58,932 bases of DNA. It comes from Chthoniobacteraceae bacterium (GTDB lineage: Bacteria; Verrucomicrobiota; Verrucomicrobiia; Chthoniobacterales; Chthoniobacteraceae). Both the position numbers and the translations under genes were made by a program. Below, piece by piece: positions 1-58,932 of this stretch (positions are counted from its first letter, which is position 1; every line of letters starts with the position of its first letter). The DNA lies in NCBI GenBank assembly GCA_947476045.1, contig CANJNZ010000022.1:1-58932 (forward strand), written 5' to 3'. A model generated the notes under the pieces. It did not search any database and had not been told where the DNA came from. It saw only the letters and a list, made by a program, of their open reading frames with translations.

Positions 1-149
1 CGTTCCAGAGCCAAACTATCGGAGCCACCTCCGCAAATCACACCCTTCCGCCTTGACCACAATAAAGCATCCCGTCATCACTCACTCACACGCTTTTCCG
101 CCATAGCTTAATTTCTATCATCTCTGGCCGAAGAACGGGGTCCACCTCA
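1..149. repeat. Left copy of a 149-bp terminal inverted repeat, probably an insertion-sequence end
   Basis: This stretch is identical, in inverted orientation, to 58784-58932. Read outward from its inner edge (149 towards 1) it begins TGAGGTGGACCCC. That resembles IS3-family (IS150-type) ends, which start with TG and carry an ACCC block, so the family assignment is inference. No useful reading frame lies inside it. The inner edge is sharp: from base 150 the sequence is KilA-N coding. The same element end therefore faces outward on both sides of the window, which fits either two IS copies or an assembly that stopped at a multicopy IS. Confidence 0.85.
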
Positions 150-785
150 AACCCCGGTTTTAATTCCATCGAATTCGAGGGAATTAGAAATGAGGCAGGA
201 CGGAACAGTTTTTTCCTCTCGGCCAAAAAGTGGATCGACCTGACTGGGGCCAAAGGACTGATCGCGAGCGCTGGGCGCTACGGCGGCACCTACGCTCACA
301 AGGACATCGCTTTCGAGTTCGGATCGTGGCTCAGCCCGGAGTTCAAACTCTACCTCATCAAGGAATTTCAGCGTCTCAAGGACGACGAGAGCGACCGTCT
401 CAAGCTCGGGTGGAACCTCCAGCGCACGCTCGCCAAGATCAACTACCGCATCCACACCGACGCCATCAAAGAAACCCTCATCCCGCCTTCCATCACCAAG
501 GCTCAGGCAACGCTCGTCTATGCCAACGAAGCCGACCTGCTCAACGTCGCCCTCTTCGGCCAGACCGCGAAGCAATGGCGCGACGCCCACCCCGACGCCG
601 ACGGCAACATCCGCGACCACGCCCCGCTGGAGCAACTCGTCGTCCTCACCAACCTCGAAAGCCTCAATTCCGTCCTCATCCGCCAAGGCCAGCCCCAGCC
701 GGAGCGCCTGCTCAAGCTGAACGAAATCGCCATCACCCAGATGCGCACCCTCCTTTCCGCCAACAACGTCAAACGCCTGAAGTAA
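150..785 (+). pseudogene. KilA-N domain protein, 5'-truncated by the repeat
   Basis: The open frame runs from the repeat junction to a TAA at 783-785 with no start codon. Its first residues (NPGFNSIEFEGIRNEAG) and the following YGGTYAHKDIAFEFGSWLS block are typical of the middle of KilA-N domain proteins. These are DNA-binding proteins of phages and are also found inside type I restriction operons. The usual N-terminal portion is missing; the frame continued into the repeat reads unrelated residues. The C-terminal half, with helical segments such as LVYANEADLLNVALFG, is intact. The gene precedes an hsdS remnant, in keeping with an origin in a type I restriction-modification locus. It is probably not expressed unless the mobile element supplies a start. 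Confidence 0.8.
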
Positions 786-856
786 TGCCCGCCCACGCCA
801 CCACCCGTTGTTCGATTCGTCATTCGCCCCTCCTTGCCCGGCGAGGCAACAGGCAC

Positions 857-955
857 GAGGAATTGGAATCGGCGGTGTCCTCCAACCTCCAGCGCGCCAC
901 CCGCCTCCGCCTGTCCATTCTCCAAAAAGCCTTCACCGGAAAGCTGACCAAATGA
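857..955 (+). pseudogene. hsdS: hsdS 3' remnant (type I restriction specificity subunit)
   Basis: The last ~32 codons before the TGA at 953-955 read EELESAVSSNLQRATRLR followed by LSILQKAFTGKL. This is the conserved C-terminal helix of HsdS, where the second spacer ends and contacts HsdM. Upstream of about 857 the HsdS similarity stops; neither target-recognition domain is present. The stop codon overlaps the ATG of the next gene (ATGA, 952-955), so the ancestral hsdS was translationally coupled to the OLD nuclease gene. The fragment cannot specify a DNA target. Confidence 0.75.
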
Positions 956-2871
956 AAATCAAAAGCATTCGCATCCAAAACTTCCGGAGTTTCGAGGACG
1001 AGACAGTTCATCTTAACCGCTATTCGTGTTTCGTTGGGCCGAATGGCGCGGGGAAATCATCCGTTCTTGCCGCGCTAAATGTCTTCTTTCGGGAACAGGC
1101 AGGTGCGCCGACCGACATCACTAAACTCACCGATGAGGACTATTTCCGGAAGAACACGGCCGATCCCGTTCGAATTACAGTCACATTCGACGACATGAGT
1201 CCTGCGGCGCAGGCTGAGCTTGCTGCCTATGTTCGGCAGGATGAATTGGTGGTGACTGCTGAAGCAGCGTTCGATTCGACTACCGGTGTAGGGACGGTGC
1301 GGCATTTTGGACAACGCTCAGGGATGGAACCGTTCCGTCGCTTTTTTGAAGGAGACAAGGCAGGCCTCAAAGCAGGTGAGCTCAATACAATTTACGAGGC
1401 CTTGCGCCAACAGTTCCCTGACCTTACAAACCCTCGCTCGAAGGATGACAAGGCTGAAGCGCTCCGCATATTTGAAGGCGGGCATCCAGACCAGTGTGTT
1501 CTGATTCCCAGTGAAGACAATTTCTATGGAGTCAACAGCACTGGCAAGTTAGCGACGTATGTGCAGTGGGTTTACGTGCCTGCCGTGAAGGATGCAGGTG
1601 AAGAAGGGCAGGAAGGGAAGAATACCGCGCTGGGCAAACTAATCGCCCGAGCGGTGCGGACGCGCACGAACTTCGAATCAGAGCTTGAGACACTGAAGAC
1701 TCAAACATTGGCGAGCTATCGGGAACTACTTGAACGAAATCAAGCGAGCCTCACAGACATATCACAGTCTTTGCAGCGGAGACTCGAATCTTGGGCGCAT
1801 CCGAACGTGCGGCTTGGAATGGCTTGGGTGTCAGACCCCAACAAATCGGTCGTGCTTCAGCAACCGGTCGCAGGAATCAAAACGGGAGAGGGTGACTTTC
1901 TCGGGAGCCTCTCGCGCATGGGCCATGGGTTGCAAAGGTCTTACCTGCTTGCGTTGCTGCAAGAACTCGCCGGTTCGGAAGCCCCAGACGCTCCTACTTT
2001 GATTCTGGGATGTGAGGAGCCGGAGCTGTATCAACACCCGCCGCAAGCTCGCCATCTGGCCGACGTTTTCGGCGAGTTGGCGAATGGCAACAACCAGATA
2101 CTTGTCACAACACACGCACCACTTTTTGTCAGTGGCGACGGTTTTGAGAACACCCGACTAGTCCGCCGACCAAATCCGAATTCGGGAACATCAATTCGCG
2201 CACTGACATTTCCTAATCTCTGCCTTCGCATCCGAGCCGCTTTGGGTGAGGATCAACAGCGCAGGATTGAAGGGCTGGTGGCAAAGATTCACCAAGCGCT
2301 TCAGCCATGCATCGCGGAGATGTTTTTTGCGCACGTGCCCGTTCTGGTCGAAGGCCTCGAAGACGTCTCATACATCACAACAGAACTTCACCTCTCCAAT
2401 CAGTGGTCTGATTTTCGTCGGCTTGGTTGCCATCTCATTCCTGTCAATGGGAAGGACAAGCTCATCCAACCGCTGGCGATTGCAGTCGAACTCGGAGTTC
2501 CGGTCTTCGTAGTTTTTGACGCGGACGGCGACACCGTCCGTGAGGATCACCGAGTGAAACACGAGCGAGATAACCGTGCTCTAATTTCGCTCCTTGGGGT
2601 TGCACACAATGTCTTTCCCGCCGCGAATATCTGCTCTGGAAATCACGCCATTTGGAAGACGAATCTTACAGAAGTTGTCAAAAGCGATTTCGGTGCGAAC
2701 TATGAACGGCTGGCAAACGCAGCACGAGTCAACTACGCGCAAGAGGGCGGGCTTGAGAAAAATGATTTGTTCATCGCCGACTGGTTAACCACTGCCCGGG
2801 GCGAAGGACTCTCATCACCCGTTCTGGCGCAGCTTTGTCAGGCCATATTGGCGTTCGCGCGGAGCGTTTAG
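952..2871 (+). CDS. OLD-family ATP-dependent endonuclease (AAA ATPase plus TOPRIM)
   Basis: The 639-residue protein has a RecF/SMC-like ATPase with Walker A GPNGAGKS at 29-36, a signature-like segment near 320-327, Walker B LILGCEEPE at 350-358 and an H-loop TTHAP at 386-390. A C-terminal TOPRIM nuclease follows, with the VEG motif at E467 and DADGD at 523-527. This is the architecture of phage P2 Old and Gabija GajA. Such proteins cut or nick DNA under nucleotide control and serve in phage defence. The ATG at 952 overlaps the hsdS stop. No UvrD-like GajB helicase follows; instead an unknown gene starts 14 bp downstream. The gene seems intact although its neighbours are debris. Activity is inferred, not shown. 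Confidence 0.9.
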   Translation: MKIKSIRIQNFRSFEDETVHLNRYSCFVGPNGAGKSSVLAALNVFFREQAGAPTDITKLTDEDYFRKNTADPVRITVTFDDMSPAAQAELAAYVRQDELVVTAEAAFDSTTGVGTVRHFGQRSGMEPFRRFFEGDKAGLKAGELNTIYEALRQQFPDLTNPRSKDDKAEALRIFEGGHPDQCVLIPSEDNFYGVNSTGKLATYVQWVYVPAVKDAGEEGQEGKNTALGKLIARAVRTRTNFESELETLKTQTLASYRELLERNQASLTDISQSLQRRLESWAHPNVRLGMAWVSDPNKSVVLQQPVAGIKTGEGDFLGSLSRMGHGLQRSYLLALLQELAGSEAPDAPTLILGCEEPELYQHPPQARHLADVFGELANGNNQILVTTHAPLFVSGDGFENTRLVRRPNPNSGTSIRALTFPNLCLRIRAALGEDQQRRIEGLVAKIHQALQPCIAEMFFAHVPVLVEGLEDVSYITTELHLSNQWSDFRRLGCHLIPVNGKDKLIQPLAIAVELGVPVFVVFDADGDTVREDHRVKHERDNRALISLLGVAHNVFPAANICSGNHAIWKTNLTEVVKSDFGANYERLANAARVNYAQEGGLEKNDLFIADWLTTARGEGLSSPVLAQLCQAILAFARSV

Positions 2872-2885
2872 ATCCAAGACTCACG

Positions 2886-3689
2886 ATGTATACGTCACAA
2901 TTTTCCGAGTTCAGCTACGGCTACGCGCTGACGGACAACATTCTCCATAGTGGGCTCCCAGCAACCGCGACAGCTCCGGTCTTTCCATCGCTGATCGCTG
3001 AAGGTTCATCCGGAGGCGGCTACGATGTGCAAATCCCGCTGCATCCCGTTCCAATTTTCCTTCAGTTCAAGATTCCCCAAGTAGTGTGGCGGCGAAGTTT
3101 CAAAATGCCCGCCGGATTTACGAAGCCATACTTGCGGATGCATCTGCGGACAAAAAGACCTAATCAACACAGATTACTCCTCGACTTAGAAGCGAGTGGG
3201 AAGCTTGTCGCATACGCCACGCCAGACTTCTGGCAAACGAACCAACTCGACGCCTACTTTGCCGCTCAAGAAGTGCCGGTTAGAACAAGATATTTCACGC
3301 CTTCTGAGATTGGCCCCTTGGATGACAAGCAGCACCAAGTCGCGTATTGCACCGGGAATCCGACGGCGTGGTTGTTCTCTGAACCACACAAACTCGACGG
3401 CAGGTTTGATGCTGAGTCGTTCGGCAAGAAGATTTCAACGGCGGTCCGAAGCGCCCGGCGGCAAGACCCGCTGGAATTCTTGAATCAGCTCAGTTCGATG
3501 ATTTCGAAACTCACAATTTCGCGGCGTCCACGCGATTCTCGCGCCGAAACTGCCAGCCCCTCACATCTGCCACCCAAAATGAAGCGTGAGCACGAATTCT
3601 CGGAAATTGCGCGAGCAGCTCGCGAAGCAGCGTATCTAGCCCAAGTCCGCTTGGGTTGCACTTTAGTCATCACAGGAAAGAAACAATAA
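2886..3689 (+). CDS. Unknown protein coupled to the OLD nuclease
   Basis: This 267-residue protein starts 14 bp after the OLD nuclease stop and is probably co-transcribed with it. I do not recognise a characterised family. Features that look conserved are an N-terminal block (FSEFSYGYALTDNI), a glycine-rich GSSGGGYDVQI near residue 47, an LFLQFK-like segment (IFLQFKIPQ), and a basic LRMHLRTKRPNQHRLLLDLE block that could be a nuclease-like or nucleic-acid-binding core. There is no signal peptide or membrane segment. The C-terminus is basic and rich in Ser/Arg. Pairing with an OLD nuclease inside a restriction locus suggests a defence accessory role, such as a sensor or second nuclease. That role is inference only. 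Confidence 0.75.
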   Translation: MYTSQFSEFSYGYALTDNILHSGLPATATAPVFPSLIAEGSSGGGYDVQIPLHPVPIFLQFKIPQVVWRRSFKMPAGFTKPYLRMHLRTKRPNQHRLLLDLEASGKLVAYATPDFWQTNQLDAYFAAQEVPVRTRYFTPSEIGPLDDKQHQVAYCTGNPTAWLFSEPHKLDGRFDAESFGKKISTAVRSARRQDPLEFLNQLSSMISKLTISRRPRDSRAETASPSHLPPKMKREHEFSEIARAAREAAYLAQVRLGCTLVITGKKQ

Positions 3690-3799
3690 TATCCAATCCC
3701 GCACCTCAACTCGTCCGAAAACTCTGGAACTACTGCAACATCCTGCGGGATGACACGCCACTCGCCACTCTCATGGCGCGACAGCATCGGGGCAAATAG
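3689..3799 (+). pseudogene. hsdM: hsdM 5' remnant with ATA in place of ATG
   Basis: Directly after the preceding gene, codons from 3689 read SNPAPQLVRKLWNYCNILRDD. This is the hallmark N-terminus of the type I modification methyltransferase HsdM. The expected ATG is ATA (3689-3691), preceded by a plausible AGGAAAG ribosome-binding site. Similarity stops at 3754, where HsdM would continue with GLSYGDY, and the frame reaches TAG at 3797-3799. All methyltransferase motifs are absent. With the hsdS tail and KilA-N fragment, this marks a dismantled type I restriction-modification operon around an intact OLD gene pair. Confidence 0.75.
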
Positions 3800-3890
3800 T
3801 GACCCGCCGCGGGATTTCTAATGATTTGCGCGTCCCCCGCTTTTCCTTCACTCACACCACCTCGCTACCAACCCAAACAACTACCTATCC

Positions 3891-4661
3891 ATGAAAGTTA
3901 CCCACATCATCAGAAACACCATGTCCCTTTTGGCAGCGGCGACCTTTGCCGGGCTGTCGGGCAATGCCTACGCCGAGGACAAGGCGACGGGAGCCTGGAA
4001 GCAAATCGGCGAAGCGCCGGGTGTCGTCGCGATGGCGGGCGCTGAGGGGAAACTTTTTGCAATCACGGGTTCCAAGAAATTGCAGGTGTGCGATCCGAGC
4101 ACGACGCCTGTGGCTTGGAAGGAAGTCGGCGACGGCCCCGGCGGTAATGTCGTGGCGATGGGCGTTTCCGAAGGGAAAATTTTTGCCTCCACGGATGCGC
4201 GCTCTGCGGGGCGTCTCGCGCTTCGCGATGCGACGACCAGCGCGGCTGCGTGGCAGGATCAAGGTCATGCGTGGTGCCTCGTGGGCATGGCGGGTGCGCC
4301 CGGAAAGATGTATGCAATTTGCGACACCAAGGAAGTGGGGGTCGATCCAACCGTGATGGTGCGCGACAACGCGGGCAAGGCGGCGGAAAGTGCGGGGCGC
4401 GGCCTCGATGGAATCCCATGGAACGGAGTGGATCGCCGTCCGCCGCTTGGCGCACTGGCTTTGGCCGAAGTGGGCGGAAAATATTTCATCGCGACCAAGG
4501 AGGACGCACTCTACGCGGGCAACCCTACCAAGGCGGACGTGAAGTGGGAGCAGATCGGCGACGCCGCCGGTGTGACCATTCTCGCAGGCAATGGCTCGAA
4601 GCTTTTCGCCGTGACGAAGTCGGGCAAACTCATGGTGTGGGAGTCCAAGGCTTCCAAGTAA
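3891..4661 (+). CDS. Secreted beta-propeller-like (tectonin-type repeat) protein
   Basis: The 256-residue protein has a Sec signal peptide (hydrophobic LLAAATFAGLSG, cleavage after AYA near residue 28). Imperfect repeats of the form W-K-x-I-G...G-V-x-x-M-A...G-K-L-F-A-I-T occur at about 36-66, 76-105, 121-150 and 213-250. These resemble tectonin or PQQ-like propeller blades, so a small propeller binding a ligand or surface glycan is plausible. No catalytic motif is visible. A second ATG ten codons in (MSLLAAATF) is an alternative start with a tighter signal peptide. A strong terminator follows, so it is probably monocistronic. Confidence 0.75.
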   Translation: MKVTHIIRNTMSLLAAATFAGLSGNAYAEDKATGAWKQIGEAPGVVAMAGAEGKLFAITGSKKLQVCDPSTTPVAWKEVGDGPGGNVVAMGVSEGKIFASTDARSAGRLALRDATTSAAAWQDQGHAWCLVGMAGAPGKMYAICDTKEVGVDPTVMVRDNAGKAAESAGRGLDGIPWNGVDRRPPLGALALAEVGGKYFIATKEDALYAGNPTKADVKWEQIGDAAGVTILAGNGSKLFAVTKSGKLMVWESKASK

Positions 4662-4729
4662 TCCGCAAGAACATCGCCCGGAGCCGTGTCTGAAATGGAC
4701 GCTCCACCGGCGATGAATGAATCATTTAC

Positions 4730-4774
4730 CCGTGGCGCAGACTTTCGAGAGAAGGACTGCGCCACGGCTTTTTT
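4730..4774 (+). terminator. Rho-independent terminator
   Basis: A perfect 11-bp stem CCGTGGCGCAG (4730-4740) / CTGCGCCACGG (4757-4767) with a 16-nt loop is followed by CTTTTTT. It ends the transcript of the secreted repeat protein and insulates the next gene, which starts 20 bp later. Confidence 0.85.
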
Positions 4775-4793
4775 CAACCCAACACTCTTTACC

Positions 4794-6518
4794 ATGAACA
4801 CGCTCACCAAACACCTCCACCGATGGCTCGTCCTCGGCGCTGCGGCGCTGATGCTCGCCACAAGCGCACGGGCCGCTGAACTGAACGCACGGGAGATGGA
4901 CGCGGCGATCCAGTCGGGCGACTTCACCGCTTTCAACACCGCCATCACCGCATCGCTCGCGAAGAAAGTGCCTGCGGATGCAAAGCTAATTTCGGAAGCC
5001 GCCATGCAGCCGCTGCTCACCGACCCGACGTTCGTAGGCGGGCTGAGCCAGCGGCAGTTTGTGGCGAAGGTCGGGGCGGCGGAGCTGGGCGCTTTTGCGA
5101 AGGCTGCGCCGGACAACAAGAAGTTCCTGACGTGGCTGCTCCACAACACGGAGGCCATGGATGGCTGTCTGCTCGCGGCGACGCCGACGGGACTCAAGGC
5201 GCGCGAGGAAAACAACTGGAGGGTGCCTGCGGATGCGCTGGCGATTTGGAAAAAGATTTACGATGCGGACCCCGATTCGCGGCAGGGCATTTATTTGAAA
5301 CTGGCCACGGCCACGGCCATCGCGCCGCCCGGACGGGTGAACATCGGAGCCGGTGGCGCGACGACGCCCGCTGACGCATTGGTGCGCTACAAGTATTTCA
5401 AGACAGCGCATCAAAAGAAGGAGCTGGCGGCGAGTTTCGACAAACTCGGAGTGTGGGATTTGACGAAGGTGATTTCCTCGGGCGCGTCGGACGACGACCT
5501 GACGTGGGGCCGGGAAATGGTGAACGATTTCCGCCCCGACCTGCGCACGACGGAGATGATGGTGGACCTCACCAGCTCCGTCTGGCGCCGGGCGTCGCCG
5601 GTGCCTTACACGAACATGAAAACGGTGCTGCAAGGCGGCGGCAAATGCGGGCCGCGCTCGTCGTTCGCCGTGTTCATCAATCACGCGTTCGGCATCCCGG
5701 CCATCGGCGTGGCGCAGCCTGCGCACGCCTGCGTGGCGTGGCGCGGAGTGGATGGCGTGTGGCGCGTCGGCTACGGCAAAGGCTGGGCGGCGTCGCGGCT
5801 CGACGGGCTGAGCGGGCCGGATTTTGTCGAAGGCTCGCTGGCGCGTTCGCGAGCGGCGCAATTTTCACAAGTGGAACATCTGCGCTGGCTCTCCGCGGCG
5901 CTGCCTGCGCACGAGCAGACGACGGCAGTTTTGGCCCTCGGCCAAAAAATCGTGGCCGAACGTCACGGCGGTTTGGTGGACTTGAACGCATCGCTCAAGC
6001 CGGAGGAAGCAGACGCGGAACCCGGTGCCGAAGCAGCCAAGGCGGGCGCACCAGCGGGTAAAAAAGACAGCAGCACGAACACGCCGACGGGACCGCTCAA
6101 GCCGGTGAATCGAGTCTTTCATGTGAACGCGGCTAACTACGTGAAGCAAGAGGGGCAGACGTTGTGGGGCGGCCCGAGCATCATCGTGCAGGACTGTGCG
6201 ACGGGCGGAAAGCAGATCCATTTCCCCATGGCGCTCCGCTATTCCTGGACGGAATACACGCTCGAAGCACCCGCCGCCGGGAAATACGAAATCACGATGA
6301 AGGCCGCGGCCATCAACGACGGGCAATATCTCGAAGTCGGCTCGGATGCTTTCAACGCCGTCCGCATCGCGAAGATTCCGATGAGCCACGGATTGTGGGT
6401 CAAGACCGAGCCGGTGGAAATCAAGCTGGTCGAAGGCGTGCAGAACATCCGCATCAACGCACCCAGCCAGCGCGGCGTGACGCTCCATTCTTTTGATATC
6501 AAACCCAAAGCAAACTAG
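4794..6518 (+). CDS. Secreted transglutaminase-like protein with C-terminal carbohydrate-binding-like domain
   Basis: The 574-residue protein is read from ATG 4794, which immediately precedes a signal peptide (WLVLGAAALMLATSARA). The middle carries a transglutaminase-like Cys-His-Asp core: GGGKCGPRSSF with C285, PAHACVAW with H311, and VDGVWRVGYGKGW just after. Papain-fold proteins of this type act as peptidases, amidases or crosslinkers outside the cytoplasm. A low-complexity Ala/Gly/Lys linker near 415-435 leads to a jelly-roll-like module at about 445-570 (WTEYTLEAPAAGKYEITMKA), which resembles CBM6/CBM35 modules. The domain order suggests an enzyme anchored to glycan. The substrate is unknown. 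An extended in-frame start at 4686 is rejected because it lies before the terminator. Confidence 0.75.
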   Translation: MNTLTKHLHRWLVLGAAALMLATSARAAELNAREMDAAIQSGDFTAFNTAITASLAKKVPADAKLISEAAMQPLLTDPTFVGGLSQRQFVAKVGAAELGAFAKAAPDNKKFLTWLLHNTEAMDGCLLAATPTGLKAREENNWRVPADALAIWKKIYDADPDSRQGIYLKLATATAIAPPGRVNIGAGGATTPADALVRYKYFKTAHQKKELAASFDKLGVWDLTKVISSGASDDDLTWGREMVNDFRPDLRTTEMMVDLTSSVWRRASPVPYTNMKTVLQGGGKCGPRSSFAVFINHAFGIPAIGVAQPAHACVAWRGVDGVWRVGYGKGWAASRLDGLSGPDFVEGSLARSRAAQFSQVEHLRWLSAALPAHEQTTAVLALGQKIVAERHGGLVDLNASLKPEEADAEPGAEAAKAGAPAGKKDSSTNTPTGPLKPVNRVFHVNAANYVKQEGQTLWGGPSIIVQDCATGGKQIHFPMALRYSWTEYTLEAPAAGKYEITMKAAAINDGQYLEVGSDAFNAVRIAKIPMSHGLWVKTEPVEIKLVEGVQNIRINAPSQRGVTLHSFDIKPKAN

Positions 6519-6671
6519 GGAAACGCTGATTAATCAGGTCTTGGCTTTTGAACCGCTAATTTTCACTAATCTGCGCTGATTTTTCGGGAATGTGCCTCCC
6601 AATGATTAGCGAAAATCAGCGCAGATTAGCGGTTCAAGAACATCCCTTCGATTTAGTCAGCGGTTCCCTAG
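6515..6671. repeat. 157-bp imperfect inverted repeat, MITE- or REP-like
   Basis: The ends match as CTAGGGAAACGCTGATTAA (left, from 6515) and the complement of TTAGTCAGCGGTTCCCTAG (right, ending 6671). A second inner pair contains TTGAACCGCTAAT and ATCTGCGCTGATTTT on both arms. The left end overlaps the TAG stop of the preceding gene. There is no coding potential. The layout fits a small non-autonomous mobile element or an extragenic palindrome that can fold into a long hairpin and attenuate transcription. Confidence 0.75.
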
Positions 6672-6737
6672 AACTTCTGCGCAGGAGTCCTTGCTTTGCA
6701 AACACCCATCAAAGGTCAAAGCTCCGAAACACCCGAT

Positions 6738-7721
6738 ATGCCCGCCTCCTTTTCAAAAAAGTGTTTCGCAACCGCTGTGATGCCTTGCATCGCCGCATTG
6801 CTGATGAGTTCGACCATGCACTGTTTGGCGGTGGATTCTCCGGCGGTGGACCCGCAGGCGCAGGTGGCGACCTCGGAGTGGAAGCCGGAACAGACGCCGG
6901 TGTATTGCGACCCCGACGATGACTGGGCGAAGGACCCTTCCATCATCAAGGCCGGGGATACCTACTACATGTATTACACCAGCGCGAATCCGTGGCAGGA
7001 GCGCGGCGAGGGTGGAAAAGGCGAGAGCCGCATTGATTACGCAACGTCTCCCGACGGGCTGAAGTGGACTTACCAAGGCGTGTCCATCCCCAAGGGAAAA
7101 CCCGGCGAGTGGGACGAAGAGCGTCCGCAGGCTCCGGCGAAGCCGATTTTGAAAGACGGCGTTTATTATATGTTTTACGCGGGCAAGAGCGCGAAGTCGC
7201 AGGTCGTGATCGGCTACGCCACGTCCACCGACCTTCGCAAGTGGACGAAACATCCCGGCAACCCCGTCATCACCCACGGCAAGTGCAACGATCCGTTCGT
7301 GTGGTTTGAAAACGGAACCTACTATCTTTTCTACACGTCCGGCGGAGACAGCATCTTCTACGTCACCTCGACAAACCTCGTGGATTGGTCGCCGAAACCC
7401 GTCGCCACCGGAGCCACCGGCGAAGGCAGCATCGTGATCAAGGACGGGCCGACCTACACGCTGCTCGGCTGCATCGGGTTTTCCGGCAACGGCGAATACT
7501 ACAAAGCCTACACCACGCAAAATCTCGCCGAGCCGTTCAAGGACCGGGGCCGCATCCAAATCACAAATCCCGATTTTGCCAAGGGAACGCTGAGTCACGG
7601 CGACATCCTGCGGCAGGGCGATGACTACTGGTTTTACTTTCAAGCTACGCGCGACGGCGGGAAAAAATTTCAAGTCGGCCTCGCGAAACAACCCGTTCCC
7701 TCAACCAACAACGGGAAGTAA
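6738..7721 (+). CDS. Secreted GH43-like five-bladed propeller glycosidase
   Basis: This 327-residue exported protein shows glycoside hydrolase family 43/GH32-type propeller repeats: DPSIIKAGDTYYMYYTS, LKDGVYYMFYAG, DPFVWFENGTYYLFYTS and RQGDDYWFYFQAT. The first Asp of the DPS block is the expected general base. The family removes arabinose, xylose, galactose or fructose residues from plant-type glycans. ATG 6738 gives a signal peptide containing a hydrophobic AVMPCIAALLMSS stretch; the upstream in-frame ATG at 6696 would add 14 residues. It lies after the inverted repeat and probably heads a unit with the two esterases downstream. Confidence 0.8.
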   Translation: MPASFSKKCFATAVMPCIAALLMSSTMHCLAVDSPAVDPQAQVATSEWKPEQTPVYCDPDDDWAKDPSIIKAGDTYYMYYTSANPWQERGEGGKGESRIDYATSPDGLKWTYQGVSIPKGKPGEWDEERPQAPAKPILKDGVYYMFYAGKSAKSQVVIGYATSTDLRKWTKHPGNPVITHGKCNDPFVWFENGTYYLFYTSGGDSIFYVTSTNLVDWSPKPVATGATGEGSIVIKDGPTYTLLGCIGFSGNGEYYKAYTTQNLAEPFKDRGRIQITNPDFAKGTLSHGDILRQGDDYWFYFQATRDGGKKFQVGLAKQPVPSTNNGK

Positions 7722-7754
7722 AGCCGGGCTGCGGCGCGCAATTTTCCACACTCG

Positions 7755-9047
7755 ATGAACACCAAGATCAAACTCCTCGCCTTCTGCCTTTGCGGACTCC
7801 TCATCGCGCCCAGCTTCGCCGCAGAACCGGAATTCGCTTTGCGTGATAACGACCGAGTCTTGTTTCTCGGCGACAGCATCACGGAGCAGAAACTCTACAC
7901 CACTTACATCGAGGCCTACGCGATCACTCGCTTTCCAAAGCTGAAGCTCGCCTTCGCAAATCGCGGCTGGGGCGGCGACACGGCTTGGATGCGGATGCGC
8001 TCGTTCCCGGATGAAAAGGTGCTCTTTGCCGCCGAGGGCGACGCACAGCAGAAGCTCATCGAGGAATCGGTGGACGATGTGCTCATCCGCGATGTGGTCA
8101 CTTTTAAACCCACAATCGTGCTGATTAACTTCGGCATGAATGACTGCAACCGGGAGCCTTTTCGCGAAGACCTCTTCCGGGCCTATGTGCGGGGACAAAT
8201 GGAAATCGTGAAGGTGCTGACCAAAAACGGCGCGCGCCCGTTTTTAGTGACCCCGCAACCGCTGGAGCCGCTCATCGCTGACCCTGCATCCGACCTGCGC
8301 AATCAATCGCTCCGCAAATTCGCCGACGGACTCAAGGACATCGCCGCGAAGCAAAACCTGACGTTCCTCGATCAATTCGATCCCTACATGGCGATCCTCA
8401 AACGTGAGCACGCGCAGAACGCGAAAGTGAACATCGGCGGCGGCGACGAAATTCATCCAGCCCCCGTGGGCCACACCATCATGGCCTCGATTCTTTTGAA
8501 GCAACTCAACGCCCCCGCGCTCGTCTCCAGCGTGGAGCTGGATTTTTCCGACGCGCAAAGCGCGAAGCTCGTGAACGCCACGAAATGCACCGTGGCAAAC
8601 ATCAAGGCCGAGAAGGGCACGCTCACCTTTGAGCGTTCGGATGAATCGCTGCCCATGCCCGTGGATGCGGCGGCTGTGGGCGCGCTGAAAATCGTGCCCG
8701 TGCTCGACGACTTAAACCGCTACGAACTCAAAATCACCGGCCTCACTGCCGAGCGCTACGATGTGATGATTGATGACGAGCTTGCGACCACACTCACCAA
8801 ACAGGAACTCGCCAAAGGCTGGAATCTCGCCATGACCGCCGGCCCCATCACCAAGCAGGCGCAGGAAGTCCTCGCGCTCATTTTCAAAAAGAACGTGCTC
8901 GGACAGACCCTCTGGGAGGCGCAAATCCATAATCGCAAAAAGCAACTCGCCGCGCTCCCCTCACAAGTCGCGGATCTGGAGACCCAGATCACCGCAGCCT
9001 GCCAGCCAAAGACGCACCGCTACACCATCAAGCCAAGCGGCAACTAG
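7755..9047 (+). CDS. Secreted GDSL/SGNH hydrolase (esterase)
   Basis: The 430-residue protein has a signal peptide ending near FAAEP. All SGNH blocks are present: GDSIT with the nucleophile Ser (block I), NRGWGGDT (Gly block), FGMNDCN with the Asn of block III, and DEIHPAPVGH with the catalytic Asp/His pair. SGNH enzymes of this layout deacylate polysaccharides or rhamnogalacturonan-like glycans. A C-terminal part of about 170 residues beyond the hydrolase fold is also seen in related secreted proteins of Verrucomicrobiota and Planctomycetota. Its position between a GH43-like enzyme and another esterase supports glycan side-chain removal. Confidence 0.88.
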   Translation: MNTKIKLLAFCLCGLLIAPSFAAEPEFALRDNDRVLFLGDSITEQKLYTTYIEAYAITRFPKLKLAFANRGWGGDTAWMRMRSFPDEKVLFAAEGDAQQKLIEESVDDVLIRDVVTFKPTIVLINFGMNDCNREPFREDLFRAYVRGQMEIVKVLTKNGARPFLVTPQPLEPLIADPASDLRNQSLRKFADGLKDIAAKQNLTFLDQFDPYMAILKREHAQNAKVNIGGGDEIHPAPVGHTIMASILLKQLNAPALVSSVELDFSDAQSAKLVNATKCTVANIKAEKGTLTFERSDESLPMPVDAAAVGALKIVPVLDDLNRYELKITGLTAERYDVMIDDELATTLTKQELAKGWNLAMTAGPITKQAQEVLALIFKKNVLGQTLWEAQIHNRKKQLAALPSQVADLETQITAACQPKTHRYTIKPSGN

Positions 9048-9135
9048 TCAGAGTGATGTAACGCATCTCGGCGATTCTTTACTTTGACCACGCTCCGCGC
9101 AGGATGGGCGCGATTTTCAAAACCAATATTCCAAC

Positions 9136-10104
9136 ATGAAAACCACCCGCACCTTCCTCGCAGTCTGGCTGTCCCTCGTCACCGTCGCATTTTCCGCCAC
9201 GGGCAAACCCGTGAAAGTCTTCATCCTCGCGGGGCAGTCGAATATGCAGGGACAGGGAATTGTTTCCAGCATGGCGGAAATGAAGGAGGAAAAGCCGGGC
9301 ACGCTGGCTTCGATGCTGAAGGATCCTGCGAAGGCGCCGCTGCTCAAAACTTGGGTGAATGCGAAGGGCGAATGGAACGAGGGCCGTGACGATGTGTGGG
9401 TCTGGGATGTGAACGAGTTTGGAAATCGCCACGGGCGTTTGGAGTTTGGCTACGGCTGGAATCTCGGGAGCCGGATGTGGTTCGGACCGGAGATGCAGTT
9501 CGGGCATTTGATGGGCGAGCAGTTCGACAATCAGGTGCTGATCATCAAGACGGCGTGGGGCGGACGCGACCTTTACAAGGACTTCCGTCCGCCAAGTTCC
9601 GGTGGAGAGACGGGAAAGTATTACACGGAAATGATCGGCACGGTGAACAAGGTGCTCGGCGACTTGAAGGGGCAATTCCCCAGCTACGCGGGGCAGGGTT
9701 ATGAAATCGTGGGCTTCGTGTGGTGGCATGGCTGGAATGACTTTTGCAGCCCGGACAAAGGAACGCCGGAATACGAAAAGAACCTGACGAATCTCATCAA
9801 CGATGTGCGCCGCGATCTGAAGATGCCAAAACTCCCTGTGGTGGTGGGCGAGTTCACCGGCCCGTGGGGCACGGACGCGAAAGACCTGCCCGCAGCCGCA
9901 GCGACGATCCGCAAAGCGCAGAAGGCCGTGACGGAAAAACCGGAGTTCGCCGGGACCATCAAGTTTGTGGAGACGCACGGCTTCGTGCGCACGGCGGAAC
10001 AGTCGCCGACGAAGGAAGGCTACCACGAATTCAAAAACGGCGAGACCTACTACCTCCTCGGCGATGCCTTCGGCAAAGCGATGAAGAGTCTGCTGGCAAA
10101 GTAG
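9136..10104 (+). CDS. Secreted sialate O-acetylesterase-like (SASA/CE6-type) esterase
   Basis: The 322-residue protein has an N-terminal signal peptide (FLAVWLSLVTVAFSATG). The family fingerprint ILAGQSNMQGQG contains the nucleophilic Ser, and VWWHGWNDF follows later, as in SASA-domain acetylesterases (carbohydrate esterase family 6 and sialate esterases). It probably removes acetyl groups from secreted or plant glycans. With the GH43-like and GDSL genes upstream it forms a small exported carbohydrate-degrading group. The gap to the GDSL gene is 88 bp, so it may have its own promoter. Confidence 0.85.
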   Translation: MKTTRTFLAVWLSLVTVAFSATGKPVKVFILAGQSNMQGQGIVSSMAEMKEEKPGTLASMLKDPAKAPLLKTWVNAKGEWNEGRDDVWVWDVNEFGNRHGRLEFGYGWNLGSRMWFGPEMQFGHLMGEQFDNQVLIIKTAWGGRDLYKDFRPPSSGGETGKYYTEMIGTVNKVLGDLKGQFPSYAGQGYEIVGFVWWHGWNDFCSPDKGTPEYEKNLTNLINDVRRDLKMPKLPVVVGEFTGPWGTDAKDLPAAAATIRKAQKAVTEKPEFAGTIKFVETHGFVRTAEQSPTKEGYHEFKNGETYYLLGDAFGKAMKSLLAK

Positions 10105-10203
10105 GGGCGTGTAGTGTCACCCACCCGGAAGCGCTCCGAAATCGAAAGAATAACGAGCGGTTGATTCTTCGCCGTTCCTCCGGCATTTGTGTCCGCCACT
10201 TTC

Positions 10204-11475
10204 ATGAGTCTCACTGATCAAATCCACGACTTCGGCAAACGCGCACGCACCGCCGCACGCCAGCTTCGCCAATGCACTGCGGAGCAAAAGAACGCAGGCC
10301 TCCGCGCTATGGCGGACGAACTCGTCGCGGCACAGGATGCGATTCTTTCCGCAAATGCGAAGGATTTGGAGAAGGCAAAGGCTGCGGGGTTGAGCGCGGC
10401 GATGATGGACCGACTCACGCTGAACCCCAAACGTATCGCTGCGATGGCGGACGGGATTCGTCAGGTCGCCGAGTTGCCCGATCCTGTCGGCGAGATTATC
10501 CGCGACTGGACGCGTCCCAACGGACTTCGCATCCAAAAGAAACGCGTGCCCATCGGTGTCATCGGGATCATTTACGAATCGCGCCCCAACGTCACCGCCG
10601 ACGCTGCGGTGCTCTGCGCGAAAACCGGTAACGCGACGATCCTTCGAGGCGGCAGCGAGAGCATCAACAGCAACATCGCCATCGCCGCGGCACTCGCGCG
10701 TGGTGGTGCGAAAGCTGGTCTGCCCGCGGATGCAATCCAGCTCATTCCCGTGACTGACCGCGAGGCCGTGCGCATCATGTGCGAGATGGATCAGTTCCTC
10801 GATTGCATCGTCCCGCGCGGGGGGAAAAGTCTCATCGAAGTCGTCGTCAGCCACGCGCGGATGCCCGTCATCAAGCACTACGACGGCATCTGCATCATGT
10901 ATGTGGACGCCGCCGCCGACCTAGCGATGGCTGAAACGCTCATCATCAACGCCAAGTGCCAGCGTCCCGGCGTGTGCAACGCCATCGAGACCGTGCTCGT
11001 TCATTCCGCAGTGGCGGAAAAATTCTTCGCCACGACAGCGCCTGCCATTTTGGAGAAAGGAGTCCAGCTCCGTTGCGATGAACGCGCGTTTTCCAATCTC
11101 GCAAAACTCAACTCCACTCTCGTCACACACGCGACCGACGAAGATTTTCGCACGGAGTTTCTCGATCTCATCCTCGCAGTGAAAGTCGTGGATTCGCTCG
11201 AAGAAGCGATCTCGCACATCGAAAACAACGGTTCGCACCACAGCGACTGCATCATCACCGCCGATGAACGCACCGCCGAACAGTTCCTCGCCGACGTGGA
11301 CAGCGCCACGGTTTACTGGAACGCCAGCACGCGCTTCACAGACGGCGGCGAGTTTGGTTTCGGCGCTGAGATTGGCATCTCGACCGACAAACTCCATGCG
11401 CGAGGCCCGATGGGGCTGGAGGAACTCACCACTTACAAATACGTCCTGCGTGGCAGTGGACAAGCACGACCATAG
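10204..11475 (+). CDS. proA: Glutamate-5-semialdehyde dehydrogenase (gamma-glutamyl phosphate reductase)
   Basis: ProA reduces gamma-glutamyl phosphate with NADPH to the semialdehyde, the second step of proline synthesis in the cytoplasm. The 423-residue length is normal. Diagnostic segments are VPIGVIGIIYESRPNVT, ATILRGGSES, IVPRGGKSLI and CQRPGVCNAIET, which contains the catalytic Cys. The C-terminal GFGAEIGISTDKLHARGPMG is also typical. ATG 10204 is preferred; a GTG five codons earlier (10189) is in frame. No proB lies nearby, so the pathway is split in this genome. Confidence 0.97.
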   Translation: MSLTDQIHDFGKRARTAARQLRQCTAEQKNAGLRAMADELVAAQDAILSANAKDLEKAKAAGLSAAMMDRLTLNPKRIAAMADGIRQVAELPDPVGEIIRDWTRPNGLRIQKKRVPIGVIGIIYESRPNVTADAAVLCAKTGNATILRGGSESINSNIAIAAALARGGAKAGLPADAIQLIPVTDREAVRIMCEMDQFLDCIVPRGGKSLIEVVVSHARMPVIKHYDGICIMYVDAAADLAMAETLIINAKCQRPGVCNAIETVLVHSAVAEKFFATTAPAILEKGVQLRCDERAFSNLAKLNSTLVTHATDEDFRTEFLDLILAVKVVDSLEEAISHIENNGSHHSDCIITADERTAEQFLADVDSATVYWNASTRFTDGGEFGFGAEIGISTDKLHARGPMGLEELTTYKYVLRGSGQARP

Positions 11476-11531
11476 AACGATATTTCACGGGAATATCCCT
11501 CGCACAACACGCTCTCACTTTCACAAAAACC

Positions 11532-12104
11532 ATGAACTCAATCATCCGCACAGCAGCCGCAGCACTCGCGATCCTCACATGTGCCTGCGACGCTCAGGAC
11601 AAAAAGCCGACCAACGAAAAACCCATGAGCGAACAAAGCCCGAAACAAGACCTTTCGAAACTTTCGAAAGAGGAACTCGCCAAGAAACTAGACAAGGAAG
11701 CCTACTACGTCTGCATCATGGGCGGCACCGAAAAGCCCTTTCAGAACAAGTATTGGAACAACCACGAACTGGGCATCTACGTGGACGTCATCAGCAGCAA
11801 ACCGCTCTTTGCCAGCACCCATAAATTTGAATCCGGCAGCGGGTGGCCGAGTTTTTTTACGCCGCTGGACAAGGATGAAATCAAAAAAATAGTGGACCGG
11901 AGCCACGGAATGGTTCGCACAGAAGTGACCGCAAAAACCAGCGGCGCGCATCTCGGCCATGTTTTCGACGACGGCCCAAAACCAACGGGCCTGCGCTACT
12001 GCATCAACAGCGCAGCGCTGCGTTTCATAACCGTGGCGGATCTAAAAAAGGAAGGCCTCGAGAAATTTCTCCCGCTTTTTGAAAAGGGAACTGCAGAGAA
12101 ATAG
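11532..12104 (+). CDS. msrB: Peptide-methionine (R)-S-oxide reductase, exported
   Basis: MsrB reduces methionine-R-sulfoxide in damaged proteins. The 190-residue protein has the motifs SGSGWPSFF, VDRSHGMVR, GAHLGHVFDDGPKPTG and RYCINSAALRF; C157 is the catalytic Cys. The two CxxC zinc motifs of many MsrB proteins are absent, so it belongs to the zinc-free type. C61 (VCIMGG) is a candidate resolving Cys. The N-terminus (AALAILTCACDAQ) looks like a signal or lipoprotein peptide, placing repair in the periplasm, and a Lys/Glu-rich linker follows. The gene ends in a terminator. Confidence 0.93.
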   Translation: MNSIIRTAAAALAILTCACDAQDKKPTNEKPMSEQSPKQDLSKLSKEELAKKLDKEAYYVCIMGGTEKPFQNKYWNNHELGIYVDVISSKPLFASTHKFESGSGWPSFFTPLDKDEIKKIVDRSHGMVRTEVTAKTSGAHLGHVFDDGPKPTGLRYCINSAALRFITVADLKKEGLEKFLPLFEKGTAEK

Positions 12105-12126
12105 TAAGTAGCACTCGTTATTTCCA

Positions 12127-12167
12127 AACCGCCGCCGGACTTTTAGCCCTGCGGCGGTTCGTATTTT
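12127..12167 (+). terminator. Probable rho-independent terminator after msrB
   Basis: A 9-bp stem AACCGCCGC (12127-12135) / GCGGCGGTT (12151-12159) is followed by CGTATTTT. The tail is short, so efficiency is uncertain. Confidence 0.65.
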
Positions 12168-12219
12168 GGAGCACTTCAACCTTTCCAGCGCAACGTCGCT
12201 TTGCTTCATTCCCTCATTC

Positions 12220-13587
12220 ATGTCGAAAGCTCGATACCACTTACTTGCCGCACTCTTCGCTTTTTCAGCGTTCGCCTGGGGCGACACCTTCACTTTAAAA
12301 AACGGGGAGAAGGTGGAAGGCAAAATCCTCTCCGAGACCGACAAGGAAATCACGCTGCAAATCGCAGTGACTGCCACCATCAAGGACGAGCGCGTCATTA
12401 AAAAAAGCGATCTAGAGAACGTGGTGAAGGTTCCGCCGGACGAGCAGGCATGGCCGGCACTGAGTGCGCTTTCACTGGCCGGAGAATCACTCGACCCTGC
12501 AGACTACACGAAGGCGATCACGATGCTCGGTGATTTCCTCAGCGCGTTTCCGAAAAGCAGCCATGCCGCCGATGCAAAGGCAAAACTCGCACTTTTTGAG
12601 GAGGAGAAAAAGCGGGTCGAAGCTGGTGAACTGAAAATCAACGGCCAGTGGATCAGCGCGGCAAAAGCGCATGAGGAACAGGTGCAAATCGGAGGGAGCA
12701 TCCTTCTAGCACGCATGAAGAAATTTGCAGCGACCGGCCAATATGTCGAAACGCTGAATGCATTTGATACCCTGGAAAAAAGCTACGCAGGCAGCGCCGC
12801 TATGCCTGATGCAGTCGAAATCGCACGGCGCATGATCCCCATGCTCAAAGTCGCCGCCGAACAACGGCAGACACAACTCAAACAAGCCGCAGTGGAAAAC
12901 GCCGCCCGCCTTGCGACCGCAAAAGGCATCGAGCACCAGCAGGTCGAAGCCTTGCAAAAGAAAAATCAGGAGGCTGTGGATGCCGCCGTCTCCGCTGCCG
13001 AACACAACGGTTCCGCATGGCTCCCACTCTCTCCCGCAAATGACCGCAGCATCGTCGCGCTCCTTGCCAAATGCACCAGTGAGGTTACCCGCATAAACTC
13101 CCTGCCCGTGGATAAAATGCGGCAGTCCCTCAAAGCCGCCGCCACAGCCAGGGCTGCCATCGAAACCGGAGATCTCACCTCTGCCGAAAAAGCACTCGCC
13201 GAAGCAGGCAGCACATGGACGGCAAACGAACACATCAAACGCCTCCAAACAAAACTTGCGGAGGAGCGCCAGAAGGCCGCCGAAGCAGCCAAGGTGGCGG
13301 AGGCGGAAAAACAGGCGAAAGCTGCAGAGGCAAAAGCCGCTTTAGCTGCTGCAAAAGCGGAAGCTGAAAAAGCTAAGGCAGAAGCTGAAAAAGCCAGGGA
13401 AATTGCTGATAAGGTGGCTGCAGAAGCTGCCGCCGCAGAAGAGGAGGAAAACAGCCGCGCAAACCGGGCTCGCATCTTGAAATATTCCCTGGCCGCAATC
13501 GCGGTTGTCATTCTCTTCATTTTTGCCAGACGAAAAAAGGCATCAGTTAATATCGAAGAGTTGCCTCAAAATCCTCCCGCCGAGTAA
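12220..13587 (+). CDS. PTPDL-type secreted/membrane protein with Ala-rich coiled coil
   Basis: The 455-residue protein starts with a signal peptide (YHLLAALFAFSAFAWG). A small beta-domain follows (FTLKNGEKVEGKILSETDKE), a recurrent exported domain in Verrucomicrobiota with the look of an Sm-like fold. The middle is alpha-helical and TPR-like. Residues of about 345-420 form a long Ala/Lys/Glu coiled coil. A transmembrane helix near 433-450 (YSLAAIAVVILFIFA) and a basic RRKK anchor end the protein. It is probably an envelope-spanning or scaffold protein; no enzymatic motif is seen. The ATG at 12220 is chosen because it directly precedes the signal peptide. Confidence 0.75.
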   Translation: MSKARYHLLAALFAFSAFAWGDTFTLKNGEKVEGKILSETDKEITLQIAVTATIKDERVIKKSDLENVVKVPPDEQAWPALSALSLAGESLDPADYTKAITMLGDFLSAFPKSSHAADAKAKLALFEEEKKRVEAGELKINGQWISAAKAHEEQVQIGGSILLARMKKFAATGQYVETLNAFDTLEKSYAGSAAMPDAVEIARRMIPMLKVAAEQRQTQLKQAAVENAARLATAKGIEHQQVEALQKKNQEAVDAAVSAAEHNGSAWLPLSPANDRSIVALLAKCTSEVTRINSLPVDKMRQSLKAAATARAAIETGDLTSAEKALAEAGSTWTANEHIKRLQTKLAEERQKAAEAAKVAEAEKQAKAAEAKAALAAAKAEAEKAKAEAEKAREIADKVAAEAAAAEEEENSRANRARILKYSLAAIAVVILFIFARRKKASVNIEELPQNPPAE

Positions 13588-13614
13588 TCCGCCAACGCCG
13601 CCACTCATCACCTT

Positions 13615-14199
13615 ATGCGCACCGCAACCATCCAACGCAAAACCGGCGAAACCGACATCCGCATCGCACTCACCATCGAGGGACGCGGCACTGGCACCAT
13701 CGCCACGAAGATCCCGTTTTTCGACCACATGCTCACGCTCTTCGCGCGCCACAGCCTCGTGGACCTCGACGTGAAAGCAGACGGCGACATCGAGGTGGAT
13801 TTTCACCACACCGTCGAGGATACCGGCATCGCGCTCGGCCAGGCATTCGCGCAGGCGCTCGGTGGGAAAAAAGGCATCCGCCGCTACGGCCACGCGTATT
13901 TGCCGATGGACGAAACGCTCGCCCGCGTCGTCGTGGATTTCAGCGGACGCCCCTATCTCGAATACCGCGCCCCGAGCGGCGTGAGCAGCATCAACGGCTT
14001 CGCCTTCCAACTCGTCGAAGAATTTCTCCGCGCCTTCAGCGTTCACGCCGGCTGCAATCTCCACGCCGAAATCCTCTACGGTCGCGACGCCCACCACATG
14101 GCCGAAGCCATCTTCAAAGGCCTCGCCAAAGCCGTGGACGCCGCATGTCAGATCGACCCACGAGTCGAAGGCGTGCCGAGCACAAAGGGGATGCTGTAG
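13615..14199 (+). CDS. hisB: Imidazoleglycerol-phosphate dehydratase
   Basis: HisB catalyses the sixth step of histidine synthesis, dehydrating imidazoleglycerol phosphate to imidazole-acetol phosphate with Mn2+. The 194-residue protein has the metal-binding blocks FFDHML, DFHHTVEDTG and YGRDAHHMAEAIFKG. It is the monofunctional form without the phosphatase domain. It heads the his group hisB-(toxin-antitoxin)-hisH-hisA. Confidence 0.97.
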   Translation: MRTATIQRKTGETDIRIALTIEGRGTGTIATKIPFFDHMLTLFARHSLVDLDVKADGDIEVDFHHTVEDTGIALGQAFAQALGGKKGIRRYGHAYLPMDETLARVVVDFSGRPYLEYRAPSGVSSINGFAFQLVEEFLRAFSVHAGCNLHAEILYGRDAHHMAEAIFKGLAKAVDAACQIDPRVEGVPSTKGML

Positions 14200-14247
14200 C
14201 GGATGTTCCTGCTTGTGACTCCGGCTAACGCATCTATTTTCCGACTC

Positions 14248-14343
14248 ATGGAAAATCGCGACACCATCGCCACGGCAATCGCTGCATCCGCGCTTGCCTC
14301 ACGTTTGCCGACAGCACACGTCGCTGATACACACACCAAATGA
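14248..14343 (+). CDS. Possible 31-residue small protein before the antitoxin
   Basis: A short frame from ATG 14248 to a TGA that overlaps the antitoxin ATG (ATGA, 14340-14343) encodes a Thr/Ala/His-rich peptide. The four-base overlap with the antitoxin start suggests translational coupling. However, the composition is unremarkable and no family is recognised. It could be a leader peptide or chance. Confidence 0.25.
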   Translation: MENRDTIATAIAASALASRLPTAHVADTHTK

Positions 14344-14525
14344 GCAACCGCCAAATTGTAATCGATCTACTCTCGAAGATGCCCGAGGACGCGCCGCTTG
14401 AGGACATAGCGCACGAAATCGAATTCCTCGCGGGCATCCGCGTGGCGAGGGAGCAGGCCAGCCGTCGCGAAGGTCTGCCGGTGGAAGAAGCGCCCGCTCT
14501 AGTGAACACATGGGCTGGCCAGTAA
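14340..14525 (+). CDS. Antitoxin of a ParDE/RelBE-type toxin-antitoxin pair
   Basis: The 61-residue protein lies just before a ParE-like toxin, with a 16-bp overlap that is common in such pairs. The N-terminus (SNRQIVIDLLSKMPEDAPLEDIAHEIEFLAG) resembles short antitoxins with an amphipathic helix. The C-terminal part would wrap the toxin. No clear ribbon-helix-helix motif is visible, so the family is uncertain. It would neutralise the toxin and probably repress the pair. Confidence 0.75.
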   Translation: MSNRQIVIDLLSKMPEDAPLEDIAHEIEFLAGIRVAREQASRREGLPVEEAPALVNTWAGQ

Positions 14526-14815
14526 TCCTCACCCCGCAATCGCAGGAGGATCTGCGCGGAATCGTCTCATTCATCTCGCACAACAGTCCCGACCGTGCCC
14601 GCCGCTTCGGAAACCGCCTCATCGAGCAAGCGCGCTCCATTGGCAACTTTCCAGAAATGGGGCGCATCGTGCCGGAAATCGGCGAACCCACAGTCCGCGA
14701 AATCATCCACGGCTCCTACCGCATCGTTTATGAACTTCTGCACAACCCCGACGCCGTTTACATTTTGCGTTTCTGGCACGCGGCGCGGGGAAACCCGGAG
14801 CCTGGCGAAGACTGA
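14510..14815 (+). CDS. ParE/RelE-family toxin
   Basis: The 101-residue protein has the ParE fold pattern: PVILTPQSQEDLRGIVSFIS, then ARRFGNRLIEQARSI, a central PEMGRIVPE, and the C-terminal IREIIHGSYRIVYEL-like strand (VREIIHGSYRIVYE) with VYILRFWHAARG. ParE toxins poison DNA gyrase and RelE relatives cut mRNA; which applies cannot be told here. The start overlaps the antitoxin gene. The pair sits between hisB and hisH, so it may be transcribed with the his genes. Confidence 0.88.
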   Translation: MGWPVILTPQSQEDLRGIVSFISHNSPDRARRFGNRLIEQARSIGNFPEMGRIVPEIGEPTVREIIHGSYRIVYELLHNPDAVYILRFWHAARGNPEPGED

Positions 14816-14841
14816 GCATCTACCACACACACACCACCACC

Positions 14842-15441
14842 ATGATCGCACTCATTGACTACGGCTCCGGCAACGTCCGCAGCGTCTTCAACGCACTCAC
14901 CTCCCTCGGCGCGAAAGTCCGGCTCACAGCCGACGTGGGCGAAATTTCGCGCGCCGAGAAAATCGTCCTCCCCGGCGTCGGTGCGTTTGGCGATTGCGTG
15001 CGCGGATTGCAGGAGCGCGACTTGTGGGGCCCGATGCAGGACAGCCTCGCCAGCGGTCGGCCCTTCCTCGGCATCTGCGTCGGCTACCAGATGCTCTTCG
15101 AGCAAAGCGAAGAGACCCCCAGCGTCCATGGGCTTGGATTTTTTCCCGGCAAAGTGAAGCGCTTCGCCACACCCGGCTTAAAAGTCCCGCAAATCGGCTG
15201 GAACAACCTCGACCTCACCCCGCACCCCCTCTGGGCCGGTCTCCCCGCGCAGCCCCACGTCTACTTCGTCCACAGCTACTACTGCGAACCCGCCGACCCC
15301 ACCACCGTCATCGCCCGCACCACCTACGGCGAAACCTTCGCCGCCGCCGCCGCGCGAGGCAGCGTCGCCGGCGTCCAATTTCACCCCGAAAAAAGCCAGA
15401 CCGTCGGCCTCGGCATCCTGAAAAACTTCCTCAACACCTAA
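14842..15441 (+). CDS. hisH: Imidazole glycerol phosphate synthase, glutaminase subunit
   Basis: HisH supplies ammonia from glutamine to HisF in the fifth step of histidine synthesis. The 199-residue class I amidotransferase has the nucleophile elbow GICVGYQM, the oxyanion-region PGVGAFGDC, and the catalytic His/Glu in QFHPEKSQ. The synthase partner hisF is not in this window. hisA follows after 5 bp, so they are co-transcribed. Confidence 0.97.
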   Translation: MIALIDYGSGNVRSVFNALTSLGAKVRLTADVGEISRAEKIVLPGVGAFGDCVRGLQERDLWGPMQDSLASGRPFLGICVGYQMLFEQSEETPSVHGLGFFPGKVKRFATPGLKVPQIGWNNLDLTPHPLWAGLPAQPHVYFVHSYYCEPADPTTVIARTTYGETFAAAAARGSVAGVQFHPEKSQTVGLGILKNFLNT

Positions 15442-15446
15442 ACACC

Positions 15447-16166
15447 GTGCTCCTAATTCCAGCCATAGACCTCATGTCCGGCCAAGTCGTCCGCCTCCAA
15501 CAAGGCCGCGCCGACCAAAAAACCGTCTATTCCAGCGACCCCGCCGCCTTCGCGCGAAAATGGGAAACCGAAGGCGGCGACTGGCTCCACATCGTGGACC
15601 TCGACGCCTCCTTCACCGGCCAGCAGAGCAACCTCGCCTCCGTCCGCGCCATCACCAGCGCCGTCAAAATCCCCTGCGAACTCGGCGGCGGCATCCGCAC
15701 CCCCGAAGCCATCGAACGCGCCCTCGAAGCAGGCGTCACCCGCGTCATCCTCGGCACCAAAGCCGCCGAATCCCTCGACTTCGTCGCCGAAATGGCCACC
15801 CGCTTTGGCCGCGACAAAATCGCCGTCGGCATTGATGCCAAAAACGGCATCGTCTCCGTCAAAGGCTGGACACAAGAAACCGGCCAGAGCGCCCTCGACC
15901 TCGCCATCGCCGCCGTCCACGCCGGCGCAGGCACCATCATCTACACCGACATCGCCACCGACGGCATGTTGACCGGCCCCAACTTCGCCGAAACCGAACG
16001 CGTCCACCACGCCATCCACCCCCTTGGCGGCCAACTCATCGCCAGCGGCGGCGTCGGCACCGCAGCCCACGTCACCCGCCTCCGCCAAATCCCGGAACTC
16101 TACGGCTGCATCATCGGCAAAGCCCTCTACGACGGCGCAGTCACGCTGCAACAATGCGCCGCATAA
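15447..16166 (+). CDS. hisA: Phosphoribosylformimino-5-aminoimidazole carboxamide ribotide isomerase
   Basis: HisA opens the ribose ring in the fourth step of histidine synthesis. It is a 239-residue TIM barrel with LLIPAIDLMSGQVVRL (catalytic Asp), CELGGGIRT, VILGTKA, IIYTDIATDGML (second catalytic Asp) and IASGGVGT phosphate loops. The start is a GTG at 15447, because the family N-terminus V/M-L-L-I-P-A-I-D begins there and hisH ends 5 bp before. A much longer in-frame upstream extension overlaps hisH and is not real. Confidence 0.96.
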   Translation: MLLIPAIDLMSGQVVRLQQGRADQKTVYSSDPAAFARKWETEGGDWLHIVDLDASFTGQQSNLASVRAITSAVKIPCELGGGIRTPEAIERALEAGVTRVILGTKAAESLDFVAEMATRFGRDKIAVGIDAKNGIVSVKGWTQETGQSALDLAIAAVHAGAGTIIYTDIATDGMLTGPNFAETERVHHAIHPLGGQLIASGGVGTAAHVTRLRQIPELYGCIIGKALYDGAVTLQQCAA

Positions 16167-16212
16167 GCAGCACGCTTGCGCGCATCCACTTTCACTCTCA
16201 CTCTCACATTAC

Positions 16213-17202
16213 ATGAAAGCTCTCTACCTCGACTGCATCTCTGGCATCAGCGGCGATATGACCGTCGGCGCACTTCTCGACCTCGGCGTGAAACCCAGCG
16301 CGCTGGAGTGGGAATTGAGCAAGCTGAACCTCGGCGATTTTCACATGCACTATGACCGCGCAAAGCGGAAGGAGATCGAGGGTGTGAAGTTCGACATCCA
16401 CGGCGGTGCGACGCACGGGGAGGATTGCGGGCACGGCCACGGGCATGAACACGGGCACTCGCACGAGGAGAAGCACGAGTGCTGCGGCCAGGGCGAACAT
16501 TCGCACGACGGCGGGAAGCATGAGCACACGCACACGCACGAACATTCGCACGGCGGCGAGTCGCATTCGCATGAACATTCCCACGAGCACGCGCATGAGC
16601 ACGGCCACGATTGCTGCGGACACAAGCACGAGGAGCACGCGCACGAGCATGGGCACGAGGAGCAGGGGCATCATCACCACCACGAGGACTCGCGCACCTA
16701 CGCGCAAATCCGCGAGATCATCGAGCATAGCGAGCTGTCCGCTTTCGTGAAGAAGCACGCCGTCGGCATTTTTCACCGCATCGCCGTGGCTGAGGGAAAG
16801 ATCCACGGGCAGCCGCCCGAGAGCGTTCATTTTCACGAGGTGGGCGCGTTCGATTCCATCGCGGACATCGTGCTTTCCTGCGTGGGCATCGAGGCGCTGG
16901 GCGTGGAGAAGGTGTATGTTTCCCGGCTGCACGACGGTCACGGAACGGTGGAGTGCGCTCACGGGACATTCCCCGTGCCTGCGCCCGCGACGCTGGAGAT
17001 TCTGAAGGGCATCCCGCTCGGGCAGATTGATGAACCGCACGAACTCATCACGCCCACCGGCGCTGCGATCGCGGCGGAGTTCGCCGTGAGTTTTGGCGAG
17101 ATGCCTGTGATGAAGATCGAGCGCATCGGCTACGGTCTCGGCACGCGTGAACTCGCGGCCCGCCCGAATGTTCTGCGTGCAGTGCTCGGCGAACTGGCGT
17201 AA
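16213..17202 (+). CDS. larC: LarC N-terminal part with expanded His-rich segment (nickel-pincer cofactor synthesis)
   Basis: LarC inserts nickel into the pincer nucleotide cofactor of lactate racemase-type enzymes. The 329 residues match its first part: LYLDCISGISGDMTVGALLDL, VHFHEVGAFDSIADI, LHDGHGTVECAHGTFPVPAPAT and ELITPTGAAI. Residues 63-157 are an extreme histidine-rich insertion, with 36 His and 5 Cys (C72, C90, C91, C134, C135) in 95 residues. LarC normally has a shorter His-rich linker, so this suggests strong nickel buffering. The protein ends at TAA 17200-17202, in the same frame as and four codons before the downstream ATG encoding the C-terminal domain. larB and larE are not in the window. 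Confidence 0.9.
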   Translation: MKALYLDCISGISGDMTVGALLDLGVKPSALEWELSKLNLGDFHMHYDRAKRKEIEGVKFDIHGGATHGEDCGHGHGHEHGHSHEEKHECCGQGEHSHDGGKHEHTHTHEHSHGGESHSHEHSHEHAHEHGHDCCGHKHEEHAHEHGHEEQGHHHHHEDSRTYAQIREIIEHSELSAFVKKHAVGIFHRIAVAEGKIHGQPPESVHFHEVGAFDSIADIVLSCVGIEALGVEKVYVSRLHDGHGTVECAHGTFPVPAPATLEILKGIPLGQIDEPHELITPTGAAIAAEFAVSFGEMPVMKIERIGYGLGTRELAARPNVLRAVLGELA

Positions 17203-17214
17203 TTTTTCGCAGCC

Positions 17215-17658
17215 ATGAGCTACGAAACAGACACGGTCACCAAGCTCGAAACCAATCTCGACGATCTCTCGCCGGAGATCACGGGCGCGGTGATGGCGCA
17301 ACTGTTCGCCGCAGGTGCGCTCGATGTGTGGCTCACGCCGGTCCAGATGAAAAAGAATCGCCCCGGCGTGATGCTCTCCGTGCTCTGCGAGGAATCCACC
17401 GTGGCCGCGCTGACCGATCTTATTTTCGCCGAGACGAGCGCATTTGGTCTGCGCGTGGAGAAGGTTGTGCGGCTGAAACTCGCCCGCCGCTTTGCGCAAG
17501 TGAGCACGGAGTTTGGCGAGGTGACGGTGAAGCTGGGATTGAAAGGTGAGCGCGTGGTGCAGGTCGCGCCGGAGTTCGAGAGCTGCCGTGCTGTCGCGGA
17601 AAAAGCAGGTGTGCCGCTGCGCGCCGTGTATGCGGCGGCGATTGCGGCGCGGAGGTAG
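17215..17658 (+). CDS. larC: LarC C-terminal domain encoded as a separate protein
   Basis: The 147-residue product carries the C-terminal LarC domain (KLETNLDDLSPEITGAVM, FAAGALDVWLTPVQMKKNRPGVML, VCEES-like strands and an ERVVQVAPEFESC segment). It lies in the same frame as the N-terminal part, separated by one TAA and four codons (FFAA). In Lactiplantibacillus plantarum, larC is also split and full-length LarC needs programmed frameshifting. Here no frameshift is needed, only stop readthrough or assembly of two subunits. No good Shine-Dalgarno lies before the ATG at 17215, so translation may be coupled to the upstream frame. Confidence 0.88.
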   Translation: MSYETDTVTKLETNLDDLSPEITGAVMAQLFAAGALDVWLTPVQMKKNRPGVMLSVLCEESTVAALTDLIFAETSAFGLRVEKVVRLKLARRFAQVSTEFGEVTVKLGLKGERVVQVAPEFESCRAVAEKAGVPLRAVYAAAIAARR

Positions 17659-17661
17659 GCG

Positions 17662-18777
17662 CTATTTTACAAACTCGATGCTCACGGGCATGGAGATGCC
17701 GGTGACTTCGCTCGTGAAAGTGAGCGCGCCCGTGGTCGCGTCCACTTTGTGAATGGCGAGATTCGCGCTGTCCTGCCCGCCGGCGACGAGCCAGCGACCG
17801 TCGGGCGTGAGATTGAAGCCCCGGGGATTTTTTACGTGGGCGGGCGCGGCTTCGTTGAAGGTCAATTTCCCATCCGCGCCGATGGTGTAAATCGCGATGC
17901 TGTCGTGACCGCGATTGGAGACGTAGAGGAACTTGCCGTTCGGGTGGCAGAAGATTTCTGCGATGGAGTTTTTGTCGGCATCGGGTGCGCCGACGGGAAG
18001 CGAGCTGAGTGTTTGCAGCGCAACGAGCGTGCCTTTCGCCGCATCGTGCGCGAAGACGGTGACGGTGCTGGTGAGTTCGCTGCACACGTAGGCAAGTCCG
18101 CCCTTCGGGTGAAACGCGAGATGACGCGGCCCGCTGCCGGGCGGGACTTTTGCGCTCGGGGGATGATGCGGAGTCAGCGTCCCTTTCGCCGCATCGAATT
18201 TGTAGATGAAAATGTCGTCTGTCCCGAGGTCACACGCGTAGGCGAAATCGCCATTCGTATAAATGGCGTGCGCGTGCGGCTCGTTTTGCCGCTGAGGATT
18301 CGGGCCTTTTCCCTCATGCCGGATGAAGGCCGTGGGCTCGCCGAGTGTTCCTGCGGCTTCAACGGGCACGCTGGCGAGAGTCCCGGAACTGTAACTGACA
18401 GCGAGGACATTGCGCCCGCTGGCGTCCACCCACACGTGGCAATTGCCTTTCTCGCGAGTGCTCTGTGTGTCCAAAAGTCGAAGGCTTCCGTCCTTTTCAA
18501 TCGCCCATGCGCCGACGCCGCCGCCGTCGAGTTCGATGGCTGCGTAGAGAGATTTTCCGTCTGGATGCAACGCGAGAAAGGTCGGGTTCTTCGCTTCGGC
18601 AACAAGGCCCGTGATGCGGGCCGCACCAGTGCCGAGATCGAGAACGCCACGGTAGATGCCCTTCGATTCGCTCGGCGGCCTCGTGTAGGTGCCCACGTAA
18701 AATGGGATTTCAGTTTGCGCAGGAGATGTGGATGTGATGGCGGCTAGCATGGCGAAGATTGCAGGGAGGATTTTCAT
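17662..18777 (-). CDS. Exported lactonase-family beta-propeller (6-phosphogluconolactonase-like)
   Basis: The 371-residue protein belongs to the YbhE/lactonase seven-bladed propeller family: FYVGTYTRPPSESKGIY at the start, repeated LALHPDGKSLYAA-type blades, PRHLAFHPKG, EIFCHPNGKFLYVSNRGHDSIAIY and PRGFNLTPDGRWLVAGGQ. Unlike the cytoplasmic pentose-phosphate enzyme it has a signal peptide (PAIFAMLAAITSTSPAQ). The true substrate may therefore be an extracytoplasmic lactone or sugar. It converges with larC (3 bp between stops) and follows a small membrane protein gene on the same strand. Confidence 0.88.
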   Translation of the reverse strand: MKILPAIFAMLAAITSTSPAQTEIPFYVGTYTRPPSESKGIYRGVLDLGTGAARITGLVAEAKNPTFLALHPDGKSLYAAIELDGGGVGAWAIEKDGSLRLLDTQSTREKGNCHVWVDASGRNVLAVSYSSGTLASVPVEAAGTLGEPTAFIRHEGKGPNPQRQNEPHAHAIYTNGDFAYACDLGTDDIFIYKFDAAKGTLTPHHPPSAKVPPGSGPRHLAFHPKGGLAYVCSELTSTVTVFAHDAAKGTLVALQTLSSLPVGAPDADKNSIAEIFCHPNGKFLYVSNRGHDSIAIYTIGADGKLTFNEAAPAHVKNPRGFNLTPDGRWLVAGGQDSANLAIHKVDATTGALTFTSEVTGISMPVSIEFVK

Positions 18778-18834
18778 ACGTGCTCAAACTTGTGAGGAAA
18801 CAGCAACCGATTCCAAGCACAACTTGGCGACCGA

Positions 18835-19143
18835 TCAATTCACGCGCTTTGCCCGGCTCAGCGGATCGCTTTCCTCGGCTTGAATCCGCGCACGTGCTTT
18901 GCGAATCCCCTGCCGTATCGCCAGTCCAGCGGCACCTATGAGCGGTAATGCAAAAAACTGTCCTCTCATCGTGAGCATCACAAACGCCACCACCGCGAGC
19001 ACTGCGAAAATGGCAACGGCGATGTGTGTGCGAACAATAAATGACCGCTCGCGTTCGCTCCTGACACGGCGAACTTTCCACCAGACATTCAGCGAATACG
19101 GAATGGCAGCGATAAGCAGCAGGATGAAAAAGACGGGACCCAT
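18835..19143 (-). CDS. Small membrane protein of unknown function
   Basis: The 102-residue protein has three hydrophobic segments: VFFILLLIAAIPYSL at the N-terminus, HIAVAIFAVLAVVAFVMLTM in the middle, and a shorter FALPLIGAAGLAI. Arg-rich loops lie between them, and the C-terminal tail is basic. I do not recognise the family. It is 57 bp upstream of the lactonase gene on the same strand and could be co-transcribed. Confidence 0.6.
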   Translation of the reverse strand: MGPVFFILLLIAAIPYSLNVWWKVRRVRSERERSFIVRTHIAVAIFAVLAVVAFVMLTMRGQFFALPLIGAAGLAIRQGIRKARARIQAEESDPLSRAKRVN

Positions 19144-19284
19144 ACGCTATTCCTCAACCCGCCAGCGCAGGGATTGCGAGACTGAAAGAATGCACTGAGT
19201 GGATTTGATGCAGCGTGAGATTCGGAATTTTTCCTCTACCGCGCTCAAATAGTGGTTAGCTTCGCGGAGATTCTTCATCGACTT

Positions 19285-20322
19285 ATGAACAAGCTACTCA
19301 TCCCAATCCTCGCGGTTCTTGCGATTGCAGGCAGCGTTTTCGGCATCATGCAAATGAGCAGTGCTGACGAAACTCAAAGGAAACTCGATGCGCTCAATGA
19401 GAGAGTCGCTGCCGATGAAAAAGCCCTCCGCGACGCCCTCGCCGGCCTCGCCAAGGCAAATGATGAACTCATTTCGCTGAGAGCGAGGAACGCCGCACTG
19501 ATTCAGGAGCGCGACGATGCAAAAAAGAAGGCACAGCAAATTGCGGCGGCGGGCGGCGATGCAGTAGGGACGGGCTCGACGGCGAAGACGGAAGGGCAAA
19601 AGCAACAGTTCGATGCGCGAGGGATGATGCAGGGATTTGCCAAGCAGATGGACAAGCCAGAGACGCGCAAGGCGATGATACAAATGAGCGAGCGCATGGT
19701 CAGCGGCGCCTACGCACCGCTCTATAAAAAACTCGGTATCAGCGAGCAGGATTCCAAATTGATTTCCGAGCTGCTGGCTGAACGCAATTTCACCGCCCTC
19801 GACAAAGGCAGAAAACTCTTGGACGGAAAAAGCACGGACGACGCGAGCATGGCGGCAGTCCGCAGCGAAGTAGAGGCGACGAAAGCGGAATACGACGCGA
19901 AGCTCAAAGGTGTTCTCGGCGAGCAAAGCTTCAACGAACTGACCGCCTACGAGCAGACTGTCGGGGACCGGCGCGCGCTGGATTTCTTCGACCGCAATTT
20001 CCAGCAAAAGGATCAACCCCTTCAAACACAGCAACGCGATTCCCTGCTCAACGTGATGCGCGAGGAACGGATGAAAAACCCGAGCAACGAAATCCCCGAC
20101 CTCGGCGGCGGACCGGGCATGGCGATGCTGATGTCCGATGCGGAAGCAACCGCGCAGCAGCAAAAGGAGGAGGCGTATCAAGCGCGCGTTCTTTCCCGTG
20201 CTCCGCAAGCGGGGCTCACGCCCGATCAGGTCAACATCCTGCAAGACTCCTTCAAACAGCGAAACGAAATGCGCAACATGGGTCGCGTGATGAGTCGCGC
20301 ATTCATCGGTGGCGGAAAGTAG
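19285..20322 (+). CDS. Membrane-anchored coiled-coil protein of unknown function
   Basis: The 345-residue protein has an N-terminal membrane anchor or signal (LLIPILAVLAIAGSVFGIM). A coiled coil follows at about 30-85 (KLDALNERVAADEKALRDAL). The remainder is helical and rich in Gln, Met and Glu, including a GGGPGMAMLM stretch. No known enzyme motif is visible. ATG 19285 is preferred over an in-frame GTG at 19252 because it begins directly before the hydrophobic segment. A permease gene starts 21 bp downstream, so this could be its periplasmic or adaptor partner, though it is not a classic HlyD/MacA protein. Confidence 0.65.
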   Translation: MNKLLIPILAVLAIAGSVFGIMQMSSADETQRKLDALNERVAADEKALRDALAGLAKANDELISLRARNAALIQERDDAKKKAQQIAAAGGDAVGTGSTAKTEGQKQQFDARGMMQGFAKQMDKPETRKAMIQMSERMVSGAYAPLYKKLGISEQDSKLISELLAERNFTALDKGRKLLDGKSTDDASMAAVRSEVEATKAEYDAKLKGVLGEQSFNELTAYEQTVGDRRALDFFDRNFQQKDQPLQTQQRDSLLNVMREERMKNPSNEIPDLGGGPGMAMLMSDAEATAQQQKEEAYQARVLSRAPQAGLTPDQVNILQDSFKQRNEMRNMGRVMSRAFIGGGK

Positions 20323-20343
20323 GCGCCGCTTTCAAAAACACCG

Positions 20344-21510
20344 ATGGCGCTGCCCATTAAATACAGCATCCGCAACGTCATCGTGCGCTGGCGTTCCTCT
20401 CTGGCGACCATCGGTGCAGTGATGGTCGTCGTCGGTGTGTGGGTGTGGATGCAGGCGATGGCTGCGGGTTTGGAAAAAGCGGCGGGCAACACCGGCGATC
20501 CGCGCAATCTACTCATCACACGGCGCGGCTCCGACTCGGAATCCGGCAGCCAGATCACACGCGCCGATCTCGCCGCCGTGCAATACGCGGAGGAAATCGC
20601 ACGCGACAGCGATGGGCGCGCACTCATCACAGCGGATACGCTCGTCGTTATCTATCTCCCGCGCGCTGGTGCAAACAGCGGCGGTGCAAATGTTGTTTTT
20701 CGTGGCACCGGACCAAACGGCGTAGCGCTCCGCCCGCAGGTGAATCTAGTCGAGGGCCGGTGGTTCGTGCCGGGAAATCGCGAAGTAACCATCAGCCGCC
20801 GGCTCGCCGTCCGCTTCGCAAACATGGGCGTCGGCAGCACCATCAAAATCGGCGCACGCGAGTTGAAAGTTGTCGGCTACTTCGATGCTGGCGGAAGCGC
20901 ATTCGATTCCGAGGCATGGCTCGATGCCGACGAAGCACGCTCCGTTTTCAATCGCGACAACTACGCAAGTCTGCTCCTGCGACCCGTGGATGAAGCTGCG
21001 GCCACGCGCTTCAAAACACGGCTCGAATCCGACAAGCGCCTCGTTGTTCGTGTCTCGAAGGAAGTTGCCTACTACGCCGAGCAAACCAAGACGGCGAAGC
21101 CGATTCGTTTCGCGGGAAGTTTTCTCGCCGTCATCCTTTCCATCGGCGCGGTGCTCGCTGGAATGAATACGATGTATGCGAGCATCGGCGCGCGGACGCG
21201 TGAAATCGGCACGCTGCGAGTGCTGGGCTATCGGCGACGCTCCATCATTGGAGCCATCCTCATCGAAGGAGCGGCCCTCTCGCTACTCGGCGGTGCACTT
21301 GGTGCCGGGCTGGCTTTGCTCGGCAACGGCTATCGCGCAGGCACGTTCAATTTTCAAACCTTCAGCGAAAGTGTCTTCGAGATCAGCATCCCGCCGATAC
21401 TCGTGGCGGAAGCGCTGGTCTTCGCGATTCTCGTCGGCATCCTCGGCGCGCTCCTGCCTGCGCTGCGCGCGGCGAAAATGCCCGTCATCGCCGCGTTGAA
21501 ATCACTGTGA
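20344..21510 (+). CDS. FtsX/MacB-type ABC transporter permease
   Basis: The 388-residue protein has the MacB layout: an N-terminal transmembrane helix (SLATIGAVMVVVGVWVWMQ), a large periplasmic domain of about 220 residues, then three C-terminal helices. The family motif MYASIGARTREIGTLRVLGYRRRSI lies in the coupling region, which contacts an ATPase. Such permeases act mechanically in export of lipids, lipoproteins or peptides. No ATPase gene is adjacent; the ATP-binding subunit must be elsewhere. The 3' end overlaps the convergent aminopeptidase gene by 9 bp. Confidence 0.87.
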   Translation: MALPIKYSIRNVIVRWRSSLATIGAVMVVVGVWVWMQAMAAGLEKAAGNTGDPRNLLITRRGSDSESGSQITRADLAAVQYAEEIARDSDGRALITADTLVVIYLPRAGANSGGANVVFRGTGPNGVALRPQVNLVEGRWFVPGNREVTISRRLAVRFANMGVGSTIKIGARELKVVGYFDAGGSAFDSEAWLDADEARSVFNRDNYASLLLRPVDEAAATRFKTRLESDKRLVVRVSKEVAYYAEQTKTAKPIRFAGSFLAVILSIGAVLAGMNTMYASIGARTREIGTLRVLGYRRRSIIGAILIEGAALSLLGGALGAGLALLGNGYRAGTFNFQTFSESVFEISIPPILVAEALVFAILVGILGALLPALRAAKMPVIAALKSL

Positions 21511-24126
21511 CTTGGTTGTCTTCTTTCCCGGCTTCCCCCGCTGATTCGTCACCCCGTCGGTTTGTTCATATGCCGCGAATTGCGGAAGAACACGCGCCTT
21601 GAACTCAGCGGAGAACAGAATGTCGTCCACGGCAATCGCAGTCGCCCGTGCTGCATCGGGAGGGAGATTTGCCTTGGTAAATGCGACCAGTTCCTCCGCT
21701 CGTGCAGCATCTGAGAAGTGACGGAAGAGGTGAGCCACGTAGTCGTCAGCAGCACTAGCGGAAAGGAGAGCTAGCAATTCACCCAGATGCTCTTTGGCAA
21801 ATGCCAGCGCCAACTCCGAGTGCTCACCTTCACCCGCAACACGAGCAACCATGCGCGCCGCTGGATTTGATGGCAACTCACCCGTCAGCGAAAGTTGGAG
21901 CGAGTGCTTCGCCAGCGCGATGTCGCCAGCAGATGCAAGAGCGCCATAGAGGATTTGCTTCTGCTCTGTATCGGATGTTTTGCGTGCGCGATCGTGCAGG
22001 CGCTCCCACATCTTTGCGTCAGCGTATTTTCCTGCGAGGTGGAGCACCACACTCCGCAAGTCGCCAGACAGACTTCCCCCTTCTAGAAATGACTTCGCAC
22101 GCATCTGCGCCTCAGCGACGATCGCAGCATCGCCACAGACGCCGAGCATTCGGATGAGTTCCGCGCGGTGATTTACCGTGGCGATGTCTTCTCCGGCCTT
22201 CGCATTCCAGCCAAGTCGCGCAAATCGCGGCGCGAGAAAGTCGCGTGACCATTTGCGAATTGCATCACGTTGCTTGGTGCCACGCGCGAGGTGGTCGAGC
22301 GTGCCAAGCACGCCGGCAAGATGCCCGCCGATGAGTGGTGATGGGTCGTTACGTAATTGTTCCGCGACTTCCAGCCATCGCTTGAGCGGCAATTTATCCG
22401 ACTGCACAAGCGCCCATGTGTCGTGCAGCACATTCAAGCGATCCGCCTCTGCGAGTTCGGCTAGCCGCAGCTTCAGCGAATCCCATAGTTCCGTGTCATA
22501 GCAAACGCGGCAGTAAGCCGTGGCACCCACATTCACGACGGCGGGCAAATCACAGTTCACGCGCAAGGGCTCCTTGCCGACGAGAACAACCTGCGGCACT
22601 CCACCGACTGGCGAGACTGTCACCGGAATCAGCCATGAAAGCGGAGCCGCATTTTTTTGGTGAATCACAAAGCGCTCCTGCCGAAGTTCGATGCTCTTTT
22701 CGCCAGCCATGCTGACTTTCACCACGGGAAAGCCCGGTTGCTCCGTCCATCCCGCCGCCATCTCGCGAACCTTCTGCCCCGATGTCTCCTCCAGTGCAGC
22801 CCATAAATCGGCGGTTGTGGTGTTGGAGTTTGCGTGCCGCGAAAAATAGAGCCGCAGCCCTGCGCGAAATTTTCCCTCGCCGAGCCAAGTCTCCAGCATC
22901 CGCAGAAACGCCTGCCCCTTTTGATAAGTGATTTCATCAAACGCTTTCAGCGCCTCGGCTTCGTTCGCAATGCTTTGTTGAATCGGGTGCGTTGTCGCGC
23001 GCGCATCCAGCCGCATTGCGCCTTCGCGACCGCCAGCGGCGCGCAGCCACTTCTTCCACTCGGGATGAAAATGATCCGCAACTTTCGTATCCATCCACGA
23101 AGCGAAACCTTCGTTCAGCCAGAGATTATCCCACCACGCCATTGTCACCAAATCGCCGAACCACTGATGCGCGATCTCATGCGCCACCACGTCGAACACA
23201 TGCTCGCGTCCCGACTGCGCGCCGCTCACCTCGTCGTGCAGCATCGCCGTGTCCGCGTAAATGATGCAGCCCCAGTTCTCCATCCCCGCCGCGCCCACGC
23301 TCGGGAACGCCACCTGATCGAGTTTCGGCAGTGGATATTTTACGCCGAAGTATTCGTTGAAAAATGGCAGCACTTGCTTTGTCGCCTCCATCGCCACGCG
23401 CATCTGCGCACGCTTTCCAGGCGTCGCGAAAATACGCAGCTTCACCCCGTCCACTTCGTCTTCGATGCTCTCCAACTCCGAACTCGCAAACGCGACGAGG
23501 TAGCTCGACATCGCAGGCGAAGCCCCAAAGACAATTTCCCTTTTACCATCTGCCAGAGCTGTTTCGCCCTCGGTGGGCATATTGGAAATCGCGGTGTGTT
23601 TCTGCGGCACCACGGCTGTGAGTTGGAACACCGCGCGAAATACCGGCTCATCCCAGCACGGAAACATCCGCCGCGCATCCGAAGGCTCCATCTGCGTGAC
23701 AAGTGCCTTCTGCCATTTGCCATCCGGCAATTGATAGCGCGTGAGATAAAGCCCTTGCGGTTGCTCCGTCAGCTTGCCGGAAAATTCCAGCGTCAATTTG
23801 TGCGCGCCCGCCGAGATTTCAGCACCGCTGAGTGTGAGCAATTGCGTGCCGTCGTCCACTTTCGCCGTGATCGCCGCGCCATCGAGCGTTGCCGATGTGA
23901 TCTGCAACTTTAGCGAATTCAGCGTGAGGCTCGGAACCGCTTTGCGGGCCTCGACTTCGATCTCCACGCGTCCGGTGAACGTCGCCTTTTCCACATCCGG
24001 CTCGATGCGGATTGCGTAGCGTTTCGGCACCACATCCTTCGGCAAACGGCCCGGCGTTTTTTCAAAGATGAACGGCTCCTCGGCAAATGCGGCGACCGTG
24101 AGCAGGAAAAAGAGAAGGCGAAACAT
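21502..24126 (-). CDS. M1-family zinc aminopeptidase (exported)
   Basis: The 874-residue protein has the M1 exopeptidase motif GMENWG near 281 and the zinc site HEIAH (H316, H320) with E339 in WLNEGFAS. The N-terminal beta-domain begins VPKRYAIRIEPD, and an ERAP-like helical C-terminal domain follows. It removes N-terminal residues from peptides. A signal peptide (LLFFLLTVAAFAEE) indicates a periplasmic or surface location. The ATG at 24126 lies one base after the hemL stop, so the pair is an operon. Larger upstream extensions overlap hemL and are rejected. Confidence 0.93.
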   Translation of the reverse strand: MFRLLFFLLTVAAFAEEPFIFEKTPGRLPKDVVPKRYAIRIEPDVEKATFTGRVEIEVEARKAVPSLTLNSLKLQITSATLDGAAITAKVDDGTQLLTLSGAEISAGAHKLTLEFSGKLTEQPQGLYLTRYQLPDGKWQKALVTQMEPSDARRMFPCWDEPVFRAVFQLTAVVPQKHTAISNMPTEGETALADGKREIVFGASPAMSSYLVAFASSELESIEDEVDGVKLRIFATPGKRAQMRVAMEATKQVLPFFNEYFGVKYPLPKLDQVAFPSVGAAGMENWGCIIYADTAMLHDEVSGAQSGREHVFDVVAHEIAHQWFGDLVTMAWWDNLWLNEGFASWMDTKVADHFHPEWKKWLRAAGGREGAMRLDARATTHPIQQSIANEAEALKAFDEITYQKGQAFLRMLETWLGEGKFRAGLRLYFSRHANSNTTTADLWAALEETSGQKVREMAAGWTEQPGFPVVKVSMAGEKSIELRQERFVIHQKNAAPLSWLIPVTVSPVGGVPQVVLVGKEPLRVNCDLPAVVNVGATAYCRVCYDTELWDSLKLRLAELAEADRLNVLHDTWALVQSDKLPLKRWLEVAEQLRNDPSPLIGGHLAGVLGTLDHLARGTKQRDAIRKWSRDFLAPRFARLGWNAKAGEDIATVNHRAELIRMLGVCGDAAIVAEAQMRAKSFLEGGSLSGDLRSVVLHLAGKYADAKMWERLHDRARKTSDTEQKQILYGALASAGDIALAKHSLQLSLTGELPSNPAARMVARVAGEGEHSELALAFAKEHLGELLALLSASAADDYVAHLFRHFSDAARAEELVAFTKANLPPDAARATAIAVDDILFSAEFKARVLPQFAAYEQTDGVTNQRGKPGKKTTKSQ

Positions 24127-24127
24127 G

Positions 24128-25405
24128 CTAGATTTTTGAAAGCACGTCCGCTGCGATGTCGGCGACCTTTGCGAGATCCTCGGCTGTGTGCGCGAGGGAG
24201 AGGAAACCGGCTTCAAATTGCGAAGGTGCAAAATAGACTCCACGTTCAAGACAGGCGTGGAAGAATTTGGCGAAGGCAGCTTTGTCGCTGGCGAATGCCT
24301 CGGCGAGATTTCGCACTGGGCCATTGGTGAAATAGAGGCAGAACATCGAGCCGATGCGGCGGAAATTGTAGTCGCGGCCCGCGCGCTTCAGACCAGCACG
24401 CACGCGAACCTCGAACTCCGCACCGAGCGCTTCCAATTTCGCCCAGCCGTCCACGCGCTCCAATTCGTTGAGCTGCGCGAGACCCGCAGCTAGGGCGAGT
24501 GGGTTTCCGCTGAGGGTGCCAGCTTGATACACCGGGCCGTCGGGCGAAAGCATGTCCATGATTTCACGCCGCCCGCCGAATGCGCCGACAGGAAGGCCGC
24601 CGCCGATGACTTTGCCAAGCGCAGTGAGGTCCGGCTTCATGCCTATGATTTGCTGGTAGCCGCCGCGTGCGAGGCGGAAGCCGGTCATCACTTCATCGAA
24701 AATCACGAGGGATTCGTGCTCGGCGCAGAGCTTCCAGAGCAGTTCGTAAAATCCGGGCTCGGGGAAATAGAGGCCGGCATTCGCGGGGACGGCCTCGACA
24801 ATCACGGCGGCGATTTCTTTCCCCTGCTCGGCGAAGACAGCGCGAAGTGCGTCGGCGTCGTTGAATGGAAGTGTGATGGTGAGCGCGGCAAGTTCGGTGG
24901 GGACGCCAGCGCTGTCCGGGTGACCATGAGTGAGCGCGCCACTGCCGGCTTTCACGAGGAGCGAATCCACGTGACCGTGGTAGCAGCCGGTGAACTTTAC
25001 GATTTTTCCACGTCCCGTGAAACCGCGCGCCAGCCGCACGCACGACATCGTGGCCTCGGTGCCGCTATTGACCATGCGCACTTTTTCGATGCTCGGCACC
25101 CATTCGCAAATCGTCCGCGCCATTTCCACTTCGAGCGCGTGCGGTGCGCCAAAACTCACGCCACGCTGCGCCGTCGCATTTATTGCATCCAGCACCACAC
25201 GCGGCGCGTGACCAAGAATGGCAGGCCCCCATGTGCCGACGAAATCAATCAACTCACGCCCATCCGCATCCCAAATGCGCGCACCACTCGCGCGCTCTAC
25301 GAAAAACGGCTCACCCCCCACCCCACGGAAAGCGCGGACAGGAGAATTCACCCCGCCGGGGATGTAGCGGCGGGCGGCTGCGAAGAGTTCGGATGAGCGT
25401 GTCAT
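24128..25405 (-). CDS. hemL: Glutamate-1-semialdehyde 2,1-aminomutase
   Basis: HemL converts glutamate-1-semialdehyde to 5-aminolevulinate with PLP, the C5 route to haem. The 425-residue protein has PGGVNSPVRAF, the family NSGTEATM loop, CYHGHVDSLL, VIFDEVMTGFR and ALGKVIGGGLPVGA, with the PLP Lys in GKVIGGG. It is intact. It is translated just ahead of the M1 aminopeptidase (1-bp gap). The region upstream (25406-25490) is a divergent promoter region shared with the SH3 protein gene. Confidence 0.97.
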   Translation of the reverse strand: MTRSSELFAAARRYIPGGVNSPVRAFRGVGGEPFFVERASGARIWDADGRELIDFVGTWGPAILGHAPRVVLDAINATAQRGVSFGAPHALEVEMARTICEWVPSIEKVRMVNSGTEATMSCVRLARGFTGRGKIVKFTGCYHGHVDSLLVKAGSGALTHGHPDSAGVPTELAALTITLPFNDADALRAVFAEQGKEIAAVIVEAVPANAGLYFPEPGFYELLWKLCAEHESLVIFDEVMTGFRLARGGYQQIIGMKPDLTALGKVIGGGLPVGAFGGRREIMDMLSPDGPVYQAGTLSGNPLALAAGLAQLNELERVDGWAKLEALGAEFEVRVRAGLKRAGRDYNFRRIGSMFCLYFTNGPVRNLAEAFASDKAAFAKFFHACLERGVYFAPSQFEAGFLSLAHTAEDLAKVADIAADVLSKI

Positions 25406-25490
25406 GGCTCATAACGAATGACGAATGAGCGATGACGAAGCAACACCGCGCCGCATTTCGTTTGAATAAATCGCCTCGCCGTTCCGACAA

Positions 25491-26201
25491 ATGCACTTAC
25501 TCTACCCAACCGTGAAAGCTCTACTACTCGCGCTCGTCATTTCCACACTCGCCTTCGGCGCAAGCAGCCTCCTCCGCGAACCCGGCGCGATTTACTTCGA
25601 AGATATCTCGGTAAAATCGCTCCGGATCAACACTACGAGCGATGCAGCCGTGAGCTCCAAGCCAGCCGAGGGACAATTTCTCGGCACGATAAAAAAGGGC
25701 AGCCCGGTCGAATTGATCGCAATTGCCGAAAATGCCTATCGGGTCCGCGGACAGGCCACGCAAGGCGGTGTCGTCGGATGGGTGGATGCGAAATCGCTCA
25801 CGCCCCTGAAGCAGGAGTTTCTCGACGGTCTGCGGCAAAACGCAAAACGCAAAGCCGAGGTAGCCGCGCTCATCGCCAAGAACGAAGTCGCGCTCAACAT
25901 GAAACCGGAGGAAGTCGCTGCCTCGCTCGGCAAAGCGCAAAAGAAAACCTCCAAACTCGACGCACAGGGACGCAAGGAAGTCTGGGAATTTGTCCGCTAC
26001 ACACGAGTCCCTCAGGAAACCACAGGCTACGATAAAACCGGGCGCCTCGTGACGGACACCATTTATGTGAAAGTGCCTTCTGGAAAACTAACCGTCACTT
26101 TTGAAAACAACCTCGTCACTTCGCTCGAACAAAGCGAAGGCAACACCGACGTGCAGGCACCCATCCGCCAAGTCGCAGTGCCCATCCTCGTCGCTTATTA
26201 A
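25491..26201 (+). CDS. Secreted SH3-like domain protein
   Basis: The 236-residue protein has an N-terminal signal peptide (ALLLALVISTLAFGAS). A bacterial SH3-like domain spans about 35-110 (KSLRINTTSDAAV, GTIKKGSPVELIAIAENAYRV, GGVVGWVDAKSL). A helical segment follows, and a C-terminal part resembles lipoprotein SmpA/BamE-like beta strands (GRKEVWEFVRY, GKLTVTFENNLVTSLEQS). The fold pair suggests binding to peptidoglycan or to an envelope partner. Function unknown. Confidence 0.7.
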   Translation: MHLLYPTVKALLLALVISTLAFGASSLLREPGAIYFEDISVKSLRINTTSDAAVSSKPAEGQFLGTIKKGSPVELIAIAENAYRVRGQATQGGVVGWVDAKSLTPLKQEFLDGLRQNAKRKAEVAALIAKNEVALNMKPEEVAASLGKAQKKTSKLDAQGRKEVWEFVRYTRVPQETTGYDKTGRLVTDTIYVKVPSGKLTVTFENNLVTSLEQSEGNTDVQAPIRQVAVPILVAY

Positions 26202-26264
26202 GCACGCCGAGTTCACAAAAATCCTCTCGCCTCACCCACGCCACACGTCCACGCTCACACCACA

Positions 26265-26927
26265 ATGAAGACACTCCTCTGCATCACCTCACTGTTTGTC
26301 ACCGCCGCGTTTGCCCGCGCAGATGTCACCATCGAGCAAAAGATGGAATCCGCGATGATGAACGGCAACATGACCATGAAAATCAAAGGCGACAACGCCC
26401 GCATGGACATGCCCAGCCCCGTCGGCGGCAACGTCACCGTCATCATGAACATGAAATCCGGCGACATGACCACGCTCATGCACGCGCAAAAAATGGCCAT
26501 GAAGATGAACATGAACGACGCCAAAAAGCAGACCGAGGCCGCGCAGAAAGCAGCAGGCATTGATGCTAGTAAATTTGAAAAACCAAAGGCCACCGGAACA
26601 AAAGAAAAAGTCGGCGCTTGGGATGCGGAAATTTACGAATTCAGCATGGGCGGACTCAGTGGAAAGCTGTGGGTGGCAAAGGACTTTCCCGATGCTCAAG
26701 TAATCAAAGATCAAATAAACAAAATGAGCAATGCCGCGAGCGGAGGTTTTGACCCAAGCAAACTGGACGTGCCCGGCATGACTGTGAAAACACAAATTTC
26801 CACGCCAGCTGGTGCAATGACCACCACGCTGGTGAAAGTATCGCAAGATACGGTAGCCGACACGGAATTCGTCCTGCCGCAAGGCTACACCGAGATGAAA
26901 ATGCCCACACTTCCCGGCGCGAAGTAA
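26265..26927 (+). CDS. Met-rich exported DUF4412-like protein
   Basis: The 220-residue protein has a signal peptide (LLCITSLFVTAAFARA). Its first 70 mature residues contain about 15 methionines in clusters (MMNGNMTMK, MNMKSGDMTTLMH, MAMKMNMND). The rest, with WDAEIYEFSMGGLSGKLWVAKDFPDAQ and a final FVLPQGYTEM, matches the DUF4412 pattern of small periplasmic beta-proteins. Met clusters in exported proteins often bind Cu(I) or Ag(I), but here that is only a suggestion. The maf gene begins on the very next base after its stop. Confidence 0.7.
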   Translation: MKTLLCITSLFVTAAFARADVTIEQKMESAMMNGNMTMKIKGDNARMDMPSPVGGNVTVIMNMKSGDMTTLMHAQKMAMKMNMNDAKKQTEAAQKAAGIDASKFEKPKATGTKEKVGAWDAEIYEFSMGGLSGKLWVAKDFPDAQVIKDQINKMSNAASGGFDPSKLDVPGMTVKTQISTPAGAMTTTLVKVSQDTVADTEFVLPQGYTEMKMPTLPGAK

Positions 26928-27542
26928 ATGACGCGGGGAAAACTCAAACCATCACTCACAAGCAAGGCCGGGCCGAAAACCCGGCCTTTGCTCATTCTGG
27001 CATCATCATCGCCACGTCGGCGGGCGCTGCTGGCGGAGCATGGATACGCATTTGAAGTCATCGTTCCACGCGACGTGGAGGAGATTGCGCCTGCGCACCT
27101 CTCGCCCGGCGAGATCGTCCTCGCCAATGCCCAGGCCAAGGCACGAGCGGTCGTGCGTCCCATCGCGGTCGTCATCGGCGTGGATACAGAAGTTTTTTTT
27201 GAGGGCCGCGTGCTCGGAAAACCACCGGATATGGACGCAGCCTTAGACATGCTCTCCCGGTTAAACGGGTGCACACACGAAGTCTATTCCGGTGTCTGGC
27301 TCGTGCATGGGGAAAAGGAGCACGGCTTCGTCGTTGTCGCCCGCGTCCACTTTCACCATCGCACCGATGCGGAATTGCGCCGCTACCTCGCGCGTATCGG
27401 CCCGCTGGATAAAGCCGGGGCCTACGCTGCGCAAGACGACCATGGTGAGATGATCGCACGAGTCGAAGGCAGTTACTCAAACGTCATCGGCCTGCCGATG
27501 GAGGCGCTTGAGAAAGCGCTGAGGCAATTTGCGCGAACATGA
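26928..27542 (+). CDS. maf: Maf-family nucleotide pyrophosphatase
   Basis: Maf proteins hydrolyse (d)TTP/UTP or modified nucleotides to monophosphates and are linked to arrest of septation. The 204-residue protein has LILASSSPRRRALL, the catalytic IGVDTEVFFEGRVLGKP, LSRLNGCTHEVYSGVW and the KAGAYAAQDDHGEMI segment. The last reads Q-D where most have Q-G. The ATG follows the previous stop codon without a gap, and the TGA overlaps the next ATG, so all three genes are coupled. Confidence 0.93.
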   Translation: MTRGKLKPSLTSKAGPKTRPLLILASSSPRRRALLAEHGYAFEVIVPRDVEEIAPAHLSPGEIVLANAQAKARAVVRPIAVVIGVDTEVFFEGRVLGKPPDMDAALDMLSRLNGCTHEVYSGVWLVHGEKEHGFVVVARVHFHHRTDAELRRYLARIGPLDKAGAYAAQDDHGEMIARVEGSYSNVIGLPMEALEKALRQFART

Positions 27543-28177
27543 ACCGCTACCCTCTATTTCTGCTGATCGCGGTCATCGCTGTGATTGTATGGTCTGCCAT
27601 TGGCTCTTTTGATCAAATCACATGGCTGCTGGAAACTGCACCGGCACTCGTCGGACTGGCGATCATTTTACCTACGCACCGTCGCTTTCCTCTCACTCCA
27701 CTGCTTTCCACACTGATCGCTCTTCACATGGTGCTGCTCGCCGTCGGCGGTCACTACACCTACGCGAGGGTTCCGCTTGGAGATTGGTTTCGCGACTGGC
27801 TGCATCTTTCGCGCAACCACTACGATCGGCTCGGTCACTTCGCGCAGGGCTTTGTGCCCGCGATGATCGCGCGCGAACTTTTCAGCCGCCTCGGCGTCGT
27901 GGGCAAGCGCGGCTGGCGTAATTTTTTCATCATCAATACGTGCCTCGCCATCAGCGCGACCTACGAACTTTTCGAGTGGCTCACTGCGCTCATCATCGGG
28001 CAGGCATCCGATGAGTTTCTCGGCACGCAGGGCGATCCGTGGGATACACAGGCGGATATGTTCTGTGCGCTCGTAGGTGCTGTCGCCGCGCTCGCCCTGC
28101 TCTCGAAATGGCACGACGCGCAGTTGCGGCGAATCAGCCCACAAGCTGCGGGAGCTACGCCCTCGTCTCTTCCATGA
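27539..28177 (+). CDS. DUF2238 (YjdF-type) inner membrane protein
   Basis: The 212-residue protein has about six transmembrane segments. The DUF2238 signature is clear: HYTYARVPLGDW, LSRNHYDRLGHFAQGFVPA and the acidic YELFEWL and GDPWDTQADM stretches near its end. The function is not established. Its start overlaps maf (ATGA). Its last 23 bp overlap the convergent khpA gene. Confidence 0.9.
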   Translation: MNRYPLFLLIAVIAVIVWSAIGSFDQITWLLETAPALVGLAIILPTHRRFPLTPLLSTLIALHMVLLAVGGHYTYARVPLGDWFRDWLHLSRNHYDRLGHFAQGFVPAMIARELFSRLGVVGKRGWRNFFIINTCLAISATYELFEWLTALIIGQASDEFLGTQGDPWDTQADMFCALVGAVAALALLSKWHDAQLRRISPQAAGATPSSLP

Positions 28178-28397
28178 TTTCGACCCTTGCCCTGCCACCG
28201 TGCTTCACTGCGGCTGCATCCATCAAATTACGAATAGCCGCGATGGTGGCTCCGTGTTTGCCGACGACTTTTCCCATGTCGGTCTGGCGAAGTTGGAGAC
28301 GGAAGATGGTGAGCTTGGGAGCCTCTTCCTTTAAGATGATCATCTCCTCGGGAAATTCGATGAGTTGACGCAAGACGTAGTCGAGAAAGCGATCCAT
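28155..28397 (-). CDS. khpA: KH-domain RNA-binding protein KhpA
   Basis: The 80-residue single KH-domain protein (formerly YlqC) has the GxxG loop in KVVGKHGATIAAIRNLM. With KhpB it binds many RNAs in other bacteria and affects cell division. Its place after ffh and rpsP is the classical order. A hairpin separates it from rpsP. The 3' end overlaps the convergent DUF2238 gene by 23 bp. Confidence 0.93.
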   Translation of the reverse strand: MDRFLDYVLRQLIEFPEEMIILKEEAPKLTIFRLQLRQTDMGKVVGKHGATIAAIRNLMDAAAVKHGGRARVEIMEETRA

Positions 28398-28429
28398 GGG
28401 TTGTTTCTACTCACGCGCAGTGAGATGGG

Positions 28430-28475
28430 AAAAGCGCAAAGTGCGGAGGCCCCGAAGAGTCTCCGCACTTTGTGC
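28430..28475 (-). terminator. Terminator/attenuator between rpsP and khpA
   Basis: A 15-bp stem pairs 28434-28448 with 28461-28475 around a 12-nt loop. On the minus strand it is followed by only TTTT. It probably ends most rpsP transcripts and lets some through to khpA. Confidence 0.65.
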
Positions 28476-28501
28476 AAAAAAATGTGGCCTTGAAACGGCG
28501 A

Positions 28502-28753
28502 CTAGGCCGGAGTGGCGACCTTGCGCAGCTTCTTCACGAGGCTGCGAACGGTGTCGCTAGGCTGTGCGCCGTTATTCACCCAGTAGTCCACACGGGTGAG
28601 GTCAATGTTGGCGTTGAGACCCTCTTTCTTAGGGTCATAGTTCCCGATGATCTCGATGAACTTGCCGTCGCGTGGGCTGCGTTGATCAGCTACGACGACT
28701 TTATAGTATGGTGCGTTTTTTGTGCCTTCGCGGCGGAGTCGGATGACTACCAT
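28502..28753 (-). CDS. rpsP: 30S ribosomal protein S16
   Basis: The 83-residue protein matches bS16 throughout: VVIRLRREGTKNAPYYKVVV at the start, then ADQRSPRDGKFIEIIGNYDP and VDYWVNNGAQPSDTVRSL. bS16 binds 16S rRNA and assists 30S assembly. It lies 39 bp downstream of ffh on the same strand. Confidence 0.97.
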   Translation of the reverse strand: MVVIRLRREGTKNAPYYKVVVADQRSPRDGKFIEIIGNYDPKKEGLNANIDLTRVDYWVNNGAQPSDTVRSLVKKLRKVATPA

Positions 28754-28792
28754 GATGTCAGTATGTTATTTAGCGGTTTAGGTTTTGAAAAA

Positions 28793-30124
28793 TCAGCCCC
28801 GGTTGAGAAGACCCTTACCCTTGGTTCGGGCGAGCATCTTTTGCATCCGAGGCATTTGCTTCATCATCTTTCGCATTTCATTGAAACGCGTGATGAGGTC
28901 ATTCACTTCGGTGACTGTGGAGCCACTCCCGCGGGCGATTCGCTGACGACGTCGTGCATTGAGAATGTCCGGCGTCGTCCGCTCCTCGTTTGTCATCGAA
29001 AGCACTATGGCCTCGACTCGCTTGAGTTGCTTTTCGTCAATCGAAAGGTTTTTGAGATTACCCATGCCGGGAATCATGCCAAGGACTTTTTCCAAGGGGC
29101 CCATGCTGCGCATCATTTTGAACTGTTCGAGGAAGTCGTTTAAATCGAACTCCGCCCGGCGCATTCGCTCCTCCATGCGCTTGGCGTCCTCCTCGTTAAT
29201 CGCCGCAGCCGCGCTCTCGACGAGAGTCACAATATCGCCCATCCCGAGGATGCGCCCGGCAAGGCGGTCGGGGTGAAAAACCTCGAACGCGTCCATTTTT
29301 TCGCCAGTGCCGGCGAATTTGATCGGGCGCTTGGTGACTTCGCGCATTGAGAGAGCAGCACCGCCGCGTGCATCACCGTCTAGTTTGGTGAGGATGAGTC
29401 CGGTGATATCGAGCGCCTCATGGAAGTGTGTGGCCACGCTTACGGCCTGCTGACCCGTAGCCGCGTCGGCGACGAGGAGGACTTCCTGCGGCTGGAGAAA
29501 TTCGCGCAGACGCTTCACCTCTGCAACGAGCACCTCATCAATTTCCTGCCGTCCGGCGGTGTCGTAAATTTCCACGTTGTGCGGCGTCTGCTTGAGCCAC
29601 TCCAGCGCGAGCTTGGTCGAGGCGAGCACGTCTTTCTCACCGGCGGGTGGAGTAAATGTTGGCACGCTGAGCTGGCGACCAAGCGTGGCGAGTTGCTCGA
29701 TGGCCGCAGGGCGATAAAGGTCGCACGCGATGAGCACGGGAGCCTTACCTTGTTTGCGCAACCAGTTTGCGAGTTTACCGCAGGTCGTCGTTTTTCCCGC
29801 GCCATTCAGGCCGACGATGAGGATTCGCGCGGGAGGCGTGAGCACGAGCGCGGACGCGTCTCCACCGAGCAGTCCGGTCAGTTCATCGTGGAAAATTTTA
29901 ACAATCTGCTGGCCGGGCGTGACTGATTTCAGCACCTCCTCGCCGAGCGCCTTTTCCTTCACGCGGGCGATGAAATCTTTCGCCACTTGGAAATGCACAT
30001 CGGCCTCCAGCAAAGCCATGCGCACTTCGCGCATCGCATCGGTGACATTCGACTCCGAAATCTTCCCCTTCCCGGAAAGATTTCGGAAGACGCCCTGCAA
30101 TTTATCGGCAAGCAAACTGAACAT
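28793..30124 (-). CDS. ffh: Signal recognition particle protein Ffh (SRP54)
   Basis: Ffh binds signal sequences and 4.5S RNA and delivers nascent chains to FtsY. The 443-residue protein has the helical N domain and GTPase motifs GLNGAGKTTTCGKLA, DLYRPAAIEQL, DTAGRQ and TKLDGDARGG. A Met-rich M domain (MRSMGPLEKVLGMIPGMGN, MRKMMKQMPRMQKM) binds signal peptides and RNA. ATG 30124 gives the standard start MFSLLADKLQGVF; a further upstream ATG (30190) adds an unrelated leader. The 4.5S RNA gene was not seen. Confidence 0.97.
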   Translation of the reverse strand: MFSLLADKLQGVFRNLSGKGKISESNVTDAMREVRMALLEADVHFQVAKDFIARVKEKALGEEVLKSVTPGQQIVKIFHDELTGLLGGDASALVLTPPARILIVGLNGAGKTTTCGKLANWLRKQGKAPVLIACDLYRPAAIEQLATLGRQLSVPTFTPPAGEKDVLASTKLALEWLKQTPHNVEIYDTAGRQEIDEVLVAEVKRLREFLQPQEVLLVADAATGQQAVSVATHFHEALDITGLILTKLDGDARGGAALSMREVTKRPIKFAGTGEKMDAFEVFHPDRLAGRILGMGDIVTLVESAAAAINEEDAKRMEERMRRAEFDLNDFLEQFKMMRSMGPLEKVLGMIPGMGNLKNLSIDEKQLKRVEAIVLSMTNEERTTPDILNARRRQRIARGSGSTVTEVNDLITRFNEMRKMMKQMPRMQKMLARTKGKGLLNRG

Positions 30125-30257
30125 GAGGGCGCGGAGACTAGCGACGAAGCTCCACTCGTCCAGCGCAGAGGCTGGATGTTCGCTCCTCATATAATTGCTT
30201 GATTCGCACGTTCACCCTTGCCGAGACCGCGCGTCTGTTCATCCTCTGTCGCTGCCT

Positions 30258-31508
30258 ATGAAGAAATTTTTCGCAATGCTCATCCTGCTAGCGGGTGTAT
30301 TTTTCAGCCTCTATAAATGGAGCCCGCAGACTTTGGAGCGGATCCAGTCATTATGGAAAGAGAAGCCCCCTTTAGCAATTCAGATGCCATCGCTGCCGAC
30401 TGCGGAACCAGCACCAAAACCTTCCTTGGAGACAAAGATCACCCCCGCACCGCGACCTGCAAACGTCACCGTGGACAAAACCGCCCAGGTCATCGCCCTC
30501 ATGTATCATCGCGTCGAGCCAGCCACAAATACCACCGGGGCTTTGAACATATCGCCCGAGCTATTCGAGCAGCACATGCAGACACTCAAGGAGCGGGGCC
30601 TCGCAGTAATCTCAATGCAGGACTTCCTCGCATGGCGACGCGGTGAAAAAACCATCCCGCCACGCAGTGTGCTCATCACGATCGATGACGGCTATGTCTC
30701 CGCATTTGATACGGCCCGGCCTATTTTAAAAAAGTTTGGTTATCCGTGGACGTGCTTTGTTTACACCAAGTTCATCGGCACCGGCGGCAAAAGCATCTCG
30801 TGGGAGCAACTCGGCCAGCTCCGTGACGAAGGCGTGGAAATCGGTTGTCACACCATCTCACACATCAATCTCCGCGACCCACGGCCAAAAGCAGGCGAAA
30901 CCAACGAGCAATGGCTGCGGGAAGAAATCATCAACTCCAAGCAGATCATCGAGCAGCGTCTGGGCATCAAATGCGCCACCTTCGCCTATCCCGAGGGTCG
31001 CTATAATTCCCATGTCCTCGAACTCGTAAAAGAAGCCGGATATGCAGCCGCTTTCACCGCCTACGGCCAGCGCGTCACCCACGGCGCACCCTACGACCGC
31101 ATCGGGCGCTACGCATGGAATGTCCGGCGCCCGCAGGACATGGCGCAGGCGTTTGCATTTAACGGCCCCATCGAAGCGGGCAACGAGCCGCCCGACCTTA
31201 GCGAACCAGCCGCTGCCACAAGCATCACCCAACCGCTCGAAGGCGAAACCATCACAAACGACCGCCCCATTTTAAAAGCGAACCTCGCCACGCTAGGCGT
31301 TCTAGACCCTGCAAGCGTCGGCCTCCGCCTCAGTGGCGTGGGGATCATCCCGTGCAAATACGATCCCGCCACCAGCATCATCGAAGCCCGTCCCGGCCAA
31401 CCGCTCACAGCCGGCGATTACACAGTAACCGTCAGCGCCAAAGCCGCTGGCAAACGCGTCGAGACACAGTGGCGTTTCAAATTCGAACCAACTTCCAAGA
31501 CACAGTGA
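30258..31508 (+). CDS. Membrane-anchored polysaccharide deacetylase
   Basis: The 416-residue protein has an N-terminal anchor (FFAMLILLAGVFFSLYK) and a Pro-rich linker. The NodB-type CE4 domain spans about 75-290: ALMYHRV, VLITIDDGYVSAFDT (catalytic and metal Asp pair), IGCHTISHINL (metal His pair) and FAYPEGRYN. CE4 enzymes deacetylate peptidoglycan or exopolysaccharide. A C-terminal Ig-like domain of about 90 residues follows (ITNDRPILKANLATLGVLDP, GDYTVTVSAKAAGKRV). ATG 30258 fits the anchor; longer upstream starts are unlikely. It precedes the surface-polysaccharide locus. Confidence 0.9.
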   Translation: MKKFFAMLILLAGVFFSLYKWSPQTLERIQSLWKEKPPLAIQMPSLPTAEPAPKPSLETKITPAPRPANVTVDKTAQVIALMYHRVEPATNTTGALNISPELFEQHMQTLKERGLAVISMQDFLAWRRGEKTIPPRSVLITIDDGYVSAFDTARPILKKFGYPWTCFVYTKFIGTGGKSISWEQLGQLRDEGVEIGCHTISHINLRDPRPKAGETNEQWLREEIINSKQIIEQRLGIKCATFAYPEGRYNSHVLELVKEAGYAAAFTAYGQRVTHGAPYDRIGRYAWNVRRPQDMAQAFAFNGPIEAGNEPPDLSEPAAATSITQPLEGETITNDRPILKANLATLGVLDPASVGLRLSGVGIIPCKYDPATSIIEARPGQPLTAGDYTVTVSAKAAGKRVETQWRFKFEPTSKTQ

Positions 31509-31599
31509 GACAACAGAGGTCTACCCTTTTTACTTGAAGCATTGAGGCTTCATAGAAAGTCTCGCGCCCCTTCGCCACCCAAGGCACAAACCCGAAATC

Positions 31600-32436
31600 A
31601 TGTCCCACACTAACACCGAGCGCGTTCTGCGCCCGAGCAAAGGCCTCATGAGCCTCAACCTCGGAGAGCTTTGGCGCTTCCGCGAACTGCTCGGTCTCCT
31701 TGCATGGCGCGATATCCTCATCCGCTACAAACAGACCTACCTCGGCGTCGCGTGGGCCGTGCTGCAGCCCGTTCTAACAATGGTCATCTTCAGTGTCATC
31801 TTCGGGCGACTTGCGAAGTTTGAATCCTGGGGCGCACCCTACGCCATCCTCACACTCGCCGCTCTACTCCCGTGGCAGTTTTTCGCAAACGCACTCAGCG
31901 AAAGCAGCAACTCCCTAGTCGCCTCTGCGCGCCTTATTTCCAAAGTCTATTTTCCGCGCCTTATCATTCCCATCAGCGCCGTGCTCAGCGGCGTGCTCGA
32001 CGCACTCATCGCTACTTCAATCCTGCTCATATTGATGCCATTTTATGGCGTCGCTTTTCACCCGCAACTCCTGCTACTCCCGCTCTTTTTCCTAGTCGCT
32101 TTTCTACCAGCCTTCGCTGCCGGAGTCTGGTTCAGCGCGCTGAACGTAAAATACCGCGATGTGCGCTACATCGTGCCATTCATCGTGCGCATAGGGCTAT
32201 ATGTCACACCTGTCGGCTTTTTGTGGCAGACATTGCTGCCCGAAAAATGGCGACTACTCTTTCATCTCAATCCTCTCGTCGGTGCGATTGACGGCTTTCG
32301 CTGGTGTGTGCTCGGCGAAAAGTTCACGCCCTGGTGGCCGGGGTTTTATATGAGCATAGGCATTACACTCTCAGTGCTCTTCACTGGACTCATTTATTTC
32401 CGACAGGTGGAAAAAACTTTTGCGGATGTGATTTAG
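31600..32436 (+). CDS. wzm: Polysaccharide ABC exporter permease (Wzm-type)
   Basis: The 278-residue ABC-2 permease has six hydrophobic segments. Family motifs are LLAWRDILIRYKQTYLGVAWAVLQP near the start and the central WQFFANALSESSNSLV and KVYFPRLIIPISAV. It exports lipid-linked O-antigen or capsule chains across the inner membrane with the ATPase encoded 3 bp downstream. It opens the polysaccharide locus. Confidence 0.93.
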   Translation: MSHTNTERVLRPSKGLMSLNLGELWRFRELLGLLAWRDILIRYKQTYLGVAWAVLQPVLTMVIFSVIFGRLAKFESWGAPYAILTLAALLPWQFFANALSESSNSLVASARLISKVYFPRLIIPISAVLSGVLDALIATSILLILMPFYGVAFHPQLLLLPLFFLVAFLPAFAAGVWFSALNVKYRDVRYIVPFIVRIGLYVTPVGFLWQTLLPEKWRLLFHLNPLVGAIDGFRWCVLGEKFTPWWPGFYMSIGITLSVLFTGLIYFRQVEKTFADVI

Positions 32437-32439
32437 ACC

Positions 32440-33717
32440 ATGAACGCACCGGTAATTTCCGTCAAAAATCTTGGAAAATGTTATCGTCTGGGTTCCAGCA
32501 CCGGGCACGATACACTACGCGATCATCTAACACATACAGCCCGTTCTATTGCGAGATTATTTAGCCGTTCGAGTTCCGCATCTACGAATGTGGAAGACAA
32601 TACGCCGACAGAGTATTGGGCACTCAAAGAAGTTGCTTTTGACGTGCAGCAGGGGGATGTCGTCGGAATTATTGGTCGTAACGGCGCTGGCAAATCAACG
32701 CTTCTAAAAATATTGAGCCAGATAACTGACCCAACCGAAGGCGAAGTGCAAATGCGCGGGCGGGTAGCCAGTCTGCTCGAGGTCGGCACTGGCTTTCATC
32801 CGGAGCTTTCGGGTCGGGAGAATATATTTTTGAATGGCGCCATTCTCGGAATGACACAGAGAGAAATTAAGCGCAAATTTGATGAAATAGTAGAATTTGC
32901 CGAAGTAGAAAAATTTTTGGATACGCCGGTAAAGCATTACAGCAGCGGCATGTATGTTCGACTTGCGTTCGCAGTGGCAGCTCATCTGGAGCCTGAAATC
33001 CTGATAGTCGACGAAGTCTTGGCGGTAGGCGACGCACAGTTTCAAAAGAAGTGCATTGGCAAGATGCAGGACGTGGCCCGCTCAGATGGGCGCACCATCC
33101 TCTTTGTAAGCCATAATATGACTGCGGTTAAAACACTTTGCACACAGGCTGTTCTGCTGGAAAAGGGTCGAGTCACCCATGCAGGGAGCGTCAACGAGGT
33201 GGTTAATACTTACCTTCATAAATCTAGTGCAAACGAGTTGGAGCGGAACTTTGATTTATGGGAAAATGCGCCAGGCACATTGCAAGTTCGGTTAAAGTCA
33301 CTCAAAGTAATTCCAGAACTCAAAAACGGCATGCTGCAAGCGACCGTTAGGACACCAATTCGCATTGAATGCGAACTTTGGACGCACTTTACAGAGGCAA
33401 ATCTGAACTTAAGTATGTTCCTCAACGACATTGGGGGTGAATGTATCTTCAATACATCTTCCACAGCGCATGCCGTGTCGAACGGAATTTGTAAATTCAC
33501 CTGCTTTATACCCGGAGATCTGTTAAACGACGCAATCTATACCATATCGGTATTAGTTGTGCGTGATCGATCGGTGCCACTTTACAACTTCAAGGATGCG
33601 GTGACCTTCGAACTCCTCGATGAGCGGAAAAACAAGGCATGGCATGGCAAATGGCCCGGAGCAGTTAGACCGCATCTGGACTGGAAATTTGAACAACAAT
33701 GCTCAACTCACCCGTAA
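32440..33717 (+). CDS. wzt: Polysaccharide ABC exporter ATPase with C-terminal glycan-recognition domain (Wzt-type)
   Basis: The 425-residue protein has Walker A GRNGAGKST (79-87), the signature YSSGMYVRLAFAVA, Walker B ILIVDEVLAVGD and the H-loop SHNM. A C-terminal domain of about 150 residues (near 265-425) contains a beta-sandwich pattern like that of Wzt proteins. In Wzt it recognises the modified non-reducing end of the finished chain before export. A terminally modified O-polysaccharide is therefore likely, which fits the methyltransferase and sulfotransferase genes that follow. The next gene starts on the base after its stop. Confidence 0.93.
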   Translation: MNAPVISVKNLGKCYRLGSSTGHDTLRDHLTHTARSIARLFSRSSSASTNVEDNTPTEYWALKEVAFDVQQGDVVGIIGRNGAGKSTLLKILSQITDPTEGEVQMRGRVASLLEVGTGFHPELSGRENIFLNGAILGMTQREIKRKFDEIVEFAEVEKFLDTPVKHYSSGMYVRLAFAVAAHLEPEILIVDEVLAVGDAQFQKKCIGKMQDVARSDGRTILFVSHNMTAVKTLCTQAVLLEKGRVTHAGSVNEVVNTYLHKSSANELERNFDLWENAPGTLQVRLKSLKVIPELKNGMLQATVRTPIRIECELWTHFTEANLNLSMFLNDIGGECIFNTSSTAHAVSNGICKFTCFIPGDLLNDAIYTISVLVVRDRSVPLYNFKDAVTFELLDERKNKAWHGKWPGAVRPHLDWKFEQQCSTHP

Positions 33718-34914
33718 ATGATGCAATCAGATAATCCTTCATCCCTGGAGCACGCTCCCGCAAGCAATCAGCCAGCTTTCCTTGCATTATTGATGCGTGA
33801 ATTACTGAGAAATATATCTAATGGTTTTGATGTAGAGAATCATGATGAAGAGCGTGAGCGTTTTGGCCCAAAAAAACCCCGCTCGCTAAAAAACCGACTA
33901 CTGCGTGCTGGCGTGAGCACAATTAGCAGAGGAAAACTTGCCGTCATTCCAACCGAGGAAATAGAGAACCAGGCGGCAAAATTATTTAGACTTTATGACG
34001 TCATCCAGAAAATCTCTTTTCTGCACAATTTGCTTGCAGACGCCTATTCTAAAAATCTTTTAGTGAGTTTACTGAGCTTCCGGATTCTAGGTTGGCGCAA
34101 AATCAAACTGCCTACAAATAATTCATCCTACTGGAAGAATAAAGCCCTCGCAGACAGCATTGCGAAGAATCAAGTCTCCTGCGAATCCAAAACTACAAAC
34201 CTCAAACTGTCACACTTCGATTTGAACCAAATTGGCTGGCCCATAACGCTAAATTACAATGCAAATGGAATCTTAAAAACCTTTCTCCTAAAGCAATATG
34301 AATACAACCAACGCGACCCAGCAATCACAGCCGCGATAGGCGATGCGGTTATAGATGCTGGCGGTTGCTGGGGTGACACCGCCCTCTATTTTTCCAAAAT
34401 GGTCGGTCCGAGCGGACATGTGCATACCTTTGAATTTTTACCAAGCAACTTGAATATCTTGAATAGCAACCTGAAATTAAATCCTCAGCTTGCATCAAGA
34501 ATTTCTGTTGTCCCCAAGGCTCTCTTCAACATCTCTGGCAAAAAATTGGTATTTCAAGAAAATGGACCAGGGACAAAATTATCTGAAGACCTCGTAGAAA
34601 CAGGAGCTAACACTGCGAACACAACGAGCATTGATGACTATGTTCAGGAAAATAACATTACGCGTATTGGCTTTATCAAAATGGATATTGAGGGCGCTGA
34701 ATTATCGGCGCTGCAGGGAGCTATAAACACCATTAAGCGCGACCGTCCTCGTTTGGCGATTGCACTTTATCACGACTTGAACGATTTCGTAACTATACCA
34801 CAATTTCTTTCATCGCTCAACCTAGGCTACAGTTTTTACCTCGACCATTTTACTATTCATGATGAGGAAACAATCCTCTTCGCTGAACCGGACACAGCCC
34901 AGAAAGCTCCGTGA
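33718..34914 (+). CDS. FkbM-family SAM-dependent methyltransferase
   Basis: The 398-residue protein has an N-terminal helical part of about 190 residues and then the FkbM fold: VIDAGGCWGDTALYFSKMV (SAM-binding), HTFEFLPSN and the family marker IGFIKMDIEGAELSALQGA. FkbM enzymes O-methylate sugars or small molecules. It starts directly after the wzt stop and probably modifies the exported polysaccharide. A GTGA overlap couples it to the sulfotransferase gene. The base composition is visibly A+T-rich. Confidence 0.88.
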   Translation: MMQSDNPSSLEHAPASNQPAFLALLMRELLRNISNGFDVENHDEERERFGPKKPRSLKNRLLRAGVSTISRGKLAVIPTEEIENQAAKLFRLYDVIQKISFLHNLLADAYSKNLLVSLLSFRILGWRKIKLPTNNSSYWKNKALADSIAKNQVSCESKTTNLKLSHFDLNQIGWPITLNYNANGILKTFLLKQYEYNQRDPAITAAIGDAVIDAGGCWGDTALYFSKMVGPSGHVHTFEFLPSNLNILNSNLKLNPQLASRISVVPKALFNISGKKLVFQENGPGTKLSEDLVETGANTANTTSIDDYVQENNITRIGFIKMDIEGAELSALQGAINTIKRDRPRLAIALYHDLNDFVTIPQFLSSLNLGYSFYLDHFTIHDEETILFAEPDTAQKAP

Positions 34915-35774
34915 AACCTGCGATATTCATCATAGGCAACCCGCGCTCGGGCACAACCATGTTGAGGCTAATGATAGCATCTCATCACGCTATCGTGGTT
35001 CCTCCCGAATGCGGGTTCGCGATTTGGTGGAACAATAAATACGGCTCTTGGAGCGTCGGCAATGGGCAGCCAGTAGAGTTTATTCGCGATCTTTCCCAAT
35101 CGAAAAAAATAGAGACATGGAATCTTGATTTCCAAGCACTCTTGAATGAAATCCTCGATACTCGGCCTACGGACTACGCAGCTCTCGTCGCACTTGTATA
35201 TAACGCATACGCAAGAAGACAAAAGCCGAATTTCAAACGCTGGGGCGATAAGAATAATTTTCATGTCCGCCATGTCGCGGATATTCATGCGCTATTCCCA
35301 GATGCACTATTCATCCATATCGTGCGCGACGGGCGCGATATCGCGTGTTCCTACCGGCATCTGAACAAGGCCAAGATTGAATCGGCCTATGCTCCTAAAC
35401 TTCCAACCAATATCGACACTATTGCCAACGAATGGAGGAGCAATCTGGAAGCCGTTCGCGCCGACTTCCGTCGCTTACCCGCGGGCCAGTGCTGCGAATT
35501 ACGCTACGAAGACCTTGTCCGCACCCCGGTAAAAACACTTAGCGAATTGTGTGATTTCATGGGTGAGTCGTATGATCCACAGATGCTGGAATATCACCTG
35601 AAAAACCGCCTCGACTCATTGGAGCCTAGTGAGTTTCTACAATGGAAGGCTAAAACGCTCATAGCGCCGGACTCAAGTGCACTGGGCAAATTCCGAACCG
35701 AGTTGACAGCGATAGAAATCAACCGATTTGAAAATATCGCCGGAGAACTTCTAGAGGAATATCGTTATATTTGA
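34911..35774 (+). CDS. Sulfotransferase family protein
   Basis: The 287-residue protein has the PAPS 5'-phosphosulfate loop FIIGNPRSGTTMLRLM at the N-terminus and the 3'-phosphate motif HIVRDGRDIACSYRHLN. C-terminal RYEDLVRTPVKTL and FMGESYDPQML segments are typical of bacterial sulfotransferases. It transfers sulfate from PAPS to a sugar hydroxyl. In this locus that implies a sulfated surface glycan. The start is GTG at 34911, overlapping the methyltransferase stop, and the SIGN-P-R-S-G motif follows only nine codons later. Confidence 0.9.
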   Translation: MKPAIFIIGNPRSGTTMLRLMIASHHAIVVPPECGFAIWWNNKYGSWSVGNGQPVEFIRDLSQSKKIETWNLDFQALLNEILDTRPTDYAALVALVYNAYARRQKPNFKRWGDKNNFHVRHVADIHALFPDALFIHIVRDGRDIACSYRHLNKAKIESAYAPKLPTNIDTIANEWRSNLEAVRADFRRLPAGQCCELRYEDLVRTPVKTLSELCDFMGESYDPQMLEYHLKNRLDSLEPSEFLQWKAKTLIAPDSSALGKFRTELTAIEINRFENIAGELLEEYRYI

Positions 35775-35795
35775 ACAGACACGGAAACCAACCCG

Positions 35796-36998
35796 ATGAA
35801 AAAAAAAATAACCACCAGCGATCTAGCGATTTACGGCGGCACACCAGCCTTCGCTGAGCCGCTGCACGTCGGAAAACCCAACATGGGACAATCCAAAGAT
35901 TTCTTTGCTCGAGTCAATGATATCATGGAGCGCCGCTGGTTTTCAAATAATGGTCGGTATGTTCAGGAATTTGAGAGGGAACTCTGCAAATTTTTAGGAG
36001 TGAAGCATTGCATTCCCATGTGCAACGCCACGGTTGCTTTGGAAATCGCAATCCGAGCACTAGAACTCAAAGGCGAGGTCATTATTCCATCTTTTACGTT
36101 CATTGCCACAGCACATGCACTGCAATGGCAGGAGGTCACACCCGTCTTCTGCGACATCGATCCTGTCACTCACAACCTCGACCCAGTATGCGTCGAAAAA
36201 CTGATCACGCCACGCACTAGCGGCATCATTGGAGTGCATGTGTGGGGACGCCCCTGCGCAGTTGAGACCTTAAGTGAAATAGCAAAGCGACGTGGTTTGA
36301 AACTGATGTTTGACGCAGCGCATGCATTTGCCTGCTCACACAACGGGAAGATGATTGGTAATTTTGGCAATGCCGAGGTCTTCAGTTTTCACGCGACTAA
36401 ATTTTTTAATACGTTTGAAGGCGGAGCCGTAGCAACAAACGACGATGCGCTTGCCGCAAAAATTCGATTGATGAAAAACTTTGGGTTCCAAGGCCTGGAT
36501 AATGTCATTTATATCGGCACGAACGGAAAGATGACGGAGATATCCGCCGCGATGGGCTTGACGAGTCTCGAGAGTAAGAACCAATTCATTTCTGTTAACC
36601 GCGCAAACTATTACACCTACCAACAACACCTCGAAAATATTCCCGGAGTCCGCCTCATTGATTACAATGATAACGAGGAAAACAATTATCACTATATTGT
36701 CCTGCAGTTGAATGATAAAGAGGCTAAAATCAGCCGCGATCAATTATTGGCCATACTCAGCGCAGAAAACGTTCTGGCTCGCAGGTATTTCTTTCCAGGA
36801 TGTCATCGCATGGAGCCTTACCGCTCTTATTTCCCTCATGCAGGTCTATTATTGCCAGAAACGGAGAGTCTGACAACTAGCGTATTAAGCCTTCCCAATG
36901 GAGATACTGTAAGCAAAGAAACAATTAAGAGCATCTGTGAACTTATTCGTTTTTCCATCAACAATAGCGATGAGATTCGAGCGTTCAGACTTAATTGA
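35796..36998 (+). CDS. DegT/DnrJ/EryC1/StrS-family sugar aminotransferase
   Basis: The 400-residue PLP enzyme has ERRWFSNNGRYVQEFEREL, CNATVALEIAIRAL, IIPSFTFIATAHAL, FDAAHAFACSHNG and FSFHATKFFNTFEGGAV, in which the Lys forms the PLP aldimine. Such enzymes aminate keto-sugar nucleotides, giving amino-deoxy sugars. The presence of a keto-sugar pathway elsewhere in the genome is implied. It ends a gene run that starts at wzm; an AT-rich gap with a promoter follows. Confidence 0.92.
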   Translation: MKKKITTSDLAIYGGTPAFAEPLHVGKPNMGQSKDFFARVNDIMERRWFSNNGRYVQEFERELCKFLGVKHCIPMCNATVALEIAIRALELKGEVIIPSFTFIATAHALQWQEVTPVFCDIDPVTHNLDPVCVEKLITPRTSGIIGVHVWGRPCAVETLSEIAKRRGLKLMFDAAHAFACSHNGKMIGNFGNAEVFSFHATKFFNTFEGGAVATNDDALAAKIRLMKNFGFQGLDNVIYIGTNGKMTEISAAMGLTSLESKNQFISVNRANYYTYQQHLENIPGVRLIDYNDNEENNYHYIVLQLNDKEAKISRDQLLAILSAENVLARRYFFPGCHRMEPYRSYFPHAGLLLPETESLTTSVLSLPNGDTVSKETIKSICELIRFSINNSDEIRAFRLN

Positions 36999-37025
36999 AT
37001 CATATATACGCTATTATCAACAGCT

Positions 37026-37054
37026 TTGTTAATGTAGGTTTATATTTTTATAAT
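37026..37054 (+). promoter_or_regulatory. Candidate sigma-70 type promoter for the glycosyltransferase run
   Basis: TTGTTA (37026-37031) and a consensus TATAAT (37049-37054) are 17 bp apart in a 70-bp AT-rich gap. Predicted transcription would begin about 8 bp before the ATG at 37069, giving a very short leader. Confidence 0.5.
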
Positions 37055-37068
37055 ATCACTCAGATAAA

Positions 37069-38088
37069 ATGAAGGTTTCTGTCTCATTAGTCACTTACAA
37101 TCACGCACCCTTTATCAGGCAGGCGATTGAAAGCGCCTTAATGCAACAGACTAATTTCGATTTTGAAATCCTAATCGGTGAAGACGATTCCAATGACGGA
37201 ACTAGGCAAATAGCAATAGAATATGCCGCTAAATATCCAGAAAAGATCCGGCTTTTCCTACACGATCGAAAAGATGTGATATACTTGAAAGGAAAGCCTA
37301 CCGGGCGCCGCAACCTCATCCATAACATACAAAATGCCCGTGGAACTTATATTGCACGACTTGAAGGAGACGACTACTGGACTTCGCCTAATAAATTGCA
37401 GGAACAGGTGGATTTTTTAGACTGTAACCCAGATTACGCAATATGCTCGCATGACGTTTTCATTCTCAAGGCTGATGGAACGAAGGAAACCAGTCATTGG
37501 TTTAAAAAGCGGCTGCCAGATTATGATTTGTGCGATGTGCTTTCTGGTAAATTTTTTCCTCCGACATGTTCAGTGCTTTTCCGGAATCACCTTATTAAGG
37601 ATTTTCCTGAGTGGTTTTATAGAGCAAGCGTAGCTGATTTTCCACTAATAGTGCTGTGCGCGCAATTTGGAAAAATACGGCACCTAGAACAAGTATCCGG
37701 AGTCTACCGATTACACTCAGGAGGCGTATGGTCTCAGGGGCAGTTTGAAAACGATTGGTCCATGCAGCAGAAAATGGAACGAACATTAGGAAGAATTGAA
37801 CTTTACGAAATGCTTGAGCAACATATGCCCACACAATATCGCTCAATCATCAGGATGCAAATATCAAGCCTCAGTCACACCGTCTCTTCACTGGCTTACC
37901 GTCTTGATGATCTAAAATGCGCAAGAAAGTTTTTGATAAAAGGAATCAAAGCATGGCGATCTAATCCAGAAATGCCTTTTATTTGGACGCTGAAATACGT
38001 AGCCATACTGACTTTGCCTACAGGATACAAAATATATAATAGTGCCAAAGAGGCACTTTTTGGCAGTCGCAGTAAATCACGGGATTAA
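37069..38088 (+). CDS. Family 2 glycosyltransferase
   Basis: The 339-residue GT-A enzyme begins VSVSLVTYNHAPFIRQAIESAL, followed by FEILIGEDDSNDGT and the metal-binding LEGDDYWTSPNKL. The last is typical of GT2 enzymes with a D-D-Y-W motif. It transfers a sugar from a nucleotide donor to the growing glycan in the cytoplasm. No membrane segment is evident apart from a hydrophobic C-terminal stretch. The gene is A+T-rich and follows its own promoter candidate. Confidence 0.92.
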   Translation: MKVSVSLVTYNHAPFIRQAIESALMQQTNFDFEILIGEDDSNDGTRQIAIEYAAKYPEKIRLFLHDRKDVIYLKGKPTGRRNLIHNIQNARGTYIARLEGDDYWTSPNKLQEQVDFLDCNPDYAICSHDVFILKADGTKETSHWFKKRLPDYDLCDVLSGKFFPPTCSVLFRNHLIKDFPEWFYRASVADFPLIVLCAQFGKIRHLEQVSGVYRLHSGGVWSQGQFENDWSMQQKMERTLGRIELYEMLEQHMPTQYRSIIRMQISSLSHTVSSLAYRLDDLKCARKFLIKGIKAWRSNPEMPFIWTLKYVAILTLPTGYKIYNSAKEALFGSRSKSRD

Positions 38089-38096
38089 AGCGCCAC

Positions 38097-39050
38097 ATGG
38101 ACATATCTGTAGTTATCTGCTCATACAATCGATGCGACGATTTACTACGAGCGCTTGAAACGTTGTCCAACTCAGTAGTGCCAAAGGAGTGTAAATGGGA
38201 ACTTATTATTGTGGATAATAATTCTCAGGATGACACAAAATCTATCTGTCAAACTTTTCAAGGACGACTGCCGCTACATTATATATTCGAAGCCCAACAA
38301 GGAAAGAGTTGTGCGCTAAACCGTGCTGTTAAAGAGGCATCTGGTGATTTGCTATTATTTACTGATGACGATGTTGATGTTACTGAAGAATGGATTTCTG
38401 AGTATTTTTGGGCCGTAAAACGGAATCCAATGATAATGTATTTTGGTGGCAAAATTCTCTCTTCCTGGCAGGGAAAACCTCCAAAATGGTTTGTTGAAAA
38501 CTCCGATTGGCTTCAAGTAAACCCCAGACTAAATTGGGGCGAAAAGCAATTCACCATTACCAATATGGACAGGAACTTTTTTCTAGGTGCAAATATCGCA
38601 ATACGACGAGCTATTTTTGAAGTGGGCTTACGCTACAACGATAAAATTGGTCCTAAAGGCCAATTTCAAGAGGGTAACGCTCGTCATGGTGCAGAAGAGC
38701 TTGATATACAAAAAATGATATTACTTCACGGACATTGTGGACTCTATCTTCCAACTGCCATTATTTATCATAGAGACCCGATACACCGTATGACAGAAAG
38801 GTATTTACGATATTACTATGCGCAGATGGGGGAAATGGACGCATTCGCAGGTAATGTTGATCGAAGTTCCCATATGTGGTTTGGCGTCCCGCGATATCTT
38901 TTTAGAAAACTCTTGCAGAATATAATGCTTTATTGTGTTACCAGATGGATTTTCCCATCGAAGTTCTGGCTCAACGCTGAAATCAAAGCTGCGGGGGCAT
39001 TCGGCGAGATCCGCGGCTTCCGCCGTCGTTTCAAATCAGCACAACTGTGA
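38097..39050 (+). CDS. Family 2 glycosyltransferase
   Basis: The 317-residue GT2 enzyme begins ISVVICSYNRCDDLLRALETL, then WELIIVDNNSQDDTK and the donor-binding FTDDDVDVTEEW. A later FFLGANIAIRRAIFEVG and GAEELD carry the acceptor-side catalytic acid typical of the family. It starts 8 bp after the previous GT2 gene, in the same unit. Sequence divergence between the two argues for different linkages. Confidence 0.92.
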   Translation: MDISVVICSYNRCDDLLRALETLSNSVVPKECKWELIIVDNNSQDDTKSICQTFQGRLPLHYIFEAQQGKSCALNRAVKEASGDLLLFTDDDVDVTEEWISEYFWAVKRNPMIMYFGGKILSSWQGKPPKWFVENSDWLQVNPRLNWGEKQFTITNMDRNFFLGANIAIRRAIFEVGLRYNDKIGPKGQFQEGNARHGAEELDIQKMILLHGHCGLYLPTAIIYHRDPIHRMTERYLRYYYAQMGEMDAFAGNVDRSSHMWFGVPRYLFRKLLQNIMLYCVTRWIFPSKFWLNAEIKAAGAFGEIRGFRRRFKSAQL

Positions 39051-39088
39051 TTTGAAAGAATTAATCAACCTTTAGCTTTGGATATCTA

Positions 39089-40234
39089 ATGCATATCGCT
39101 TATATATGTGATGAATATCCGCCCTCCCCTCACGGCGGGATTGGAAGTGTTACACGGGAGCTTGCTGAGGGGCTTGCTGCTGTTGGTCATCAGATACTTG
39201 TTATAGGTGTCTCAGTCAAAGAACACGTCGCAGCTAAAGTTGAGGAAAACTTGCGGGGGGTGCGCGTGGTTCGGCTGCCCCGTGCGACGAATTGGTTTCC
39301 GTGGCGCTTCCGCCCTTGGTGGGAACGTATCCGCCTACGCTCTTCCCTTAGAAAGGCGCATCGCGAATCACCTTTCGATCTCGTTGAATGTCCAGACTAC
39401 GACGGGTGGCTTCCATGGGGATCTCTACGCGGCATACCGCTTGTTGTTCGGATTCACGGCACAAATCTACTTTACGACACCGAACTATGCAGACCGGGCC
39501 AATTCGCTGAGCACGCGCGCGAAAGAGCAACGCTAAAACGCGCCAAACACCTCATTGCGGTATCGAACTATGCGGGCCAGCGCACGCTTGAATTACTAGG
39601 CACACCTGAGAGACAATTCGTTGTGCTACACAACGCTGTAGATACCACATTTTTCAAACCCGGGGCTGCTAGTGACCCGAGTTTAATCATCTTTGTTAAT
39701 TCTCTGACCAAACGTAAGGGGCTTGTTGAGCTTTTTGCTGCCCTGCCATTTGTGTTTTCCAAATATACTGACTCTCACATCATCCTTATAGGCGCCGACG
39801 CCAGTGGTGAGAATTTAGCTCAAAATCTATGCGAACAACTATCTACGGAACACCGTAAGCGCGTTACTTTTGCGGGACATCTCTCGCAGGAGGCTGTGCT
39901 TATTCACCTCCAACGTGCCGCTGTCGCCGTTTACCCATCACTTATGGAGACATTTGGCGTCGCACCCGTAGAGGCGATGTCCTGTGCGCGCCCGGTGGTG
40001 TTCAGCAAACTCGGCCCAGGCCGAGAAGTCATAGAAGACGGAGTAAACGGAATACTGTGCGACCCGCGTGATCCAAAAAATATTGCGGACTGCATCATCC
40101 GCGCTCTGGCCAATCCAGCTGCTGCCGAAGAACTCGGCAAGGCTGCGCGTGAGCACGTCCTCAAACAATTCGACAAGCGCGACTGGATTCAGCGCAATAT
40201 TGATTTCTACAACCGCTGTTGCGCTTCCAACTGA
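39089..40234 (+). CDS. Family 4 glycosyltransferase
   Basis: The 381-residue GT-B enzyme begins IAYICDEYPPSPHGGIGSVTRELAEGL-like (GGIGSVTRELAEG). It has the donor-binding C-terminal motif SLMETFGVAPVEAMSCARPV, with the E-x7-E pair. It adds a sugar with retention of configuration. Its stop (TGATG overlap at 40232-40236) is fused to the MBOAT start, so the two are translationally coupled. From here on the composition returns to the GC-rich average. Confidence 0.93.
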   Translation: MHIAYICDEYPPSPHGGIGSVTRELAEGLAAVGHQILVIGVSVKEHVAAKVEENLRGVRVVRLPRATNWFPWRFRPWWERIRLRSSLRKAHRESPFDLVECPDYDGWLPWGSLRGIPLVVRIHGTNLLYDTELCRPGQFAEHARERATLKRAKHLIAVSNYAGQRTLELLGTPERQFVVLHNAVDTTFFKPGAASDPSLIIFVNSLTKRKGLVELFAALPFVFSKYTDSHIILIGADASGENLAQNLCEQLSTEHRKRVTFAGHLSQEAVLIHLQRAAVAVYPSLMETFGVAPVEAMSCARPVVFSKLGPGREVIEDGVNGILCDPRDPKNIADCIIRALANPAAAEELGKAAREHVLKQFDKRDWIQRNIDFYNRCCASN

Positions 40235-41655
40235 TGCTTTTTAACACGATCGAGTTTGCTCTCTTTTTCGCGTTCGTCTGGCTGCTCTACACTCGACTGC
40301 CGTGGCGGGCGCAAAATACCTTCCTCCTTGTCGCGAGCTACGCCTTTTACGCGGCGTGGGACTACCGCTTTTTGGCGCTCATCTTTATATCCACTGCCGT
40401 GGATTTCTATGTCGGCAAAGTGCTCTACCGGACCACCAGTGACCGACGGCGAAAGCACATCCTGTATTGGAGCGTTCTCTTCAATCTCGGTTTCCTCGGC
40501 TTCTTCAAATACTTCAATTTTTTCACCGAAAACCTCCAAACCCTGCTGATGGCCTGGGGCTTTCACCCCAGCATAGACACCCTCCAGATCGTTCTGCCCG
40601 TCGGCATCTCCTTCTACACTTTCCAATCACTCAGCTACACGATTGATATCTACCGCCGCGAAATGGAGCCGACTGGCAGCTTCTTCGATTTCGCGCTGAA
40701 CGTAGCCTTTTTTCCCCATATGGTCGCCGGTCCCATCCAGCGCGCCCATTCGTTGCTCGATCAGATCACGCGCCCGCGCCATGTCACTGCCGACAATATC
40801 ACGGAAGGTGCCACGCTCATCCTCTGGGGACTGGTGAAAAAAATGGTCATCGCCGACAACATGTCGCTGATTGCAGACGCTGTGTTTAATCAGAGTGGCG
40901 GTTTTACAGCAGGCCAAGTTTGGATCGGGATGCTCGCCTTTGCGTTCCAAATCTATGGTGACTTCTCAGGCTACACCGACATCGCTCGCGGCACCGCGAA
41001 GTTGATGGGCTTCAATCTCATGGTGAATTTCAACCTGCCCTATTTTGCAGAGAATCCGCAGGACTTCTGGCGTCGCTGGCACATCAGCCTTTCGACATGG
41101 CTGCGTGACTACCTCTATATTTCTCTCGGCGGCAGTCGCGGCAGCGCAGGTCGCACCTACGTCAATCTCCTGCTCACCATGATCCTTGGCGGGCTCTGGC
41201 ATGGCGCGGCGTGGACGTTTGTGACCTGGGGTTGCTATCACGGCGCGCTACTCGCGATTCACCGCTTCATTCAGCAAAACGTGCCGCGCCGAACAACGCC
41301 ACTTTCCCCCATCAAAGCCAGCGTCTGGAAATGGACACGCATTGCATTCATGTTCGTCCTCACCCTCTACGGCTGGCTCATCTTCCGGGCAAAAAACCTC
41401 GACCAGCTCGGCGCAATGACAAGCGCGCTGCTGACCTTTCACATCGCGCCCAGCACCATTTGGGGCATTGCCAAAGTGCTCGCCTACTGCGCCCCTTTGA
41501 TCGTTGTGCAATTTTTCCAATACAAGCGCCGCGATCTCGACGCCATCCGCTCGGCCCCCGTCCTCGTGCAGTGCGGATTTTACGTGCTTTGCTTTTACCT
41601 CATCGTCCTGCTCGGAGTTTTCAATGCCCAGTCCTTCATCTACTTCCAGTTCTAA
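40234..41655 (+). CDS. MBOAT-family O-acyltransferase (AlgI-type)
   Basis: The 473-residue multi-pass protein has the AlgI/DltB pattern: FFKYFNFF, VLPVGISFYTFQSLSYTIDIYR, FFPHMVAGPIQRA, WRRWHISLSTWLRDYLYI and GGLWHGAAWTFVTWG with the catalytic His. It moves acyl groups across the inner membrane for O-acetylation of exported polysaccharide. It is paired with the overlapping SGNH-like gene. The start at 40234 gives the normal MLFNTIEFALFF beginning. Confidence 0.95.
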   Translation: MLFNTIEFALFFAFVWLLYTRLPWRAQNTFLLVASYAFYAAWDYRFLALIFISTAVDFYVGKVLYRTTSDRRRKHILYWSVLFNLGFLGFFKYFNFFTENLQTLLMAWGFHPSIDTLQIVLPVGISFYTFQSLSYTIDIYRREMEPTGSFFDFALNVAFFPHMVAGPIQRAHSLLDQITRPRHVTADNITEGATLILWGLVKKMVIADNMSLIADAVFNQSGGFTAGQVWIGMLAFAFQIYGDFSGYTDIARGTAKLMGFNLMVNFNLPYFAENPQDFWRRWHISLSTWLRDYLYISLGGSRGSAGRTYVNLLLTMILGGLWHGAAWTFVTWGCYHGALLAIHRFIQQNVPRRTTPLSPIKASVWKWTRIAFMFVLTLYGWLIFRAKNLDQLGAMTSALLTFHIAPSTIWGIAKVLAYCAPLIVVQFFQYKRRDLDAIRSAPVLVQCGFYVLCFYLIVLLGVFNAQSFIYFQF

Positions 41656-42595
41656 AGCCGACCGCGCGCGCCGTGCACTTCTGCTCGCTGCGTCTCTTAT
41701 CGTTCTTTTGGAAACCGCATTTGCTTTCCTACCGGAAAACAAACTTGTGAAAACTTTTCGTGCCGAATCCATGCCAGCACAGGCGCCAGACTGGCAGATT
41801 ATGGGGGACTCCGTTGCGAAAGGCGGCGTTCTTCCATCGCAAGTCATGGCTGGACTGGCGCCAGACGTCTCGGTGCATAACGGGGCCGTCGCCGGGACTG
41901 GACCGGAATTTGCCTACTTCATGCTCAAGCGCCAAATCGCCCTCGGTAAAGCGCCAAAGGCAATCATCTGCGCGCCATCGCCCCACACTTTCAGCAGCCA
42001 GCGAATAGCTTTACTCGTCGGCGGCTACGCTAGATGGGGTGAGATAGCCAATATCGTCGGCCTCGGCGTAAGCACCCCGGAAGTCGCCTATGGCATACTC
42101 TGTAAACTTTCCTACACGCTGCGCTACCGCGAACAGCTCGGCAGTTTACTGCGGGGCCGTCGACTCGATGCGGAGGAACAAGAAACACCTGTCGGCGGAG
42201 AAACACAGACAAAGCACTTCACGGTAGCGACCATCCACCCGATGTATAAAAAAGCGTTCCAAGTCGCCGATTTCAACCGCGCGCTGCTGGAGAAGTTTTT
42301 GGATCTCGCCGGCAGAAATCAAATCCCCGTCTATTGGTTCACCATGCCCGTAATGCCTGCTGTTGCCGAGGGACGCGCACCGCATCATTTTGACGCCGAC
42401 TACACCGCCTTCCTCGCCGACATCAAACAGCGCCACAATGTGCAAATCCTCCAGGGCGATTTCCTCGTTTGGGACGAAGCCAACTTTCACGACATGACCC
42501 ACCTGAATTCCACCGGTGCCGTGCGCCTGAGCAAACTTCTCGGCGAAAAACTCGCTGGACTCAAGTTGAGAGCCCCCGCTGAGGCGCTCAAGTAA
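41624..42595 (+). CDS. SGNH-like periplasmic O-acetyltransferase partner of MBOAT
   Basis: The 323-residue protein has an N-terminal membrane anchor (ALLLAASLIVLLETAFAFL) and an SGNH-like core: WQIMGDSVAKGGVLPS with the nucleophile Ser, HNGAVAGTGPEFAYFML, and a C-terminal FHDMTHLNSTGAVRLS that supplies the Asp/His. AlgJ/PatB-type partners accept acetyl from an MBOAT protein and pass it to the glycan. It overlaps the MBOAT gene by 32 bp in another frame, which indicates tight coupling. Confidence 0.85.
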   Translation: MPSPSSTSSSKADRARRALLLAASLIVLLETAFAFLPENKLVKTFRAESMPAQAPDWQIMGDSVAKGGVLPSQVMAGLAPDVSVHNGAVAGTGPEFAYFMLKRQIALGKAPKAIICAPSPHTFSSQRIALLVGGYARWGEIANIVGLGVSTPEVAYGILCKLSYTLRYREQLGSLLRGRRLDAEEQETPVGGETQTKHFTVATIHPMYKKAFQVADFNRALLEKFLDLAGRNQIPVYWFTMPVMPAVAEGRAPHHFDADYTAFLADIKQRHNVQILQGDFLVWDEANFHDMTHLNSTGAVRLSKLLGEKLAGLKLRAPAEALK

Positions 42596-42665
42596 ACGCG
42601 GCTTCTGCAGCCCAGCCGAAATGCACGGCAACGGCGGAAACCCAGCGGTTTAAGCTCTCGGGAAC

Positions 42666-43838
42666 TTAAAACCCGAAGCTCGACATGCCGGGTTTGATTT
42701 CTTTGAAGCTGCCTTGGTTTTGCGATGCGAGGTCGGCCATGAATTTCTGGCCGCCGTCGGCCAGATAGGCGATAACGTTGATCACTGCGGGGCGTGGGAG
42801 TGCGGCCTGCATCGCCTTCAACTTCGTTAGAATATCGGCACCTCCAAACCCGCCATCCGTAGGGGCACCATCACTGACCACACAGATCGCATCAGGGTTC
42901 ATTTTGAACGCATATTCGAGCGCCGCCATAGTGCGCGTGCCGGCGTGGTTCATACCAGTCACGCTTGTATTCGCCCCTGGGTCAGTCTGGAAGCCAGCCG
43001 CCTCCCTCTCCTTTTTTCGTTTCTCGGCAACGGCATTCAGCGCAGGGCTAAGTTGCTGTATGAAGCGGAATGCCCTTTCTTTCTCAGTGCTGGTGGCGGA
43101 AACAAGAGTCTCCCGATACGGCTTCACTTCACCGGCAAAGCACACCACGCTAAACGTGATACTCGCATCGAGGCTACGAATGACGCGCCCCACTTCTGCT
43201 TCAAGTGCTGCATAAGTTTGAATGCCTTTCACAGCTTGAGTCCGCGCGGGCGGAGCGGGCAGGCCGGGCCTCGCTGCCGTAGGGCGGGCCAAATCCATCA
43301 CCATGCTGTCTGAAACATCGACAAGCAGCACGATGCTCTTGGCGCGGGTGCGTAGCCCAAAGAAATTGATGCCACTACCGCCGCCATTACCGCCGCCGCC
43401 GGAGGTGCCGGTGACGCCCGAAGAGGTGCCGCTTCCGCCCATGCCGATGGCACGATTGGCAAAAACATCGGTCGTTGCGCTGGGCATTTCCGGCATTTCT
43501 GGCAGGGCGACTTTTGCAAAAGCGGAGTTCGTCGTGACACGTTTGGCCTGCTCCGGCGCGCTCATGGTGCTCTGTTTGCGACCGAGTGATACTTTGTGCT
43601 CGGCACCCTGCTTTGCAGCATCGGGCCCGGCTCCGGGTGCCATGAATTTTTTACGCGGCTGCTGGTTGCTCGATATGATCCAAATCGTGGCGATGATGCC
43701 GAATACGATGTGAACGCCAACGGCTGCGAAGAGCCATTTGCGAAGGACGATTTTGTCCCACAGTGTGGGCCGTTTCTCTCCCGGCTCCAGTGGCGCTTCG
43801 GGTTCTTTGACTACTTTGGGTTTAGCAGTTTTGGCCAT
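42666..43838 (-). CDS. Membrane-anchored von Willebrand factor A domain protein
   Basis: The 390-residue protein has a short cytoplasmic, Pro/Lys-rich tail, one transmembrane helix (KWLFAAVGVHIVFGIIATIWII) and a Ser/Gly linker (GMGGSGTSSGVTGTSGGGG). A VWA domain follows with MIDAS LLVDVSDSMVMD (DxSxS) and later AICVVSDGAPTDGG. It would act in the periplasm as a metal-dependent adhesion or scaffold domain. It is the last gene of a unit with two TPR-containing genes; spacing is 4 bp. Confidence 0.85.
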   Translation of the reverse strand: MAKTAKPKVVKEPEAPLEPGEKRPTLWDKIVLRKWLFAAVGVHIVFGIIATIWIISSNQQPRKKFMAPGAGPDAAKQGAEHKVSLGRKQSTMSAPEQAKRVTTNSAFAKVALPEMPEMPSATTDVFANRAIGMGGSGTSSGVTGTSGGGGNGGGSGINFFGLRTRAKSIVLLVDVSDSMVMDLARPTAARPGLPAPPARTQAVKGIQTYAALEAEVGRVIRSLDASITFSVVCFAGEVKPYRETLVSATSTEKERAFRFIQQLSPALNAVAEKRKKEREAAGFQTDPGANTSVTGMNHAGTRTMAALEYAFKMNPDAICVVSDGAPTDGGFGGADILTKLKAMQAALPRPAVINVIAYLADGGQKFMADLASQNQGSFKEIKPGMSSFGF

Positions 43839-43842
43839 GGGA

Positions 43843-44853
43843 TTATGAGGCTGGTTTTTTCTCTTTCTCGTCTTTTTCCGGTTCGGGCTCCGTAGGTTTG
43901 TTTTCCTTCGCAGCCTTCTCCCCATCGGCATCAGCGAGCTGGACTCTGCGTTTCAGGACTTTTTGTTCGAGTTCATTCGTTGCTGTCGCCTCGGCGGTTC
44001 CGGCAAAGTTTTCGCGCAATTCCTTGATGGAAATCAAAGCACGGTCGAAATCCTCGAAACCAAAATATGCACGCGCAGCACCGAGAGTTGCCTGCGCCTG
44101 AAACATACGTTGCGACGGATAGAGCGCTGCGATGCGCATATAGCTGAGAAGCGCTTCCTCGTAGCGGATTGCGGCCTTATCAATCTCGTGCTTCTCTTTC
44201 AAATCATCGGCAAGTGCGAGGAGGCTGTCTCCTTTGTTCACTGCGATAAGGCCAAGAATATCCGGCCTTTTGGTCGAGCGGATCGCATCAGCGTAAGATA
44301 GCAGCGCATTGGCGTGCTCTCCTTTGCGTGTGCGTGCGACGGCGTTGAAAGCTTTGGTGAATTGTTTGTATTCCTCGTTCAAGGCGAGTCGCCCAAACTG
44401 CTCGGCGACATCAGCGGCCTCTTTCTCTTTCTTGAGCACGAGCAGCGCCTGAATTTGAAGAGGCACTGCATCCGCCCACCAACTGCCGGGTGCGTCGCGG
44501 AAACCACCATAAAATTTGATGACGGGATCCAATTGTTTGAGCGCATCTTCGGCGCGGCCTGCGGCAATCAAATCTGGAGCTGAGTCGAGCGCAGGCGGCT
44601 TCGGAAAAAATAGACGGAATACCTCTTTTAGCGGCCAGCCAAACTCGCCTTCAGTCGTCGGTCCGCCCGGTTGTGTAGGCGGGATGAGAACGGTCGCACG
44701 AATGATATCCCCTTCGCGCCGCATGCTCTTGGGGTAAATGATTTTTCCGTCGGTGAGTTCAATGCGGATGGCATTGGGCGATGGTGGTGGCTCCGCGAAT
44801 GCGACAACGCTTAGTGCGACGGATGCGATATATAGAGTGCGGATCATTTTCAT
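43843..44853 (-). CDS. Secreted TPR-like protein
   Basis: The 336-residue protein has a signal peptide (LYIASVALSVVAFAEP), a small beta-domain at 25-85 (IRIELTDGKIIYPKSMRREGD) and TPR-like helical repeats through about 90-300 (AAIRYEEALLSYMRIAALYPSQR). An acidic Lys/Glu/Pro tail ends it. Its ATG overlaps the upstream TPR gene (ATGA). The N-terminal beta-domain resembles that of the PTPDL-type protein at 12220-13587. Probably a periplasmic scaffold. Confidence 0.75.
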   Translation of the reverse strand: MKMIRTLYIASVALSVVAFAEPPPSPNAIRIELTDGKIIYPKSMRREGDIIRATVLIPPTQPGGPTTEGEFGWPLKEVFRLFFPKPPALDSAPDLIAAGRAEDALKQLDPVIKFYGGFRDAPGSWWADAVPLQIQALLVLKKEKEAADVAEQFGRLALNEEYKQFTKAFNAVARTRKGEHANALLSYADAIRSTKRPDILGLIAVNKGDSLLALADDLKEKHEIDKAAIRYEEALLSYMRIAALYPSQRMFQAQATLGAARAYFGFEDFDRALISIKELRENFAGTAEATATNELEQKVLKRRVQLADADGEKAAKENKPTEPEPEKDEKEKKPAS

Positions 44854-47800
44854 ACTGCTCCCCCCAGTTCAACGAGGCGTTTCTTAGCCTTTTCGAGTTC
44901 AGGCAGGTCTTTGAATTTCTCGATTTTCTTCTCGTCCGGCTGGCCTGCCCCATCACGCGGATCGAGCAATTCCTTCAGCCGGGTTTTTGCCAGGTCATCA
45001 AGACCCTGGCGATAGTATCCCTCGGCCGCCTTGAGATAGGCGCGAGCGACCCATACTGGATACTTGCCCTGCGAAACCGTGATGCGCTCGAAACCCGCCG
45101 TGGCTTCCTTGAATTTACCAGTGCGGAAAAGAACATCTGCGATGTAGTAAAGTGCAAGCGCAGTTGATTCGCCGCGCCACTCGCGGACGCTTGCAACTTC
45201 CTCAAACGTCTTTTTTGCCTTTAAATATTTTTCCGTTGCTCCATCAGGAGATTTGTCTTTCTCAACATCGGCTATTTCGAGCAGGCATTTGGCTTGTCCG
45301 AGGAGTGCTTCTTTTAATTTCCAAGGAGCCCCGAGACGATCAATGGCGTAATCAAAAAGATCCATTGCCTTTTTGTATTCCTTGCGGGCGAGAAGGACCT
45401 CACCCATACCGACCCATCCGGCATCCACACGCTCGGATTTCGGGAAATCTTCCTTCAATTTGCGATAGACGACTTCAGCCCTGTCGATCTCGCCTTTGAC
45501 CAGAAGGTAGTCGCCCACTTCCATCAACAAATGCGGACTGAGGTCTTCGGCCTTCGCTTTTTCAGCGATTTCGGCGATCACTGCGACGCGCTTTTCGGGC
45601 GTGCGTCCGATGCGGAATAATTCGCCACGCGCATATACGAGCCGCCACTGCGCGGTTTCGTTTGCGTTTTCGGCGAGCGGCTTGAGCATCCGATCAAGTT
45701 CAGCCGCGGCGTCCCACTTAGGCAGTGGTGCGTCTGCACTCACGACATCCTTCACCGGAGGACGCCGGCGCGACCACTCGGCGAGCTGGCTGAGCATCAT
45801 CTCGCAGCCTTCGCGCTTCGGATTTCCGATGTGTTTTTTCAGCGTTTCGATGGTCAGTTCCTTCGCTTCCTCCATGCGTCCAAGCTTTGCCTTGGCCTTG
45901 CCCACCCAATAAATTGCGGTGACCGCAGCCGGATGCTCGGGTCGCTCTTTGACGAACTCCGTATAGAGCTTTTCGATACCCTCCCAATCGGCAGCCTTCT
46001 GGAGTTGCTTGCCCGCTTCAAAAAGCGAATACAGGAGCACTTCGTCGCTGACGTTTTTGTGTTTGTAACTCGCAATGTAAGCAGCAGCGGATTCTGCAGG
46101 CAGTTTGAGAGCGCCTTTTGCATCGCCGAGCAGCGCATAGACTTCGGGTTGGAGCATCTCGATTTTGTTGTTACCAAAAAGTGAGAGCCACGTCTCGCAG
46201 TCCTGCACGGCCAGTTCGTTTTCACTGGCTGCGTAATGGCAGACGCCGAGGCGGTATCGCGCATCCGAGCCGTAGTTGCCCTTTTCGCCCCACTTCTTCA
46301 CATGGTTTTCCAGGCGTTCGATTGCGCCATCTTCGTCGGATGGTTTATCGGGATTTTTTTGATAGTGCCCTTGGAATAAATGGCAGAGAGCGAGCTGATA
46401 TTCCGCGTCTTCCATGAACAGGCCCTTCCCTCCTCCTACCGCACCAAATTCCGCAATGAAGCTGTTGAAATCCTTCTGCGCCAAATCAAACTTGTTTTGT
46501 AAAAAGCGTGCATTGCCGAGTTGGTAGCGCACTTCCGGCCAGTAAAGCTTGCGGTGATTTTCTGCGTCTTCCTTCAGCTTCGATGCCTGCTCGCGCACCT
46601 TCGAATCATTCGAATTCAGTGCATTCTGGTAGGTTCGTTCCGGCAAGTCCGACAATAGTTTTTGCGCTGCTTCGAAATTTTGCTCCGCCAAAAACCACTC
46701 CTTCTTTCGCATCGCGGACATCGCCTTGATAAATGTCACCTGCGCGACATGCGGACCGGTGGGAAATTCCTTCGTGTATTCATCGCAAAGCGCGTAAGTC
46801 CGCACCGCAAGACCGAGATCCGCATACATCGCCAGCCGGCTGAATATCACCAGCTCGCGCAACGCTGATGTCGGATATTCTTCAAGGATCTGGTTGAAGA
46901 CCACGATGGCTTCCCACTTCTTGTTCATATCCGCATGGCAGCGGGCCATGCGGAAATAGAGGGCCGGCATGAAGTCGGGCAGCTTTTCAAATTCAGCGAG
47001 AATTTTCTTCGCCTCCTCAAGTCTCGGCTTCACCACTTCCTCGTTCGTCCGCTGCGCCTTCATGGTGAGCATCGGGTCTTTGCCGGCAGCCTTGAGGTTC
47101 TGGTCGATCAACTTCTCCATTGCGGCGATGCGATCATTTTGAAGTTTCAGCACCACTTCGCGCGGGCGCACTGTCCAATAAGCCTCCAGTGCTTTCGCGT
47201 AGGCGTGAACCTCCAGCAACTCATCGCCGAGCTTCACAGCGACCCCGTTGAGGGCGATGAAGTTTTCGACGAGATGGATCTTCTTCTGGAGCTTTTTCAG
47301 CAAGTCCACCGCCTTGTCGGCAAACTCGACGGATTTCGGCTGAGCAGGATCGTGCTTTAGCGCGTAGAGCGACATGAGGCGCACCGCTCCCTCCGCCGAA
47401 GTCGAGGTGTTGAATTCGGGATACACCAGCCGCTCCAGCACTTGAATTTCTTCCTCCGGCTTTTTGAGTTGCCTGTAGCAATACGCCTGTCCCGACAGGG
47501 AGTGCTCGCGCATGGCAAGCATCTCGGGCGCCTTCGTCGCAGCCTCCACCTGCGTCCACCATTCGATGGATGTCTGCCACTCCTTCATCATGAGATAGGA
47601 CTGGGCAATGGCCACCTTTACTTCCAGGACACGCGGGTCTGCCGGCCAGCGCCGGATAAATTCCCTCCAATAGGAACCAATGGCCTTTTCCAGCAACTCC
47701 TTGTCCACTTTGCCGCCCACGGTCGCTTTACGATAGTAACACTCGCCAAGTATAAGATAGCAGGCCATGGCCGACGGAGCCTTCTGCTTCTCATCCTCCG

Positions 47801-48032
47801 TCAACATCCCGAGATATTCCTCGAGCTTGCTGATTGACTCATCGTATTTCTGTCCTTCGAAAAACTGGAGGCCGCCGGCAAAAAGCTGCGATAGCTTGAT
47901 GGCCCTCAATTGCTCCGGAGTCAGCGATTGTGGGTTCGCAGATGGAGCCGGCACCTGCGCGATAGCGGAGACCGTCAGCGCAAACGCGAGAGCGGTGAGC
48001 AGGGTGATTCTGGAAAGTAAAAACCGGCGCAT
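44850..48032 (-). CDS. Large secreted TPR-repeat protein
   Basis: The 1060-residue protein starts with a signal peptide (SRITLLTALAFALTVSAIAQVP). It continues as many TPR/Sel1-like helical repeats, e.g. KYDESISKLEEYLGML, AIVVFNQILEEYPTSALR, KFDLAQKDFNSFIAEFG and YKKAMDLFDYAI. Such long TPR proteins in Verrucomicrobiota and Planctomycetota lie in operons with VWA or TolQ/R-like proteins and probably organise envelope complexes. No enzymatic motif is visible. First gene of the three-gene unit. Confidence 0.82.
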   Translation of the reverse strand: MRRFLLSRITLLTALAFALTVSAIAQVPAPSANPQSLTPEQLRAIKLSQLFAGGLQFFEGQKYDESISKLEEYLGMLTEDEKQKAPSAMACYLILGECYYRKATVGGKVDKELLEKAIGSYWREFIRRWPADPRVLEVKVAIAQSYLMMKEWQTSIEWWTQVEAATKAPEMLAMREHSLSGQAYCYRQLKKPEEEIQVLERLVYPEFNTSTSAEGAVRLMSLYALKHDPAQPKSVEFADKAVDLLKKLQKKIHLVENFIALNGVAVKLGDELLEVHAYAKALEAYWTVRPREVVLKLQNDRIAAMEKLIDQNLKAAGKDPMLTMKAQRTNEEVVKPRLEEAKKILAEFEKLPDFMPALYFRMARCHADMNKKWEAIVVFNQILEEYPTSALRELVIFSRLAMYADLGLAVRTYALCDEYTKEFPTGPHVAQVTFIKAMSAMRKKEWFLAEQNFEAAQKLLSDLPERTYQNALNSNDSKVREQASKLKEDAENHRKLYWPEVRYQLGNARFLQNKFDLAQKDFNSFIAEFGAVGGGKGLFMEDAEYQLALCHLFQGHYQKNPDKPSDEDGAIERLENHVKKWGEKGNYGSDARYRLGVCHYAASENELAVQDCETWLSLFGNNKIEMLQPEVYALLGDAKGALKLPAESAAAYIASYKHKNVSDEVLLYSLFEAGKQLQKAADWEGIEKLYTEFVKERPEHPAAVTAIYWVGKAKAKLGRMEEAKELTIETLKKHIGNPKREGCEMMLSQLAEWSRRRPPVKDVVSADAPLPKWDAAAELDRMLKPLAENANETAQWRLVYARGELFRIGRTPEKRVAVIAEIAEKAKAEDLSPHLLMEVGDYLLVKGEIDRAEVVYRKLKEDFPKSERVDAGWVGMGEVLLARKEYKKAMDLFDYAIDRLGAPWKLKEALLGQAKCLLEIADVEKDKSPDGATEKYLKAKKTFEEVASVREWRGESTALALYYIADVLFRTGKFKEATAGFERITVSQGKYPVWVARAYLKAAEGYYRQGLDDLAKTRLKELLDPRDGAGQPDEKKIEKFKDLPELEKAKKRLVELGGAV

Positions 48033-48260
48033 GGAATGTCTGAACTAGTGCCCAGCGATATAAAAAGTCCAGCCGTCAATTTATAGAAAACAGTAGTTTA
48101 AGATTTCGACATCGGCAAAGCCCGCATTCGGAAGCTCAAAAAATGCCGGTCATTTAGCACGACTCAGCGGTATCGTGAAAATTGCTGTGATTTCACCCTT
48201 GCGCACCATATGCGAAGTGCGTATCTCTCCCGCCCTTTTATTTCCGGGACACACGTAACC

Positions 48261-49022
48261 ATGCCTAAAACGAAGCCAAAAAAAGCAGCCAAAAACAAGC
48301 CGAAAGCCGCACCAGCAAAGGCTTCCAGGCCTGCTGCCAAGAGCAAGCCAAAGGCAGCCGCCAAGTCGGCCAAGAAGTCCAAGCCTGCTAAAAAAGCGCC
48401 CGCAAAAGCGGTTAAGCAGAAATCGAAAGTCGTCGCTAAGCCTGCAAAAAAAACCGCTACCAAAGCAGGTAAAGTCGCATCGAAGCCTGTGACAAATACA
48501 AATGGTCGTCGGCCAGTCGCAGGGCCGAAAAAGCCGGTGAAGCTGACACCTTTCCTCAAACTCCAACGCGAACGTCTCCACGTGCTGCGCGACAGTCTGC
48601 TCGATGCAATGGCCGGTGTCGCCAAGGACACGCTGCGCTCACGCCCCGAAGGCAGCGAGGCCAGCGCGTTTGGGCAGCATCAGGCCGATGCAGGCAGCGA
48701 CGCCTACGACAAAGATTTTGCACTTTCCCTCCTCTCGCAGGAGCAGGACGCTCTCTATGAGATCGAAGAAGCACTCAAACGCATTGATGCCGGCACCTAC
48801 GGCATTTGCGAAATCAGCGGCAAGCCAATCCTCCCAGCGCGCCTCGAAGCACTGCCATTCGCCCGTCTGACGGTTCAATGTCAGGCCGAATTCGAGCGCA
48901 CCAAAAAATTTCAACGCAACCGCGCGCCCGTCACCTCGCTATTCGGTCTCACCGACAGCGAAGGCGAAGAGGAAACCGAGGAAGCCGAGGAAGCACCCAC
49001 CAAACCACAAGCAGAGGACTAA
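48261..49022 (+). CDS. TraR/DksA-type protein with histone H1-like Lys/Ala tail
   Basis: The 253-residue protein has two parts. Residues 1-95 are a Lys/Ala/Pro tail with PAKKA-type repeats like the histone H1-like proteins of bacteria. Residues of about 100-230 form the DksA coiled coil and finger (QRERLHVLRDSLLDAMAG, ALYEIEEALKRIDAGTYGICEISGKPI, ARLEALPFARLTVQC). Only two of the four finger cysteines remain (GICEISG and VQCQ), so zinc binding is doubtful. An acidic tail follows. It may combine DNA binding with RNA polymerase binding. The ATG at 48261 is chosen because upstream in-frame codons are non-basic. rpmG and rpsR follow closely. Confidence 0.82.
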   Translation: MPKTKPKKAAKNKPKAAPAKASRPAAKSKPKAAAKSAKKSKPAKKAPAKAVKQKSKVVAKPAKKTATKAGKVASKPVTNTNGRRPVAGPKKPVKLTPFLKLQRERLHVLRDSLLDAMAGVAKDTLRSRPEGSEASAFGQHQADAGSDAYDKDFALSLLSQEQDALYEIEEALKRIDAGTYGICEISGKPILPARLEALPFARLTVQCQAEFERTKKFQRNRAPVTSLFGLTDSEGEEETEEAEEAPTKPQAED

Positions 49023-49028
49023 ACTATT

Positions 49029-49202
49029 ATGGCCAGAGAATTCATCATGATCGAATGCACCGAGGCGAAAGCGGAGGGGAAACCCGTATCCCGCTACATC
49101 TCCACGCGTAACAAAAAGAGCCCGAACACACCGAACAGGCTCGAAAAAGTGAAATACAACCCGCATCTGAAACGCCGCACGCTTCATCGCGAAATCAAGT
49201 AA
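49029..49202 (+). CDS. rpmG: 50S ribosomal protein L33
   Basis: A 57-residue basic protein ([53 protein letters not shown]) matches bL33. Only one cysteine remains, so it is the zinc-free variant. It lies 6 bp after the DksA-like gene and 2 bp before rpsR. Confidence 0.93.
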
Positions 49203-49204
49203 AC

Positions 49205-49447
49205 ATGAGCACGCCAAAGACACCGCAACGCAAATCCAACTTCCGCAAAGCCAACCGCACCATGCCACGCCGTCGCGTGGAAGTCGCGCTGGCCGACATT
49301 GACTGGAAGAACCCGGAAATCCTGAAACGCTACATCACCGAGAACGGGAAAATTCTTCCCCGTCGTGCGACTGGCGTTCCTGCGCATTACCATCGCAAAA
49401 TCACAAACGCCATCAAGCGTGCCCGTCAGGCGCTCTTGATGAAGTAA
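49205..49447 (+). CDS. rpsR: 30S ribosomal protein S18
   Basis: The 80-residue protein carries the bS18 core: VEVALADIDWKNPEILKRYI, ENGKILPRRATGVPAHYHRK and ITNAIKRARQALLMK. bS18 sits on the 30S platform with bS6. It is the last gene of the DksA-like/rpmG/rpsR unit and ends in a hairpin terminator. Confidence 0.96.
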   Translation: MSTPKTPQRKSNFRKANRTMPRRRVEVALADIDWKNPEILKRYITENGKILPRRATGVPAHYHRKITNAIKRARQALLMK

Positions 49448-49470
49448 GCGCCGCAAGGCGAAACTTTTTA

Positions 49471-49511
49471 ACAAACGACGCGCTGCCGAAAGCAGCGCGT
49501 CGTTTGTCTTT
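49471..49511 (+). terminator. Terminator after rpsR, shared with the convergent BatA-like gene
   Basis: A perfect 16-bp stem pairs 49471-49486 with 49492-49507 around a CGAAA loop, followed by CTTT. On the opposite strand the stem is followed by TTAAAAAG, so it mainly serves rpsR. Confidence 0.75.
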
Positions 49512-49514
49512 AGA

Positions 49515-51701
49515 TTATCTCGACCGGCTCCAGCGGTTGCCGAGCACGGTCTCCGCGATGGCGAGGAGGAGCACTGCGAGCGCAATCGCAAGCCACAATT
49601 CCGTGCCCGTGCGTTCGTGCTGGAGCTGGGTGCGCAAGTCCATCGAGGGCGTCCAGCGAATCATCTGCACGAACTCCGCCAGCGTCGTTGCATCCGCGCC
49701 TGGCATCTCGTGCAGGTCACTTTCCGCCGGGTCCGCGTAGGCGGCGAAACGCAATTTCCCCTCGTCGCCGAAGCGCGCCTCGTAGGCTCCGCCGGTGAAA
49801 GTGTCCGCGTATTCGACGAGCGGGACGTTGTTCTTCAATTCAATCGTCTTCCCGCGCGCGCCCTCTTTTTTTCCACCCGGCTCGACGATAGCCACGTCCT
49901 TCCCCGCCATATCCGCTGCCACTGCGTAGGTGAACGGCGAACCCGTTCGCACATTTAACCGCTCCTCCTGCCGCGCGAGCAGATGGCCGAGCGTGCGATG
50001 CATCAGCGGGAGAAAAACCGGGCGCACCGGCAGGTCGCTCCATCCCGCGTCCGCCGTGCTGCTAAATTGCACCACGCGGCCAAAACCAAACGCGCGCTCC
50101 ATCACCGCCGGCTCGCCATCCGCATAACTGAGCACCACCGCGGGCGGGCCGACATCGCCGGGCACGTCGCTCTTTTTCGGCGGCACGAGTGTATAGACCC
50201 GATAAAACTGCGCCGTGCCGAGCGTGCCGCTCTGCGGGTCTTTCCATGGTTCCACGATGCGATGCGCGTAGTCCTTCGTTTGCAGACGGAAAAAAGTCTG
50301 CGGCCTCTCCGCTTTCGTCTCATCCACCGCCTCGCCGCGAATCGCCCCGAACGCAGCGGGCAGCATCGCACGCTCCGTGTGCATCCGGTCATTGTAAAAC
50401 GCCGCGCTGATCCGCGAGCCGGGGAAAATAATCAGCCCGCCGCCGAGTCTCACGAAATTTTCCAGCGCCGTGAGCGCCGGGCCGGACACATCCACCACGT
50501 TCGCCAGCACCACCGCCTCGTAGTCCTTCAGCGAAACGGAATCGAGTTCCGCGCCGCTCACCGTTCGCGTCTTGATGTAATAGCGGTCGCGCATTTCGAG
50601 CGGCACCGGCGTCAGCGCATTGCGCAAATAGAACACCTCGCTGTCGCGCGGCTCCACACCGGGGTCGCCATCCACGAGCAGCACATTCACCTCGTCAATC
50701 ACTCGCAGCGCAAACGTCCGGTGATCGTCGAAAGTGCAGCGGTCATCGTGCAGACGCGCCGTCACCGTGTGAAAACCCGGCTCGCGGAAAGTCGCAAACA
50801 TCGAAAGCGCCTTCGGCTCGCCGCCATTGGGCACCACGTCGAACGTCTGTTCGTCGGCAGCGGGCTCATCGTCCACCGCGAGACTCACCGCAACGTTGCG
50901 TGCTTCTTCGGGGCCGAAATTGGACACGCTCACCTCGAAACGCAGCGGCTGGTTCACCGGCGCAAGCGCGCTCGCCAGACGAATATTCGTCACCGCCATG
51001 TTGCGCTCCTCGCCTTCGTTCACGAGCACCATGCGCACGCGCACTTCCTTCTTCACCGATTCCAGCAAATTGCGCGTCTCCGCCGCACCCTTCCATCCTG
51101 CAGCCTGACCGTCCGTCACCGCGTAGATGTGTTTGTGGACACTCGCCTGCCGCTTGAGCACATCAATCGCCCTGCGCAACGCAGGCTGCCACTCCGTCGC
51201 CTGATCACTCCGCTTCGCATCGCGGATCATCTTCCGCGCGAGCGCGAGATCGTGCGTCGGCTCCGGTATCGAATCCTTCACCTGATCCGAAACCAGCCAC
51301 ACCGCCACCGACGAACCGCCCGGCAGCGAATCGAGCACCTGCTCCGCCGCCTTCTGCGCTTTTTCAAAACGCGTCTGCGCTCCGTCGCTCGTCGCCATCG
51401 AGCCGGAATTATCCAGCAGCACGATGGCCGTTTCATCCCCGCCAAAGATGGTGAAATTACTTTCCCTCAGCGCAGGCCGCGCGAGCGCCAGCGCGAGCAG
51501 CGCGACCACGAGGCAGCGTAGGATGAGCAAAATGATGTCCTCGATGTTCAGCTTCCGCTGATTGCGCTCCACGGTGATGCGCAGAAATTTCATTGCCGCC
51601 CACACCACGCGCTTGATCTGCTTTTTCGCGAGCAGATGGATGATGATCGGCGATGCAATCCCGGCGATGCCGGCGAGGAGCCACGGATTTAAGAACGACA
51701 T
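49515..51701 (-). CDS. BatA-type membrane protein with VWA domain
   Basis: The 728-residue protein begins with the aerotolerance-type N-terminal membrane domain: FLNPWLLAGIAGIASPIIIHLL, then LNIEDIILLILRCLVVALLALALARPAL. A VWA domain has MIDAS IVLLDNSGSMATSDG (DxSxS). An Ig-like CARDB region (LRFEVSVSNFGPEEARNVAV), a glutamine amidotransferase-like segment near 375-470 and a C-terminal transmembrane helix (LWLAIALAVLLLAIAETVLG) follow. It is the usual partner of DUF58/MoxR genes; those systems are linked to envelope stress. ATG 51701 fits the membrane start. Confidence 0.88.
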   Translation of the reverse strand: MSFLNPWLLAGIAGIASPIIIHLLAKKQIKRVVWAAMKFLRITVERNQRKLNIEDIILLILRCLVVALLALALARPALRESNFTIFGGDETAIVLLDNSGSMATSDGAQTRFEKAQKAAEQVLDSLPGGSSVAVWLVSDQVKDSIPEPTHDLALARKMIRDAKRSDQATEWQPALRRAIDVLKRQASVHKHIYAVTDGQAAGWKGAAETRNLLESVKKEVRVRMVLVNEGEERNMAVTNIRLASALAPVNQPLRFEVSVSNFGPEEARNVAVSLAVDDEPAADEQTFDVVPNGGEPKALSMFATFREPGFHTVTARLHDDRCTFDDHRTFALRVIDEVNVLLVDGDPGVEPRDSEVFYLRNALTPVPLEMRDRYYIKTRTVSGAELDSVSLKDYEAVVLANVVDVSGPALTALENFVRLGGGLIIFPGSRISAAFYNDRMHTERAMLPAAFGAIRGEAVDETKAERPQTFFRLQTKDYAHRIVEPWKDPQSGTLGTAQFYRVYTLVPPKKSDVPGDVGPPAVVLSYADGEPAVMERAFGFGRVVQFSSTADAGWSDLPVRPVFLPLMHRTLGHLLARQEERLNVRTGSPFTYAVAADMAGKDVAIVEPGGKKEGARGKTIELKNNVPLVEYADTFTGGAYEARFGDEGKLRFAAYADPAESDLHEMPGADATTLAEFVQMIRWTPSMDLRTQLQHERTGTELWLAIALAVLLLAIAETVLGNRWSRSR

Positions 51702-51717
51702 GGGGCGCGAAAGTTTT

Positions 51718-52635
51718 TCATCCGTATCTATGCTGCCTCGTCCCCAGCCACGCAGTGAGCACATCGGCCCATGGCTGCTCGGTATTCACGCGGATATACG
51801 GGCAGCCGTTGCGCTCGCACACGAGGCGGATGCGATCCAGAAACGCCCCAAATTCCTCCAGGTAACTCTTCCGGATTTCCGCCGGACGCGTGAGCACCCG
51901 ACCCTGATTTTCCAGCCCGATGAACTCCACCGTTCCATTAAAAGGAAACGTCAGTTCCTGCGGATCGAGCACGTGGAAAACGATCACCTCATGCCCCGCG
52001 AACCGCAGATGCTGGATGCCGCGCAGCATCTTTTCCTCATCGTCCATCAAATCGCTAATGAGCACCACAATCCCGCGCCGCCTCGCCTTGCGCGCGAGGT
52101 CTTCGAGCACATCGGAAATATTCGTCGGCTCCTCCGGCTTGAACGCCGCCAGCGTCGCGCAGATTTGATGAATCTTCGCCAGACTGTCCGTGCGCTGATG
52201 ATACTCGCGCACCTTTTGATCAAAGACCGAAACCGACGCCGCGTCGCGCTGGAGCAGGATGAGATACGCCAGACACGCCGCCATCACCTTCCCGTATTCC
52301 AGCTTCGTCACCTTCCCCGACCCAAACTTCATGCTCTCACTTCCATCCAGCAGCAGATGTGCGACGAAATTCGTCTCCTGCTCATATTGCTTGATGTAAT
52401 AGCGGTCGCTCCGCCCGAGAACCTTCCAGTCCAGATGCCGCGTATCATCGCCCGGCACATACTCGCGATGCTGCGCAAACTCGATGGCAAACCCGCGAAA
52501 CGGCGACTTGTGAGCGCCCGCCATATAGCCCTCCACGATGGTGCGCGCCTGCAAACCGAGATACTCAGCCTTCTGAATCGCCTCCGCATCCAGCAGCGGA
52601 GAAAGCGCAGTCTTTTGAGAAGATTTCGTAGCCAT
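51718..52635 (-). CDS. DUF58 domain protein
   Basis: The 305-residue protein has the DUF58 hallmark REYVPGDDTRHLDWKVLGRSD and a VWA-like LLLDGSESMKFGSGKVTKLEYG, then VVLISDLMDDEEKML. DUF58 proteins usually sit between a MoxR ATPase and a BatA-type protein. Here the BatA gene follows by 16 bp but no MoxR gene lies upstream. The 163 bp upstream (52636-52798) hold no convincing gene. Confidence 0.92.
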   Translation of the reverse strand: MATKSSQKTALSPLLDAEAIQKAEYLGLQARTIVEGYMAGAHKSPFRGFAIEFAQHREYVPGDDTRHLDWKVLGRSDRYYIKQYEQETNFVAHLLLDGSESMKFGSGKVTKLEYGKVMAACLAYLILLQRDAASVSVFDQKVREYHQRTDSLAKIHQICATLAAFKPEEPTNISDVLEDLARKARRRGIVVLISDLMDDEEKMLRGIQHLRFAGHEVIVFHVLDPQELTFPFNGTVEFIGLENQGRVLTRPAEIRKSYLEEFGAFLDRIRLVCERNGCPYIRVNTEQPWADVLTAWLGTRQHRYG

Positions 52636-52798
52636 CGGAAAATCTCGCGCAGCGTGCCCCGCAGCCGCGCAAGGGGGAAGGAGGAAATGAAACCGCCCAC
52701 CGCAGAAGCGCTGCCGCTACCGGATTATTTTCAACTGCGCAGAGTTTTAGCCGCGCTTCGCAATCACTGCAATAATGTGCGAAGGAATGGAGCGTGTT

Positions 52799-53314
52799 CT
52801 ACCCGATGCTCGTTGTGGGCTCGCCAGTGAGTTCCTCGATCTCGGTGGCGAGTCGTTCGGCTTTGGTTTTCAGTTCCGCCAGTTCGGCTTCGAGCGCGGC
52901 GATTCGTTTTGCCGCCACGGTGTCGAGCAAGCCGGGCTGTTTCTCCACCAACTGCGCCAGTTCATACTCGGCGCTTTCGCGCAGGCGGTTCGTGGATTCG
53001 AGCACTCGGACGATCTCCATTTCGAGACTCTCCCACAGTCGCCTCAACTGTGCGATCTGCTGGTCGTCGCGGAAGTCGAGATTTCCCCAGCCTTTTCGGA
53101 AAATGAATCCGTCCGGGTCGTTGGCGATCTCGCGCAGTGTGGCGAGGTCGCCCGTGTCCCGCGCATGATTGATCGCGCCGGTCAGCTTTTCATACGTTTC
53201 GAGCTTCTTCGGGTCATTGGCGAAACGGTCGGGATGATAGAGCTTCACGAGCTTGCGCCAGAGCGCACCCATTTCGTCGGCTTCAGCCTCGGAAAGCTCT
53301 CGCTTGTTCTCCAT
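52799..53314 (-). CDS. J-domain protein, apparently 5'-truncated
   Basis: The 171-residue product carries a J domain (ALWRKLVKLYHPDRF with HPD, then KLETYEKLTGAINHARDTGDLATL). A C-terminal helical part follows (RLRESAEYELAQLVEKQPGLL, AELKTKAERLATEIEEL). Upstream of the ATG the same frame still reads coding-like Glu-rich residues. It passes an in-frame TAA (53360-53362), then EEDAEQVGEEF and HERKKLEED, until about 53425. Relatives usually have a long coiled coil before the J domain. The gene therefore seems to have lost its 5' part where the next island begins, and may be a pseudogene or a shortened protein. Confidence 0.7.
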   Translation of the reverse strand: MENKRELSEAEADEMGALWRKLVKLYHPDRFANDPKKLETYEKLTGAINHARDTGDLATLREIANDPDGFIFRKGWGNLDFRDDQQIAQLRRLWESLEMEIVRVLESTNRLRESAEYELAQLVEKQPGLLDTVAAKRIAALEAELAELKTKAERLATEIEELTGEPTTSIG

Positions 53315-53431
53315 CGCCGCTGCGGTTTCCTCGTATTCCCGCTCTGTCTGTGCCTTCGCTTACTGAAACTCTTCGCCCACCTGCTCTGCGTCCTCCTCGA
53401 GTTTTTTGCGTTCGTGTGCCAGTATTCCAAC

Positions 53432-54118
53432 ATGCCAAGAAAGAAAGCTCGTGAAAAGAAGCCAGGAATGCCGATCCCCTTGCTCGGTGAGATAGATGCC
53501 TTTGCAATGATTGTGGACATGAATGGCTTTACGGCCATGGTGAGAGAAGCACGAAGACAAGATTCCATAGCTCAGTTTGTGCGAGACTGCCTTAGTCTTG
53601 CGATTGGTTTTGTGGAGGAAGAAGGCGGTGAAGTTGTGTCTTTTATGGGCGACGCTTTTCTGGGGGTGCTACCAGACGCTAAAAGTGCGATTCTTGCTAG
53701 CTTTGCCATCGCGCATGGACTGGACGAGCAGTGCGAGTGGATCACGAATATTCAGCAAGAGAGCCAAGATGCTTGGGCGTGTGCTCCTGGCGGGCCTTCT
53801 ATAAAAATAGCCATCGAGTTCGGACGTCTTGACGTTTCCACGATTTACAGCCGATTGCTTGGTGAACAGCGACTGCTCATTGGCGACGCAATCAATTACG
53901 CGGCTCGAATTAGTAAAGCGCCATTACAAGGTAACCGTTGTTTGGTCGGACCGAATGCCGCTAAGACAGAGTTCTCCGAATACGGACTTACGGGGCCACA
54001 CAGATTGTCCGCTGACTCCAAACCCGGAGAGCCTAATTACGAATACTACATCTTCAAGATGTCGGACGTTTGGATTGAAGGTGCTAGAAAAGCAGGTGAC
54101 ACTACATACTGGGGTTAG
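53432..54118 (+). CDS. Class III nucleotide cyclase domain protein with unusual substrate residues
   Basis: The 228-residue protein begins with a basic MPRKKAREKKPG and is one cyclase homology domain. Metal ligands are D29 (IVDMNGFTAMV) and D74 (SFMGDAFLGV). The transition-state pair is N155/R159 in IGDAINYAARI. The two purine-selecting positions, normally Lys and Asp in adenylate cyclases, read S70 and L148. That leaves the base specificity open. It starts near the truncated J-domain gene and converges with the DUF262 gene (24 bp between stops). No signal-binding or membrane domain is attached and no adjacent effector was found. Cyclases in such islands can act in phage defence (Pycsar), but this remains inference. 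Confidence 0.8.
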   Translation: MPRKKAREKKPGMPIPLLGEIDAFAMIVDMNGFTAMVREARRQDSIAQFVRDCLSLAIGFVEEEGGEVVSFMGDAFLGVLPDAKSAILASFAIAHGLDEQCEWITNIQQESQDAWACAPGGPSIKIAIEFGRLDVSTIYSRLLGEQRLLIGDAINYAARISKAPLQGNRCLVGPNAAKTEFSEYGLTGPHRLSADSKPGEPNYEYYIFKMSDVWIEGARKAGDTTYWG

Positions 54119-54142
54119 TATCTCGACTACGACAACCACGGA

Positions 54143-56290
54143 TCAAACAGCTTCTATGCTTCCCGGCGGGAAGCCAAGTAGCCGAGCTAGTCGCTTGATG
54201 TCATCGACCTTCTTGGCGTGGTCTGTGTTAGTGAAGAGATAGAGTGCTGTGCCGGGGATGGGCTTGTAACTAAAAGTGTGTTGTGTGCTTGGATTCAGGA
54301 AATCTCGTTCCGGGTCTGTCGAAAGCCGGTAGCCTATTTCTGGGTTCCCGGAAGTGCGCGCGACGCGGATTTGCTTCAATTGATCAACGATTTGTGGACT
54401 TGACTTCGCAAACAAGCGTCCCATGAGTTTCGCATGAGTCAACGCATCCGTGCGTTCGCGGATTGGCTCATCCGGCTCATTGATGCCGAGCATTGACCAG
54501 TGGATCACGATTTGCAGTCCACCATGTTGCCGTGGCGGGGTGACGATTTCTGGGGGATAAACAGATTCCGGGAAAAGATCGTTACTAATAGCCTGCGAAG
54601 GAACGTAAATTGGGCCGTCCGCTGGACGAGGCCACAGCCGAACAATGGCCCGACCAAATTCAATCCCACGATGTCTAATCTCTTTTCCAGTCCAACGCGT
54701 CGCGGCGCTAAAATGTGCGTTCAAAGACAAATTGCTTGCCGCGAACATTCGTTGCTTGTCGGTGAAACTGTTGTTGCCCAACTCCGGGTTGTAGCCAGTG
54801 AGTGTGAGGTTGCCGAGTGTGTGAACCCATCTCGCGTGCTCTTGTTCCCATGCAGCTCCAAGCATTTCTTTCCACTTGAGACCGGACGTATCGCTTTCGA
54901 TTGTCTGCGGAAGCACATGTTCAATTTGTAAGTCACGAAAATTCACCAGTTCGTGGTGACCGTGATCTTTCTCCAAGCACTCAAGAATGCGTCGGCACTT
55001 CTTTCGCTCTCCGGGATAGATATGGAATTCAGCAAGGCGCGAAATGAATGTCGCATCGTCCGGCCATCCCTTCTCAAGCCAATAACGGCGCAACTCTGAG
55101 CCTGGGTGAAGCTTGATCGTAGAAATTGCTTCCACGAACCATCGTCCATATCCACGATTCTGCTCACCGCAAACAGTCCGACGAATCACGAAGCTGGCGA
55201 GATCGCGAAGGCACTCATCGAGTTCCTCACGTCGGGTATAACCACACTCGTGTCGGTGGAGCAGAGTGAGCAAGAGAGGATGAGCGGTTGTAATGTCGAG
55301 TTGTTGAATCTCAGAGAGTCTATCCCGCAAATATTCGCGTTCGCACAACTCAGGGCGTTGTAGCCACAACTCGAAGGTTGCGAATCGCTGAAGATCTGAA
55401 ACTTGTTCAACGGTGGTCAATCCACGTTCGAGGTTCTGACGTTTGAATTCGATGTATGCCGTCTTGTTTCGGCAATAGTGCCCTTCCCTCATGAGGTAGT
55501 TTCGGTAGAACTGTGTGGGCGGGACTTTCTCGTAGCGACCGACTGCCTCGAATCGGCTTTCATAGGATTTCCAGTGCGTCTCGTGAAACTGTGCCTGGTC
55601 AGCAGGCGGAACTTGCATAAAGAGGAAATTCCGAATGAGGTCGGCCTCCTCAAGTGGTAACCCCTTCCAATTCAGGCTCTCAAAAATCTCGTAGGGATTC
55701 TCCCCATCTACGGTGATCGCGACAAGCGACAAGCGAGCCGTCAACGCGTCAAGTATGCGCCGCGCAACTTGATCACCTCCGTCGGCAATGGGTGTCTTCC
55801 ATGCCCGCTTAAAGAATGAGTGGCAGCCAATGATGCCGGTGCCCGCAACAACGCCGGGTGCCGTGCCTTCAATTGCGAGTTCATAGCTGTGACGGTCTTC
55901 GAGCCGAGGAATAACCTTGAACCGATCAAGGCCCTGACGACGGCGATGTGTCAAATAGTCCTCGTGTATTTCGTCTGCGAAATCGTCGAGATCATTCAGC
56001 CGAGCTACATCACGGAGCGCGGCGAGCGCGAGTGTGAGCGTGGTCAACCGCTGTTGGCCGTCGATCAATTGGTAGCGCGGGCCATCGCCTGGGACGTGAT
56101 GAAACGGCGTGCAAACGAGCGGACCGAGGAAATGTTTTGCTTCATCGCCGCCGTCGATCAGTGACAAGATATCCGAATAGAGGTTTTGCCATTCTTTCTT
56201 CGTCCATGAGTATTGACGCTGAAAAAACGGCACGAGGAACTGATCCCCGGAGTGAAGTATTTCGCGAACGGTTTTAACGTGAGCTTCCAT
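54143..56290 (-). CDS. DUF262/HNH (GmrSD-like) modification-dependent restriction enzyme
   Basis: The 715-residue protein has the N-terminal DUF262 domain (FLVPFFQRQYSWTKKEW, QLIDGQQRLTTLTL at 74-87). A helical middle follows, with the ESLNWKGLPLEEADLIRNFLF motif. The HNH (DUF1524) nuclease has IEHVLPQT at 456-463 and HTLGNLTLTGYNPELGN at 490-506. DUF262 hydrolyses nucleotides and the HNH domain cuts DNA; GmrSD cuts glucosylated hydroxymethylcytosine phage DNA. A further C-terminal region (about 590-715, GGLQIVIHWSMLGINEP) is not part of the standard core and may be a sensor. It is on the minus strand, downstream of the XRE gene and the unknown gene. Confidence 0.92.
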   Translation of the reverse strand: MEAHVKTVREILHSGDQFLVPFFQRQYSWTKKEWQNLYSDILSLIDGGDEAKHFLGPLVCTPFHHVPGDGPRYQLIDGQQRLTTLTLALAALRDVARLNDLDDFADEIHEDYLTHRRRQGLDRFKVIPRLEDRHSYELAIEGTAPGVVAGTGIIGCHSFFKRAWKTPIADGGDQVARRILDALTARLSLVAITVDGENPYEIFESLNWKGLPLEEADLIRNFLFMQVPPADQAQFHETHWKSYESRFEAVGRYEKVPPTQFYRNYLMREGHYCRNKTAYIEFKRQNLERGLTTVEQVSDLQRFATFELWLQRPELCEREYLRDRLSEIQQLDITTAHPLLLTLLHRHECGYTRREELDECLRDLASFVIRRTVCGEQNRGYGRWFVEAISTIKLHPGSELRRYWLEKGWPDDATFISRLAEFHIYPGERKKCRRILECLEKDHGHHELVNFRDLQIEHVLPQTIESDTSGLKWKEMLGAAWEQEHARWVHTLGNLTLTGYNPELGNNSFTDKQRMFAASNLSLNAHFSAATRWTGKEIRHRGIEFGRAIVRLWPRPADGPIYVPSQAISNDLFPESVYPPEIVTPPRQHGGLQIVIHWSMLGINEPDEPIRERTDALTHAKLMGRLFAKSSPQIVDQLKQIRVARTSGNPEIGYRLSTDPERDFLNPSTQHTFSYKPIPGTALYLFTNTDHAKKVDDIKRLARLLGFPPGSIEAV

Positions 56291-56344
56291 TTGGCCAATA
56301 AGAGTAACAATTCTGTTTCAGTTCGGGAACTGAGTTCTCACCAT

Positions 56345-56371
56345 CGTTGCCAAGCAGAGGTCTTGGCAACG
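56345..56371. other. Perfect 10-bp stem hairpin between the unknown gene and the DUF262 gene
   Basis: CGTTGCCAAG (56345-56354) and CTTGGCAACG (56362-56371) flank a 7-nt loop in the 214-bp gap. Neither side has a T-tract, so it is an operator, RNA-processing site or weak terminator rather than a classic terminator. Confidence 0.5.
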
Positions 56372-56504
56372 CAGTTCTTTCGTGGGGAATGGAGTGGAGT
56401 AAGTCCATCAATAGAATCGAATAACTCTTCGTGAAACGGGCAACGCAGGAGGAGTTTGGCAAACCGTTTCAGGATTTTTTTACCTATGTCGTTCTGTGTG
56501 GGAT

Positions 56505-57803
56505 TCATGGCCGTCCGAGGAACTCCCGAATCTCTCCGGGGCGTCGGGTGTTGCCGTATTGGACGATGCGTTTCGGTGTGATGGATGAATTGTCGGAGAG
56601 CGGCTGGCTTTTCTTTTCCTTGCCGAGTTGCGCAACGCTTTTCACTCCGGCCAGTCGCTTGGAACCCTTGAGCGCCTTTTGGTCGTCGCGGTAGTAATCG
56701 AACCACGGAATGCCCGCTTGTTTGTATTCCTCGGAGGTCAGTGGCGGATTCGGGGGGTTCGTGCCGGTGACCTGCCGCCAGACCATGGAATTGCAGAGGT
56801 GGACGAAGCAACGGCGGGTTTGGGTTTGATCCCATGCGGTGAGAGGATTGCGATCTCTGTAGATTTCCTGACGCATCTTCCCTCCAGCACCGAGTCCCAT
56901 GGATTCTTCTATTCGAAGACGGCTTGGATGGCGCATGTAACGTCTCTCATCTTCCCTCTTCACCAAAAAGTCAGAAAAGAGTCGTGGCAGCAATTCTTCC
57001 AGTGACGACGGGATGGACGTGACCACTTCTTCGCAAAAATAAACCTCGGCACTCATGGGATATGCTTGAACCTGAATTCCGCCGACATCTGCCTTGCCTG
57101 TGAGTTGTTCCTCGACCGAGTAGCCCTCGCCGAGCGGCATCGCGACAAACTGCCGGATGAGGCCCTCGCCTACGGCAAAGCCATCGAGCCAAGGCTGGCG
57201 TGGAACCACGACGTAATTTTGTGGCTCCTGCTGGAGAGGCGGAGTCCAAGGCTCGCCAGAAACCGCGTTGATTTTTCCGGCAGCGATTTTCACTGCGAAA
57301 GGGTATCGTGATGAAAACCTGATCCAGAGCGCCTCGCTCTGATACATGGGCATCAGAACACCACCCCGCTTCACCCATGAATCGGGCGTTGTCTCGGCAA
57401 AATCGTCCACAGAGCGTAGCGGAAATTGTCCCAAGCCTGCCGGGAGCGGATACGTCTCCCCATCGTCTGGAATCCGCAGTGTTCGCTGAAACTCGATGGT
57501 CAAAACGGCAGGCGATTCACCAATACCTGCATTTCCTTCGACGCATTTACGCAAAGCCTTTTCGACATCGGCTTGAGTCAGGGACATGAAGAAAGTGTAG
57601 AGACTTGCCACGTCATTATCGCGCACACGATATTTCCTGTCTGAGTCGAGCTTGTGGAGAAAAGACTCGAAGAGTCGCAGGCGATCCTCTGGCAGTTGAA
57701 GCTTTGGGAGGAGTTGCTGAATATGTTGCTCCAAAAGCTCGGTGAGTTGCTTCTCTATTTCGGGAAATATGAACGTGAGTCTGTCGTTTTTGAGTTGGAT
57801 CAT
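56505..57803 (-). CDS. Conserved protein of unknown function, coupled to the XRE regulator
   Basis: The 432-residue protein starts LKNDRLTFIFPEIEKQLTELL. A large central domain follows with strongly conserved-looking blocks: YPLPAGLGQFPLRSVDDFAE, RGGVLMPMYQSEALWIRF, VKIAAGKINAVSGEPW, PRQPWLDGFAVGEGLIRQFV and AMPLGEGYSVEEQLTG. I know this family only as widespread hypothetical proteins, with no assigned function. No nuclease, ATPase or membrane motif is visible. A GTG at 57836 overlaps the XRE stop (GTGA) and would add 11 residues. Either way the two genes are coupled. A role as toxin, sensor or effector controlled by the XRE protein is inference. Confidence 0.8.
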   Translation of the reverse strand: MIQLKNDRLTFIFPEIEKQLTELLEQHIQQLLPKLQLPEDRLRLFESFLHKLDSDRKYRVRDNDVASLYTFFMSLTQADVEKALRKCVEGNAGIGESPAVLTIEFQRTLRIPDDGETYPLPAGLGQFPLRSVDDFAETTPDSWVKRGGVLMPMYQSEALWIRFSSRYPFAVKIAAGKINAVSGEPWTPPLQQEPQNYVVVPRQPWLDGFAVGEGLIRQFVAMPLGEGYSVEEQLTGKADVGGIQVQAYPMSAEVYFCEEVVTSIPSSLEELLPRLFSDFLVKREDERRYMRHPSRLRIEESMGLGAGGKMRQEIYRDRNPLTAWDQTQTRRCFVHLCNSMVWRQVTGTNPPNPPLTSEEYKQAGIPWFDYYRDDQKALKGSKRLAGVKSVAQLGKEKKSQPLSDNSSITPKRIVQYGNTRRPGEIREFLGRP

Positions 57804-57832
57804 GGTTTGTGTGTTTTGGTTTCTCGGAAATA

Positions 57833-58195
57833 TCACCAGTCGCCGTCGCGAATCTGGCGGGAGATTTCAGACACTCGCTTGTCCGGCATTCTGCGAATCG
57901 TGCGCAGGAGTTCCGCAACCACCGTGGGCCGTTCGCGGATGATTGCCAGCAGGTCTCCCGCGACCTTTCCCGCTAGTGCCAGCAGCATATCGGGGTTCTC
58001 TCCAAGTTCCTCGGCCAGACGGCGAATGTTCTCTTCGCCCGGAGGCGGCTGCTCGCCACGCTCGATCTTGCTCAGGTAGGAAGGCTCGATGCCCACGCGC
58101 TCCGCAACTTTGCGCAGGGAAAAGGCAGGATTGTCCTTCGCTTGAGCCATCCGTCTGGCCCGTAAAGTTTCACCGAAATCAAGTTCCTTACTCAT
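57833..58195 (-). CDS. XRE-family helix-turn-helix regulator
   Basis: The 120-residue protein has an N-terminal HTH at about 25-60 (SLRKVAERVGIEPSYLSKIERGEQPP) and a helical C-terminus (DLLAIIRERPTVVAELLRTI). It probably represses its own operon: a perfect 22-bp palindrome lies one base upstream of the start codon. It is coupled by overlap to the unknown gene downstream and may control the DUF262 gene further on. Confidence 0.92.
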   Translation of the reverse strand: MSKELDFGETLRARRMAQAKDNPAFSLRKVAERVGIEPSYLSKIERGEQPPPGEENIRRLAEELGENPDMLLALAGKVAGDLLAIIRERPTVVAELLRTIRRMPDKRVSEISRQIRDGDW

Positions 58196-58196
58196 G

Positions 58197-58218
58197 GTGT
58201 GTAGTAATTACTACACAC
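58197..58218. promoter_or_regulatory. 22-bp palindromic operator before the XRE gene
   Basis: The sequence is GTGTGTAGTAA followed by its exact complement TTACTACACAC, centred at 58207/58208. It is directly upstream of the XRE start codon (58195), the usual site for autorepression. Binding is inferred from position and symmetry. Confidence 0.7.
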
Positions 58219-58397
58219 TTATTGTTTGCCGTCAAGTGCGACATCAGCAGCGGGCTGCGTAACTGCGCGAATTCTACGTCCATGCGGTGAGGAGCGCGAC
58301 TGGTGCGGCAATATCACCGAATACCAAGCGGAGAAGGGAGCCGTATTTTTTTGAAAGATTTTTGAAAGAACCGGGGAGGAGGCAGCGTTTTTTCCCC

Positions 58398-58720
58398 ATG
58401 AAAAAATCCAAACCAACACGGGAGAGGCGGGCGCTGGCGAAGGCGCGTGCGGAGGCGAAGTCGAGGCGGTGGCGGGAGGCGCATGAGTATGCGGAGCGGG
58501 TTTTTCTGAGGATGGTGAAGCGGTTGCGCGTGGAGCGGGAGGCGCGGGGGTTGACGATGTATGAAGGGAGATGGCTTCGGGGTTGTCGAGGGAGATGGTG
58601 GGGCGGATCGAGACGGGGCGGTCGGTGCCTTCGCTGATTGTGCTGGGGAAGGTGGCGCGGGCGTTTCGCGTGCCGTTGCCGAAGCTGCTGGTGGCGCTTT
58701 GCGCGCGCTGCCGTAGGTAA
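58398..58720 (+). pseudogene. Frameshifted XRE-family gene
   Basis: From ATG 58398 the frame gives a basic N-terminus and ERVFLRMVKRLRVEREARGL, then turns into low-complexity Arg/Gly. A second frame starting near 58571 continues the HTH homology: MASGLSREMVGRIETGRS, SLIVLGKVARAFRVPLPKL, to a TAA at 58718-58720. The length from ATG to that stop is not a multiple of three, so an indel has broken the gene near 58560-58575. It ends 63 bp before the right terminal repeat. Confidence 0.7.
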
Positions 58721-58783
58721 AAGCGCTTAATATATTCGACTAACGTGTTTCGCGGGGGCCGTGCTGTGATGTGCGCCGATGTC

Positions 58784-58932
58784 TGAGGTGGACCCCGTTC
58801 TTCGGCCAGAGATGATAGAAATTAAGCTATGGCGGAAAAGCGTGTGAGTGAGTGATGACGGGATGCTTTATTGTGGTCAAGGCGGAAGGGTGTGATTTGC
58901 GGAGGTGGCTCCGATAGTTTGGCTCTGGAACG
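58784..58932. repeat. Right copy of the 149-bp terminal inverted repeat, probably an insertion-sequence end
   Basis: The sequence is the exact reverse complement of 1-149 and begins at its inner edge with TGAGGTGGACCCC. It follows 63 bp after the frameshifted XRE gene. Both copies present the same element end to the inside of the window. Confidence 0.85.

Follow-up and report, generated by a model that had tools for sequence, protein, structure and literature searches.

When a single in-frame stop codon separates the two domains of an otherwise intact enzyme, does the locus specify one recoded protein, two proteins or a decaying gene? This question is raised by larC in a member of the Chthoniobacteraceae, of which a stretch of 58,932 nucleotides (contig CANJNZ010000022.1, referred to below as the window) was analysed. 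The original prediction had been that the N- and C-terminal parts of LarC lie in one reading frame, separated only by a TAA and four codons, and that this would call for readthrough of the stop, for coupled reinitiation or for an enzyme of two subunits. Here, the locus is compared with its counterparts in related bacteria, and it is concluded that an old fission of larC has very probably given rise to a two-subunit LarC, the second subunit being made from its own start codon.

Structure of the larC locus

The arrangement originally described was confirmed. On the forward strand, the frame 16213–17658 is open except for a single interruption by TAA at 17200–17202, which is followed by the four codons TTT TTC GCA GCC and then, with the frame unchanged, by an ATG at 17215–17217. 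The features of the region are:

14842–15441, forward strand: hisH, GATase domain (PF00117), likewise preceding hisA in several relatives
15450–16166, forward strand: hisA (PF00977, E 1.5e-74), directly 5' of larC1
16213–17202, forward strand: larC1 (329 aa), covering the N-terminal portion of LarC and containing a His-rich insert (PF01969, TIGR00299)
17200–17202, forward strand: TAA stop codon of larC1, in the inter-domain linker, with a corresponding stop in 26 further family genomes
17203–17214, forward strand: 12-nt gap separating larC1 from larC2, with no Shine-Dalgarno match
17215–17658, forward strand: larC2, 147 aa, C-terminal (CTP-binding) LarC domain with its own ATG (PF01969, NF052512, 6bwo)

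Against Pfam PF01969 (cut-off 22.1 bits), LarC1 matched positions 1–234 (E 1.1e-86, 291.8 bits) and LarC2 positions 240–375 (E 5.1e-51, 174.4 bits). Jointly the two span the whole LarC family profile and, since larC1 ends in it at 234 and larC2 begins at 240, the stop falls in the short inter-domain linker. The NCBIfam models for the separate parts were also matched, by LarC1 with 220 bits (TIGR00299, LarC1; cut-off 90) and by LarC2 with 152 bits (NF052512, LarC2; cut-off 50). LarC2 further matched 6bwo (E 3.3e-26), a separately solved chain of 149 residues that represents the LarC2 domain of Lactiplantibacillus plantarum, and the conserved LarC2 motifs ETNLDD, MKK.RP and APEFESC were present in an alignment with 11 relatives as well as in alignments with 6bwo and 12bi. 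No second PF01969 match or intact LarC copy was found by profile search of the genome, which is 96.8% complete, and an Rfam scan of the window gave no match. An insert in LarC1 (window positions 16393–16698, approximately residues 61–162) holds 36 histidines in about 100 residues; its length is highly variable across relatives, and it is likely to serve as a metal-binding or nickel-storage loop.

In most family genomes hisA is found directly 5' of larC, whether larC is split or fused, and the locus is therefore orthologous among them. LarB, LarE and two LarA-like genes are encoded on other contigs of the same genome, so that the nickel-pincer nucleotide pathway looks complete. Between hisB and hisH lies a ParE-type toxin gene (14510–14815, PF05016), and a short ORF 5' of it (about 14340–14525) may encode the antitoxin. 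The end of hisB is within a few bases of hisH in a close relative (G031, locus L002) that has no toxin-type insert, and the toxin-antitoxin pair therefore seems to be a recent arrival in the his operon.

Split and fused larC among relatives

An order-wide search of 213 genomes gave a PF01969 match in 88, most of the genomes compared being apparently metagenome bins, and the junction was compared in every family member with a LarC hit. Split larC was found in all 27 LarC-bearing genomes of five Chthoniobacteraceae genera (g1–g4 and g9), including an isolate, Chthoniobacter flavus Ellin428 (G019; NZ_ABVL01000003.1). Alignment of relatives had been proposed as a check on the stop, and it placed a stop at the corresponding position in each of the 26 other genomes. 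A stop confined to this genome had been named as the outcome that would speak against the original prediction; the split is instead shared across these 27 genomes, although the sister genera have a fused gene.

The junction itself has drifted. The stop codon is TAA in 19 genomes, TAG in 4 and TGA in 4, and relative to LarC1 the LarC2 frame is 0, 1 or 2 in 16, 4 and 7 genomes, respectively. LarC2 opens with ATG in all 27, at offsets from −4 (an ATGA overlap) to +65 nt counted from the first base after the stop, and the genomes with both halves in frame have 1–8 codons from stop to ATG. In G004, the larC1/larC2 junction is such an ATGA overlap. A corresponding methionine was absent from the fused linkers inspected. 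An ATG that is kept just before the LarC2 core, and that has no counterpart in the fused linkers inspected, marks larC2 as an independent gene. A start driven by a Shine-Dalgarno sequence was considered and set aside, the mean duplex energy before larC2 being about that of shuffled upstream sequence and that at the starts of larC1 being no better. A Shine-Dalgarno match is missing 5' of both larC1 and larC2 in most split genomes and, since larC1 starts mostly without one as well, its absence before larC2 speaks neither for nor against initiation there.

Continuous larC genes were found in three sister genera of the Chthoniobacteraceae (five genomes), and in other families nearly all of the junctions read were continuous. 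The family f9 includes a split gene in G073, the neighbours G071 and G072 being fused. A set of 80 named loci, drawn from several phyla, comprised 8 split and 69 apparently fused genes and 3 cut by contig ends; the split loci with a counterpart in the order-wide set were those of the Chthoniobacteraceae and the f9 case. At one split locus (L080) the halves are in different frames, though the upstream frame happens to be open. Double matches pointing to further splits elsewhere in the phylum proved to be mostly contig-end fragments. At L031 (G028, contig C278) an additional frame change was seen in the middle of LarC1, possibly an assembly error.

In another genome of the same phylum (G236), the LarC halves are on separate large contigs, each well away from the contig ends (LarC1 at L066 1498–2430, LarC2 at L071 1513–1938). 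Its LarC2 gene shares an ATGA overlap with the end of an unrelated upstream gene and is followed by what is presumably a radical-SAM gene resembling hemW. The arrangement in G236, which may be a metagenome bin, is taken as supporting evidence only for a two-protein LarC.

Selection on the two halves and number of fissions

Pairwise dN/dS (Nei-Gojobori) had been suggested for the downstream part and was calculated for both halves. In most pairs with unsaturated dS it was about 0.05–0.43 for LarC2 and 0.03–0.28 for LarC1, in both cases overlapping the fused relatives; the ratio is unreliable for very close and for saturated pairs, and dS is saturated in most pairs of genus g3. Purifying selection acts on both LarC1 and LarC2.

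When 47 LarC sequences were placed in a tree, 2–3 changes were required to explain the split. A constraint placing all split family members together was not rejected (p-AU 0.58) and scored slightly better. On this tree, a single fission in the family and another in G073 would suffice; two in the family would also be compatible with it.

Discussion

A gene fission is recognised by a start codon of its own for the downstream gene, by selection within the clade and by fused outgroups, all of which were found for larC2. We propose that in an ancestor within the Chthoniobacteraceae a stop codon arose in the inter-domain linker and split larC into adjacent, separately started genes. The frame shared by the two halves at the present locus is probably an ancestral relic of this nonsense mutation. 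One message, with transcription probably continuing from hisA, would give LarC1 and LarC2 as two polypeptides, and translation of larC2 would begin at its own ATG 12 nt downstream, most likely by termination-coupled reinitiation; the short gaps, including the ATGA overlap in G004, suit such a mechanism. The two proteins would then serve the nickel-pincer nucleotide cofactor as a CTP-dependent nickel insertase of two subunits. LarC1 and LarC2 probably act together as LarC, and a two-protein form is supported by the LarC2 domain having been solved alone (6bwo) and by the halves lying apart in G236.

Desguin et al. in 2014 reportedly found the larC1 and larC2 frames of L. plantarum to be bridged by frameshifting, yielding full-length LarC, and programmed stop readthrough or another form of recoding might fuse the halves similarly in the Chthoniobacteraceae. 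The common frame and the few codons separating stop and ATG, here and in the in-frame family genomes generally, would agree with this. However, the other 11 of the 27 genomes have LarC2 in a different frame, and both alternatives occur, so that one kind of recoding could not join the halves in all of them. Among relatives, neither the stop codon nor its context nor the spacing is constant, no conserved slippery run was seen at the junctions inspected, and the start ATG is present every time. Recoding would be recognised by a frame relation and a junction conserved across relatives; both are unconstrained, and there is therefore no conserved readthrough or frameshift site. Recoding is thus very unlikely, and the chance is equally slender that partial readthrough in the in-frame members, this genome included, yields some full-length LarC beside the two subunits. 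Among the possibilities raised by the original prediction, the two-subunit enzyme is retained and reinitiation appears likely; readthrough is not upheld, and the parallel with L. plantarum does not carry over, since the relative frame of the halves differs from one relative to another.

The fused gene of the sister genera and of most other bacteria could suggest that the present locus is a pseudogene, or a normal fused larC affected by a sequencing or assembly error. This is barely conceivable given that the split recurs in 27 genomes including an isolate, that dN/dS is low on either side of the stop, and that the domain matches are full-length in a genome with no other LarC copy. By comparison with the relatives, the TAA at 17200–17202 is an ordinary gene end, neither a sequencing error nor a recoding signal. 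It is also quite improbable that larC1 and larC2 have functionally diverged and no longer make up a joint nickel insertase. One genome of the phylum (G236) has the halves apart, which leaves room for divergence; yet both halves exceed curated equivalog cut-offs, they are still adjacent, and the remaining pathway genes are present. The fission into two cooperating subunits thus remains the preferred reading.

The division of LarC at the inter-domain linker, and the naming of two frames as LarC1 and LarC2, are shared with L. plantarum. There, a frameshift reportedly makes full-length LarC, whereas the junctions of the Chthoniobacteraceae vary in frame, stop and spacing, so that no recoding is expected. 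The LarC of Moorella thermoacetica is fused, and its activity has been reported (PMC11796402). Both domains, the conserved motifs and a presumed CTP-dependent nickel insertion are common to such fused LarC proteins (PF01969) and to the pair described here; the former are one continuous polypeptide, whereas in the latter a linker stop codon divides the coding sequence into two genes. In Anaerobutyricum, a firmicute, larC1 and larC2 are annotated as separate genes whose locus numbers are adjacent (EHLA_1342/1341), and both products were detected in its proteome (PMC7702098). On these comparisons, fused LarC is the common form and the Chthoniobacteraceae pair, as a stable fission, is a variation on an enzyme architecture already known. 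The pair suggests that LarC can do without a covalent link between its two domains, and separable LarC1 and LarC2 proteins would make it easier to study how the CTP-binding part cooperates with the substrate- and nickel-binding part. The fused sister genera and the conserved his-larC neighbourhood make this a tidy case of gene fission, and in annotation such split genes should not be labelled as pseudogenes or as recoded.

A second LarC in G525, on a contig that is possibly a contaminant (L069 2205–2230), is also split, its frames overlapping at a run of A, and the next gene is larE-like. This junction looks like a frameshift site of the L. plantarum type.
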